Shown here: positions 1 to 64,000 of the stretch, piece after piece
Layout of the letters: every line of letters begins with the position of its first letter
How positions within the stretch are numbered: position 1 is the first letter of the stretch
DNA from: Tausonia pullulans
Taxonomy: Eukaryota > Basidiomycota > Tremellomycetes > Cystofilobasidiales > Mrakiaceae
DNA: 64,000 bases
Assembly (NCBI GenBank): GCA_951802195.1
Contig: OX637629.1
Coordinates: forward strand, 1,054,001 to 1,118,000
Direction: 5' to 3'
Position numbers and translations under genes: made by a program
Notes under the pieces: model-generated
The model's database searches: none
What the model was told of the DNA's origin: nothing
Seen by the model: only the letters and a program-made list of their open reading frames with translations

Positions 1-1754
1 GCTTCAACTCCTCAGACGGCCGTCAAGGCGTACCTGCTTGGTGGCCTTGCCTGGTTTTCGATTCCCTTCGGTCTCGCCACAACGTGAGATTCTCCGATCC
101 TACGGAAAGTGCCCGACTGATCCTGCTCCTTCCGCTCAGACTTGGTCTCGCTGCTGTTGCCCTCGGTGTCAAGCTCTCTCCTTCCGAGATCGGAGATGGG
201 CTGCCGGCCCCCGTCGCGGCAGCTGCTCTAATGGGCAAGGGAGGCGCAGGTGCCATGCTCCTTCTTCTCTTCTTGGCCGTCACTTCGGCGACCAGTGCCG
301 AGCTAGTTGCTGTCAGCTCGATCTCGACTTTCGATATCTACAAATGCTACGTTCGTCACACACCACTCGCTCTTCACGTCTCATAGCATCATTGACTGAC
401 GCATGATGGCTGGATAGATCAACCCCCGAGCGACGGACGACCAAGTCCTTCGATGGTCCCACTCCAGCGTTGTGTACGTCCAGCGTCAATGAGTGTGAGG
501 ATGTTCCACAGCTGACAGACTGTTTCTCTCTCCCTCAGCGCGTTCTCCCTCGTTATGGGCGTTCTTGGCACGATCTTTTACCATATCGGCGTCTCGATGG
601 GTTTCCTTTACGAGCTCATGTGAGTCCGGCCCACATTCAATAAGTCGCTGTGATTCCGTACTAATGACCTTATAGGGGGACTCTCATCGGCTGCGCTGTT
701 GTCCCCGTCGCCATTTCCATCACTTGGCGCAAGGCTAACAAGTGGGGCTGCATCTGCGGCGCCATCTCTGGTCTCTGCCTCGGTCTCATGACTTGGATTG
801 TCGCTGCCGCCAAGCTCAACGACGGTCTCATCAACATTGACACGCTTTTTCAGGACTACCCAATGGTGAGCGAGATCCGATGACTTCTTAATCGACTTGT
901 CATGCTAAACCGCTAACTTGCTCTCCGACCAGCTCTCGGGCAACCTTGTCTCCATCAGTGTTGGAGGAATCGTCTCGATGACTTGGTCACTTCTCAGTCC
1001 CGAGGATTTCGATTTTGACATCACTCGCGCCCTCAACTTCAAGTCCTGCTCAACAGTTACGGAGGCGGAAGGCACCGAGCCTCCTCTCGAGCAGGAGGAC
1101 AAGAAGGCTACCAGTGTGGAGGAGCCTTCGCCGGACGAGGCCAAAATCTATATCGATGAAAATATCGCTCGTGTCGACATCCCGGAGATTGGTGAGCTCT
1201 CCTGCTCCTTCAATCGACTTGCCTCCATGGCCGACAATGCCACTCTGTCTGCTTCCTTCCAGACTACACGGGTCTCCAGCGCGCCTTCTCATTTGCGGCA
1301 ATCGCATCAATCACCCTTGCGATCATCATCCTGATCGTGAGCACTTTCCTTTTGAAGCTCCCCTCTCTCCCGCGCAGACCTCTTACTCCTCCGCTTGAAG
1401 ATCATTCCCCTTCCCCTCTTCTTCTCCAAGCACGTCTTCAGTTCGGCATCGTTCACTGTCTGGGTCGTTGTGTCCATGATCTGGGCCTGGATGGGGGTAT
1501 GTTCTCGAAGCAGGCGCCTTCTGTAGCTTCGAGCAAGCCACTGACCCTCTTTATCCTACCCTCCTCAGGCTCTTATCGTCGTCGGTTTGCCGCTGTGGGA
1601 ATCGCGCCGTGGCCTGGGCAAGGTCGCCACCGGCATTTACAAGGTGCGTCGCTGTGCCACTTGTTTAGCTTCACAGATAACTTACTGTTCTCTATGCCTT
1701 CCATCTCGACAGGACATCTTTCAACGTGGCACTGGAGCCTACGTCCGTAATTGA
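1..1754 (+). CDS. DUR3: Urea permease DUR3, C-terminal part (gene enters from the left edge)
   Basis: Sodium:solute-symporter family transporter that imports urea (in yeasts also polyamines) across the plasma membrane. Exons at 1-83, 140-350, 418-473, 539-619, 676-865, 933-1191, 1263-1336, 1401-1496, 1569-1643 and 1713-1754 join into one open frame of 388 codons plus stop; every intron is GT-AG. The family signature AVTSATSAELVAVSS followed by FDIYK and INP, typical of DUR3, is encoded at about 275-430. Hydrophobic membrane segments alternate with short loops, and an acidic cytoplasmic loop (Glu/Asp-rich, about 1060-1190) precedes the last helices. The protein ends GTGAYVRN. The N-terminal half lies outside the window. 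A dihydropyrimidinase gene lies 4.6 kb downstream, so two nitrogen-scavenging genes share the neighbourhood. Identification is firm from conserved motifs; substrate range is inferred from the family. Confidence 0.93.
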
Positions 1755-2525
1755 GGATCAATTGAAACCAGCTCTCTCACTTCACTCTAGACTGTCTGTT
1801 TCCCGATGCACGCGGTCGACTCATAAAGCCGCATAGTTTGCTAGCTGTACACTCACTGCATGTCGTCACGCTTGCTCCGAAATGTAATTTACCTTTGGAA
1901 GGTTGCCCACGCGAATTTTCTTCATTTGCCAACTTTTATGACTTCCTTCTTGCTGAGCGGCCCGGCAAAGAGTCGACCAGTGCGTTCGTTGAAGACTTGT
2001 ATTGATCCAGGAAAATGAAGAAGCGCCTCTCGCGTTCCTGGAATGGAACGTTAACGAGGCACGCACGTGCGGCGAAAACGCGCCGGACTTCGCCGGGAAG
2101 GACGTCGCTGCAGCTTTCGTGTATGTTCGTGTCAACTGACGTTCCTGGCGCGCGCCTAGCTTGCATGTGCAGCATGATTGATAGTCATCAGCCGTAGGTG
2201 TTTCTCGCATCGGCTAAATTTCTTGAGAACCAGCGTACGATCTGTTGTCCCCTCACACAACAGCCTTGCCCCGTCTTCGTCCTTCTCACAATAGAAGCTG
2301 GTCGTCGTTGAGATACGCACGTGCATGGCTTGTTGATTTGCAGCCACTGTTGAAGCCCACCTGCGCGCGGCCCCGCAGACTCGCAGGCTTCCCTCTCTCG
2401 AGGTCGCGCGCGCCCTTCGACTTGACCTCCGACCTTCTCCTCCCGTCCGCCTTCCTCAGCCTTGGGCATAACGCCATCACCCTCCCCCCCCGCCTCCTCT
2501 CTCACCACCCAGCCTTCGCTAGAAG
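1755..2525. other. Intergenic: DUR3 3' side and VTC4 upstream region
   Basis: No convincing coding sequence. Open frames on either strand are short and have no codon-level or motif support. The last 200 bases before the VTC4 start are pyrimidine-rich (CT-rich with a CCCCCCCC run near 2485), which is common just upstream of starts in fungal genes. Confidence 0.6.
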
Positions 2526-5500
2526 ATGAAGTTCGGACAGCGCATAGAAGTTCGTACAGACAGCAGCGCAGCTCCCGCTCCTCGGACGCCTCCGTCGTGT
2601 GCGCGCGCCTGGCCGAGTTGGGCAGAACTCCAGGCGAGCGTCGGCGGACGAGAGTGGCGAGAGAAGGAAGCAGCACAAATAGGGTTATGGGTTGACTCCA
2701 TGCTGACCTGACTATCTGCCTACCCCTCTTGCGCTTGCTCGCTCCGACAGTCTTCCCTCTACCCAGAGTGGCAGACCTATGTACGTCATGCGAGCGACGC
2801 GCGCATTCTGTCAGTCGCAAGCTTGCTGACCTGGCCGGCTCATTGCCCACTCGCAGTACCTCGACTACAAAGGTCTCAAGAAGGTCCTCAAGAAGCAGAC
2901 CGCCAACGGCCGCCTCTGGGACGACACCGACGAGGCCCAGTTCGTCCGCGAGCTTGAGACCGAGCTCGAGAAGATCGCCGGCTTCCAGGACCGCAAAGTC
3001 CGTCTTGGTCGTTGCAACCCAGTCTATAGCTCTCTTCTCATGGCCTTTGGTCTCTGATTCTCGGACGTTCGCAGGCGAAGGAGCTCGCGTCCCGGATCCA
3101 GAAGGCCGAGCGGGCCGTGAAGCGGCTCACGGCCGACGAGGATACGCTCGCCGATGATGAGGACGACACCGAGGCTCAGCAGTCCAGGTTCCAAGTGCCC
3201 GGTGGATCCCAGAATGGAGATGAGTCGGATGACGGAGGTAGCGACGATGACGACGACGACACGGCAAGCATCAGCGCCATCGAGGAGAAGTTCAGGCAGC
3301 TCGAGGAGGACGGTCCGCCCTACCTCCCGCTCTAGTTCTCTCTCTTTGTCACCGCCTGACACTTGTGCCTCTTTTCCCCAGTTGCGATCCTCGTCGCAGA
3401 CGTTCACGACCTTGCTCTCTTCACCAAGCTTAACTACACGTGAGTCGCCACCGGAACGCGTCGGGAAAGGCCCACGTTCCTTCCTTCGGAAGCACGGCCC
3501 CTGTATAGTTGCATTCGCTGATGGCCGAACTGCGACTGCGCGTGCTCATTTCCAGCGGTTTCATCAAAATTGTCAAGAAGCATGATGTACTACCATAGCG
3601 CTGTGGAGGGTTACTAGCAGCGCTTTCGACTGAACCCGTGTTCTCCCCCGGGCGCCAAACAGAAAGTCACTGGCTGGGACCTCAAGCCCATCTTCTCCCA
3701 GGAATTCCTCGAGAAGACGCCGTTCCATCGATACAACTACGACGCCATCATCGTCAAGCTCTCCAAGCTTTACGACCTTGTCCGGACGCGGGGTCACCCG
3801 GTCCAAGGCGACTCAGGGGCCGGAGGCAACCAGAACGCCTTCGTCCGTCAGACGACCAAATACTGGGTACACCAGGATAACATTGTCCAGCTCAAACTCA
3901 ACATTCTCAAGCATCTCCCTGTCCTTGGTAGGTTCTCTCGCGCTCCTTGTTGACGTCAGCGTTTAGCTCGCTTACGATCGATCTTCTCCTACAGTCTTCG
4001 ACTCGGAGAAGGAATTTGACCCTTCGGACGCGGCCATTACCTCAATTTACTTTGACAACGAGGACCTCGATCTTTACCTCGGCCGTCTCGAGAAGACCGA
4101 GGGCGCGGAGGCCATCCGTATGCGGTGGTACGGAGGCGTCGAGAATGAGCAGGTCGGTTCCTCTTCGATCTTACATCACCTTACGGAGCTGCTCGAGCTG
4201 ATACGGCACGCTCAAAGATCTTCGTTGAGCGCAAGACGCACCGCGAGGACTGGACAGGCGAGAAGTCGGTTAAGGAGCGTTTCGTCATCAAGGAGCACGA
4301 GCTTAACGACTACATCCACGGCCGCATGATTATGGACGACCAACTCGAAGCGGCCGCTAAGGCTAAGGGTAAGGACCCCAAGGATACAGAGAAGGTCAAG
4401 CGCCTGGCGAATGAGATTCAGTACAGTATCCAGTCCCAGAAGCTCCGCCCTGGTCAGTTCTCATCAGAACCAGCCTGCCCTCTACGCTCGGAGCTCACGA
4501 CACCCGCTGCCCCTTAGTCATGCGCTCCTTCTACAACCGGACGGCGTTCCAGCTCCCTGGTGATGCCCGCGTCCGTATCTCGCTCGACACCGAGCTCACC
4601 ATGGTCCGCGAGGACAATTTCGACGGCCACGACCGCACCAACGGCAACTGGCGCCGAACCGACATCGGCATAGACCCGCCGTTTACCAACATCCCCAAGG
4701 AGGACTCGACCGAGTTCCCTTATGCCGTCCTTGAAGTCAAGCTTCAGACACAAATGGGCCAGGAGCCGCCAGAGTGGGTTCGCGACCTCGTCGCCTCCCA
4801 CCTCGTCGAGGCCATCCCCAAGTTCTCCAAGGTCGGTATAACACAGCCACCGGAACCTTTGTTCGATTCGATCTGACTCCGAACATATCTTCGCAGTTCA
4901 TCCACGGATGCGCCACCCTCCTCCCGGAGCGCGTCGCCCTCGTCCCCTTCTGGCTTCCCCAAATGGACATTGACATCCGCAAGCAGAGTCGTCACGGCAA
5001 GGTCGACATCCACCGACCCCACCAGGGCTCCTCCGCGGGTGGCTCGACAAACCCTTCCCCGGTCACCGACTCGCCTCGATCCGAGGATCGCGAGGTCTAC
5101 CACGAGCCGGTTTCGGATGGTGAGCTGAACGCCTGTAAACTCCTCAAGGAAGCACACACGCTGATGTTGTTTATTCTCTCCGACGACAGACGAGGGCGAC
5201 GAGGAGATTTACACGAAGATGGGCACGAGCTTGGACGAGACTAAGCACATCAATCTGCCCGAAGCCGTCATGAGCCAGGTCAACGCCGCCCGTGCCTTCC
5301 GGGAGAGCAAGCTTCGGGTCGAGGCCGAGGAGCGCGCTGCTAAGGGAGGGGACGACGCCGCCGCTCCATTGACCTCTTCCGGTGGTGTCCGCGCATCGTC
5401 ATCATCGCACAAGGACGGCCAGGCAATGCGGATCGACCCGCTCGCGGGTTCAAAGCAGTACGACCACAAGTACTCGAGCATGCTCGACTCCTTGGGTCTC

Positions 5501-6218
5501 TCAAAGCTTTTCAAGACGAAGCAGCAGCGCGAGGAGGAGGAGGCTAACGGCAATGGTCAGGAGAACGAGGATGCCCCCGAGATGGTCCGCTTCATGGCCC
5601 CCGCAGGCAAGATGATTTCGATGCCTATCCGGATCGAGCCAAAGGTGAGTTCCATCAAGTTGCGGCGTAGCGCTAGATGTATTGACGCTCTGTCTCCCAG
5701 GTCATCTTTGCCAACGAACGGACTTTCCTTAAGTGGCTCCACTTCGCCGTCGTCCGTGAGTCCGCTTTCTCTTTGCACTCTTTTTTTTCGCTCGTGCAAA
5801 CCTCAGATCTCTTTTTTCCTTCTACAAAAGTCGCCGGTATTTCAACCGGTCTTCTCAACTTTGTCTCGATGGACGACGAGGCGGGCATGTACTCGGCGTT
5901 TGCCTTCGCCATCTCGGCCCTCCTCGCCGTCGCCTACAGCGCAGGCATGTTTGCCTACCGCGCTATCTCCCTGCGCAGGGTAAGGCCCACTTTCCCCTTT
6001 CTCTCGTTTCTTAGCTGACTTGTAACGATCTGTGCTTCTCCTCGACAGCGTCTCGCCGCCGAGTGTGAGTCCGCTTTGCGTTGGGTTCCAGATCTGCACG
6101 GCTCACTGACTTTCCTCTCTTGTGAACAGACCATGACCCTTATGGCCCCTCGATCCTAGCTGGAGTCGTCATTGCCTCGATTCTGCTCAACTTCGGGCTC
6201 CGCATCCGCGAACTCTAA
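2526..6218 (+). CDS. VTC4: Vacuolar transporter chaperone 4, polyphosphate polymerase
   Basis: Catalytic subunit of the VTC complex, which makes inorganic polyphosphate from ATP at the vacuole membrane. Sixteen exons (2526-2549, 2751-2780, 2857-2997, 3075-3312, 3382-3439, 3556-3586, 3663-3927, 3995-4152, 4218-4452, 4518-4831, 4897-5119, 5190-5644, 5701-5755, 5831-5979, 6049-6064, 6130-6218) join to exactly 827 codons, 826 aa. Residues 1 to about 190 are an SPX domain ([19 protein letters not shown] at the start), carrying an acidic insert near residues 95-130. The tunnel (TTM) polymerase domain follows, with [30 protein letters not shown] and [14 protein letters not shown], the basic and acidic residues that line the tunnel in active VTC4. 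Residues about 725-826 form the three-helix VTC1-like membrane domain ([16 protein letters not shown]). The basic tunnel residues favour VTC4 over the inactive VTC2/3 paralogues. SPX binding of inositol pyrophosphates is the known control. Confidence 0.95.
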
Positions 6219-6344
6219 GCTTCTTGGTCTCCCCTCGATCTCTCCTCATTCTTCATGCCCCATTGTTATTGACCTTGCTCTTCTAGAAATGTATATGACA
6301 TCGACCTTTGCCGCTTTCTTCTGGCGCTTGTCTGCTTCACCGCA

Positions 6345-8829
6345 CTAGATGTCGAGCCACGCCGCAACCCGCCGGATGTCCTTCTCGAGATCTCCACCGC
6401 GGACCTCCTTGCCGAGTTGGCTCTTGCCCCTCTTGACAAATTTGCCGTGGCCTGGGCCTTTTTCAACGAGTTCGCCCTCAGCAAAGATAATCTTGCCTCG
6501 AACGATGGTCCATCCTGAAGCGACGGGTAATCAGAAGGAGAAGTCGAGTTAGGGAAGCAAGTGCCGACTCACGAGGCCAATTCTGAAGACACTGGCCCTC
6601 ATACGGTGTGTCTGGAAGGTGAAAAATCAGCATTGCTCGCCAGAGACAGGTACGGAGCCGGTGAGCAGACGTGAACGGACATCCTACGGCGCTGTGCAGG
6701 TTTCCGTGGTTGATGCTAAACGGTCTGTTGAAGGCGTCGGATGTTAGCTGTTAAGCTCATCTCTTGATAGAAGGCGGGTGGGAACACAAACTCAGTCGCG
6801 CACTGGGGGTTCCAGATGACGATGTCGGCATCGGACCCAGGCTGGAGGCTTCCCTTCTTCGGGTAGAGGCCGTACTAGGGAGGGAAATGTTTTAGCACTG
6901 AGCGACATGTTGCCTTGGGGGGAAAGAGGGGGGGGGGAGGGGGGGGGGGAAGGGCACTGACCAGCTTTGCGACTGCAGAGAGAAGCCTTGCTCAGCGCTC
7001 ATCAGTTTAGGTCAGATACCTTGTCACACTCACCATTCGTGGACGTCAGCTCGACAAACTTCTCCGCCGAGATTCGCCCTGTCTCTACTCCCTTGGAGAA
7101 GAGAAGCGGGAGCCTCGTCTCGATACCAGGGCAGCTGTTCGGGATATACCTGAAATTGCCCTCCTTGTCTGAGGCCCAAGCCGCCAATTCTTCTCCACCT
7201 GCGGGCGGCGGCGACTCGCCTTCCACCAGAGATGTCGTCAAATCCAAACCGCTTCCTTCTGGATCATCGTAGACATAAGGGCAATGATTGGAGCTGAAGA
7301 GGGTGAAGGTGCCGTTGCGCAGGCCCCTTATCTCGAGAAAATAAAGGATGGAAGGGTTCAGAGTAGATTTTCCTCCCTCATCGATCTTCACTCACGTCCA
7401 GATAGCCTCTTGGTCACGATCGTCTGAACCAGGAGGAGGGGAACACACATACTTGCTGTTGTCGAACGCATTTGGGGGAGCGAACTTTGTTAAATCGTCA
7501 TGCGCTGGCGGGAAGATTAGTCAGGACAGTGTGTTATCTGCGGATCCACAGAACTCACTGAGGAAGAGGTACTGTGGGCAGGTTTCGCCGAATATGGGCA
7601 AATCTCTATCTTGAGCTTCCCGGATTGCTCGCGCCGCTCCGCTAGCCGAGACGTGACCGAGGACGAGAGGAGTCTGGACGAGCTCAGCCAGCAGGATCGC
7701 TCGGCTCACAGCCTCAGTCTCGACGATCTGAGGCCGCGAGTGGGTATGGTAGATGGGTGCGAGCATGCCTTGCTTCTCCAGTTTGTCCGTGAGCCACTCG
7801 ATCACGTCGCCGTTCTCGGCGTGGAGGAGGATAGTGATGCCGTGTCGGCGTCCGGCGAGCATCACGTCGAGGAGCTGCGAGTCTGACAGCCGAAGCGAAT
7901 CGTAGGTCATGAAGACTAAAAGCCCCAAGAGAAGACTTGAGTCATGAAGCTCTGTGACTCGATTGGAGAGGTAGCGGCTCACGCTTAATGGACGTGATGC
8001 CACGCTCGACGAGTTGAGGGAACTCGGTCTCGAGGATCTCTGGAGTTGGGTTAGAGACCTTGGAATTGAAGGAAGACAAGTGTCAGGACGGTCTCTACCG
8101 CATGTTGAATTAAAAAACGGTCAGCTTACAACGACATGGTAAGCATAGTCGACGTACGATCCCGTGGCCTTGGCTCGAGCATCATAGGCGTTGACTACGG
8201 CGAGCAGCGAAGTATCGTTGCGGAGTTGCTGGGCGAAAGAGATCTGGGAGCAGCCGGCCAAATGATTGAGCGCAGAGCAAGTAGGTATCTTATGAGGCAG
8301 CCTCCACCATTGTTGTCGTTCCACCACACACGCCGGACCTCGACCCTGTTTCAAAGTTGTCGGCACATCTTAAGCCGATAACACCCTCGCTGGTCTCGAG
8401 ATCTTGACTGAGATGGACGTGAGCGTCGATGCTTGGTGTTGAGAAGATGGACGATTCGATATAAGCTAATAGCAAACGGGTACAAACGTGCCAACACCAA
8501 GCAGTGCAGACAGCTATGCACGGCGCGCGAGGGAAAGCGGGAGAGATACGAGTCTGTCCGATTCGAAGGACGCACCCTCCTGGCATGACCATGCCGCCCT
8601 CGGCGTCGATAACCTGCTCGGCGTCTTCGTCGTCGAGATAGGCTTCGAGTCGGACGATCTTGCCAGCCTTGATGGCTATGTCGTAATGTCTGGAGAGGTG
8701 AAAGGAAGGCAGATGGATTCGGAGGCGTTTCGGGCGATTCCGAAAAGGGCAGATGACGGCGGCAGCTTACCCTCTATCAGAGGCGGTGACGACGAGACCG
8801 TTCTTGACAATGGTGTCGTAGAGCGGCAT
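6345..8829 (-). CDS. PYD2: Dihydropyrimidinase (hydantoinase family)
   Basis: Zinc amidohydrolase that opens dihydrouracil or dihydrothymine to the N-carbamoyl-beta-amino acid, the second step of reductive pyrimidine breakdown. Read on the minus strand the start is MPLYDTIVKNGLVVTASD (8829) and the end DIRRVAAWLDI (stop 6345-6347). Family landmarks in order: metal-binding DAHVHLSQ with GVIG after it; ETGSRSGVCGGTTTMV; ATGSYVDYAYHVV; SIKLFMTYDSLRL, holding the lysine that is carboxylated to bridge the two metals; LLHAENGD; TPLVLGHVSASGAARAI; FGETCPQYLFLS; a SSNHCPYVYDD segment; and a late IVRGKIIFAEGELVEKGPG-like barrel strand. At least nine exons; I did not fix each boundary. Length is normal for the family (about 550 residues). 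One intron carries a long G tract. Allantoinase is the main alternative, but the SIK(L)FMTY and SNHCPY motifs favour dihydropyrimidinase. Confidence 0.92.
6917..6949. repeat. G-rich homopolymer cluster in a dihydropyrimidinase intron
   Basis: Runs of 6, 10 and 11 G separated by one to five bases on the plus strand, which is C-rich on the transcribed gene's sense strand. It lies between coding blocks of the minus-strand dihydropyrimidinase gene. On the plus strand it could fold as a G-quadruplex; on the sense strand it resembles an extended polypyrimidine tract. Confidence 0.8.
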
Positions 8830-9210
8830 GTTTGGTTGATAGTAGGTGGAAAAGTGCGGAGGTGCGTGACTGGTGCTGGTGGTTGAAGGCCACGTGTGCA
8901 ATGGCGGGCGAGATGAGGACGCGCGCGTCTGTCGGGCTTCACCTCATTCAGCGCAAGCAACGGGCCGCCCGGGGAACGATCGGCCAATGCTTCTTGACAC
9001 TCAATGGCAATGGTGGCGTCGAAGATCAAAGATGAGGAGCGAGCAGGGTCATCGAAAGATATACGTGAAGAAACGGGAATGGGAAGACAAGACGAATGAT
9101 GAAGAAGGAAAAAAGAAGACAGCACGAACAAGGAGGAGAAGGTATCGGTGATTACGGAGCTAGAAATGGGCCAAAAAGGGCAAAAGCATGAAGGGGTATC
9201 GCAACCATCA
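8830..9210. other. Intergenic between Ki-67-like gene end and dihydropyrimidinase start
   Basis: Both flanking genes run on the minus strand, so this 381-bp stretch must hold the terminator of the upstream gene and the promoter of the dihydropyrimidinase gene. It is purine-rich on the plus strand (pyrimidine-rich in the sense of transcription). Small open frames here have no support. Confidence 0.6.
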
Positions 9211-12200
9211 TCACTTCCTCGACCGTGTTGAGCGGGTGACAGCCGGGGCGGGGTCGTCCTCCGTGAGGGCAGCTGTCTTCCTCGTCGCCTTGGTCGCGCT
9301 TGCAGCCTTTGCCTTGGAGGCAGCAGGAACGGTCTTGGCCCTCGAGGTTGTCACGGGAGTCGCCTGCTCCGGAGCATTCTCCTTGGGGAGAAAATGAGAG
9401 GAGAGTCAGTCGTGAGGAAGCGCGAATCGGGCACAGGACAGCATTCGCTCACCTTGTTGTCGTGCTCCTCAGCGACGGCCTTGAAAGCCGCCGCCGCCCG
9501 GCGTCGTTTGGGCGCGCTCTCGTCGGGAGTTGTGGCCGCAGTTCGAGAAGGGACTGCGGTAGAAGGCTTGAGGGCAGTCCTCTTCCTCGAGGACGGGGCA
9601 AGTTTTTCCTCCTTCGCTTCTACGGCCTCCTCCACCTCAGCAGCAGCAGCGGCAGCGGTAAAAGCTGCCTTCGTCATTGATTTTGTCGCCCGCTTCGGCT
9701 TGGCCCCAGGGGCAGACTCAGGCTCGTCGTCCTGTTTGGCAACTGCGGCAACAGTCCTTCTAGCCTTGGTGGCACGCGTGATGTCCGGCGCAGATGTGGT
9801 AGACTCATCAGGGCCAATGGAGTCAATGGGGTCGACTGCAAAGCCCTCCGCCGATGCAGGAGAAGTCCGCTTTGTTGAGCGCGGCATCTTGATCCGCGGG
9901 TGGACGGTAGGAGAAGCGACCTCGATGGAGGCAGCAGCAGCCTTGGAAGTGGTTGCCCGGGACTTGCGGACGGGAAGCTTGCTGACAGGCACAGGCTCGG
10001 AGTCTTCGCTCGTCTGAAAGGAGGGTGCCGCACGGCGTGTCTTGGCGATAGGAACAACCTCTTCAGCGGCCATAGCAGCCTTGAATTCTGGCGACGCAGC
10101 AGCAGCAGCAGCGGCCGCCTTGGTTGTCCGGGTGCTGGAGGGGATCTTGCGCGTGCGAGTAGCCTTCGACGGGGGCGAGATAGGCGCGCTCTCTTCATTT
10201 TCCGGCTCGGCTTCAGGCTCATGCACAAGGGCGACCTTCGGCGCAGCAGCCTTACGGCTACGGATAGCACGGGTTCTGGGCGCAGGAGCCTCCTGGGACT
10301 CCATCTTCTCCTTCTCCTCACCGAAAGAGTCGGCCGGAACCTTGAGCGCGGATCGCACAGTCCGGCGAGTGGGAGCGACGACAGCAGTCTCCGTGGTCTC
10401 AATGGAGGCGGCCCTGCGAGTCACCCTGCGAGGTGCAGGCTTAGGGGAGAGCTCAACCCGGCTGGGTTCTCCCTCTGCCTCGTTGGCCTTGAACACCTCT
10501 GCGGTCTCCTCCTCAGTGACCTCGCCGGGATCCTCGGTAGCCTCCTCCAGCTGGGACTGCTGTTGAGACGCAGCCGCTTGCTCCGCCTCGTCGTCGTATA
10601 TGTCCTCGGGCTCGTACAGCTCGAGGTCGCCACGGGCGAGTTCGGCCTCCATGCCGAAGCCCTGAATGCCAAGGTCCTCGTCGGATAGGGCGCGCGAGGG
10701 CGAGTCATGCTCCTCATCGTGCGAGGCAAAGAGCGTAGGGACGCCCGTAAAGTGGGCGTCAAGGCTCGAGGTGGGTTGGTTCGAGGGAGTCCGGAGAAGC
10801 TCGCGAATGCCGGCAAACTTGGGTGTCGCCGCCATCTCGGGCTGCTCCTGGAAGAGCCGCTTGACTCCGCCAAACCTAGGCGTCGCGACAACTTCGGGCT
10901 GCTCCTGGAAGAGCTCCTTCACGCCGACAAGCTTGGGGGTAGAGTTAGGCTGGGCCGGGAGCTGGAACATGTCCCTGACACCCCCGAATCGCGGGGTGGC
11001 CAAAGTTGAGGTGTCCTCCTTGTCGAGCTGGAACATTTGCTTTATACCATTGAAGCGAGGGGTCGCCGCCGACGCTTTGATTGGGTAGAGGTGCTTAATA
11101 TCGCGCATGTAGGGGGTAGGTGGCTCCTGGCGCGCCGCCGAGCGAGATGAGGAAGCGACTTCATGGGTGGCGTCGCCGGCGGCGGCATGCTCCTCCTCCT
11201 TTTCTTCCGCCTTGGCCTCCTGATCAGAGGTCATCTCGCCCTCCGATGCATTGGATCGGATTCCCGGAGACTCGGTAACCTCGCAGAGTTGCGACTTGGA
11301 CAGCGACAAGGGGCGGGAAGTGGCCGGAGTACCCAGGGCCGACCGAGCGGGCGACTGGAAGAGCCAAAGGGGCGAGTCTTGGAGGAGCGGGGTCGCGATC
11401 CGACGCAAGGGGGTGCTCTCGGATGCAGCTCCAGCGGGGCTCTCCGTCACGAAGCCTCCAACGCTGGGACGGGCCATACTCTTGCGTCGAAGCTGCTCGG
11501 CCTTCTTGGCGAGGCTCTTGAGGGGCGTCGAGGTCTCCTCGTCGCTCGAGCTCGAGCCGGTGTCCTTGGACACGGTCGATTGCATGAGCTTCCTCGGCGA
11601 GGAGTAAAGCTCGTTGAAGTCCGGAATCTTGCTGAGCTGACGGGGCGCCGAGGCGAGAATAGAAGACATACAGTCTTGGCGAGAGGGCTAAAATGAGAGG
11701 TGTCAGCGCCTGAAGGTGGAATCTTTAACGTGATGTAACGACACACCTCCTCCTCCTCCTCCTCCTCCTGAGGCTCCTCCTCCTCCTCCTCGACGACCCT
11801 GGTCTTTGGCGCCCGAATAGGCGCACCAAGGCTGGACCTCTTATTGAGGCCAAGATCGTGGCCGCGGGGACGGATGCTAGGAAAAACCAGGCGAGGCGAA
11901 GGCGCCGCAACGCGGACAGGTGGTCCCATCGTGCGCATGAGGTTCTCGCGGTGCAAAGCAGGCTGGGAGACCTGGGGAGTGTAGAAAGCCCTAGAGGAGG
12001 GTGGAAGAGTCTAGTGATATAAGGGCAAAGCGTCAACAAACGATGACAAGATACATCATGAGTTGCTCGGTGACTGACCTGAGGGGTGGCGGGAAGAGGA
12101 ATCGAAGCTGGGTCGACGACGTCCTCATTCCCCTCCTCCGCCTCCTCGATTTTGACGGCCATGCCTTCAGCGTCAGCATCGTCGTTGACCTCGCTATTCT

Positions 12201-15111
12201 CCTCCTCCTCGATCAGACTCCGTTCCACCTCTTCGTTGTCCTCGTCCTCCGAGAAGAAGTGGTCGTCTACCGGGATGGGAGTGAAAGGCGCCGAGTCGCG
12301 GATCTGGAAGGGGGGAGCACCTGTGGAGGAGCGAGGGGTGACGGCGAAGGAAGTACCGGGGAGAGACGCATGCAGAGCCAGAGTAATTTGCGGTTCGACA
12401 GCGTCCTCCTCGGCAACACCAACACTCTTATCCATGTCCCCACCCTCGAAGTCCATTTCCTGGCCCAGCTCCTCCTCGGCGACGGGATCCTCCTTGCTGT
12501 GCGAATTCTCCATCTCACTGTCTGAATCCTCCATATCGTTGTCTGAATCCTCCATCTCGTTGTCCGAATCCTCAACGCCGTCAAAAACGGACTCAGCGCG
12601 CTGCGATGAGGAGGCGGTCTTCTTAGTAGGCGACGTGTCCGAACGAGAAGTGTACTGAAAAGAAAATCAGAGGATGGGTCAGCCATAGACAAACAAAAAA
12701 AAAAAGTATTCAGCCAGAGCAGAAACAAGCTACTCACGCCACCGACAGAAGGCGATTCAGGCAGGGGGACCTGGGCCGGGTCAACAGTGTCCTGCACGAC
12801 GTCCTCCTCCTTCTTCTCCTTCTCCTCCTCCTCTTCCTCCTCGTCCGAGGCAGTAGTCATCTCGGCGCGTTGTTCAAACTCGCGCCTCCGCTCGTCGTTA
12901 CGAAGAATCTTCTTGGCGCTCCGGAGGAGGATTGCCTTGCGGAGGGAGTTGGGTCCGCCTTTGCGGACGGACGCTGGGGCGGCATTAGGCGTCTGTGAAA
13001 TGACAGTCGCCTTCCTGGAGGGCGTTGCCGCCGAAGCTTGTTGAGAAGCATCGGGGGGGGTAAAATGCGCCTCAATCGATGCAGGGGGAGTACCGAGTCG
13101 CGAGGATTGGGGAGTAGCACGCGACGAGGACGCGCCGGCTGAAGCGGGAGTGCCCGGGACTGGGGCTGCATAGGGAGTATCGTCCGGAGGGGGAAGAGGG
13201 ACGCTCTTGGGAATCCTGGTAGCAGCGATGGGGGTTGCCGAATGCAAGGAGATGCTGCCGCTGCTTTCATGGGCGGGAGGAGTCTGCTCCGCGAAGTCAA
13301 CGGTATGACCGCGGGTAGATGGAGTGACGGGGGGCGCCTTGGTGAGGAAGGAGAGGGCGGCCTTCTTAATGGACTGAAGAGGCGAGTAAGGGGACGAAGA
13401 CGCTTCGGGGTGCGGGATTGAGGAGGGAGTCTTCGGGGGCTGAGCCTGTATGTTCGAGTATCCATGGAATCAGAATTGACTGCGATCTCGCAGACGGAAT
13501 GGCAGGACGCACCATCGGCTCGGCCTCAGCTTTCTCCACCTCACTGCGCTTCTCGTCGCAGCTCGCCATCTCAGTGTCGTCGTTGAACTTTCGCTCCTCG
13601 TCATCAGCCTCGTCCTGCTCCTCTTCCTCGTCTTGCGCCTCCTCGACCTGCTCCTTTTCCTCCTCGTCGACCTCGGACTCCTCCTCTTCCGACGAGACCG
13701 CCTCCCGCATGACCGGAGGTGCGACTTTCTTGACCTGAATGATGCGAGACCTCGGAGCGGCGCTCGTTGCTTGCTGGGCGCGTGGGTGAGTCGGCCGGAC
13801 GGGTTGAGGCGTCATGAAACCCCAAGGGAGGGGGCGCTGCAGAAAACGCGACAAGGGTCAGAGCGAGAGACGATGAGATCGACAGGAGGCAGACATACCG
13901 AGGCAGAAACTGTGGCCTTTGGAGTGCCCGCAATGGGAGTGTTCTCCTTCTCCTCATCCTCCTCTTCATCCTCTTCATCCTCTTCATCCTCTTCATCCTC
14001 TTCGTCCTCCTCCGAGGAGAGGTCGTCGGCCTGGTCCTCCTTCTCTTCCTCGCTGGCCTCTTGATCGAGCTCGGCCTGACGGACATCGTTGATCTGCTGC
14101 TCCTCTAAATCCATCGCTTCGTCTTCCTCTGAGGCCTCCTCTGAGTCCTCACGGGCAGCCACGAAGCTCGCCGAGAGGGCGGATGGGGCCGCCGTGAGTG
14201 CCGACGGCTGGTACCGAGCGACAGGTTTGAGGGGCGACTGAAGCCTGGCGGCAGCCTGGGCGTCCTTCTCGGCGTACGGCGAGAAAAGGAGGTCCTTGGG
14301 CAGAAGCGAGAGCCGCTGCGAGGGTCGGGCGCGTCGCGGCGTCGAGACCTGGGTGAGCGAGCCCGCGCGCACATGGGAAGCAGCGTCAATCACAGTCTTC
14401 GGAGCGGAGGAGAGTGCGCATGGTACTTGCTAACCTTTGACCTGATGACCCGTTCCTCAGGAAGGGGCAGGACGAGCTGGAAGTCCTTTTTGCGAATCGT
14501 GACGACGTCGAGGTCGTTCAGACGAACGACGTTCGGCGGGAGGACGAGGTGACCATTGACCTCGACTCCAGCGGATCCTTTGACGTGGAGGGTGGCCTGA
14601 TACAAGTGTAAAAGGCCTGTTAGATCGTCTTGATGGCTCAAGGGGTGCGTCGTCACTCAAAAGAGATAAAAAAAGAGAGGTCACACCTGAGAGTCGCCGT
14701 CGAAGACGAGCTCGCAGTGGAAGCGAGAGACCTCCTTGTAGTATATTCGGACCTGAGGGAAGCATACGGACGTCAGCACAATTCAGTATCTGGGCAAGAG
14801 AAGGTGGTGGGATGAGGGGGCTGGTCAGGGACTCAACGTCATTGTCGACATCCCTGGAGGGCAGAGGTGGAAGTGGGGTAGAGAGAACAACAACATCGTC
14901 GCACGTCAGCGCTTGCTTGCCACCCTTCGCCTTGCACCCCGAGAGAGATAACAGCTAAATCAAGAAAGCACCTTCCGAAGCGAACACTCTCTCCATCAAT
15001 GGGATATGTGCTGAACTCAGTGGGGCGACCCTTGCGGAGGAGGCGGAGCGTCCCAAAGGAGCCAACCTGAGGGGCGTCCTCCGGCGGGGGGGACGGTCGG
15101 TAGTCGTCCAT
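9211..15111 (-). CDS. Ki-67-like FHA protein with G[VI][KR]xLFQ repeats and basic Arg/Ser-rich tail
   Basis: Eleven exons on the minus strand (14972-15111, 14838-14853, 14687-14752, 14435-14596, 13899-14396, 13513-13836, 12738-13445, 12079-12654, 11747-12010, 9453-11687, 9211-9381) join to 1,720 codons including the stop, about 1,719 aa. Residues about 14-125 are an FHA phosphopeptide-binding domain: RFGRDVDNDVRIYYKEVSRF, then HCELVF, EVNGHLVLPP and LNDLDVVTIRKKDFQ. This resembles the FHA of animal Ki-67 (GR, C/NDxRI, VSxxHC, VNG, DVxTI). Residues about 130-920 are disordered, with long Asp/Glu runs and many SP/TP sites. Residues about 1105-1240 hold about seven repeats such as TPRFGGVKRLFQ and TPKLVGVKELFQ, close to the GFKELFQTP core of the Ki-67 repeat. 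The rest is Ala/Lys/Arg-rich with many TR, RSRK and RTRK pieces and ends TRSTRSRK, like the chromatin-binding LR tail of Ki-67. Inferred role: mitotic chromosome-surface protein. A generic FHA transcription or DNA-damage factor is the alternative. Confidence 0.8.
10720..11130 (-). repeat. Block of about seven Ki-67-type short protein repeats
   Basis: Units read on the minus strand: TPYMRDIKHLYP, TPRFNGIKQMFQ, TPRFGGVRDMFQ, TPKLVGVKELFQ, TPRFGGVKRLFQ, TPKFAGIRELLR and a last HFTGVPTLFA. Spacing is about 17-24 residues. Most units begin with a TP dipeptide, a minimal CDK site, and carry the hydrophobic pattern G-[VI]-[KR]-x-[LM]-F. The DNA is diverged between units, so the conservation is at protein level. 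Confidence 0.85.
14838..14853 (-). other. 16-nt micro-exon inside the FHA domain
   Basis: Encodes the DVDND part of the FHA motif GRDVDND between two introns. It is required to keep frame between the 140-nt first exon (phase 2) and the 66-nt third exon, and the junction residues match the conserved FHA GR-x(2)-[CN]-D pattern, so the exon is well supported although very short. Confidence 0.85.
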
Positions 15112-15496
15112 AGGACGGGGCCTTGTGGGAGAGGATAGGGAGTGTGGTTGTCGCTGCCGAGAAAGGAGGGGCGGATGGGGATTGGGGTGGTGGTAGGGAG
15201 GCAGAGGAAGGAGGAGGAGGGGGAGTGATGGTTGGAAGCGAAGGGCGGAAAGAAGGGACGCGCTTGACTGTTTTGAACTCCCCCTCCACGTCCGCTTGCT
15301 CGCTAAGTTGACGCGGTCTGTCGTTCCTGAGCTGCAACCCAGCATGTCTCTGCAAGCGACAGATGCAGCTTTCTTCCTTGAGCAAACAAAATAAGAGAGC
15401 AAGTAACTGGGCCCAAGTAATAGAGTCGGCTATAAGGTCGTCACAACATTGTCGCAACTGTGAATATGACGAGCTGGGATGAAGAAGTTCAAAAAG
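15112..15496. other. Upstream region of the Ki-67-like gene
   Basis: No gene seen. The first 200 bases on the plus strand are G/A-rich, which is a CT-rich leader in the sense of the minus-strand gene. The tRNA gene begins at the right end, and its T run (as transcribed) lies at 15491-15495. Confidence 0.55.
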
Positions 15497-15579
15497 GGTC
15501 CGAACCCGGGATTGAACCGAGGACCTCCATGAAGTGTTGAACACCCTAACATGGCGTGATACCGCTACACCATCCAGAC
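15497..15579 (-). tRNA. tRNA-Pro (anticodon AGG) with an 11-nt intron
   Basis: On the minus strand an 83-nt cloverleaf can be drawn. The acceptor is GTCTGGA paired with TTCGGAC (with G-T pairs), the D-arm contains TAGCGGTAT, the anticodon stem is CCATG/CATGG, the variable loop is 5 nt, and the T-arm is CTCGG-TTCAATC-CCGGG. The anticodon loop is 18 nt instead of 7. Placing an 11-nt intron after position 37 leaves TT-AGG-G-T, anticodon AGG, which reads CCU. The unpaired base after the acceptor is C, as in yeast tRNA-Pro, and a T run follows as the Pol III terminator. The acceptor helix differs from the usual GGG start of eukaryotic tRNA-Pro, so the identity is a little less sure than the fact that it is a tRNA. 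Confidence 0.82.
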
Positions 15580-15667
15580 AGAGCAGGCCAAGGCCTCTTC
15601 CTGATAAGAAGCCTCACAATTGCCGAATAGATTCCACTTTTTTATTTGGTGTTCCTGTTTGCACGTG

Positions 15668-15697
15668 GTATAACTCATGACTTAAATACAAAAAAAA
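15668..15697 (+). mobile_element. Isolated LINE 3' tail
   Basis: Thirty bases (TATAACTCATGACTTAAATA followed by an A-rich run) identical or nearly so to the last bases of the LINE copies ending at about 16326 (plus) and 62223 (minus). It is flanked on both sides by CACGTG and stands directly before the body of a second, longer fragment of the same family. Confidence 0.6.
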
Positions 15698-16326
15698 CAC
15701 GTGCCTCGCCTTCGCTCCCCTCCCATCCTCCATCCCTCCAGACGCTCGTCTGCCTGACACCGTCGCCGCCGAGGGCGGTCTTTCTCTTCCACTGCATCTT
15801 TGTAGCCCGGACATGGCGATTCGTCCGAAGGCGGAGGTACAGCAAGATCGCAGCCCTCGATCCTGTCACGGACGAGGAGATCCGCAAGATCGCGTCTATG
15901 ATCCGGCAGACACACTGGCAGTCGAGTAGGAGGTGGATGGCTGGCAGTGGAAGGCTGGCAGTGGCCAGATGGCTGGTACTGCTGCCGGTTTCGTCGTCGA
16001 TCCTGGGTGAAAAGCAAGTGAGGAGTGGGGAAGTATGGTCAGGCCATAGACCATAGCCCGCCTGATATGGCTGATCATCTTGATATGTACTTTTAGATCT
16101 TCCTTACCCCGCCCCCTCTTACCTCTTACATATGCCATCTCCAATCGACGCTCTTTTTACCACGGAAATACTACCTTAACTCATGGGCTCATGTCCACAC
16201 CCATGTTTTGCTTTCCCTCAACCTCTTCTTTCATTTTCACTCTCCCTCTATCTAGTTACAACTCGCTATCTCTCTTGAGGTTACCTCGTCCTCTACGTAT
16301 AACTCATGAATTAGATACAAGAAAAA
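15698..16326 (+). mobile_element. 5'-truncated LINE fragment (same family as the copy at the right edge)
   Basis: Non-LTR retrotransposon 3' end. The first 320 bases are close to the minus-strand sequence at 62430-62760 and encode the last part of ORF2, with matching residues RAVFLFHCIFVARTWRFVRR and SKIAALDPV. Beyond the ORF end the 3' untranslated parts also align and finish with the shared tail ACGTATAACTCATGAATTAG plus an A-rich run. The fragment lacks nearly all of the element (RT absent). Small indels relative to the right-hand copy around 15930-16000 shift the frame, so this is a dead copy. Confidence 0.85.
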
Positions 16327-16928
16327 CCTGTCTATGGGGTACCCGTCTTCTACGCTCGATCCATGATTATATAATATGAGAAAACCTCCCAACTCCCGGG
16401 TGCGCGGACAGCGAAAGAAGGATCGTAGGGCGGGCTGAGGTAGACTGTGGCCGGCAGCCTAGATCGCTCAAGCAACCGTGCGCTTGACAAGAGGATGAGG
16501 GAGTCCTGGATCACTAGACAGACAGAGGACGCAGGAGGTGGAGGGAGGCGTTGTGGCGAGCGCGAGCGCAAGAGACGACGATCAAACTTGTCTCTTCCGG
16601 AATTGCAATATGTAGAAATCATCTTGACTTCGTTGGCAGCAACGATATGACTCAAATGCAGGACAAGGAGACGGGGTCAGGTCGGGCAGGCGGCACAGTA
16701 ATCGCCCTTGTGTGCCAGTAAAGCATTTAGGCGGCTCTCATCCCTAGGGCTGATGTTAGACGTTGTACACAGATACCGCAGGTCTGAGGCAACTTATCCT
16801 CACACAGCCATGATCATTTTGAAGACTCATCATGCAACAGGAAGGAATATAATAGTACATCGCGTGCGCGTCCTCGAACAGACAGTCCCGACAGATCGGC
16901 GCATCTTTCATCAGAACCCACACAAGAT
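16327..16928. other. Gap between LINE fragment and small mitochondrial-type gene
   Basis: No supported gene or RNA. Composition is lower in GC than the genes around it. It presumably includes the 3' end of the minus-strand gene that stops at 16929. Confidence 0.5.
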
Positions 16929-17626
16929 CTAGTGCTTCTCCTGCGCTCCCTCAGCCTTGACCCCTCCAGTACCCTTGAGCTGCTCCTCGATCTTTTCCGA
17001 CTGCCCTGTCGCCTCCCGCGACTGACCGGTTTCCAGATCAAGAGCGAACAGTATCAGTATCATCTCCAGCATAACCAGGAAAACAGAGGAATCACCGTCT
17101 CCTCCCAGGCGGTGCCGCGCTTCGAGCTGAGGTTGGTCGTATTCAGGCCCTTGGCCTCGTCCGGGTAGTCCTCCGGTTTCGTTTGGGTGATGGTCTCCTT
17201 GGAGGTCTTAAGCTGCAAGAACGGGGACAGCTTTCAATAAAAAGGTAAGGATAAGATGAGGGGGAGGGCTGCTTCACCTGATCGCCAGCCTACAGCCCAT
17301 CATCATGGGAAAAGAAACATCGCGTCAGTCGATACAGTCGAAGATAGGTGTTCAATGTTGGTGCGTGAAGTTCATCCTCGGTTGATGATGACTGTCCTCC
17401 CCCACTCATCTCGGCCGCTCCTCTACCCTTAGTATTTTCTCCTTGTACTCTGCCGCCTACACTCGAAAGGCGGGCGCAAGAGCCTGAACGTGAAACGTAC
17501 CTTGGAGGCCGTCTCTTTGATCGAGTCGAGGACGCCCATGTTGCGCCGCTGGAGGGAGGTGCGGGCTGCCGCTGAAAGGGCCGAGCAAGCCGAGGATGAG
17601 GCCGAACGTGAGATAAAGGAGTACAT
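16929..17626 (-). CDS. Small hypothetical protein with a mitochondrial-type presequence
   Basis: Four exons on the minus strand (17501-17626, 17278-17289, 17096-17212, 16929-17021) join in frame to 115 codons plus stop. The second exon is only 12 nt and encodes AGDQ. The N-terminus MYSFISRSASSSACSALSAA followed by RTSLQRRN is rich in Ser, Ala and Arg with no acidic residue, as in matrix-targeting presequences. An internal Met (MGVLDSIKETASK) could be an alternative start giving a cytosolic form. The rest is hydrophilic and Lys/Glu-rich (LKTSKETITQTKPEDYPDE; SEKIEEQLKGTGG; end AEGAQEKH), with no cysteine and no membrane segment. I do not recognise a family. The splice sites are canonical and the codon phase is kept across all four exons, which is the main evidence that it is a gene. 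Confidence 0.6.
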
Positions 17627-18379
17627 GTCGGGTGAGGCAGTCGGTGGTGATGGTCGGTAGAGAGAGGAGAGATGGAGACGACGGCTCTAGTATCCGGCGT
17701 GAGTTGACGAGGGTGGAAGATGACGTTCTCTTCGGCTTCTGTCTCCGGCCATTTACCACTCCTCGTCTGCAAAGGAACAGACATCACCTGCCTCTCTCCC
17801 GCGGATCCCATACTGAGCACGTTCACATAACTCCCCTCCCCCCCCCCCCCCCCCTCCCCCCCACTTCCCTCCCCGCCTTCCCCAATTCTTCTTCGACAAG
17901 GATGCGTCGGGCGGGAAAGAGCTGAGTCTCAAACGACAGGCCATTATTCGCCTACAACCAAGCACACTCCTGGCTTATGGCAGAGCCTCCCAGGCCAGGC
18001 TCAAAGATGGTAGACGGCTTGTAGCGAAGGAGAACACGGGGATATATGCTTGGCGGGAAATCAAGGGAAATGGGATCCAGGCCTGAGCTTGATGTTTCTA
18101 CGCAGCGGCGATCCTCGCCCCCCTGAACCGGCCTTCCCGTCCTTGACGATCTGAGCTTCATTCGACTCTGTCCTCTCCCCCCCTCCCCCGCCAACGCCCA
18201 CTTGGCCCCCTCTATCCTGCCATGGTCCTATGTCACTCGGGTATTCGGACGCTCTCCAACATCAATCGTCATCTCCCGCATTCAGCCCGACGGACGTCCA
18301 GTGTCAGGATCTCCCGGATCTCCAGGGTTTGGCACTTCAATGCTGCGCCTGGCCAATTCGGTGTCTGTGTAATCTTTCT
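17627..18379. other. Gene-poor stretch upstream of the small mitochondrial-type gene
   Basis: Likely promoter of the minus-strand gene plus non-coding sequence, with a 17-base C run at 17838-17854 followed by more C. No open frame with motif or splice support. Confidence 0.5.
17838..17862. repeat. Poly-C tract
   Basis: Seventeen consecutive C, one T, then seven C. A homopolymer of this length is likely to vary between isolates and is hard to sequence. Confidence 0.9.
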
Positions 18380-18682
18380 CTTGCTCACTCAGCGTTTCCA
18401 TTTATCTTCGTTCCTTATTTTGTCTCATCAGTCACACATTCCCTGCTCTTGGGCCCTCTCATCCCCCCCCCCCCCCCCCCCTTTGTTCTCACTCCCCGTC
18501 CAAACAACGCCCAGTCCACATTATAGACTTCTGTTCTGCACTCTGACTATCATTTAGATCAGGCATACCTGCCCAAGACCTCAAAGTGAGCCTGTGCCAC
18601 TTTCCCAACTTCAGTCTCACTCCTCCACCGACGCCCCCTCCTCACCCATTCCACTCAGCCCTCGACCCTTAGGCCAGTCTCA
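18380..18682 (-). repeat. LTR-like dispersed repeat, copy 3
   Basis: Matches both arms of the inverted pair at 54917-55619. Read on the minus strand it begins TGTTGAGACTGGCC and includes the shared core corresponding to plus-strand GCACTCTGACTATCATTT and CCTGCCCAAGACCTC. The inner boundary near 18380 is approximate. A 19-base C run (18463-18481) lies inside. No coding sequence. Most likely a solo LTR or LTR-derived remnant. Confidence 0.6.
18463..18481. repeat. Poly-C tract (19 bases)
   Basis: Uninterrupted run of C on the plus strand inside the dispersed repeat copy; absent from the matching parts of the two copies near 55 kb. Confidence 0.9.
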
Positions 18683-19751
18683 ACATCCAGCCCCTTTCAT
18701 CCTGGCCTGCGCTTTTCCGAAGACTGGCCATTCGCCCATCCATTCACCAATACCACCGATCCTCGTCCTTGCTACACTTTCACGTCGTCAGAAGACGTCA
18801 GTATCAATGGCACCGCATCCCAGTCAGTATTTTCTCCCATGGCCGCTGGCTTTTACAAGTGCGCTCCAAACCAGGGCCGTCATCTCTCGACATCCATCCA
18901 GCGAGCAAGATCATCGATACTGGCTGCTTCATGCACAGAATCAGTCTCGTCTCCTGAACTCTCTATTTCTATTTTTAACGACGACCGCCCCGGCCAAGCG
19001 ATTGTTCCAAAGCCACGACAGCGCCGATGCTAACACTGCCCGAAACGAGCAACGATGCTGCGACCGAGCGTTTGACAACTGTCCCCCTTCTCTTCCGTTC
19101 GCATGCTCTCGCCGAACCACTACCAACTGTAGAACTCACCAGGAAGTGTCGTCGGGTAGATTGACGTCAAGAGCGACGTCACGAAATCACTAGTGCTGAA
19201 GCTGTGATGTCAGGAGGGGCTGGCAACAGCGCCGCCTCCCGCAAGCCCCTGTCCCTTCTTTTGTTGAGGCTATTGAAACCAAGTTTAACCTGATGTGAGT
19301 CAGAGAGAAATAAACTCTGGAGTCAGTAAAACTGATGGAATGCTCGCTGATTGGGATCAGACTATTCCCCCGTACTTCGATCATGATCCGCGACCGGTCA
19401 ACTCGTGGTTCAGTCTCTCCGCTCTTCGCCACAAAGCCGCACATTCGTACTCTAACATCTTTCAGCAACCGCCCCATCTAATCCACTAACTTCTTTGGTC
19501 CCCTGAACCTCGAACACGGACCGTCTTTCCCACGCTCTGTGCTCTTCCTACTCCCGCCAGAGCTGCCGCCGCCATCGGGCTCAACAGGAGCGCTTCGTTC
19601 GACAGCTGCCGCCGTCGCGACGACACGACAGGCTTCGTTGCTCTTTGAGAAATCACGCGCACTGCTGTGCATTGCTCGCCATCTTCGACTCCAATCACCG
19701 GCGTCTCTCCTCCATAGTCCTATCCTTCCTTCCTGCGGATATCCTCCTACT
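18683..19751. other. Gene-poor stretch; possible leader of the hypothetical gene at 19752
   Basis: A 199-codon plus-strand frame (18594-19193) begins inside the repeat and has no recognisable domain and an uneven composition; I do not call it. Some CT-rich segments near 19450-19750 could be a long 5' leader of the next gene. Confidence 0.45.
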
Positions 19752-20308
19752 ATGAGGTCCTCATCATCCGACAGTACGACTTCCTCACCTGCTTGACTCC
19801 CATGTAGACCCCACACAGTCTCGACTCACAGCGGCGCACCAGGACATCCACCACCGAGTTGCGCTGGCGCTGTCCATCTCACGATTTGACAACCCCCTCT
19901 CTTTCAGCTACCCCACACCTCGAAACCTGCTCTTCCAGGACTCTCCTCTCCAACCGCGCACCAGTATCAGTACCAGCACTACCACCTTCATCCCAACGAG
20001 CGCCTTCCGTACCGGCGCCGCCTTCGTGGAGGACGACGCAGAGGGCAAGGCTGCGCCCACTCCAATCGTCCACTCCGCGACCACCACGGGTAGCAGCCGC
20101 CCGCCACTGCAAGTGCTGCTGTTGCTTTGGTCACTGCCGCTGGATCGCCACTCCCTCGCTAAGCTGGTCGACGCAGGCGCTTGCACCGCCGCCTCTCTCG
20201 TCGGTGGGTTCTCTTATGATCGAAGTTCGGAGGCAGTGATAGTGATAATGCGCTGAGGGTGAATCGACAGAAAAGGTGAAGGGCGCTGGCGCTCTTGTGC
20301 AGCTGTAG
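19752..20308 (+). CDS. Hypothetical protein of about 126 aa
   Basis: Exons 19752-19773, 19832-20112, 20164-20203 and 20271-20308 join in frame to 127 codons including the stop. It starts MRSSSSDTAHQDIHHRV, continues ALSISRFDNPLSFSYPTPRN and TSAFRTGAAFVEDDAEGKAA, and ends SLVEKVKGAGALVQL. The first intron has a good GTACGA donor, an internal TTGAC branch-like site and a CACAG acceptor. The third intron (donor GTGCTG) is less sure; without it the frame also stays open. Another acceptor (CTGTAG at 20303-20308) would lead to a Glu/Lys-rich C-terminus ending at 20443, only 12 bases from the stop of the convergent ribosomal protein gene. I recognise no domain. Coding status rests on phase-consistent splicing and protein-like composition. 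Confidence 0.4.
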
Positions 20309-20455
20309 GAAGAGAAGGAGGAGGAAAAGAAGGAAGAGAAGGGAGAGGAGCAGCCGGAGGACCTGAAATTTATGTCCATTCTTCTCATCTCTGCCGAAGA
20401 AGCAAGCTCAAGCCAATACACTCAGAGAGAAACCCCTCGGTAGAAAATCCATCGA

Positions 20456-21507
20456 TTATGCTTCAACGGTGACCCTACCCTCCGATGAAGCTGATGCAGG
20501 GGCAGCGACGCCCTCGAGCGTCTTGGGCCCCCAGAGGCCACCGTGCCGCTCGTCGACGGCGATTCGGGCAGCGTCGATGTGCGGGCGGAGCCACGAGGGG
20601 AGGGCGGGCGCGAGACACGGGAGGACGCTCGTGTGGAAGAGGCGCAAGGTGACAGGGGCTCCCTAAGAATAGTCGTCGTGATGAGAGAAGGCATCAGTCT
20701 GGTGGAACGGAAGGAGAAAAGAAGAAAAGGAAAAAGATTTCTAAAAACGAACGTATGCGTGTGAGATGCCACCGACGATCGACTCGACGACTGAGGCGCG
20801 CAGGACATCCGTCGAAGCCTGGCCCTGGGAGAAGAGAATTCAGCAGCCCGTCAATTTCACTACCGTCTCTCTGTCCGAACACTTCTGCTGACCTTGGTCA
20901 CCCGCATGACTTTCTCAACCCTCCAGGCGCCACCGACGAGGCTTCCAAACCGAGTCGGCTCGAAGACGTGACGGGCGAGCGCGCGCGGCGAGTCCTCGGA
21001 AAGGTGGCCATCCTCCCCGGCCGGAGCGCTCCACGACGAGCTGCCGCCCTCTTTGGCGCTCGCGTCAAGAAGGAAGAGCTGAAGATGCATCTCGAGCAGT
21101 CGTCGGCCGAGGAACGCGAGCTTGAGGTTGTGAGGTGCGAAGCCCTGGGTCGCTGGCGAGAACGACGGGTGGGTCACCATCTGGGCCGCAAGGTCCTCCG
21201 AAAGCGATGGGAGGTGCGAAGGGATCGCCAGCAACGAGGTCACAAAGGGGACAGCGGCCTCGGCAGGGGCTGGAGCCCGGGCGACCATGGAGGCAAGCGA
21301 GGATGGCCCGGCCGAGGCATAGAACTCTTGCCGGGGGGAGGGAGCGAGGGCGTGCTTCGATGTGAGCGCCGGCTGGGGCAAGGGAACGCGTTCGTGGGCG
21401 GCTGAGAAACGCAAGCGTTCAACGGAAGCAGCAGAAGGGCGATAGAGAGCGACAGAGAGCGAGGTCAGCACAGGCAAGAGTGGACGAGCGAACAGGGAAA
21501 AGCCCAA
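20456..21507 (-). CDS. Mitochondrial large-subunit ribosomal protein, RNase III fold (mL57/mL44 type)
   Basis: Exons on the minus strand 20893-21507, 20753-20824 and 20456-20662 join to 297 codons plus stop. The N-terminus MGFSLFARPLLPVLTSLSVA is a plausible mitochondrial presequence. An RNase III-like domain follows: VTHPSFSPATQGFAPHNLKL, LAFLGRRLLEMHLQLFLLD and, after the first splice, ASVVESIVGGISHAYGAP and LRLFHTSVLPCL. The catalytic acidic residues of true RNase III are not evident at the signature helix (FLGRRLLEM), as in the ribosomal proteins that use this fold structurally. The start is uncertain. An alternative first exon beginning MPRKPWGKVTMAAKM at 21641, with a strong GTCAGT donor at about 21540 and an acceptor at about 21405, gives a different N-terminus. 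I cannot separate mL57 (yeast MRPL15) from mL44 by eye. Confidence 0.72.
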
Positions 21508-22046
21508 GACAGGCGAACTCTGAATACTGACGGACGAGTGACTGGAGGAAGGCCTCGCTCCGGATGGAGCGGTTGAAATTGTTAATCTTCGGCGTCATTT
21601 TGGCGGCCATGGTCACTTTTCCCCAGGGCTTGCGCGGCATGGTGAGACGAGAGCGGGAACGCGATGGGTCGTTGGACGGGGTTCCGGGCGGGAGGGGTGG
21701 CTTGAGAGTGAAGAGCCGGAGGCGCGGGCGGCGAGGCGAGAAGCGGCGGCGGCGAAGGAGAGACGGAAGAGAGAGAGGACGAGGGGCGAGAGGGAGGGCG
21801 CGGCCTGAGGTGGGAGTCGGTAGGCGAGCCGGAGACGGGTTGGGTTGGTTGGTGGTTGGGAGAGGAAAGGTCCGGCCTAGCCAGGGTCGCGAGGGAGAAG
21901 GGCACAGCGCGCGTCCAGCCCAGCAGGCAATGGCTCCAGCGCGCAAAAAACGAAGACGGGTCGCTGCCGGCCAGCCCTCGACGACCACCGACCACCCTTG
22001 CTCCCCCTCTATCCTTCGCTTCTGACACCCTCCAGACGCGACAGCC

Positions 22047-23685
22047 ATGAGCACTGAATCGTGAGACATCAGTTCTCTCACCCAGCGGGATTGCGTCGGC
22101 GCTCCCATCCTGACCGCTCGCTTCCTCGCTCGCTCCGCTCGTCGCGTGTCCGTCCATCCGCTCTCCAGCAAGACCAAGACTAACTGGGCCGACGACGTCG
22201 AAGAGGCTGGTGAGAATCTTCCCCTCTTCCTCCAGGGCCACTCATCTCTAGAAGGCACCTGTACGGACGCTCAGAGTGGGACCCATCACTGACGTGCTCG
22301 TTCTCCCACGCGCGCGTCGCCGTCCATTGGCTTGCAGACGCCCTTCCCCCCACCACCCGCACGACCGGACCGGACGGCATCGAGACCATTGTTGAGTGGA
22401 AGCTGAACGAGGAGGGCAAGAAGGTCAAGGTATGTGGCATTCCTCTGAAGAGGCAGGAGAAGGAGGAGTGAGGGAGCAAGCCAAGAGGAACAAGGGAATC
22501 CCCACTCGCCCTCGGTCCTCTCCGCTTCTGCTTGCTTGCTTGCACGCGCTTCACCAGCTCGTTCTGAGCTCAATCGGAGGACTTCCATGTTCTGTAGAGC
22601 TGCCCAGAGAGAGCGGTCCTGATCTGACACGTGATCTTGGCTTCATCCTAGGTCACTCGCCGCATCAAGCGGACGAAGCAGCAGCACACCGTTTCCCAGC
22701 CCGTGGCCGAGCGTAAGGCCTGGCCCAAGTATGTCCTCGTCGTCTCCCCAGGATTCCCACTCGACAGACGAGCTTACATATTTGGCTCTTACTCTAGGTT
22801 CGGAGCCGAGAAGGGCCAGCCGTCTGGACCCAACACTGCCACTACAACCGTCGGAGAGAACATGCAGTTCAAGATCGCTGTCGGCAAGGCTGTGCGCAAG
22901 ATCTCCTTACTTCTCATGTGCTTGAAGAAGATTTCGCTGACTCACGAACGACCCAGGCCGAGGAGAACAAGGAAGAGAGCGAGGGTGACAAGGTTATCAA
23001 GGCCAAGAAGATCGTCTGCCGACTGTGCAAGGGCGACCACGTCAGTTGCCGAGTCCTCTCTTCGAGCTTGCATTGTGCTCAGCCAATCCTGACGCTGTGC
23101 TCCCAACTCTCAGTTCACCTCCAAGTGCCCGTACAAGGAGACGCTCGAGGGCATCGGCATGCCCGGCGGCGAGACAGACGACTTTGGCGCTGGCCCGACG
23201 CCGGCCGAACAGGCGGCGGCTTCCTCCTCCGCTCCCTCGACGAACGGCAAGTATGTTCCGCCATCAATGCGCGGGGCGGGTGCCCAGGCGTCGTCAGACT
23301 CGCGCTACCCTGGAGCTGGAGGCAACCGGGACGACCTCCCGACGCTTCGGGTCACCAATGTCTCGGACGACGTCGAGGAGGAGGACCTCCGGCTCCTCTT
23401 CGACAAGGCCATCCAGGGCCGGGGCAGGATCATGCGCGTCTATGTCGGCAAGGACCGCGAGACGGGCCAGAAGAAGGGCTACGCGTTCGTCACCTGCGAC
23501 TCCAAGGACACGGCCGAGCGCGCGATGCAGATGCTCAACGGAAAGGGTGAGCGCTGGCCTTTCTGGCGTTGGTCTGGCTTGCTGTTGCACGAGGCTGATC
23601 AAGATAACCGTCTTGCTCGTCAGGTTACGCCAACCTCATTCTCTCGGTCCAGTTCTCGCAGCCGAGACCGGAGCGGAGCGGTTAA
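22047..23685 (+). CDS. TIF35: Translation initiation factor eIF3 subunit g
   Basis: RNA-binding subunit of eIF3 that supports scanning and reinitiation on the 40S ribosome. The first exon is only 14 nt (ATG to 22060, MSTES across the splice). Later exons give KTKTNWADDVEEAD, TIVEWKLNEEGKKVKVTRRI, RKAWPKFGAEKG, GENMQFKIAVGKAA, and a CCHC zinc-knuckle-like CRLCKGDHFTSKCPYKETLE. A low-complexity Ala/Ser linker follows, then a C-terminal RRM with LRVTNVSDDVEEEDLRLLF (RNP2 region) and KKGYAFVTC (RNP1). The protein ends QFSQPRPERSG. Order and spacing match fungal eIF3g throughout. Seven introns are needed, all with clear GT and AG. The head-to-head neighbour is the mitochondrial ribosomal protein gene. 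Confidence 0.95.
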
Positions 23686-23991
23686 GCGGATCGTCGTGTT
23701 TGGGAGGAGGAGCTCGATGAGATCGATGGGCCAGACTCGTGAGAGATATGCATGCATCCATGATTTCAAAAGTCGCTACTATGTTGCTGGACAAGAGAAA
23801 TGGCTGCGCGCTCTCCTAGACTCTGTCCAGACGACTTTGAGAAGGGACACCGGCTTCGGACGAGAGCGGTAGTAGGCTGGAAGCTCGCCTTCGCCCTTGA
23901 CTCCATCATCAACGCGGCTCTCTCCGACCCGCCTGCCACCCCACCATCACTCAATCAACTTCCCGAACTCGATCGACCCATCGCACGATTG

Positions 23992-25815
23992 ATGTCAACG
24001 GCTCCTACAACCGCGACCACCCCTCTCACCCTCCTCCTCACCTCAAAACGAGCCGTTCACGACGCTCAGGAGCTCTCCGCCGCGGCCGCGACCGTCGCCG
24101 CCCTCATTTCCAAGCGGGCGGTTGACTTGCTTGGGCAGAGACAGGCGTGGAAGTGGAGGCTCAAAGCTGGTGAGGCGAGGCGGCAGGTGAGTGGAGCAAA
24201 TTGAGAGACGAAGTGGGGATAGACTAGCTCGCGCCTGAGTAGGAACTTACATTGTCGTGTGCCCCGACTACCGGTTGTTGATGCATTTCAGATTCTGCGA
24301 GACATCGCAGATCGCATGAATAAAGACACAGGGACTCTCATTGAGACTATCGACGTGAGCCAAGAGCCTGGACGCCGTCCTCTCTTCTCTCTCCGCTGAC
24401 CGGCGACACGTCTCGCTCCCTCGGGATTCAGGCGACGCACGCCGACCGGCTCGCCCTGCTCACGAGCCTTTCCCAGACGCTCTCCTCGCTCACATCGACC
24501 ATAGTTCCGCTCGAGGTTCACCATGCCGACTTCCTTGGTGGGGATGAGGGTGCCAACGCGTCCTCGCTGTTTGGGCTCGACACTGACGACCGCCATCGTC
24601 GTCGTCGGAACGAGCGGAGGAGTCCGGGGAGCGAGAATGCCGACAATGAGAACACGGAGGATGGCTTCGTCAAGCAGAGGACGTTGAGGGACTTCATTGA
24701 TGAGGAGTCGATGGCGGCGCTCATGGATGAACTGGACGACGAGCAGGCGAAGATCGACGTGAGTCGCGCAGGCAGACCCATCTTTCATGTCGCCACCACA
24801 ACAGTTGGCTGATATCAATGCGCCCACATCAGGTCCTTCTTTCACAACTCTCCGCAGTTCCATCCGAATTCCTCGCCTCCATCACTTCAGCCTCCAGCAG
24901 TACTAAATCTCCCTCCATACCACCGGATGACATCGTCGGCCCCGCGCTCGACGCCCGAGATCGCCTCCTCGAAGAGATGAATGCCGACATGGAGGGTCTC
25001 GCAAGGCACTGGGAGCAGGTTGGAGATGCGGCAAGATTGGGGGAAGAGGGTCTGCAAGAAGGGGAGTTAGAAGGTGGGAGAGCATTCAACGAGCGCTCGC
25101 CTCTGAATGGAGGATTGCTGACCCTTCCTTTGCTGCCTGATCAGTGCTTCTCGAGGACACAGATCATTTGCCGTTGGTTTTGGACGAGCTGCACGCCCGT
25201 CTCGAGGCGCTGTACCAGATCCAGTCAGCCTCTCAACCCTTCTGTGGTCTCCATCCAGCGATCGTCCATTGATCAGAGCCTCTCAATAGCGACTCCCTTC
25301 CCATCTCCCACCCTCACCTCCCCTCTCTTCCCCCAGACCTCTCCCCCTATCCCTTCGTATCAACCCATGCGACCCTCAGCTCTCAGACGCTCAGCCACCT
25401 CGGCGCGCTCAAGGACAAGCTCGAGAGCGTCGCCCAGCTCGGCGACTCGTACATCGCGTACCAGGAAAGCTTTCAGGCGCTTCTGAGAGAGGTGGAGAAG
25501 CGGAAGGAGGAGAGGGAAATGAGGGAAAGCATCGTGAGGGCTTGGGAGGAGACCATCCGAGGGTGGGAACGAGGTGAGCGGTTGATCGAGCTGGTGTCAG
25601 TGGCACGCATGGCGCTTGCTTATGGAGTTTTCACCATATCAGAGGAAGGCGCTCGTCGAGCGGCTTTTATGGCGGAGTGGTCGGACGCTCTCCCGGCGGA
25701 TCTATGTCCATCGCTCGGGTACGTAGACCTCTTTGGCTCGCTCGTCGACGACAGTGCTCATCTTGTCCTTACCAACAGAGACGACATGGAGAGCTGGGAA
25801 ATACGCCTGCGGTAG
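23992..25815 (+). CDS. ATG17: Autophagy scaffold protein Atg17
   Basis: Scaffold of the Atg1 kinase complex that organises the phagophore assembly site. Chosen start MSTAPTTATTPLTLLLTSKR (23992). Exons 23992-24186, 24292-24354, 24432-24759, 24833 to about 25073, 25145-25222, then further exons to 25815. Long helical, charged segments are typical of the family: DAQELSAAAATVAALISKRA, TLRDFIDEESMAALMDELDD, LDELHARLEALYQIH, LESVAQLGDSYIAYQESFQA, LLREVEKRKEEREMRESI, and the near-terminal WSDALPADLCPSL, which corresponds to the conserved LPxDxxPGL of Atg17. The last exon has two nested acceptors (CAACAG and CAACAGAG). The second gives DDMESWEIRLR and stop at 25815; the first leads through another intron to a terminal exon near 26042-26141. 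About 450 residues. Atg11 is excluded by size. Confidence 0.85.
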
Positions 25816-26422
25816 GCAGCCGCCTTGCTATCTTGAACCCCTCTTTCGAGCCGTGGCGGAGGGGCAGGTAAGCCATAGCAGGTGTAAACCCTTACGTTCG
25901 GCCTCAAAGGAACATGCGTGCGGACTTGCACCCGATTATGCGTCGGGGAGGCCGAGACTCTTTCCTCCTCCCATGTACGTACCTTCACTGGTATGAAAAC
26001 GCCCAGAGGTGCATCGCTGATGCTTTCGGCTTGTGCTTCTAGACGACGGCGACTACAAGGAATGCCCGTGGCACAGGCTCATCCAGTCTTCAATTCAAGA
26101 TCGCTTAGTCTCGTGCGACATACTCTATGGGCTCCATGATTAATGCCTCCATTACCGCACGATTTCCATTCAGCTTGAGTATCGATCAATTGAGCTTTTA
26201 GGTCCAGCTCGGTCTCTGCACAGCCCTGCCTGTGCGCGCTCACTTACGGCCAAGCCTTGCTTCCTTGTCTTCTCACTCTCTCACTACGCCAGCAGCGTTG
26301 ATGAAACACACAAGGGATATTATACAAATAGTAGCACATACACGAACCCTTCCCACCTCTGCCCCAACCTCCCTGGTCGAGCACCTCGCTCGCAAACCAA
26401 CGTCGACGAAAAGGGAGGCGAT
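25816..26422. other. Convergent intergenic region; holds a possible alternative ATG17 last exon
   Basis: Between the ends of plus-strand ATG17 and the minus-strand THOC5-like gene. A segment at about 26042-26141 after a CTTCTAG acceptor stays open (DDGDYKECPWHRLIQSS...) and would end an alternative ATG17 transcript. No separate gene seen. Confidence 0.5.
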
Positions 26423-27293
26423 TCAGACCGTGCTGCTCGACGGGAGAGCCGCCTGCATCTTGCTCTGAATGGACGTGCCTGCCTGAGACCGGGAAGATCA
26501 TATGAGAGTTAGCAAGGACAGGCAAGCTTACCCAGGCCAGCCGTCTATGCCTCACCCGTCCAAACTCGGCGAGCGCGATATCGATTCCCTGGAGGTGAGT
26601 TGTCGCGTCTTTGATGTCGCGCTGGGTAGAATCTTGCTGCTTGAGAAGCTGCGTCTTCTGGGCTTGCAATCTGAGGCCGCCGGATCAGGCGAGGAACAGT
26701 GCGCGCTTTAGTAGAGGTAGGCAGAGAGGCAGAGGCTCGACGCGACGCGACGTTCAGACGCCGGCCGTCGACATTGAGAAGCTGGGCCATGGAACTAACT
26801 GCTCCATGCTTGCAAGCTCTTCCGATAGAGCCGCAAGAATCTCGTCGTGCCTCTCTGGTCGCTTGAGGGAGGAGGACAGCGAGGTAGCATCGGCAGGGGC
26901 TTGAAGCGTTAGGTCGATTGTTTGGTAGATAGAGCTGGGAGATCAAGTCGGAGCTTTGAGTCAGTTATCATACCAACACCTTGGATCCAGTGAACGAACA
27001 ACCCACTCAAAGGCCTGGGCACGGATAATCTCGCTCTGGATCCGTTTCCGCTCATACTCGAGACCCATGAGGTCGAGACCCTTGCGGTCCATGTCGAGAC
27101 GGACAGACGCCGTCTCGGACTTTGCAGCGACAACATGGGACGACGCTAGCCGCTGGATCTGCTTGAGCGTCGAGACGAACGCGAGCGGCGACTCGGTCGT
27201 CTTGTCGGCCGAGGCGAGGTGGGTGGAGAGGGAGTGGAGGAGAGAGCTGGCGAGGCTGTGCGCGCTCGGGTCCGAGTCGGCCAAGGACGTCAT
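26423..27293 (-). CDS. THO complex subunit, THOC5-like coiled-coil protein
   Basis: Four exons on the minus strand give about 200 residues. The start is MTSLADSDPSAHSLASSLLH (27293). The first exon continues AFVSTLKQIQRLASSHVVAA and LDLMGLEYERKRIQSEIIRA. Later exons give SIYQTIDLTLQAPADA, RPERHDEILAALSEELASME, QLQAQKTQLLKQQDSTQRD, LQGIDIALAEFGR and the end AALPSSSTV. The pattern (a YE-K/R-x-L/I-Q-x-E-I core, an IDL motif about 15 residues on, then a HxxxLAxLxxEL helix and a terminal coiled coil) is that of the Fms-interacting/THOC5 family, which joins mRNA export to transcription in the nucleus. THOC7 has a similar helix and is the alternative. Head to head with ERG20 across 304 bp. Confidence 0.6.
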
Positions 27294-27597
27294 GGCGAGG
27301 CGGCGAGTGGGCGAGGCAAGCAGGTCGACCGGGCAGGAGGAGCGGAGCCCAAGCGTAGGAGCGGTTGATGGTTGGGAGCAGCCGCCGTTTGGTTCGACGC
27401 GTCCATCCAGACGGCGGCGATTGACGGCCCCCGTCGCAAGGGAAGCGCGCTGGGGACAACGCCTCTCTCTGGTCGAGCCGAAATCATTCGACATCCGTGC
27501 ACTTCTCGCCAACGACGACCATTGCCACCACTCCCTTGCTTCTTGGCTTCCCTCCTTCCTTTCTGCAATTGTACCGACTCTCCTTTCGTCCTCCGCC
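27294..27597. promoter_or_regulatory. Divergent promoter region, THOC5-like / ERG20
   Basis: The 304 bp between two start codons on opposite strands must hold both promoters. CT-rich blocks precede the ERG20 start (TTGCTTCTTGGCTTCCCTCC at about 27536). No TATA element stands out. Confidence 0.55.
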
Positions 27598-29275
27598 ATG
27601 ACCGCCACCCAGACCCCGCGCGCCCGGTTCGAGGCCGTCTTTCCCGTCATCGCCGACGAGCTCCTTGCCTACATGGAGGGCGAGGGCATGCCCGCCGATG
27701 CCGTCGAGTGGATGAAGAAGGTGAGGACCGTCCAACTGCTTCGTCGGGGGTTTGTCCGAGAGAGGCCCTGGTTATGGCCGAGTGTGCTCGCTGTCTTCCT
27801 TCGCTTGTTGCGCGTCCGACGCGCGCTCGGCCCTCTTCCCTTCTCCCGCTTCACGCGCCGCGACTGTCTGACACGTCTGTTCGTGTTCTCCTTTGTCTAC
27901 CTAGAACCTGTACTACAACACCCCGGGAGGCAAGCTCAATCGTGGTCTCTCAGTCGTCGACACCTATGCCCTCCTCTCTCCGACGGGCGCCGAGCTCACT
28001 GAGGAGGAGTACTTCAAGGCTGCCGTCCTCGGATGGTGCATCGAGCTCGTGCGTCGTCCGCTCGCTTCCCTTGGCTTGAGAGGCATTACTCTGACTCGCC
28101 CACACGAACAAACACAGCTCCAAGCCTACTTCCTCGTTGCCGATGACATGATGGATCAGTCCGTCACCCGTCGTGGCCAGCCCTGCTGGTACAAGGTCGT
28201 GCGTAACCAAAATGTCGGATTGCGCCGCGTTTGTTTCTTGGCTGATCTTCCTATCCTTTGTCGACCCGTTTTTTAGGAGGGTGTCTCCAACATCGCCATC
28301 AATGACGCCTTCATGCTCGAGGCCGCTATCTACTTCCTCCTCAAAAAGCACTTCCGCCAGGAGAAGTACTACGTCGACCTCCTCGAGCTCTTCCACGAGG
28401 TACGCACTCGCTCAGAGCTTCGCCTTCCTTGAGGAGGTTGGCCACTCAGCATCGCCTTCTTCCATCAACAGGTCACCTTCCAGACTGAGCTCGGTCAGCT
28501 CATTGACCTCATTACCGCTCCGGAGGACTCGGTTGACCTCTCCAAGTTTTCTCTGAAGAAGTAAGTCGCGTGTCATTATCGGCGACCCCTCGTAACTCGA
28601 AGTTGACCCGCTGCTTTCCTACCTTAGGCACCACCTCATCGTCGTCTACAAGACTGCCTTCTACTCCTTCTACCTCCCTGTCGCCCTCGCTATGCGCATG
28701 GTCAGTCGAGCGTTTACCTGTCGTCGTCTCGACAAGGAGCCGGTAACGTTAACACCACCCCCCATCCTATTTAGCGCGGCGTCTCCGACGAGGCATCGTA
28801 CAAGACTGCTCTCGACATTCTCATCCCCATGGGCGAGTACTTCCAGGTCCAGGATGACGTCCTCGACGCGTTCGCCGACCCGGAGGTCCTTGGCAAGATC
28901 GGAACCGACATTCTCGTGGGTCGCTCTGTTTGGTTGCCTGCTCCAGGTGGCGACTAAGCTGACGACTTACTTCCTTCCCATCTCGCCATGCAGGACAACA
29001 AATGCTCGTGGCCCATCAACCTCGCCCTCTCGCTCGCGACTCCGGAGCAACGCCAGGTCCTTGACACCTCGTATGGCATCAAGGACTCGGCCGCGGAGGC
29101 TCGCGTCAAAGCCATCTACCGCGACCTCGACATCCAGGGCAAGTTCAACCAGTATGAGAAGGAGTCGTATGAGCGGCTCAACGCTCTCATCGACGAGGCG
29201 GGAGCCAAGGATGCCAACCTCAAGCCTGAGATCTTCCGTTCCTTCCTCGCCAAGGTCTACAAGCGCTCGAAGTAG
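27598..29275 (+). CDS. ERG20: Farnesyl diphosphate synthase
   Basis: Joins isopentenyl diphosphate to dimethylallyl and geranyl diphosphate to make farnesyl diphosphate, the precursor of ergosterol, carotenoids, dolichol and prenyl groups; cytosolic. Eight exons (27598-27720, 27905-28048, 28118-28195, 28277-28399, 28472-28560, 28628-28700, 28775-28915, 28994-29275) give 350 residues. First Asp-rich motif [20 protein letters not shown]; second [17 protein letters not shown]; also [27 protein letters not shown] and [12 protein letters not shown]. The C-terminus KVYKRSK matches the short basic tail of eukaryotic FPPS. The residues just before the first Asp motif (QAYFLVADD) are of FPPS type rather than GGPPS type. 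No disrupted motif. Confidence 0.97.
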
Positions 29276-29665
29276 ACGCTTGGCTTCTCCATTCATTGTC
29301 CCTTTTTGTTAATTTAGAGATCTCGCGCGGAGGATACACACACATGATCGGCTTGCAGATGAACGGGCAGAGGAGAGAGAGAAAAGAAAGCATGGTTACG
29401 AGAAAGCGACTGAGATGGAGGAAAGGGCGAACAAGGGGGAGGTTTTTTTTTTTTGATTTGGTTTCGTTGGGGGGTGGGGGGGAGAGTTGGCGTTTTCTGT
29501 TATTTAGATGCGTAACCGGACGCTTGTGGAAAGGGAGAAAAAAAGCAAAGAGTTCGGGGAGCGGACAACAGAACAAGAGCATGGAAGTGAAAATGGGAAA
29601 GCAGGGAAAGTGAGAGAAAGAAGCGAGGAGCTGAAGGGAATAAGAGAGCATCGAAGAGGAGGGCC
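29276..29665. other. Convergent intergenic region
   Basis: Holds the 3' ends of ERG20 (plus) and the GBD/FH3 gene (minus). Contains a T run near 29446 and an A/G-rich plus strand. No gene seen. Confidence 0.55.
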
Positions 29666-32600
29666 TCAATCCCAGAAGCTGTCCTGCTTGCTTTCTCTAT
29701 CGACGATGTCCCGTGTGAGCTGAGGCGCGCCCCCAGAAGAGCCCTTGACCGCAGCAGAGCCCATAACGGCACTACCTCGAGCCTGGAAGATGAACCGCTC
29801 GTCGAGGACCAGCGAATTCGCTGGTAGAAGAGCAGCAGCCACTTGTCCTCCTACAGCTCCAGGGGCGAGGAGACTCGCCTCGTGGCGGGGGCTGTTAGCC
29901 GGAGGAGCCCTCTTAGCAGACTGCTGCTGCGGCGGCAGGCGTTGCCCCAGCTGCTGCTGCTCGAGAGAGAGGGGCGGCGCTACGGGGCCGTGCTTGCCGC
30001 CCTTAAGTCCCTGAGAGGGCAGCGGCATGGCGAACTGGCCGTCCGGTCGGAGGCGGAGGTGGTCCGGAGGGGGCTCGATGAGGCGCGAGACCGGATATGG
30101 GAGCTGGTAGGACGCTGAGAGGGCGAGGGAGATGTAACGCGCCAGCTCAAGGTGGAGATGGGGGTAGTAGGTCGTGGAGGCTTTGCGGGCGGACTTTCGA
30201 GAGAAGGCAATACCGTTAGACGACAAGGATTACTTGTGGTGCCAGGTAAGAGTGACCTACAAGGATGATGCTGGGAATTGACGAGTACACAAAGCGATAG
30301 ATACTTAGCAAGGACTAGGATAGGACGGATGTACCGATCAAGGACTTACCGGTCGAAGCCCGACTCGAAGAGCTGTGCGTGGAACCGCCACACATTGATG
30401 TCGGACTCGATGGGCTCGGCGTGCTCTGCACAGGACCGGGCCATCGCGTTGATAATCTTCAAGTGCACGGTCTGGTGACATCGGGAGAGAGAGTGTCAGC
30501 TGGGCGCAGAAGTTCAGCCAGCTCACTGGAGCTCACCAGGTAGTTGACCGCCTCGTACTCGACTGTTGATAGGAAGATAATCGGCCTCGGCCTACAGTAA
30601 TAATGTTCAATGAGCGAGCTCACCTCCTCCCGTTGCTCCTCCGGGAGCCGTAGGACGCTCGAGAAGCGAGGTGTCCGTTTCCTCTAGCTTCCAGATGCCG
30701 TTAGGGTGGCAGAACATCCAAAAGTAGTCACGGCTGTTAGGACCCCAGACGAGCGACTCATCATTAGCTGAGCTGATAGACCATTCGCAGGCGGGGAGCA
30801 ATCCTACCAGATGTCCGAGATCTCTGTAAGATACGTCTTGAACACCCGCGGACGACGAGCGGCGCTGACAAACTCGATAATTGGATCCTCCTTGTCTGGT
30901 CCGACGAGCAGCCGCCTGACCAGCTCAGGCACGCTGCTGTACTCCCGAGGGAGCTCGTAAATGTAGATCCGTCCGTTGGGTTTATTGCCTTCCCACCTCG
31001 GTTGGCGCGCCTGGTTTGGGTAGAGATCGAAGAGGAGAAGGACGAGTTCGGCCATGATCTGCCGCGAGGGGACGTCGCCAGGCTTCTTGTCGGTGAAGAG
31101 GAGGGCGACGAGAGGTACAAAGGGGTTAGGGGAGCAGGAGCGAATGGCGTCACAGCCTACGTCCGATGTGGCGAGGGCCTTGACGCAACGGAGAAGCTCG
31201 TAAAGAAGCTGGTCGTCGTGCTGCTCCTCTCTGCAAGAGGGACGAAATATGAACAGGCTATAAGCGTGGAAAGCACGGCTTGCCTCACTTCGAGAACTCA
31301 CCGCCACTCCATATCGACGACTTCGGTGAGCCGCTTGAGCAGACAGAGGTACCCGCGCTCCTGGATGAACACTTCGATCCATCTATGAAGGCACAAGCGA
31401 GGTAAGCAACAATCGTCTACAAACAAGATAACGGAACGCTACAGAGAACACTCACACCGTTGTCTCGTGTCTCAGCAACATCCTCAGCTTCTTCACCCTC
31501 GCAAGCTCCATCTTGGCAGCCGGCGGCCCATCCCGGAGCCAGCGCGCCATGGCGATTGGGCCGTCCTCGGCCTTCTGTGCGGGCTGAAGCTGCTGCTGTT
31601 GTTTCTGCTGCTGCTGGTACTGCTTCGCCTTGAGGTCCTTTTCTTTTTCCTTCTTGCCAAAAACTTTGCCGAATGTGCTCTGGCTGCTCTGGCCGTTGTC
31701 GCTGTTGGAAACAGCGAGGAGCGAGCGACCAACCTCCTGGACACCACGTGACGAGGCAGAAGTCTCCGACGCGCTAGGAGCAGACCTCGACGGCGAGTTT
31801 GAAGCAATTTGACGAGAAGTGGACGAAGCGGATGAATTGGGACCTAACAGGTGAGGTCCAGTTGACGGCGAGGCGCTCGGGGTGTCGGTGCGCGATCGCA
31901 AGTTGGCTGGGATACCCGGTCGAATCGAAGGGGAGGTGCCTGTGAGGAGTTGGAACGATTGCTAATGAGGTAAAGAACGAAGAGTCAACTCAATGTCTTG
32001 ATACTTTGCAAGAAGGGTGCCGCTGAACTGTGCAGTCTGGGGGGAACGATACCAGGCGAAAGGTGCGGAGGGAGAGAACGAGAACGAGGACAAGAACGAT
32101 GACGCACAGAGTTTTTCAGGAATTCCGACTTGACGTGAGGGTCCATCGTATTCATCTTGATCCTCACAGGCATTGGGACCTCGAGATCGGCCTGTATGCG
32201 TACGGAGACGAAAGGATCGAGATGGGAGAACGCGAACGTCGACCGACGTGTTGAGTTATCGGCGGGTATCGTGTCAACTTCTTACAGGCGGCTGAAGGGC
32301 AAGCAGCGAACAGCAAGCATTCGTGTCAAACTGACCATCATCTGTTCGAAGTCCTTAGAGATGTCATCGATGCTGCTGATCGACTTGGACCCGAGGGCGT
32401 GCCCCTTGGGCGACCGCCCTGGCTGTTGTTGGACCGACGAGGGCGCTGCTGTCTGTTGAGAGCCGGCCGCTCGGCCGCTCGCCAGGGACGGATGGTAACT
32501 AATGGGACGAGCAGGCCGTGGAACTGCTTCTGGGCCAGCTGAGGTCGACGTCGACGGCCGGTGGGAGGGAGAGCGAGTGCCGTCAGATGTGAAGAGCGAG

Positions 32601-32695
32601 GGTGCCCTGCCGGTGCCCAGGGCGAGTTCAACAGGGATGACGGGGATAGCGCGCCGATCCGGCTGGGACGGCGAGGGCGCCAATTGGGGAGGCAT
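29666..32695 (-). CDS. Formin-type GBD/FH3 armadillo domain protein without an FH2 domain
   Basis: Starts MPPQLAPSPSQPDRRA (32695), then a Ser/Pro-rich disordered segment. The body matches the Rho GTPase-binding/FH3 (armadillo) part of diaphanous formins: SISSIDDISKDFEQM, MDPHVKSEFLKNS, a Gln-rich linker, ARWLRDGPPAAKMELARVKK, MLLRHETTV, WIEVFIQERGYLCLLKRL, LLYELLRCVKALATSDVGCD, PLVALLFTDKKPGDVPSRQI, SVPELVRRLLVGPDKEDPII, LKIINAMARSCAEHAEPIES. The C-terminal 180 residues are Pro/Gln/Ala-rich and end QDSFWD. No FH1 poly-proline block or FH2 actin-nucleating domain follows, and the next gene downstream is the unrelated ERG20. Known formin GBDs bind Rho-type GTPases at the cortex; here the effector output is unknown. 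About ten exons; not every boundary fixed. Confidence 0.75.
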
Positions 32696-32947
32696 GAGTT
32701 GAAAGCTAGCTTTGGAGAGAGGGAAGGGAAGGGAAGGGACGTGTGAGGGTTGAGGTGTGAGGGTGTGTTGTCTTTGTTGGCAGAGAGATGATGCTTGTTG
32801 GGCGAACTTCGAAGTCAGTCGCGTCGGGCTCGCTCCCCTCCTCCCTCCTTGTTCCTCTCCTCGCCCTCAGCCGGGGCCTCCTCGACGACGTCCAGACCTC
32901 TTCCCTCTTGCTCTCATACCCTTGCTCTCACTCGTCATCCAACCATC
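32696..32947. promoter_or_regulatory. Divergent promoter region, GBD/FH3 gene / HIT gene
   Basis: 252 bp between two opposite start codons. Contains GGGAA repeats (GGGAAGGGAAGGGAAGGGA at about 32721-32739) near the minus-strand start and CT-rich blocks before the plus-strand start. Confidence 0.55.
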
Positions 32948-33667
32948 ATGTCCTTTCTCTTCGCTTGCTTTGGCCGCCCAACCCCGCCGCCCGTTGAGCT
33001 CGTTACTCCACTCGAGCCCCTCCCGCCGGCGTCCACCGACCTGCTCGACCCGGATTGCGTCTTCTGCCAGATCGGGGCGAATGTCGAGCCCGCCCGCATC
33101 CTCTTTGAGGATGAGTCTTTCCTCGTCTTCCAGGACCGGGACCGAGGAGCTCGCCAGCACCTCTTGTGCATTCCTCGGGGACATATCGCCGTGTCCATCA
33201 AGGACCTATCGTTCGCCGACGTCCCTTTACGTGCGTTGCCTAGCCGCCAGATTGCGCCTCAATCTGCCTCTCCCAAGCGACCATTCTGCCTAAGGCTTAC
33301 TCGATCCATGCCCTACTTCCTTTTCTCGGGCAGTTGAACGCATGGGGGGGCTGACTCGACGCATAATAGCCGAACGCGCCCAGGGAGGTGAAGTGCGGCT
33401 CGGGTTTCACATCCCTCCCTTCACGAGCGTCCCCCACATCCATCTGCACGCCTTTGAGCTGCCCTTCGCTAAGTCAGCCGCAACCAGAGTGACCGAAAGA
33501 GTGATGTATGAGACTAAGACGGCGATAACGACTTTTCCAGCTTGAAAAGCAAGATCGAGTTCCGCTCGACCGATCTTCCCCACGGCCGCGCCGGCAAAGG
33601 CTTTGGTTGGTTTGTCTCGTGCGTCCAAAGGGACATCGACGAGCTGCAAAGAGCTTTCGAGGGCTGA
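32948..33667 (+). CDS. HIT-family nucleotide hydrolase (HINT/aprataxin branch)
   Basis: Three exons (32948-33230, 33334-33472, 33541-33667) give 182 residues. The N-terminus MSFLFACFGRPTPPP is followed by DPDCVFCQI, the start of the HIT fold, then ARILFEDESFLVFQDRD, HLLCIPRGHIAVSIKDL, GFHIPPFTSVPHIHLHAF and KSKIEFRSTDLPHGRAGKGF. The catalytic histidine triad is HIHLHAF, with the middle His as nucleophile in this superfamily, which splits nucleoside phosphoramidates, dinucleotides or adenylated ends. The long extension before the HIT core and the C-terminal GWFVSCVQRDIDELQ resemble HINT3 and aprataxin-like fungal proteins rather than the small HNT1 type. Substrate not predictable. Confidence 0.88.
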
Positions 33668-34019
33668 TGAGGCTTTGACGAGGAACAGTTTGGAACAGGC
33701 CATACACATCCTTGAGGGCGGCGGTCGGGTCAAGGTGGCGGCGACAAGAGCGGCCCCGTCTGTGAAGCTTTAAGAGCTGCTATCTCCCTCAATTCGGGCC
33801 CGTCTTTACGATCTTGATGAATTAAACGAGCGCATACATCGACTGCCTTAAATGAAGCATGGGGAGACGCCGGGACGGTCCCAACCTGACTCGCCTATTC
33901 GCCTCGACTTTACCCAGCCTCTCTGTCGCCCGAACTGTCCATTATATCAGACTCACTGGCTCACTGCCGTGCGCTCAGAGCGAGAGGGAGCCGGGCTCTG
34001 CAAGGGAAGCGTAATGTGA
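33668..34019. other. Convergent intergenic region
   Basis: 3' ends of the HIT gene (plus) and DCP2 (minus). No gene or repeat seen. Confidence 0.55.
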
Positions 34020-36815
34020 TCAAATGTCAGAATAAAAGTTGATGGGTCCCTTTACACCTCGAGCATAACTCACACCCGACGGGTACCCAGGCGCAGCGAC
34101 CTCAGCGACAAGGCCACGGTTGAGGATCTTAAGGAGGGCTGAGGCTCCCTCAACACTCTGATTCTTTGGCACCGGCTGAGGCTGAGCGATCGCTTGCGGT
34201 AGCGACCCGAACTCGACTTCAAGCAGCGGAGGTGCGAGCCCGCTCCCGTAGCGGAAACTGCCGTCCAAGCCGCCTCTAGCCTGTTGGAGGTGGCTCGCTG
34301 GAGACGCGAACTGCGACGATGGCCCGCCCGGAAAGTTGCCGGAAGAGAATCCAGCCAGAGGTGAAGGTGGACCGGGTTGGAGCATGCCGAGCAGCTGTAG
34401 CTGGTGCGCCGAGGCTGTCTGCGGGCTGTTGGGAAGGATATTGGGGCCAGCGGGGAGAGTACTAGGTCCGAACGAAGGATTGAGGCCACTGCCGGCAAAA
34501 GCCGGACCTCTCGGGTCGACGATAAAGGGGTCTCGAGCAGGCGCGAGGCTTTCAGGTCCGCCCGGAGGAGGGGGAGGGCCGCTGTGGTAACCGTTCGCAG
34601 AGACACCAAAGTTGGACTGAAGAGCGAGGTGCATGGGAGGAGGACCGCCATGAGGCCCAAGAAAGGAGGGGGGGTGGAGGGGAAAGCCCTGGCCCTGGAG
34701 AGGGGGCCCCCCGTTGAAGGAAGGAAAAGACGGCCCACCCGACGAACCCTGGTTGAACGAAGGAGGGACGCCGAAAGGAGGCTGAATAAGGTGGGGCGCG
34801 CAAGTTGGCGAGCCGAGGAAGGCACCAGGATAAGGGGGTTGGTTAGGAAAGCGAGAGGACTGGGAAGAATGCCAGCTGGGGGGATGCGCCGAGGGCTGGC
34901 CCGCCGGATAGACCGACCCGCGAGCATCCGGGGGACCGGTGCTGCGGAGCGATTGATCCATCATCTCTAGTAAGGCATGCTGCTTGTCCAGGCGTGCACT
35001 GGACGGGGCCGGAGAGACGGGGCCGAGGCCCGAAGTGGACGCAAAGACAGCAACAGGTGTGGTCGCCGCAAGAGCGGTATCTCGGGAGAGGGTCGGCGTG
35101 ACGGTAAGGTCAGGCGAGCGGTGGACTGGGGTAGCAACGGCAGGTGCCGGAACAGGAGAAGGAGCAGAAGGGTCCAACAGGGCAAGGAGGGAGGCATTCC
35201 GGTGGACGGGGACAGCTTGAGGCATGACCTGTCGAGGCTGTGTTGTCGAGGCCGCGTCTGGAAAGGAGTAAATATATCAGGAAATGGCTAGTCTTTAGCA
35301 GGAGAATAAACCGAACTAACTCTGCGCTGAGACGGTCAATCCCTCAAAGATCTCATCCAGAATGGATGTCGTCGGAGGAGCCTGCGAAACAACATCCTGG
35401 TCCGTCTGGCCCACCGCAGGTGTGGTTGCTGATCCCCTCCCTTCGCTCGCGAGGAAGCGAGAAAACAACTCGTCCAACTCGGAGAGAGGCACCGGGTCCT
35501 CGCGTTGCTGAGGCCCCAGACTGTCCAGCTCCAGAGTGGGTGATCGTGAGGCGGGCTCGGCGAGGTCAGAAAGTGGTGGTGTCGAGGGAGCGACCTCCGA
35601 TGACGGGGTCGGAGTTTGAGAGAAACTGGACGAGCGAGCGAGCGTGGTCGGGCGATGCTGCTTAACAAATTTTTTGAGCGGCCTGGAGAGTGTTGGAGTC
35701 AGTCGATGACATCGCGGCAGAAGGAGACAGGGAAGCTAGTACGAACGGGATGAATGGAGCCATCATGTAGTATCGTCCGGAGATGGCCTTTGGCGGGTGG
35801 CCTCTGTTCTTCTTCCACATCGGGAGCTCAGAGAGTTTGAACCACTCGATGGCCTGGCGCGGGCGAGACGTTCGGTCAATAAAGAGCGTCCCTTCCGTGG
35901 ATGACGCGAGAGGACTGACACCAATCTCCTTGCGGGTCTGCGTCTTGAAGGGAAAGTCCTCGGGAACGCCGGGAACAATATAAAGTGTGATGCGCTGATC
36001 CTGCATGGTGACCTCGAGAAAGTTGTCCTTTTCGAGTAAGCGGGTGAGATCGCAGCCAGTCTCTTCTAGAACCTGAATGCGGGTACATATGCAAAGACGC
36101 GTCAGTCGTGACTGGACGCCTTGCTCGCAGGTCAAGTCGACCAGTACATACCTCGCGGATGGCGCAGATATGTTTGGGCTCGTCCTGGTTGATCTTGCCC
36201 TTTGGGAAGGACCACGAGTTACCCTTCCAGCCCTTGACGAGAACGCACTGTGACCAGAAACGCGTGAGCGGACAGGACGGAGACGCGACCACAGGAGGAG
36301 GGAGGGTTGACGGACCTTGTCCCACGTCTCATTGATCATGATGGCGCCGCAAACAGGCACCCGGCTCTTGTACCGCATAAATTCAAGGAACATGCGCTCG
36401 TGCTCGCCGTCCCACTGGCTAAGGACGGGGCAGACCTTGAAGAAGATGTCACAGAACCGCTTGAGGTTGTACGACGGCAGTGCAGGGTTGACCTCCCGAA
36501 CCCAGTCCTCGTAATACCAATACGCTTGTTCGACTTGGAAGACGAGCCGAGGCACAGAGGACATCTCGCTAGGGGGCAGGTTAAGGATGAAGCGACTTTG
36601 GGCGATGAGACGACATGTCAAAGGGTGGAGGGGGTACGTGGACGGGTGGATGAGCATGGGCTCGTGGAAGGATGGGGGGGAGGGAGAGGAGCCCGGTAAC
36701 GTGTGGTTACGCACGTCGAAAGGTCCTCGAGGACCTCGATGAGCTCGGCCGTCTGGAATGAGAAGGACTGGGACGAGAGCCCGGCTTGATCGACGAGTGT
36801 CGTTGCGGGAGCCAT
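34020..36815 (-). CDS. DCP2: mRNA decapping enzyme Dcp2
   Basis: Catalytic subunit of the decapping complex, removing m7GDP from mRNA in the cytoplasm and P-bodies. The start is MAPATTLVDQAGLSSQSFSF with LIEVLEDLSTRFILNLP (first exon 36715-36815). The Dcp1-binding helical domain includes FQVEQAYWYYEDWVREVNP and FMRYKSRVPVCGAIMIN. The Nudix domain has CVLVKGWKGNSWSFPKGKIN then AIREVLEETGCD, the G-x5-E-x7-REVxEE-xG-x-D box with its catalytic glutamates. Box B follows (ITLYIVPGVPEDFPFKTQTR, KEIG, AIEWFKLSELP), then MMAPFIPPLKKFVKQHRP across a GTTCGT-donor intron. The C-terminal 450 residues are disordered and Pro/Gly-rich and carry short leucine motifs (SLLALLDP, HALLEMMDQ, LQLLGMLQP, SALLKILNRG), which in yeasts bind Edc3 or Pat1. 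It ends INFYSDI. Confidence 0.95.
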
Positions 36816-37131
36816 GATGACGGCTAGTGGGAGGTGAAGTGAGGTGGTAGGATGTGTGTTGGGAGGGAAAGTGGAGAAACCGCCGCTGACTCGTGAGAGA
36901 CGTGGGCGACGTGGATAGAGGAGGGGAGATGAAGAGGTCTGGAGAAGAGAGCGAGAAAGAGTGAAAGAGAGAAGAAGGGTGAGAGGTACTTGTTGGCAGT
37001 GGTGGTTCGGCGGGTGCCCGAGGCCGCGAGGTAGGTCAGTGTTCAAGGAAGAGGCGGAGGTCGCGGCTGGGTCCCCCAGCCGACTGTTGTCCGTCGTTCG
37101 TCTCTTGTCTCGCCAGCAACCACTCACCAGC
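36816..37131. promoter_or_regulatory. Divergent promoter region, DCP2 / FIT2-like
   Basis: 316 bp between opposite start codons; must contain both promoters. A/G-rich on the plus strand to 36990, then CT-rich before the FIT2-like start. No TATA box stands out. Confidence 0.55.
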
Positions 37132-38826
37132 ATGGAACCTGCAGACAGCCCAGCATCCTCCGCCCGCTCCCGGAAGACGGCCGAGCCTGTGGCCTCACCC
37201 CAGACTGCTGCCTCCGTCAATACGTCGAAGCCGACTTCCACGATCGTCGTCCCTACACTCCCGGCCGAGTCGAAGCCGCTAGTCCCGACCGGTGTCCTCG
37301 TCCGTGCCTTGCTCAGCTTTGACTGAAGAGACCCTCTGTGTTGATGGATGTGGACGTCTCTTGCTGCTTCATAGTACGCCCTTGGTCTCATCGCTGCCGT
37401 GATCGCCCACGGGACGCTCTACTCGGTCGCCCACAACTCCAACAGTACTCCCGCCCCTTCGGCGACATCCCTCCAACAAGGGTGCGTGGATGTGCTGTCT
37501 CGGTTGTCCTAGACCTCGTTCAGGGCCAGCTAAAGCATCTCTTTGGATATGAATCTCAGTTCACTTCCTCCATCAGCCACCCCTCAGTCTTCCTCCTACT
37601 TTGCCCAAAAGTAAGTCGTCCTACGTCATTGGTCCTCCCCTTCCCCTTGGAGACGGAAGCGAGAGTTGCTGATCGCTGCCCGTCTCCACCTTCATCAGAG
37701 ACAACGTATTCAATCGAGTGTGAGTGTTAAGGTTAAGTCATCTGCAAAAAGAGTGCCCACTTCATCTGACTGACCTGCCGTCTGAGCATCTTTCGCGTCA
37801 CTTGTCGTCGTTGCATTCAGCTTCGCCAAACAGGCCTGGGGCTGGACGACGCTCTTCTTCGTACTCCATCTTGCCACTACACCTACTCTCACCCGTTCCC
37901 GAGCTGCTCTCCGGGGCTACACGTCCAATCGCCGAAGGGTTGCAAAATATCTCGCCGCCACTGGCTTTTGGATTCTCCTCACTCTATGGTTCGCTGGCCC
38001 CGGCGTCATCGAGCGCGTCATGGTCTCATCCGGTGGCGAGTGCTCCATTCAAGTCCCCCTGGAGTTCTGCTCCACCCTTGATTGCTCGAACTTGGCTGGG
38101 CCTGTCGAGGGCGTCATCGTGGAGGATCTTGCGATCCTAACGGTCCCGGCGCACTACTGCCGGACTCGGACGAAGATCACCCCCGACACGTACCCGGCTC
38201 TCTTCGTTGACAATGTCAAGGAGATCCACAAGGACTGGAAGGCGCTCCACCCGAGGTGGTCAGGGGGCCACGACATCTCTGGTGCGTTCTTCGCTTAAGA
38301 AATCCCCTGTAGCACCAGCTGACCGAGGATGATAAATGGCGTTCCTTCGCAGGTCACGTCTTCCTTTTGACGATGAGCGCCCTCCTTCTCGTGGACCAAA
38401 CTCTCCCAACGATTATGATTATGCTCGAGGACGGCGTTGATGAGCTCCCAGGCCTGCACAAGATTACAGGCGTGCTTGGGTGTGTTTGTCTTCCCTACCC
38501 TGCTCCCTCGAACAGTTTCCCTGACCATCGGTCCCGCAGTTTCACCTTTGCTGCTCTTCTCGTCTTCATTCTCAGTAAGCTAGCCCTTGACGAAATATTC
38601 CGTCTCTGTATCAACGCTCACCGTCTCTTACCATCATGCTCAGGCAAAACAGCTATGTACTTCCACACACTTCTTGAGAAGGTCACCGGCATGAGTGCGT
38701 CCTTTTTTTTTTTCTCTTTGCGGGCTCAAAAGTCAGGGCTGATATATCGTTTATTCATGAACCATAGTCCTGGCCGTGGCGGGACTTCTAGTCTTCCAGT
38801 ACGCTGGACAAGCTTCCCCCGCGTAG
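37132..38826 (+). CDS. Fat storage-inducing transmembrane protein (FIT2/SCS3 family)
   Basis: ER membrane acyl-CoA diphosphatase family needed for normal lipid-droplet budding. Nine exons (37132-37299, 37375-37481, 37560-37610, 37699-37719, 37821-38281, 38353-38479, 38540-38574, 38644-38694, 38768-38826) join to exactly 359 codons plus stop. Membrane segments: ALGLIAAVIAHGTLYSVAH; TTLFFVLHLATTPT; ATGFWILLTLWFAGP; HVFLLTMSALLLVDQ; FTFAALLVFILS; ILAVAGLLVFQYA. Family signatures are SSSYFAQKDNVFNRVFAKQA followed by WGWT, and the HDISGHVFLLTMS block containing the second catalytic histidine. The first histidine likely lies in the VPAHYCRT loop. The 21-nt fourth exon encodes the KDNVFNR core. Head to head with DCP2. 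Confidence 0.9.
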
Positions 38827-39253
38827 GCTGTGAGGAGGGGTTGATTAAAACTGGAATGTATAGCAATGAGGCTTGTGTGAACAGCTTTGGACAGCTTGAT
38901 CTCGGCAGTGGTCTCGACTAGAGGACAGCCCGCGCATCGTCGGCCCGCGACTGCTGCGGCTCATCATCCCGTATGCACTGCTGCTTATCATGCGTAGTCA
39001 AGCTGGCCAGTCACACGCTGCTAAGCAAAAGCCCTTACGTTTCACTCTCTATGAGCTGGCAGGGTGTGCGCATGAAGGGCCAGCGAGCTCCGAATGCACC
39101 GCCCTTACACAGTAAGTACGTACGCCGCACCGGTGCTGCTTGCCGACTGGGCTTGGCCCCACCCTCCCTCCCCTGGCGCTCTTCCCTTCTCCCCCCCTCC
39201 CCCCTCCTTCTCGTCTCTCTTTTACCCCACCAACTCTCACCATTACCACCAGC
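38827..39253. other. Intergenic: upstream of the WW-domain gene
   Basis: 427 bp. The last 90 bases are strongly CT-rich (CTTCTCCCCCCCTCCCCCCT region at about 39185), typical of the leader next to the start. No gene seen. Confidence 0.55.
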
Positions 39254-40320
39254 ATGTCTGACCATCAAGCCCCTCTCCCGCCCGGCTGGATTCAGCAGTT
39301 CGATACGAACCATGGAGCTTACTACTACGGTACGCGTCGCGCGGGCAGATGGTGCCCACCGTTTCGCTCGTCCCGACACCGTATCGGGAAACAAACAGCC
39401 TGCTGATCTGAGAACCCTCACCCGGGGGACAGTCGACACGACTTCGCCCTACCCTCAACCGACCTGGGTCCACCCTTCTGCCGGTGGCTACCCTTGCCCG
39501 CCCACGACGGCGTCCAACCCTTACGGCGAACAGCTACAACAGCAGCACCAAGACCCGTATCAACAGCAACATGCGCCTCCTCCTCCTTCAGGATCCCAAC
39601 AGCCTGGCGCGTGGAGCAGTGGCCAGTACGGATCGACCCCCGGCCATGATCAGTACAGCAGTGGTAATACAACTGGTCAGCTTGCTACCGGGTACACCGC
39701 CCCCCCACAACAGCTAGGGCAGCAACAAGACCTCTACTATACCGATGCTACCAGGACCACGACAGACACGACCGACCGTGGGTTTGGAAAGGTGTGTCTC
39801 ACCCCTCCTCCCTCCGACTCTGCGGCGAGCGCGGAGGTCCCTTAGCTGATGGCGGTGCCCCCTCTTTCTCAACCGAGCAGATGGCCTTGACAGCGGGCGC
39901 GGGCGCAGTCGCAATGGGCCTAGCGATGAAGATGTTCTCCAGTCACGGCTCGTCGTCCCACCATGGCGGTTCGCACGGCTCGAATCATGGTGGTATGGGT
40001 GGATCTGGAGGCGGTCTTGCCGGTGCGTGTTGCGAAGCCGGAGCGTGGATCTCTAGCTCAGCTCTTCTTGTCAGAAGAACGCGTGCTTATTTTGTCATTT
40101 GTAACGTCACCTTCTAGGCTTCGCAGGCTCCCTGCTTGGAGGCAAGAAACACGGACAAGGCGGAGGGGGCGGAGGGATGCTCGGCCAACTTGCCGGCGGC
40201 CTTCACGGAGGAAAGCAGTCGTACCCTGGTGGAGGCGGAGGAGGCTTCGGCGGCTTCGGTGGAGGGCAAGGAGGTAGCCATGGTGGAGGAGGGGGACCAC
40301 ATGGTGGGGGTGGATGGTAA
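39254..40320 (+). CDS. WW-domain protein with Gln-rich middle and Gly/His-rich tail
   Basis: Exons 39254-39329, 39433-39791, 39881-40022 and 40118-40320 join to 259 codons plus stop. Residues about 6-40 are a WW domain: PLPPGWIQQFDTNHGAYYY then VDTTSPYPQPTWVHP, with both signature tryptophans, the YYY core and the final Pro. WW domains bind proline-rich ligands. The middle is Gln/Tyr/Pro-rich (prion-like composition); a short hydrophobic stretch (MALTAGAGAVAMGLAMKMF) follows, then a Gly/His/Ser tail (HGGSHGSNHGGMGG, GGGGGGFGGFGGG, ending GGGGW). The splice after the first 76 nt falls inside the WW domain and restores it exactly. No enzyme domain. Similar WW plus glycine-rich proteins occur widely in fungi without a settled function. 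Confidence 0.8.
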
Positions 40321-40575
40321 GAGTCCTCTCACGGGCTCGGGTATGTATCTTGTGCGAGTACTGCTGTCCATATGTTCCAGATTCGCATGCATGTTCATGG
40401 TGTCATATTACAACAAAGTTTGCTCATCGCTCGCAAGCTCTCCTCTATCCCATCAGCTGCGAGATGTCCGCCGGCGGGTACTTCGTCTGCGCAAAAGTGA
40501 GAAGTCTGGGGTAGTTGACAGTCCGACCGTCAGTGGGCGACGCAAAGCGATCGATGCATCGAAACGATCCTGAAC

Positions 40576-42119
40576 TCACCGCTTGACGCTCTGGATGTAC
40601 TTCCGACTGACTTCGTCGTTGAGAACGTGGGCGACCGAATCTGACGAGATCTTCTCTCGAGCGGAACGCTCGTGAATACTGGCGGGAGAAGTCGTCGAGG
40701 CAGGGTCAGCCTTCCGCCTTCGCATATGAGTGCTTTTGAGTCAAGAATGTTGACATACCCGACCATGGTAACCCCGATAGGCCAGGCCGCCGTTCCTATA
40801 CTGAGCCTAAGGTACGAGTCGTTCGCCTTCTGGTACTGCCGCGACTGCATATGGTGCACGATTTCGGAGAGACGACCAAGCACGTCGGCAGGAAGGTTCT
40901 GATAGAGAATCGCAAGCGCCCGGTTAGAGGTTGATCCGCCATGTAGGTCGGGGAATGAGAAAGAAAGACGTACTCTGGACCGGAGAGACTTGAAGAGAGG
41001 CTTGAGGTAATCGGCCGACTGAACCTGAACCGCCGCCGCGCGCATGCCCTGGGTCGAGCGCTTGATCGACTCTGAGTATGATATATAAAAAAAGTGGGCA
41101 TATCAGGAACATGCTCTTTTGAGGCGAGCGATATCGGTTACCAACCCGGTCGCTCGTTCATCGTCTGTTCCCAATCCTTGAGCGTGCGCTTTTAACGAAA
41201 GTTCCACACCCGCCCGCAGCGCGTCAGCAAAAAACCACAACGCCAGACAAAGAAGGCCCTGATGCGACGAACCTTGAGAGCGTAGTAGATGAGAGGGTAC
41301 AGTTTGTCGGGATCCGACTTGATGAGCCCGAGATCGAGGACGCCGCCTTCGCCCATACCCATACCGAGACCTTCGCCCTTCTTGTCGCCCGAGGCGCTGA
41401 CGGCGTCGCCCTTAGCCTTGCGAACCTCCTCTTTTTCGGCCTCTCCCATCTGCATCTCCTCGAGCGCCTTCTTGAAGTCGTTGAGTCCCGCGTTGGCGCC
41501 GCCGCGCTCGTCCATGAGCTCGAGGGCGCGAAGACGAAGCCGACGGTCCTTGTCAGACTCTCCAAAGAGCCGGATGGGCTGCTGTTTGGACCGAAGCCGG
41601 CGCACGCACTCCTCAGGTGAGATGTTGAACGCCTCGGGCTTAGACTGGCCCGGGGCTGGGGAGTCGTTTCGAGAGGGAGGCGCAGACGGGTCGAGGGAGG
41701 TGGGCGAGGCGGAATCGTTGGGCGAGATGTCTCGCGACCGAGACTTGGGCGGGAAGGCGAGGAGAGACTAGATTGAGGGGAGCGAGAGAGGAGGAGAGAG
41801 GGAATGAATGAGAAGGGGACCGGGCGAAGGGAGATGGAGCCGACATGAGCATTGGTAGAGACGCGACGACCAACGCGTTCGTCGTTCGTTGACGACTCAC
41901 CTTGATTCGAGGGTCGCGACGCTCACGTTCCCGCCTCGCAGCCTCCCTGGCCTCCTGCTCCTCCTTCTCTTTCTTAGCCACCTCGACGTCTTTCTGACGC
42001 TCGAGGTCGCCCTTGCGGAGGTACCTCTTGGCTGGAGGGTGGCTGGAGCCAGAACCGTCGTCCGTGCGCTCGATGGCCTTGCGCTTAAGGCCGGCGATCT
42101 CTTGGGCGAGAAGGTCCAT
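40576..42119 (-). CDS. PRP18: Pre-mRNA splicing factor 18
   Basis: Second-step splicing factor that helps 3' splice-site choice together with Slu7. The start is [20 protein letters not shown] (42119), a Lys/Glu/Arg-rich helix follows, then the SFM motif [20 protein letters not shown] with [11 protein letters not shown]. The conserved Prp18 domain reads [97 protein letters not shown] and [16 protein letters not shown], the most conserved loop of the family, and ends YIQSVKR. Several introns interrupt the domain. Nothing is missing from the family core. Head to head with RPL5 over 686 bp. Confidence 0.94.
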
Positions 42120-42805
42120 ATGAAGGCAGAACGGGACTAAGGAGTGAAGGTCGTGTGCGCGTGTGCGGTTGGTGTTGGTGTTGGCGTCAAGCAGGTGGCG
42201 GTGGTGGTGTTGGTGGTTGAGAAGAAGCAGGTGGAGAGGGCGTCGCTGCGGCATGACCCCCCAGAATGGCGAGGCTCACAAACGCGAGAGCAGCGCGGCG
42301 CTGCTGGTGGCGCGCGGGAATCGCTGGGCGAAAAGTCTTGCTTGCCCCGCCAGCAGAGGCCTTCTCCCAACCTCCTCCCCTCAAAAGGTTCGTCAGGTCA
42401 CCTCTGCTCGGCGTCCGGCTCCTTCGCCTACTCCCCCTACCTGAGAGCCATATCAGCTCGCTCCTCAACGAGGAGAGAAGTTGTCCTCACGACTTTCTGG
42501 GAGGCTCGTCGCTGCTCGAACGGTCGGGCGAATCTGCGCCTCTTTGCCCCTGGCTCGTGCCTTCATGAGACTCGCTGGCCGGAGGGTCAGCTTGCTCGCT
42601 CTCGCTAGGGAATATAGTTGTCTCGCACCTCACATGAGCCTAGCACGCTTTTCCCTCTCCCCGTTTTGGCGACATCGGCGAGGATCGCGAGGGCAGGCGG
42701 AACGATGGACGTTCGCCATTGAGGGCGCCGCCGGGTGGAAAATCTCGGACGAACAGGCGTTGACCTCGCGCCTTTCCTCCTTTTTGTTCTTCTGCAGCAG
42801 CGAAG
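42120..42805. promoter_or_regulatory. Divergent promoter region, PRP18 / RPL5
   Basis: 686 bp between opposite starts. Several overlapping open frames on both strands are composition artefacts of GC-rich DNA with no shared motif. The 30 bases before the RPL5 ATG are CT-rich (CTTTCCTCCTTTTTGTTCTT at about 42771-42790), as usual for highly expressed ribosomal protein genes. Confidence 0.55.
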
Positions 42806-44156
42806 ATGCCTTTTGTCAAGCTTGTCAAGAACAGGGCGTACTTCTCCCGTTACCAGGTTAAGTACCGTCGCCGCCGGGAGGGAAAGACCGACTGTACGTC
42901 CACCTTGACCGCCCCGCCTTGCGTGCATGGCACGGCGAGTTGGGAGACGAGGAGGATCTGGCGCTTACCTCGCGTGCCCTACTGCCTTTCTCATCGCCTC
43001 TTTCGCCAGACTACGCTCGCAAGCGTCTTGTCGCTCAGGCCAAGAACAAGTACAACGCCCCCAAGTACCGTCTCGTGGTCAGGTTCACCAACAAGGACAT
43101 CATTGTCCAGGTCGTTTACGCGAAGCTCCAGGTTTGTTCCAAGACCCTTCTCGTCGCTCATTTTGGGACCGTTCGCTGACCCGCTTCTGTTGTCTCGCTA
43201 GGGAGACTTCGTGTTCACTTCCGCTCACTCCCGGGAGCTCCCCCGTTTCGGTCTCGAGCACGGTCTCACCAACTGGTCTGCTGGTACGTTCGCCAGCTCG
43301 CGCGCGTCGCCGCTTTTCTCGAGGTCCTCCCTTCCATGCCTAACGACTCCCTCCTCCAGCCTACGCTACCGGTCTTCTCTGCGCTCGTCGGGCTCTTACC
43401 AAGCTCGGCCTCGCCGACAAGTACCAGGGTGTCACTGAGCCCGATGGTGAGCTCGTTCTCACCGAGAAGCTCGACGAGGACTCTCCTAGGCCCTTCAAGT
43501 GCTTCCTCGATGTCGGACTCAGGCGCACCTCGACTGGAAACCGTGTCTTCGGTGCCATGAAGGGAGCTTCCGACGGAGGTATCTTCATTCCCCACTCCGA
43601 GAACCGGTACGTTGATGTCCTTTCGCTCGTGTCAACCTTGCGTGGGCGTTGTTGTACTGAACTCTCTGCCCCCCATCGCTCTTGCCCATAGCTTCCCCGG
43701 TTTCGACCCGGAGTCGAAGGAGCTCGATGCTGAGGTCCTCAAGAAGTACATCTACGGTGGACACGTCGCTGAGTACATGGAGTCGCTCGAGGAGGAGGAC
43801 GACGAGAGGTACGTTTGGTCTTCGCCGTTGTCTTGCCATCCCTTTTAGGACCTATTGCTCACGATGGCCTACGCCTTCTTAGGTTCAAGAAGCAGTTCGC
43901 TTCCTACCTCGCCGCTGGCCTCGGATCCGAGGACATCGAGGAGCTCTACACCAACACCTACGCTGCCATTCGCGAGGACCCGTCTTTCAAGCCCACCGAC
44001 AAGTCGAAGGACTGGGCCGCTGAGTCCAAGAAGCACAAGACCTCCAAGCTTACCTACGACCAGAAGAAGGAGCGCGTCGCCGCCAAGATTGCCGCCTGGA
44101 AGGAGCAGCGCGCCGGTCAGGCCGACGAGGAGGAGTCGGAGGAGGACGACGAGTAA
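42806..44156 (+). CDS. RPL5: 60S ribosomal protein L5 (uL18)
   Basis: Binds 5S rRNA with L11 and places it in the central protuberance of the 60S subunit. Reading through the introns gives [202 protein letters not shown] and the basic then acidic C-terminus ending EESEEDDE. All conserved blocks of eukaryotic uL18 are present in order; about 300 residues and six introns. Codon choice is strongly C-ending, as expected for high expression. Confidence 0.97.
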
Positions 44157-44553
44157 GCGATTCAGTGTCCAGGTTGGAAGACAGGATCGTTGCGCTTTTA
44201 GTCATGTCTGTGGCGAACCAAATTGTAGTCTTCCCTGAAAAAGTGAAGCACCTACGAGCCAGAACCAACGAGCTACGAAATGTTGATTTGGGTTGTACGT
44301 CAATATCACGTCAAGCAAGTGTGGGTGAGATAGAGAAACTTGAGCCAGCCTTGTGGGAGTTGGTTTTCCTAGTTCATTCACGACAAGCTTGCGAGGAGCT
44401 GCTGCCTATTCGACTTGCGCGCCCAAGCTGGCTGGACTCAAGGATGGGCTCTGTGCAGCAGCAGCTTCATTGATCCTAGTCTGCGACTCTGAATTCTCAT
44501 CTTCATCTCTCCTCGGGCGATCCCTCCTCTCTAGTACTCTTCCAACCCTTGGC
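44157..44553. other. Convergent intergenic region
   Basis: 3' ends of RPL5 (plus) and the cytochrome oxidase subunit gene (minus). No gene or repeat seen. Confidence 0.55.
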
Positions 44554-45971
44554 CTAGTGGTGCTCCTGTCCCATACCGGCGTCAAACGACTTGAGCTCAA
44601 CGTCCTGTGAAGCACGAGGGGCGGTGAGGGAGTCAGGGAGCGGGAGTGCGTCAGCGGAGGGCCACAAAGGTCGACTGGGTTAGCGTAAGTCGAGTTGAAG
44701 TAGACAACACACCTTGGCCTGCTCGGCAATCTCGGGGATAACCTCGGACCAGGGGTTGAAGTACTTGAGGGCGTCTATGATCGCGGGTCAAAAGAGAGGA
44801 GTACGGTTAGTTGGTCGATTGATAGGGTTGGGCGCGCGCGCTCTGAGATCGGTCGCCGCGGAACCGTCGCAACTCACAGCACTGTCCGCACTCGACGCAG
44901 CGGGTGACTTGCCCAGCACGAGCACTACATGGAGAGCAAGAATTAGCATGAAGCAACCTTACCATATCCTAGTCAAGAAGAGATGGCAAGGGCTACTCAC
45001 GTGTACCAGGTCAGGTCGTGCGAATCAATGGGCCATCCAGTGCAGCCGATGACGCGGGTGTCAATCTGACCAAGGACAGAGGGGGAGGATAACGAAGCCA
45101 TCAGGTGACTGACACAAAGACGAGGGCGGCCACAGAAAGAAAGGGAAGTTAAGCGAAGAGGGCAAGACGCTCGCTGCTGCCTGCCCTGCCGCCGTGCCGC
45201 CCAATCGCGCGACGCGCGCGCTCGAGATGGGACGGGCAGGGAGGGTCAAGCCGCTCGCTCCCAGGATCACGGCCCCTCGCGAAGATGCAACCTAGACGGC
45301 TGCGCTTGGGCAGGTGGAGCGAGCAAGCGGCAAAAGCGAGCGACTTGAGGAGTCCCAGAGAGACGAGCACGACGCGGTTGCAGCGGGGGGCAACGGGAGG
45401 GGGCAAAGCAAGGGAAGAGGGGGGGAAGGAAGGGGGAAGGAGACGGCGGCGGCGGCAGCGCGAAAAGACGACAGCAGCAGACGGACGGACCTGCGAGTTG
45501 ACGAGGATGGGGTCCTCAACGGTCGCAAGACGGTCAACCTGGATAGGCTTCTCATCGAAGACGTCGACGCCGGCCATGAGACCGAGGAGCTGGTAGCGCT
45601 CGAGACCGGTCGAATCAGAGTACGTCGAGGGAGTCTGATGCGCCGCGGGGCGAAGACGGGCGACGGAGAGCGAAGTTGGGCGAAGACGGGGGGATAAGGA
45701 ACCAGCAAGGGCGTCAGCGAGAAGCTCAGACCAGGCTTTGCACGACGAGAGAGGTACGCACTCCTCCGAGCTCAGTTCCGGGTCCCTGAAGGATGGGGGG
45801 CGCATTCTTGTGAACCTCGGAGAGGTACTCCTTGGTGAGGCCAAAGCCGAGGTACGAGCCAAGGCTTTGTCCGAGCTCCCAGCCCTGAGGCTTGCCAGAG
45901 GCGAACCGCTGAGAGAAAGGAGCGAGGCGGACAACGGCCCGGGAGGAGGAGGCGAGCCTGGAAGCGAGCAT
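44554..45971 (-). CDS. COX4: Cytochrome c oxidase subunit (yeast COX4, animal COX5B)
   Basis: Nuclear-encoded zinc-binding subunit of respiratory complex IV on the matrix side. The minus-strand start MLASRLASSSRAVVRLAPFS followed by QRFASGK is a classic matrix presequence. The mature part runs YLGFGLTKEYLSEVHKNAPP, GPGTELGG, then TPSTYSDSTGLERYQLLGL, VDVFDEKPIQVDRLATVEDP, TRVIGCTGWPIDSHDLTWYT and RAGQVTRCVECGQCYALKY. Zinc ligands are visible as GC(T)G and CVECGQC. The C-terminus is VELKSFDAGMGQEHH, ending in His-His like the yeast protein. Exons are small and spread over 1.4 kb; the last one is at about 44554-44606. It lies in tandem with the Num1-like gene, which is also on the minus strand. 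Confidence 0.93.
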
Positions 45972-46403
45972 GACGAAGGGCAGTAGTCGATGGTTGGAGG
46001 CTGACCTCCAACCAACGAAGCCGCCCTGCCCGCCGCCTTCAGCGATCAAGCACTGGAGCTGCAGAGGCCGAGCGGCCCAGCCGCGCCGCGCCGCACGCAC
46101 AGTCTCTCGCTTCTCTCCTCTCAGCAGTGCAAATGTCCTCCCAATCTCGGACGCTACCTCTTCACAAGACCCGAGCGGATATGATACGAGGATCTGCCAG
46201 TAGAAGAATGAGGATGAAGAACGAGTGATGACGGGCCTGAAGGAGAAGAGACAACGGTCGAGAGAGAAGAGCCTGAGGCGGCGATAAGAGATGAGATGGG
46301 AAAGAAAAATCTGACTAATTCTGAAATCCAAATAATGTAAAATGAGAATCGAGAAGGGTTTGCTGCTGTTGGCAAAACAAGACGCTGACCAGCGCGCTCG
46401 CGT
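45972..46403. other. Region between Num1-like 3' end and COX4 start
   Basis: 432 bp that must hold the Num1-like terminator and the COX4 promoter, both read on the minus strand. Open frames here have no support. Confidence 0.5.
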
Positions 46404-49400
46404 TCAAGCCGCCGACCTCTCTTTGCCTTTGTCCTTCCACTCCGGCTCCCCCCGGAGGCTCATCGAGATGCCACCAAGGTGCCTGTCAGAGACGGACGAC
46501 TTGCGAGAGCGAAGCGAACGGAACGACCACCCGGAGGGCGATACCGCTCGCTCTGGTAGGTCCAGCGCTGGGCCAGAAGTTTGTGACCTGGTTGAGAGAT
46601 GGCTCGACTGCTGCGAGGGCTGCGTTCGGGCACGGTTGTGGTTTGAGGGGGTCGAAATGGAAGGTGGGTGGTGGTGATGTTGATGGTGGTAGTGTCGTCG
46701 ACCGGCCAGACCTAGAGGGCGAGAAGTGTGAACTCTCGATTCTTAGGAGCGATTGTCAATAGTAACTTTTGACACTCACTGCCAATGTCGTGCGCCCCGT
46801 CGCAGCAGGCTCGAACGTTTTCCTATGTCCGTGTGATGGTGAATCAGTAAAAAGGTCGGTCTCAGTCCTGTCGAGCTCGGCATGCATGTAGACTCACCAG
46901 GCCTTCATAACCTTCAGCCTCGGCGTCGTCCTCGAAGTCCCGGTCGCTAATGTGCTCAAAATCGTACTCCGGGGATGCACCAGATAGGCCCTCTTTGAAC
47001 GACTTGGACGGCGACGAGAGCTGCGCATGCTCAGAGCTCTCGAGGTACTCGCGCGCCGCGGTCCCGCTCCGCTTGCTCATCGAGCCCTTGGAGTACGCGG
47101 ACGAAAGGGCCCATTGAGAGCGGCGCGCTTTAGGTGTCAGGCCAAGATTGAAGCTCGTGGTTGAGGTAGATTCGATGCTGCGAAGAGAGCGCGAACGCGT
47201 CGATCGTCCATTCGCCGAGCGACTGTTTCCGTTCGGCGTGATGGTGTCAAAAGGACCGGGACGGCTCTGCGAAGATCCGAGGGTACCTTCGGCCGGGTCA
47301 GGCCGGGCAAGGAGGTACGAGAGAGCCTGCCAGACGCGATGTTGACGTCAGTCTACAATTCAAGGCAGTTAATCCTTTAAGGGAGGATGCTATAAGTCAC
47401 TTACGCTGAGCCACATTTCGTGCCTATCCTTGGACCCCGCGGTAAACTTCATCTCGCGCTGGGGGGTCGCGACGATGATGCTGTGGTGGAAGATGCCAGG
47501 AGGCATGGGGTTGGGATCCTCCACCGAACGGACAGCCTCAATGAACGCTGCAAGAGGGAGTATACGAGAGTCAGCCATACAAGAAAGGAGCGAGCCATCG
47601 AAAGCGGGAGGAAGAGTGCGTACCGCTCTTTGCTGTCGACTCTTGGACGCCTGAAGACCCTGGGTCCGATGAGCTCCAGTAAAGAGTCTTAGTATATGGA
47701 TGGACCCAGAAGAAGCGGCGGTGCCGCTTGTCGGAGTGGCCCTTTCCCATGGCCTTGCGGGTATACTTGTAGAGGAATTCGCCGATCATGGTTTGGGTGA
47801 TGGCGAAGATTACCGAGGGATCGGTGGAGATGTTGGGGCCGCCGGAACCGAAATGCGCGCCCATGGCCTGGGATAGGCCAGGTCCGTCGTACTCACCATC
47901 GCTTGATCTGGACGACACGGTGGAGGGCTCCCGTGACCGATGCGATCGATGAGAGTGGATGGAGGCAGAGGATCCGATAACAATATCCGCCCGGCGTCTT
48001 ACGTTGGAACGAGCCTCGAGGGATCCAGTGGATTGGGCGCCAAACTCGGAGAGCGCCTTGGATGACTCGATCGACGACCAGCCACCCTCGCTCGAGGAAC
48101 GGAACTCGCTCGTTGATTGGATGGTGCGGATGACAGGGACGGTTGGTGGAGGCATGCTCTGGCTCGGGCTCCGAGCGCTCTCGAGAGGAGAGCCCAGTCT
48201 CGCACGCCCCACCGGGGTGACAGATCGAGTATAAAGATCCGCCGGAGGAGGGGAAAATGGGCGGGCAGGCGGAGGCGAGATCTTCTTGACTGGCAGTCCA
48301 ATGGGAGGCGGCATGTTTGGAGGGGGCGGACTGACGAAAGTAGGCATGGGCGTCCGAGCTATGGTAGACGTGGAAGGCGACGGGGAACTAGAGGATATAG
48401 TGTCTGTCGATGTAGACACGGTCTTTGCGTTTGAGGTGGCAGAGCGGCTGAGAGTCTCATCCCCCGATCCAGGAGCCGCAGCAGGCGGGAACATGCTCGG
48501 GCCTCCTGCGTCGTAACGGTAGAGGCCCATGTCCGAGAGGACGGGGGGAAGACCTTCGATGACCGCTCCAGCTGTGGTTGTCGATTCTGGAACGCGATCG
48601 ACGTAAATGATGCGGTCGACAGGAACCTCTACAATCCGCTCGACGATCCGCTCGACCTCCCGATCGACAGGAACCTCGACGAGCTTCTCCACCTCCCTGT
48701 CGACGTGGACGATGCGGTCGACGGGAACCTCTACAACCCGCTCGACGATCCGCTCGACCTCCCGATCGACAGGAACCTCGACTAGCTTCTCCACCTCCCT
48801 GTCGACGTGGACGATGCGGTCGACGGGAACCTCTACGATCCGCTCGACGATCCGCTCGACCTCCCGATCGACAGGAACCTCGACGAGCTTCTCCACCTCC
48901 CTGTCGACGTGGACGATGCGGTCGACGGGAACCTCTACGATCCGCTCGACGATCCGCTCGACCTCCCGATCGACAGGAACCTCGACTAGCTTCTCCACCT
49001 CCCTGTCGACGTGGACGATGCGGTCGACGGGAACCTCTACAATCCGCTCGACGATCCGCTCGACCTCCCGATCGACAGGAACCTCTACGATCCGCTCGAC
49101 GATCCGCTCGACCTCCCGATCGACAGGAACCTCGACGAGCTTCTCCACCTCCCTGTCGACGTGGACGATGCGGTCGACGGGAACCTCTACAATCCGCTCG
49201 ACGATCCGCTCGACCTCCCGATCGACAGGAACCTCGACGAGCTTCTCCACCTCCCTGTCGACGTGGACGATGCGGTCGACGGGAACCTCTACAATCCGCT
49301 CGACGATCCGCTCAACCTCCCGATCGACAGGAACCTCTACGATCCGCTCGACGATCCGCTCGACCTCCCGATCGACAGGAACCTCGACTAGCTTCTCCAC

Positions 49401-52400
49401 CTCCCTGTCGACGTGGACGATGCGGTCGACGGGAACCTCTACAATCCGCTCGACGATCCGCTCGACCTCCCGATCGACAGGAACCTCGACGAGCTTCTCC
49501 ACCTCCCTGTCGACGTGGACGATGCGGTCGACGGGAACCTCTACAATCCGCTCGACGATCCGCTCGACCTCCCGATCGACAGGAACCTCTACGATCCGCT
49601 CGACGATCCGCTCGACCTCCCGATCGACAGGAACCTCGACGAGCTTCTCCACCTCCCTGTCGACGTGGACGATGCGGTCGACGGGAACCTCTACGATCCG
49701 CTCGACGATCCGCTCGACCTCCCGATCGACAGGAACCTCGACGAGCTTCTCCACCTCCCTGTCGACGTGGACGATGCGGTCGACGGGAACCTCTACAATC
49801 CGCTCGACGATCCGCTCGACCTCCCGATCGACAGGAACCTCTACGATCCGCTCGACGATCCGCTCGACCTCCCGATCGACAGGAACCTCGACGAGCTTCT
49901 CCACCTCCCTGTCGACGTGGACGATGCGGTCGACGGGAACCTCTACGATCCGCTCGACGATCCGCTCAACCTCCCGATCGACGTAGACGATCTTCTCCAC
50001 TTCGCGGACTGCTGACTCCTGAGGATGTCGAGAAGAGGAAATCGTCCGATCGCGCGTCATTCCGGAGGGGGAGGGCTTGACACCAGCCCGAAGGTACGTG
50101 GAGGCGCGGATGCTGCCGCCGCTACTGGAGCCACCATCACTCGAGTCCTCAGCCATCGAATGGAAAGTGTCAGTGCTTGAGTCCTCGACCATGGAGTGGA
50201 AGTCGGTAATTGAGCCGGAGGAGCTGAAGCCAGAGCGCGGTACGTTCTTAGGCGAAGTATCTCTGGAAGCCGATGCTACACTCTCTCGAGCATCGTCGAA
50301 GTCGCCCTCAGTCTCCGTCTCGGTAGTGTCGTCCTCATCGGAGGAGAAATCATTTCGACCGGTGGACTCAATGGCTCGAGGGGTTGTGGCGAGAGTGAGA
50401 CCCGGGGACCGTAGGGACTCCGGGAAGGATGAGCCTCGAGGGGTGGAAGGGCCGACGGTGATCGCTCCTCCGGTTTGAGACACGGGAAGGTCCGTTGCAA
50501 GCGCGGCGTCAAGCACAAGCTTGGAGGGACTTGGTCCCAGTTCAACAAGGGCATTCGAAGACGGCTGGCATTGGATGAAGGACTCTCCGCCGAGTTCGTT
50601 GGCGAGAGCAGCGGCCGGGCCGACGAAGCTGAGAGGACGCGAAGCGAGACTCGCCTTATCCGTTGGATCGAGCTCGCTGTCATTCTTGGTAGGAAAAGAC
50701 CCCTCAAGAGGGCGGAGGTTGAGCGAGGAGCGCGAGGCGAATGCTGGATCCATAACCGGCGAAGCTGATGGTCGAGAGAGGGCGCTGTCCCGGGAGGGGG
50801 AGAGATCCGCCGGAGGGAGGCCACGATGCGCGAGAGGGGAAGGCGACCTGCTTCGATCTTGTTCTCCGTTGTCCGAGATAACCCGAGACGTAACGTCCGG
50901 AGAGTTGGGGGAGATTGGAGCTCTAGCGAGAGCCTCGGCGAGAAGGGGTCGTAGCCGTCCGCCTCGGTTCGATGCGGTACCTCCTCGACTGCCCCTGCCT
51001 CCACGACGACCCCGGGATCCGGTCGCCACAGTGGGGGCACGGCCAAACTCGTCAACCCAAGCGCCTTCCTCCTTCTCGGCTAGGAGCGCCTCCACCTCCT
51101 TGCGAGCCGCTTTGAGCTGAGAGCGCAAGTCGCCGATTTCTCCCTCTTCCGAAGTGTCGATCCCGGGAAGAGCAAGGTTGCCAGACTTGGAAGGCGAGTT
51201 GGAAGGAGAGTCGGAGTAGTCGCTAACGCGCGACGGGACTCTCGGATCAGCCAAGGCTCTGTCCCAAACGTACACAGGGTTCGGAGGCTCACCTGCCAAA
51301 GCCGGGGCTAAGAATCTGGCCGCCGAGGTCGTAACCGGGGCCACGCCGCCGGGTGCTGCCGCCTCCACCACCACCGAGGCCAAACTCATCGACCTCTCCC
51401 TCGTCGCCGCCGCCTCTGCCCTCGCCCCATCTCCGACCGGGCGTGGCAAGTGCAGTTCCAAATCGGCGTTCGCCTGGGGTCTTCCGTGTGCTTCCGGGCG
51501 TAGCGACGGCTGCGCGGCTCGCTGCCTTCTGAGCTTTCTCCACGAGGGTCTGTAGGTCTGACTTGTCTCGTTGGAGACCGGCTGTCGTCTTGCGCATCTG
51601 AGCCATGTCAGCCTCATGTTTGGTCTTCTGCACCTCGATGAGGGAAGCGAGACGATCGGTCTCGTTCTTGTGCGTCTCGGACGTGGTCAAGGCAGTTGCG
51701 TGAGACTTGGCAAGCCGCTTGAGTTCAGCCTCGGTCTTGTTGTGGCTCGCGACGGCGTTGACGAGCTGCGTCTTGAGATCTTGTAGGTGCACCTCGAGGT
51801 TCCAATTCTCCTCCTTGTATCGCTCTGCTCGAAAGGATGAGGAGAGTGAGTCTCGCTCGATTTGGCTTGCAAGGCGGAGCGGGTCGTCGCTATAAACTCA
51901 CCTCCAATGCCCTCCAGCGAACGAACGAGCTCCCGCATGCTCTCCTCCCTCGTTTGACCATCCTGAACGTCACGTGAGAGGTCCTCGATGGCTTTGTCCC
52001 GCTCGGCGAGGAGCGTTTGGAGCCTTCTGACCTCAATGAGGAGCGATTGTCCAATCTCGGTGGCGAACTCAATGTCGTTAGCTCGGTGGGCCGTGTTGCG
52101 CGACCGACGGTTTTGAGACGCCGACGACTCATGGCCGACGAGATCCGGGTGACTCGAGCGGAGCTGATGGGCGGAATTGAGCGACATCGCGCTGTCGGAG
52201 TTCGGCAGGGCTGAAGCCTCCGGAGTCGTAGACCCTGCCTAAAATGAGGGAGTGAGAGAAGCACGCTTCAGTTTGTCCACTTAGGAACGCAAAGCGAGAG
52301 CCAAGGAGAGGAAGGAGACTAACCTGACCGGGACCGCGCTCCCAGAGGACCTCATTCTCCTTCTCCCAGCCTCCAACAGCTTCCCCCAGTGCCATAAGCT

Positions 52401-53441
52401 TTGACCGAGTCTCCTCGCCCAGCTCCTCGCCGTCGCTGTCGGCTCCGTTGATTGCGCGAGAAGACCTAGCCTCCACCTCGGAGAGCTCTCGCACGCGTGC
52501 CTCCAGTTCGGACTGTTGAGCGAGGATCTGTTGACCGAGAAGGCCGGCACGCTGAAGCTCGGCTTGCTTCATCTTGATGAGTGACTCGAGCTGGTCTCGC
52601 AAAGCATGAGGAAAAGAGACAGCGGTGCCATAGAGGTATCAGCGGGCGGAGCTTCATTGCGTGAAAGGGACAATAGCTAGTCTCAGACCGGAGCAGGGGG
52701 GGACACGCGGGGGCGAGAGCCCTTACCGCGACGGTCCTGAGTATCGCCTGAGAAGCAAGCTACCTCTGCTGGGCCTCTTCACAGCAGCCTTCATTCACTG
52801 CGAGGCCGGCACTTGTGTATGGAAAATCTAGGGCACGTCCGAGTCCGGGACTCACCTGAGCTCGCATCGCGCCCGCCGATCCGGGCTTGGGCCCCTTGGC
52901 GGGGCCATTCACGGTGTCGGCTGTTTGGACGTCTGCGTCGCTCATGTTGTCCTGAGCTAGCCCGAGGCTGGACGGGTTGGTGTGCTTGGAGATACCAGAA
53001 GGGGTCGGAGAAGCCTGGGGCGGGCCTCGTCGGGTGTTGGAAACGGAAGAAGAGGAAGTAGAGGTTCGTTTATCAGGTGGAGGAGCGGCTGCGGCGAAAG
53101 GGTCGTCCTCTGGGATGTGGCAAGAATTCGAAGGGAGACGAAACAGACGGCACGGGAAGGGAAAGGGGCAACCGAAACGCACAAAGGCAGGTCATGGAGG
53201 AGGGAAGAAGAGGAGGAGGAAGGAGAGGTTAGTATAAGCGACGAGGCGCGACTATGGACGACGGAGAGAGGGGGGATGATGGCTGGCTGCTGAACTGACT
53301 AAGGTTCATATCAGTGACTCTGGCGGCGTTCGAAAGCGCCAGGGTAAAGGAAGGGGATCCAATAAGCGACCCTGGGATGCTAGTCGGGGCGATGGCTTGT
53401 GGTGAGGGGTGGGGAATCGATGGGATTTGGTGAGAAGGCAA
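46404..53441 (-). CDS. NUM1: Num1/ApsA-like cortical PH-domain protein with long internal repeats
   Basis: Cell-cortex protein that anchors dynein (nuclear migration) and tethers mitochondria to the plasma membrane. The probable start is MPSHQIPSIPHPSPQAIAPT (53441). The N-terminal third is coiled coil (LESLIKMKQAELQRAGLLGQ, FATEIGQSLLIEVRRLQTLL, LASLIEVQKTKHEADMAQMR), the Num1 membrane and organelle-binding type of region. A Ser/Pro-rich disordered stretch follows, then a 1.4-kb repeat of REVERIVERIVEVPVD and RIVHVDREVEKLVEVPVD units, more disorder, and the C-terminal PH domain. The PH domain has SVIFAITQTMIGEFLYKYTR, HRRFFWVHPYTKTLYWSS, FIEAVRSVEDPNPMPPGIFH, IIVATPQREMKFTAGSKDR and HEMWLSALSYLL, the signature of the Num1 phosphoinositide-binding domain. 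The tail is Ser/Arg-rich and ends GKERSAA. Around 2,000 residues. The first exon is the least certain part. Confidence 0.88.
48598..50008 (-). repeat. In-gene tandem repeat of the Num1-like protein (48-bp and 54-bp units)
   Basis: Two unit types alternate: B encodes VDREVERIVERIVEVP (48 bp) and A encodes VDRIVHVDREVEKLVEVP (54 bp). Eleven A units are seen. Through most of the array the order is A-B-B-A-B, a higher-order period of about 252 bp repeated four times, and then simple A-B at the 48.6-48.95 kb end. Copies are almost identical at DNA level, with rare single changes such as CTCGACGAG/CTCGACTAG and CTCGACCTC/CTCAACCTC. This points to recent expansion or gene conversion. Confidence 0.95.
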
Positions 53442-53622
53442 CTGGGAAGAGGGAACAACCCGCGTCGCCCGCGTGCGTGATTTGTTGACCGAGGCGCGTC
53501 GTTACCGCTCGCTCGTCCGTCCCGTCCCCTCTCACCTAACGACGACGACGAACGAGTATCACCGCATCGGCCTCCATCTCTGCTCTCATCCTTCATCCCA
53601 TCCACATCTATCAACGCTAAAC
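53442..53622. promoter_or_regulatory. Divergent promoter region, Num1-like / NNF1
   Basis: Only 181 bp separate the two proposed start codons. CT-rich sequence (CATCCTTCATCCCATCCACA at about 53588) precedes the NNF1 start. Confidence 0.5.
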
Positions 53623-54707
53623 ATGGATCACATTAACCCGAGGCCTCCTCCTCTGTCGCCGCCACAAGCGCCAGCCGTCGGGCCCGTCGGCGGCATACCC
53701 CAGCCACAGCCCATCCCGGAAGCACCCCAGGACTTTGCGAGGCGATACGCCGCCCTCGCCGGCGCACTCGAGGTTGCCGTCCGCAAGGGTTCAAATAAAC
53801 TTACGTGAGATGGCCTCTCGTTCCGGGCGCTCCCGCTCTCCACCCCCTTGTCTGAAGCCTCTGCGACGCGAGCCAGCTACGAGGACTTCCAGCTCGCATT
53901 GCCGCTCCAATGCGCTCTGAACCCGAACGAGGCAAGGGATGCATGGATCCAGACGGGGGAAGAGCTTCGAATGCGAGTGCTGGTCAGTACAACTTCTCGT
54001 CCCCCGCCCGCGCTCTCTTCCCTCACGCGTTGTTGTCGCCGCCGACTGGCTGGCTCTACAGGCCGTCGCACACCAGAAGCTGGACGAGGCGAGGACGGCC
54101 GAGGGCCTGCGTGCTGTACAACAAGCCGTCCAGCACGCTAAAGAGCGCGCCCTCGCCGGAGACGGCACAATCCGAGGGGACGAATGGGTGTACGTCACGT
54201 GTGGACGGGCTGCCAGTTGGCCATCCGCTGTGATCCTCGTTGACCGTTAATTGTTCTATCCGGACAGGCACACAAACAACCTCACACCTGCTGCCATCTC
54301 GGCAACGTACAACCTGCCGGTCTATGACTCTGAATTCACACGTCTTCAAGAGGAGCTCAGCGTGGTGAGAATGGCCAATCAGACTGCTACTCCTTCTCCA
54401 GCTGATCGCTGACATGGTGGATCGTCGCCCTCACCCATTGTAGCTCTCTACTGACATTGCAGCGCTGTCGGGGACTCTTCGCTTCTCCGAGGCCCAGAGA
54501 GTCGCTCTCGAGTCCCAGTATCAGACGGAGCTGTCCGACCTGGACAAGGTCCGTAGCCGCTCCATGGCGACCAGGCAGGCCCATAACACGGTCTCTGTTG
54601 ACCAATCTTTCGTATGGCAGGCGATCGCTGGCCTGCAAGTCCTCCCGGTGGACGAGATGACACTCTGGATGGAGAGCACTCTGTCGAAAGATGCCTCGAA
54701 ACCTTGA
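53623..54707 (+). CDS. NNF1: Kinetochore protein Nnf1 (MIND/Mis12 complex)
   Basis: Subunit of the Mis12 complex that links inner kinetochore to Ndc80. Six exons (53623-53804, 53877-53982, 54062-54189, 54268-54364, 54444-54548, 54621-54707) join to exactly 234 codons plus stop. After a Pro-rich N-terminus (MDHINPRPPPLSPPQAPAVG) come FARRYAALAGALEVAVRKGS with NKLTYEDFQLALPLQ, corresponding to the RyxALxxxxxxxL-xkLsyexFaxcFP signature of Nnf1/PMF1. Then WIQTGEELRMRVLAVAHQKL, RAVQQAVQHAKERAL, TPAAISATYNLPVYDSEFTR and a long heptad-type helix (LQEELSVLSTDIAALSGTLR; LESQYQTELSDLDKAIAGLQ) follow. Length fits the family (about 200-250). Recognised from pattern rather than from high identity. Confidence 0.72.
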
Positions 54708-54916
54708 AGGGGTGTGGCGGTGTGTGATGTTAACGACTGCGACGACTCTATTCATGAAACCTGCATTTCCTCTTACCTTTCATTGCTCCAGGGTGAGATC
54801 AGGACCAGAGTCGAGGTTATCAAAGGGATAATCGCTCAGGAGGAAGATGGAGGCGTACCACCGCTCGCGCCACCCGTCCGAGCGAATCAAATCAAAAATC
54901 TAGCTTCTTGGGAACT

Positions 54917-55250
54917 CTGTTAAGATTGGTCCAAGATTCGAGGGCTAGAAAGGCTAGGTTGGGTGAGGAGGTGATTGTTGGCAACGGGGTGGACTGAGAG
55001 CAGCGAGTGATGGAGTGAAACTGAAGGCAGTGGTGTGAGGTGACACGAGCTCGCCTCAAGGTCTTGGGCAAGTTTGTCGGGTCCAAATGATAGTCAGAGT
55101 GCAGAGCAATATCTACGATGAAATGAGCGTTTTATGGACGAGTGGTGAGAACAAGGGAGTGATGAGAATAAGGAAGTGATGAGAAAGTGTAGAAATCAAA
55201 GAGTGTGGGACAGATGAGGCAACAAAGGGATAAAGGAATGGGAATGCTGA
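54917..55250 (+). repeat. LTR-like dispersed repeat, copy 1 (left arm of an inverted pair)
   Basis: Begins TGTTAAGATTGGTCC and runs rightward. It shares with copy 2 (opposite strand) the blocks around GGTCTTGGGCA, ATGATAGTCAGAGTG and GATGAAATGAGCGTTTTATG. The inner end near 55250 is approximate. No coding content. Confidence 0.65.
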
Positions 55251-55259
55251 TCAAGCAAG

Positions 55260-55619
55260 GGAAAGGCTATTGGCGCCGCGTTGGCCAGGCGCAGGGTCGA
55301 GGTAGCCATGTCAGGATCTCGCGGACTTGCCACCTCGGCTCCTCGTCTGTGTAGCATCGCCCTTAATTGCTCAGCTTCCATATTTTTAGCCTTTCTTCAG
55401 CCACACTGTCACACACTCTTTGTTTTCTCACCCTTAGCCCATAAGACACTCAGTTCATCGTACGTTTTGTTCTACACTCTGACTACCATTTGGATTCGAA
55501 GAACCTGCCCAAGACCTCGAAGCGAGCCTGTGTCACTGCCATCACTTCAGTCTACTACTCCACCTACGCCCCCTACCCCACGTCATCTTTAGCCCTTGAC
55601 CCTTGGGCCAATCCTAACA
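55260..55619 (-). repeat. LTR-like dispersed repeat, copy 2 (right arm of an inverted pair)
   Basis: Read on the minus strand it begins TGTTAGGATTGGCCC and repeats the order of blocks seen in copy 1, so the two lie in inverted orientation with a short unmatched centre. Its outer end abuts the Gypsy protease region. Either this is an LTR of the broken Gypsy element next to it or an unrelated solo LTR. Confidence 0.65.
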
Positions 55620-56503
55620 GAGGACTTGAACTGGAATCTGAGCGAGGACGAGGGCTTGGGCGAGAACGAGGGCTTGGGCGAGGACGAGGGCTTGGGCGAG
55701 GGCGAGGGCGAGAGCGGGGATGACGAAACGGTGTGAGGAGTAGGTGAAGGGGCTTGACTGAGGGGTTTGGCTATGGTGGGGGTTTCTCGTGAGAGGCAGG
55801 AGCTCCGGCAGTACTGCGAGTCGAAAACGAGGTGATGCGCTGGCCAGTCGATCGAGGGATTGTGTCGTTTGAGCCAGGGGATACCGAGGATGATCGGATA
55901 GCGACCAAGGGAGGTGACGTCGAAAGAGAGAGATTCGGTGTGTCGATGTCTAGAGATGGTGAGGGCCAGTGGAGAGGTATGATGCGTGACGGCTCCCGAT
56001 GCGATCGGGCGGCCGTCAACGACCTCGAGGGCGCGAGGGGCGTTCTTTACCACGAGTGGAACCGAGTGCTTATCGACGAGGGACGAGTCGATGAAGTTGA
56101 TGTGGCACCGCTGTCGAGCAGTGCGTATGTGTCGAAGGAGGTGGATCCGAAGGCGATGGAGAGGGGTAGGACGACGTGATCTTCCTCATGAAAGGAAGCC
56201 GTGGGGATGTCGTCGGTGGAAAGGCAATGGAATGGGTTGGAGGGTAGTGGAAAACGATCGACCGGTGAGAGCATGGGAGGACTGTGAGCCGATATCTGGG
56301 TGTGGATGGACAAAGAGTAAAGAGGGGTCCAGAAATATTGTCGAAAAGCGAGGGGCCGTTGGCAGACGAAGGCGAACCCGTCGGGTCGGACGGGTCGGCT
56401 AGTCACACCGAGTCTTGATCGTTGATATTCTCCTTGATGGTGGCTGAACGAGGGACGTCATTGGCGGTATTGGTGGCCGAGATAGCCGAGATATTGAAGA
56501 ATC

Positions 56504-56720
56504 TGTTGAAGGTCAAGGTTCGCCCCTGGGGTCCAATGTGGATGCAAGCTTACATTATATAGCTACTCGACTCTGCCCGCTTATATAGGTTTTACCTAGT
56601 GGCGTAGAGAGTGCTAGAAATGTGAGGAGAGATGGATGACTAATCGGATGACTGACTAAGCAGGAGAAAAGAGATGGAAGTTTCTGGACCATAGGTCTCC
56701 GCGAGTCGCTCCTTCCAACA
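56504..56720 (-). repeat. Copia 3' LTR
   Basis: 217 bp, direct repeat of 61099-61315, TG...CA ends extended to TGTTG/CAACA. Contains a TATATAG-like segment at about 56555 and a TTATATAGG at about 56581 in plus-strand reading. Confidence 0.95.
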
Positions 56721-59700
56721 CTCCCACTCGATGAGCTGAGACCTCCTTTATTGCTGCTCCTGTTCTGTTTCTTGCTCCTTCCTACTTCTCGTACCTTGGC
56801 CGGTCTTCTGATCCGTGCGCGAGGGGCGATCCGTAATGCCTAACGACTTCTTGAAGCGTTCGAGTTTTTCCACGCCGAGGGCTTTTGTGAGTAGGTCTGC
56901 GAGCATGTCCTCCGTTGGACAGTATCGGAGTTCGATGAATCCGCTCTGCAATGCCTCTCGCCCGTACTTGTAGGCGACGTTGATGTGCTTCGTCTTCTCC
57001 GAATGCGTCCCGTTTTTGGTCGTCTCGATTGCTCCTTGATTGTCGACGTAGACCGGGATTGAAGTGAAGTCATATCCGAGCTGTGCTAGGAGTTTGGCGA
57101 CCCATCTTAGGGTCTGGCATCCGGTTGAGAGGGCTATATACTCCGCCTCGAGAGATGATCGGCTGACTGCCTTTTGACGTCTGCTTGCCCAGATGACGGT
57201 TGATCCGAGGACTTTGACGGTGAATCCTGTTGTTGATCTTCGTGACTCGTGATCTCCGGCGTAGTCCGAGTCCGTCCAAAGTTCCATGAGCGGCGCATCT
57301 GGTTTCCCTCCTAGCGTGAGTGTTGTGTCTGCCGATCCTTGTAGGTATCGGAAGATCTTCTTGGCTGCTCCCCAGTGGACCCTTCGAGGGTCCGAGCTGA
57401 ATCGGCTAACGACTCCGACCGCGAATGCGATGTCTGGTCGTGTGCAGACCTGAAGATACATGAGGGAGCCAACCGCCTCAAGGTATGGCACTCCGGCCAG
57501 CTTTTCCTTTTCTGACGAGGCGAGATCCTCTGATTGGACTGACAGTTGTCGAAAGTCGTCCATCGGGACCTTGTTTGGCTTGGCATTACTCATGTTGAAG
57601 CGTTCGAGGGCCGATTTGACGTATCGTTTCTGGCTGAGGAACATTGTTCCTGCCGTTCGGTCCCGGTGAACGTCGATCCCGAGAATGGTTCCGGGATTAA
57701 GATCTCCTCGATCTTCGATTTTGAACTCCTTTTGGATCTCCTCCATGACCCATCTTAGGTCTTCCTTTCCTCCTGCTGCGACGAAGTCGTCGACGTACTG
57801 GACCAAGATGATCCGTCGTCCTTCGCGATGTCCTATGTAGACGCAGTGATCCGCTTCGACGGGATAGAGGTTGAGCCGTGTTTGGAAGAACCTTGAGGAA
57901 TGGTTGTAGAATGCGAGGGGAGATTGTTTGAGTCCGTATAGGGCCTTGAGGAGGTGTGCGACAAGTTTCTTGTCCTGTCCTCCCTTCTGTTCATACCCTG
58001 TTGGCTGATCCATGTAGACAGTTTCGACCAAGTCTGCCGTGAGGAACGCCGTTTTGAAGTCTCCTTGGACTAAGTCGAGGTCCTCCAATGCCGCTATGGC
58101 GAGGACGATCCTCAGGGAGTTGAGCTTGGATACCGGCGCGTACGTCTCGACGTAGTCCACTCCTTCGCGCTGACTGTAGCCCTTGGCCACCCATCTAGCC
58201 TTGAAGCGAGTGATCCTCCCGTCTGCTCCTTTCTTGAGCGCGTACACCCAGCGCCCTCCGACCGTTTTCGATCCCGAGGGTAGCTCCGTGAGTTCAAAGA
58301 CTCCGTTCCCTTCCATCGAGGCCATCTCTTCGTCCATTGCTTCCCTCCAGAAGTATGCGTGCTCTGACGTCATTGCTTCTTCGTACGTCTTGGGTAGTGA
58401 GGGTGATGGGAGATCCTCGAGGTTTGGTCTTGCCGCATACGCGTGGCCGACGAAGTCCTCCGAAACGAAATCGGTTATGTCGTAGTCCGTTTGGATGTAT
58501 TTCGCCGCGTCCGCTGTTTCCGCGATCGACCTGTTTCGCATCCCTCGCCCGTAGCTCCCACTCGATTTAACAGCGGGCTGGTCTTCCTCGACCTCCTCGT
58601 AGTACCACGAGGGCTTGAGGCGGGATGTCTTTGGTTTGCCTGCTTCGGCTTTCCCGAGCGGGTCTTGTTGCTCTTCTGGCTGCTTGGACGGTTGTGCTTG
58701 TTCCGTCGCCTTCTCCTCCTTCGGCTGATCTATTCCTTCTTTTTCCTCCTCTTCCCTGGATCCATTTGATCCGACCGTCGGCAACTCCGCTGTTTTTAGT
58801 GCCCCGAACGTTTCGTCGAAGATCACGTCGCGCGAGTATATGATGGCCCTCTTGGGGCTGCCGAAGACCTGTAGTCGGTACGCCTTCTTTCCTTCGGGTT
58901 CGCCGTATCCGAGGAAGATGCACTTGATCGCTTTGACTGGTGCTTCTTCCTTTCCGGATCGAGTGCATACGCGATGCTTCCGAATGCTCGAAGGTAGGTG
59001 AGGTCGGGTTTCCGCTTGTGATAGGCCTGGAATGGGGTTTGATGGTTGATCGAGGCGGATGGGATGCGGTTAATCGTATAAGTGACGTAGTTCATGGCTT
59101 CCGCCCAGTACGATGGGTCAAGCTCCCTCGCGTCTCGTAGCGCGCAGGTGAGCTTCTCCTCGATGGTCCGCATTCCTCGTTCTGCCTTGCCGTTCTGTTG
59201 AGGTGTGCGTGGGATGGTCGTCTCCTGGAGGATCCCCTCGTCCCGGAGATAGGACTCGTAGTCCTTTGACGTGTATTCCCCGCCGTTATCTGACCTGATC
59301 CGTTTGACGACGTGACCGGTCCGTTTTTCTTCCTTCTTCCTCCATGCGATAAATGTCGCTAACGTCTCCGACTTCCGTTCCAAAGCGAACGACCAGTGGT
59401 AGTTCGAGAAGTCGTCCCAAATCGTCATCATGAAGCGCTTTCCTTGCGCTGACGCGACGGGCATTGGCCCTTGGAGATCCGTGTGAATAAGTTCGAGCGG
59501 AGAGGTCGTTTTGGTTGTGGAGGTGGGAAAGGGGGTCCGATGTTGTTTCCCTTCTACGCAAGGCACGCAGATCCGTTCTTTGAATCCATCGATGTCCTCC
59601 TTCGTGAAGGCTGGTAGAAGTCTCTGACTGATGAGCTTCTCCATTGCTGAGATGGAGGCATGGCCGAGCCGGCGGTGGACGAGTTCGATCTTGTCGACTC

Positions 59701-61098
59701 CCGATGCCGTGAGCGCCACGTCCTCCTCCCTTGTGCCGGCTCTTCCTGAGTCGGTCACATCCAGCATGTAGAGGTTTTTCGAAACCTCCTGACCCTCCAT
59801 GAAGACTTGCCCATTTCGGATGAATTGACAGTGCTTCTTGGAGGTGAGCTCCCTCTTGGGGAATCTCGTCTCGACTCCTTTGTTGCCGAGTTGTCCAATG
59901 CTGATGAGGTTTGCGAACCCGGGGATGTGATATACCTCCGAGATCGTGAAGTACCTCTCGACTCCTCCCACTCGCGAGCGCAGGCGGATTTCTCCGATTC
60001 CTTGTACCTGTGCTGGAGTTCCGTCGGCCGTCCTGATCGTGTTTTTGAACTGCTTGTACTTGACGAAGCGTTTCCGCTCTCCTACGATGTGATTCGTGGC
60101 TCCGCTATCTGCGATATATCCGAGCTTGGTCACGATGTCCAGTGACTGGTCCGACACTGATGTATTGGGTCCGACTTGAAGGCTGAAATCCAGGACCGGC
60201 GGCCCCGCGATGTTTGCCTCGTCCCTCCCTTTGTTTCCCTTCTTCCCCTTCTCTGACTTCTTCCCTTTCCCGAACCCTTTGGGTTTTCCGACGAGTTCCC
60301 AACAATCGGTCTTGAAGTGTCCAACCTTTCCACAATGATGGCACGTGGCCTTCTTCATATCAATCATCAGCGCCGAGTCGTTCGACGTGATTGAGGTGGA
60401 GGGTTTGAGTGACTCGTGGGTCCGGACGTAGACCAAGAGGGATGTTGCGACGGTGGTGGGGGAGAGTTGTTCCTTGGTGTCTTGAGCTCGGAGGGTTTGA
60501 TGTTGGATGAATGACTCAAGTGAGGCGGGGAGTCCGCTGAGGAAGAACAGCGAGCTCATACGATCCGGGATGGAGAGGCTGAGGGCCGTCATGTCATCGA
60601 CGATCCGTTGGAATTCGTCGATGTACTCTTGAACGGATCCTCCCTCCTCCATCCTCAGATCCCTCATCCTCCTGATGGCCATTACTTCTCCTGCACCTCC
60701 TTCCACCTTGTGAGTCTTCCTCAGAAGATCCCACGCTTCCTGTGCGTGCGAGCAGTTCCGTATCCTCGGTAACTCCCGATCGCTTACAGCCATCTGGATT
60801 CTGTGGAGCGCGAACTCGTCTTTGCGGTCCCACTCCTCGATCTCTGTGGCGTTGGTAAGTGTGGTGGATGTCTCTTGTGTGTCCTTGTCTGTGACTTCTT
60901 GGACTGGAGCGGGGGTGGGCCTGGTTTTCGTACCTAGGACAACGGGCTTGCAGTCCGCCTCTCCGAAGGCTATAAGCATCCTTACAGCCCAGGTCTCGTA
61001 GTTTGTACCATCGAGAGCGTTGAGCTTGAAGAGCTTGTGGTCGAGCTTCTTGGAGTAGGCTTCTGCAGAGAACATGGTGGCAAATGGTGCTGATAACG

Positions 61099-61315
61099 TG
61101 TTGAAGGTCATGGTTCGCCCCTGGGGTCCAATGTGGATGCAAGCTTACATAATATAGCTACTCGACTCTGCCCGCTTATATAGGTTTTACCTAGTGGCGT
61201 AGAAAGTGCTAGAAATGTGAGGAGAGATGGATGACTAATCGGATGACTGACTAAGCAGGAGAAAAGAGATGGAAGTTTCTGGACCATAGGTCTCCGCGAG
61301 TCGCTCCTTCCAACA
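61099..61315 (-). repeat. Copia 5' LTR
   Basis: 217 bp, about 98-99 percent identical to the 3' LTR. Followed on the minus strand by TTATCAGCACC, a possible but unproven tRNA primer-binding site, just before the gag start. Confidence 0.95.
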
Positions 61316-62222
61316 GAATCGACGAGGAGCGATGGGACAGTTGATAACTCGGTGGTCCTTGCTGGCGCAGTATAGGCAAAGGCCGTCGCGTCGGCGGCGC
61401 TCCCTTTCCGCGTCGGAGAGGGGGCCACGAGGCCGAGAGGTGGCGTCGACCTCCATGGGGACGGGGCCGGATGATGAGGCTGAGGTGTTGGTCACGGGTA
61501 CGAACGGGATCAAGGTACGGCGAGCGGGAGGGACGACTGTGGCGACGGTCGGACGGCTGACGTTGCGGGGTGCATGAGCGTGACGAAAGTCGGTGAGGGC
61601 GTTGTCCCACTTGATGGCGGCATCGATGAGGTCGTCGAGGTTGGCATAGTTTTGAGCACGGACGATGCGTTCTTTGACGTCAAGCTTGAGACCGTCGAAG
61701 AAGTTGAAACGATGGTACTGATCGCCAAAGTCGAGGATGAACATGTGGCGTTTGTATTCGAAGGCGTAGTTGGAGGCCGAGGTTGTTTGGCTTAGATCCT
61801 TGAGAGCGCGCCGAGCAGTTCAACGCGGTCGATTTCTCCGAAGTCTTTGAGGAGGCGGGCCCGGAAACGTGGCCAGGTGTCGAACCAGTCCGGACGGTCG
61901 GAATCATCGACGAGGAGGTAAGGGCGGACCCAGTTGAAAGCGTCATCCGTAAGGAGTGAGATCGCGCATTGAATCCTCATGTCGTCAGTTCCGAGGGACA
62001 CGGGTTGCAGGCGAAAAATGTTATCAAGCTTGAGGACGAAGGTCTCCGAATCTGATCTCTTGCCACTGAAGGCGTGGGGAATAGGCCCGTGGTAATCTTT
62101 GACTTCGGGATGCGAGGTGATAACCTCTGTCTGTTGTTGTTGTTGTTGTCGGAGATTTTTAAGGGCGGTCCTTAGACGTTCAACTTGCTGTCTTGCAAGA
62201 GCAAGTTCGGTAACGATTTGAG

Positions 62223-64000
62223 TTTTTTTTTGTATTTAAGTCATGAGTTATACGTAGAGAACGAGGTAACCCTATGAGAGATGGTGATTCGTAGCTAGAT
62301 AGAGGGATAGCGAAAGTGAAAGTAGGGGTGGAATGAGAACAAACGATGGGTTATGGACATAGGCCCATTAGAAAAGGTAGGAAACTAAGATGACTATCAA
62401 TGTCGAGCGGTGGCTATGGTCTAAAGTCTATCCATACTTCCCCGCCCCTGACCTGCTTTTCACCCGGGATCGATGGCGGCACCGAGGGCAGTACCAGCCA
62501 TCTGGCCACTGCCAGCCATCCACCTCGTACTCGCCTGCCAGTGTGTCTGCCGGATCGTAGACGCGATCTTGCGGATCTCCTCGTCCATGACAGGGTCGAG
62601 GGCTGCGATCTTGCTGTACCTCCGCCTCCGGACGAATCGCCATGTCCGGGCTACAAAGATGCAGTGGAAGAGGAAGACCGCCCTCGGCGGCGACGGCGTT
62701 GGGCAGACGAGCATCTGGAGGGTAGGAGGAAGGGAGGGGAGTGAAGGCGAGGCACGTGCAGCAGCAGCAGCAGCAGACCAGATAGCGCGTACGACGGGAC
62801 ACGGCTCGTCGAAGAGGTGGAAGAAGGACTCGACGGGGGCCGTCAGGCACAGCGCACATCGCTTGGACCTGTTGTGCGGCGTAGCGGTTCCGTCGGCGAG
62901 GAATGGCGCAGCAGTATGCTTTCCTGGGTGGAGACTGTACAGCGAGAATCGGTGGGCGAAGTCGACGTCTTCGGGCGACGCTCGGGACACGGCCTTGAGC
63001 AAGCACCACCGACGCTTCCAATCGATGTTGGTAAGCGCCGGGAAGTGGTCCTGCCAGCCCTTTGGGATGATGAGGCCGCGGTTGACTAAAGTACGACTGT
63101 GTGCGCCGTGGGGCTCACGAGGGGCGTTCAGCCGGCCGAGGTTTGTGTGGATAGGGAGGAGACCCAGCCGCAACTGGCTATCGGTACCGAACGTAGACAT
63201 CCAGTGGACAGTGTTCCTCCAGCGGTTTTGATCCCAGTAGCTCGTGTCAAAGCTGATTTCTTCGAACCATGCCCGGAGGTAAGCCTGCCATCGTGCAGGG
63301 AGAGCTCTTCGGAGCATTGGGGTGGCATTCCACCAGACGGCTGGAAAGAACCATTGACCTTCCACTGGGGAAAGAAATACGCCTAACCAGCTGAAATTGG
63401 CGGGCCGGGGTCCACTGATGCGAGAAGCTCGACCTATACGGAAGAGCAGAAGACCAGCCAAGGGTAGGACCGTTAGTCGGCCGGGGCGGACAAGAGGTAC
63501 GGAAGAAAGGCTGGTAGAGGATGGAGGGCAACTCGAGGGGAAAATGGAAAAGAGAGGTAGGGGGACGCGCGAGGGATCGTGCGCGGGACTCGAACGGTTC
63601 GCGGCAGAGTAGAACTACATAAAAAAGTATGAGGCTCATATGGAAGCAGGAATTGCCTGCTCTCGTGATGAACTCTCCATCCCTGAAGATGGTGCGAGTC
63701 ATCATTCTATAAGCCCCTGGGTCGAGGCTCATGGTATGGATGATCCGCTTGCGAATACGGATCGATGCGGGAAGCTCCGGTCTGAAGAGCACATCGCCAG
63801 CCCACTGGGCGCGCGCTTTGATGAGCCGGAATCGGAGTGGCGTGAAGCCGAAGCCGCCGAGGTCTCGAGGGGTTTCCAGACGCTCCCTGCTGACGTCGTG
63901 ATGTTTCGATCGGTAGAGGGACTTGTAGGCCGTTGCCTCGAGGTCTTCCAGGATATCGTCTGGGCACGGCAGGAAGCGGTCCAGGTAGATGATCTTCGAG
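62223..64000 (-). mobile_element. LINE (non-LTR retrotransposon), 3' half, entering from the right edge
   Basis: Minus-strand element whose 3' tail (ACGTATAACTCATGACTTAA, then an A-rich run) ends at about 62223. ORF2 sequence begins beyond the window. Here it shows YLDRFLPCPDDILEDLEATA, SRERLETPRDLGGFGFTPLR and AQWAGDVLF (thumb and connection region after RT). After a change of frame between about 63400 and 63550 come FEEISFDTSYWDQNRWRNTV, GLIIPKGWQDHFPALTNIDW and a C-terminal Cys/His motif RCALCLTAPVESFFHLFDEP (C-x2-C...H...C), ending at the stop at 62460. The frame change means this copy is probably dead unless it is an intron or sequencing slip. A 3' UTR of about 230 bases follows the ORF. 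Same family as 15698-16326. Confidence 0.88.

Follow-up and report, generated by a model that had tools for sequence, protein, structure and literature searches.

The 64,000-nucleotide stretch of Tausonia pullulans DNA analysed here (the window) raises the question of whether a basidiomycete gene whose product is laid out like vertebrate Ki-67 encodes Ki-67 proper, a member of a related fungal family, or an unrelated nuclear protein that has converged on the same arrangement. An earlier note on this DNA had ascribed to the gene the complete layout of vertebrate Ki-67, and its author knew of no characterised fungal Ki-67. On the latter point the literature has moved ahead, as a fungal protein with a Ki-67-like layout is already in print, namely bridgin (Bgi1/Bkt1, CNAG_01903), a kinetochore protein of 1295 residues from Cryptococcus neoformans (Sridhar et al., 2021; PMC7794384), of which Ki67 is named the metazoan homolog and which is termed 'Ki-67-like' in a review (PMC9252888). 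We propose that the T. pullulans gene very probably belongs to the bridgin (Bgi1) family, i.e., to the fungal branch of the Ki-67/bridgin FHA family. This assignment is made from sequence against the published description of Bgi1, from which we infer orthology to the Cryptococcus protein.

The gene itself is real. As the earlier note had claimed, it can be read on the minus strand through 11 exons joined in frame, from 15111 down to 9211 (stop included), and its spliced translation gives 1703 amino acids with no internal stop (Table 1). The exon junctions were set by eye at GT and AG, hence the GT-AG borders of all 10 introns (10/10) follow from that choice; the introns are 59-118 nt long, and a match to CT[AG]A[CT] lies inside 8 of the 10, a count made without a chance control. 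Exon 2 comprises only 16 nt; without it, the frame would break and the FHA motif GRDVDND would be lost. Independent support for the gene model comes from the metagenome protein P0003 (E 1.1e-11 in a protein search of 5.8 billion sequences), because it aligns across the FHA domain, where 42 of the 81 ungapped columns are identical and an insert of 24 residues lies a single residue away from intron 3, and then along the stretch that follows the FHA. A protein search with residues 1-180 returned no match at E 0.01. With exon 10 (9453-11687), the protein search found P0001 alone, a copy differing at three residues (1117 I/M, 1366 S/F and 1562 P/L), one of which falls within a repeat core; P0001 probably comes from a different strain, either of this species or of a very close one. 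A tRNA-Asn (GTT), the sole tRNA found in the window by ARAGORN, lies at 15496-15579 on the minus strand, upstream of the start codon by about 385 bases.

Table 1. Position of the gene, its exons and the features of its product, numbered along the window.
Feature	Residues	Position	Strand	Basis
Whole gene, ATG to stop		9211..15111	minus	11 exons, spliced translation open throughout
Exons 1-6		15111-14972, 14853-14838, 14752-14687, 14596-14435, 14348-13899, 13836-13513	minus	spliced translation
Exons 7-11		13445-12738, 12654-12079, 12010-11747, 11687-9453, 9381-9211	minus	spliced translation
FHA domain (exons 1-4)	about 18-118	14465..15060	minus	Pfam FHA; PDB best match Ki-67 FHA
Conserved post-FHA stretch, TPRRxRPSxRxSLxPKDLLxSPYAxxDA...QSPLxP	131-178	14199..14342	minus	P0003 alignment
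Acidic, SP/TP-rich middle	129-1084	11142..14348	minus	composition
TVDF, only RVxF-like stretch noticed by eye; not strict RVxF	434-437	13293..13304	minus	position
Repeat array	1091-1226	10716..11123	minus	pattern and profile searches
Basic C-terminal region with R[ST]RK and VTR pieces	1311-1703	9214..10463	minus	composition, motif positions

According to its published description (PMC7794384), Bgi1 carries an FHA domain (residues 1-124), soon after which comes a putative PP1 site of unconventional type; its acidic, unstructured middle (USD; pI 4.65) repeats a consensus motif 13 times, and its basic domain (BD; pI 11.20) binds centromeric chromatin. Bridgin is recruited by the KMN network; its homologs, recognised by an amino-terminal FD, an unstructured centre and a basic carboxy terminus, are reported from all Basidiomycota subphyla, but were not found in some orders (PMC7794384). 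The T. pullulans protein shows these same features, i.e., an N-terminal FHA, a long acidic middle (residues 129-1240; net charge -107) and a basic tail, and, like Bgi1, it has a repeated motif in the middle region. It is longer than Bgi1 (1703 against 1295 residues) and has fewer repeats (5-7 against 13, as compared by description and not by letters); the pI of its acidic region, 4.41 for residues 129-1084 or 4.50 for residues 129-1240, stands against 4.65 in Bgi1, and its tail is less basic (pI 10.25 against 11.20). The long acidic, SP/TP-rich middle had been noticed earlier and was found again here, residues 129-1084 having a net charge of -105 and 35 [ST]P sites, with disorder judged from composition. 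A separate acidic stretch (residues 1241-1310, pI 4.05) stands between the repeats and the tail, and we counted it, like the weaker basicity of the tail, against assignment to bridgin.

The N-terminal FHA domain, also claimed before, is recognised by Pfam in the full-length protein (42.9 bits, E 6.8e-11) and in residues 1-581 (44.8 bits, E 1.7e-11), the cut-off being 20.7 bits. It contains G46 R47, S61 x x H64 and N88 G89, which we take to be the usual phosphothreonine pocket residues of FHA domains. The earlier note had proposed to compare this domain with the Ki-67 FHA, and among PDB chain sequences human Ki-67 indeed proved to be the nearest (1r21, E 2e-6; 2aff, E 3.4e-6), followed by bacterial FHAs from E 8.3e-4 and, as the first other eukaryotic chain, by a kinesin-like protein at E 0.061; trimming the query to the domain left the order of matches unchanged. 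As controls, exon pieces of other FHA genes in the genome were compared in the same way: that of a second gene matched Rad53 best (E 0.0017) and that of another matched kanadaptin best (E 4.1e-4, with SNIP1 at E 0.35, behind non-FHA chains), Ki-67 being absent up to E 10 in both cases, while the 29-residue FHA piece of a third (L001) gave one weak PDB match (E 0.51). P0003 had no match in the PDB at E 1. Since Ki-67 tops the PDB matches of the domain while the pieces of other FHA genes match Rad53 and kanadaptin, the comparison supports an FHA of Ki-67 type. Given this, together with the fact that, of the 14 PDB sequences up to E 1, none bears the name of a checkpoint or repair FHA protein, and with a whole layout that fits bridgin too, we consider it unlikely that the protein is an unrelated FHA nuclear scaffold of the checkpoint or DNA-repair type, in which the acidic stretches, the CDK sites and the basic tail would have arisen by convergence outside the FHA, even though FHA is the sole Pfam family above cut-off in the full-length scan and the likeness of the repeats to Ki-67, described below, is weak at database scale.

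Directly behind the FHA lies a conserved stretch that is absent from the earlier note. It is identical to P0003 in 34 of 52 ungapped columns, at least as high a conservation as that of the FHA itself, and it may constitute a docking motif.

The repeats had been described as seven units of the form TP-x-F-x-G-[VI]-[KR]-x-[LM]-FQ. The array exists, but this pattern fits only three units, four when the F is freed and five when FQ or LR is allowed. The five clear units, TPxxxG[VI][KR]x[LM][FL][QR], lie at residues 1111, 1133, 1152, 1171 and 1190, and a count of seven is reached by adding the degenerate units at 1093 and 1212 (TPYMRDIKHLY and DAHFTGVPTLF), the spacing being 18-22 residues. In 20,000 shuffles of the protein the pattern TPxxxG[VI][KR]x[LM][FL] never appeared, against five observed occurrences. 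When all seven units are made into a profile, it recovers these seven, by construction, and no eighth; an exon-by-exon search of the genome in six frames, taken to E 10, matched the repeat region nowhere else.

Against a profile made from the five clear units, the Ki-67 motif, as printed in a review (PMC8354752), scores 13.7 bits, a value reached by none of 50,000 motif shuffles (best 11.2) and by none of the 5,388 22-mers of the six-frame translation of the window (best 6.7); the seven-unit profile gives 10.9 bits, which 2 of 50,000 shuffles reach and which the best of the 5,388 approaches at 10.6. Simple alignment of the repeat to the motif yields P of about 0.04 at standard gap costs and 0.002 at lenient ones. 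At database scale, among 177,635 sequences, the motif would have an E-value of 0.23-0.28 (14.2-14.5 bits), and PDB chains without evident link score 16.9 and 13.2 bits in that comparison. Because of these values, because the comparison was chosen after the fact, and because the TP sits nearer the repeat core in this protein than in Ki-67, we regard the likeness of the core to the Ki-67 motif as suggestive, exceeding that of shuffled sequences and not proving shared repeats. The resemblance is possibly new, as we found no comparison of bridgin repeats with the Ki-67 motif in the portions consulted of seven papers (PMC7794384, PMC8354752, PMC9252888, PMC11417379, PMC4032110, PMC9089191 and PMC13144362).

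A true Ki-67 would be a perichromosomal surfactant that coats whole mitotic chromosomes and recruits PP1, with KI67R repeats and a tail of the Leu/Arg-rich (LR) type, and these molecular features were searched for in turn. The earlier note had suggested a profile check of the repeats against the Ki-67 repeat family; at E 10, KI67R (PF08065) matched neither the repeat region nor the array core nor the full-length protein, despite a working positive control in which the human 22-residue motif alone scored 42.5 bits. A KI67R search of the genome produced one match only, of 15.6 bits and below cut-off, situated outside the gene (L005, C5:904008-904175) and probably due to chance. The strict RVxF PP1 motif has 0 matches in the protein; in Ki-67, RVxF is conserved in all orthologues according to the review cited above (PMC8354752). 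PP1_bind (PF15276) did not match the full-length protein at E 10, and a genome search with this profile found none, no control genome being matched either.

The tail is basic (net charge +24, for a region boundary set by choice), yet it is Ala-rich (Ala 21.9%, Arg 9.4%, Leu 1.8%) and does not qualify as an LR domain. Accordingly, the earlier description of the tail stands as regards its basic character and the presence of VTRS (one copy) and RSRK (two copies), and fails as regards LRSRK (0 occurrences in the tail) and leucine content. R[ST]RK is found there in three copies, a number reached in 0 of 3000 shuffles. We rejected these VTRS and RSRK pieces as evidence of LR-domain homology, since short Arg/Lys pieces converge readily and since, to the authors of the bridgin study, the basic regions of Bgi1 and Ki67 showed no evident conservation (PMC7794384).

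In comparison with vertebrate Ki-67 (MKI67), therefore, the fungal protein has in common an FHA whose nearest solved chain is that of Ki-67, an SP/TP-rich middle, a repeat core of the G[VIF][KR]xLFQ kind and a basic tail, and differs in its repeat spacing (18-22 residues against about 120 in human) and in lacking a KI67R match, a strict RVxF PP1 site and a Leu-rich tail. 'Complete layout of vertebrate Ki-67' was too strong a wording, and we did not file the gene as Ki-67 proper. True Ki-67 identity seems very unlikely to us: the closest FHA in the PDB, the identical order of FHA, acidic middle, repeats and basic tail, a repeat core resembling GFKELFQ and the report that the human Ki67 basic region can substitute for the bridgin basic domain (PMC7794384) speak for it, and the lack of KI67R repeats, strict RVxF and Leu-rich tail, the solitary genomic KI67R match, the missing PP1_bind and the kinetochore localisation of the studied basidiomycete relative (PMC7794384) speak against it. 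As the features of bridgin homologs are present and three features of Ki-67 are not, we assigned the gene to bridgin. The earlier note had left a choice between a Ki-67 homologue and a convergent surfactant; kinship is supported for the FHA, whereas a perichromosomal surfactant role appears less likely than that of a kinetochore linker, because Cryptococcus bridgin sits at kinetochores. A Ki-67-like layout is also described for the MOON proteins of Anthozoa, which share N-terminal Ki67 features (PMC11417379): SpMOON1 resembles the fungal protein in its N-terminal FHA and C-terminal repeats, but MOON proteins possess a PP1 domain and DNA-binding repeats (PMC11417379), and the fungal protein has no PP1_bind match.

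How a bridgin of T. pullulans would work can be proposed by analogy with Cryptococcus bridgin, on which every step of the following scheme is modelled. At G2/M, the FHA would read phosphothreonine and, together with the acidic middle, rich in CDK sites and bearing the TP repeats, would dock on the KMN network of the outer kinetochore. The basic tail would then grip centromeric chromatin by charge. Thus the protein may strap the outer kinetochore to the centromere, alongside the CENP-C linker and chiefly during anaphase.

The kinetochore genes detected in the genome were surveyed by profile as well. CENP-C (PF11699) has a match above cut-off (56.3 bits with neighbours), for a cupin profile that is not fully specific and matches control genomes below cut-off; Ndc80 and Spc7/Knl1 likewise have matches above cut-off. 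For CENP-I, -N, -L and -U, six-frame, exon-by-exon searches of the genome found nothing, with the controls silent too, so that absence is not implied. All 11 genome matches of CENP-T_C are under cut-off, and the best of them was rejected as CENP-T, being a core histone (Histone, 115.6 bits). The genome thus looks like one with a CENP-C linker system, which agrees with the report that bridgin accompanies the loss of other linkers (PMC7794384).

Our answer to the earlier note is that a characterised fungal relative of Ki-67 exists and that this gene is most likely another, ordinary member of its family. What the locus sharpens is the question of whether Ki-67 repeats are ancestral. We tentatively entertain, as a possibility short of probable, that the repeat cores are homologous and that the ancestor of bridgin and Ki-67 had, behind its FHA, a series of short CDK-site repeats whose core was G-[VIF]-[KR]-x-L-F-Q. 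If true, the epitope region of Ki-67 antibodies (FKELF) would predate animals, and the repeat would be a functional element common to both proteins, perhaps a docking helix switched by phosphorylation, and not a vertebrate invention. Should GxKxLFQ be common to bridgin and Ki-67, one could ask what the unit binds in each of the two proteins and in which direction evolution ran between kinetochore strap and chromosome coat.
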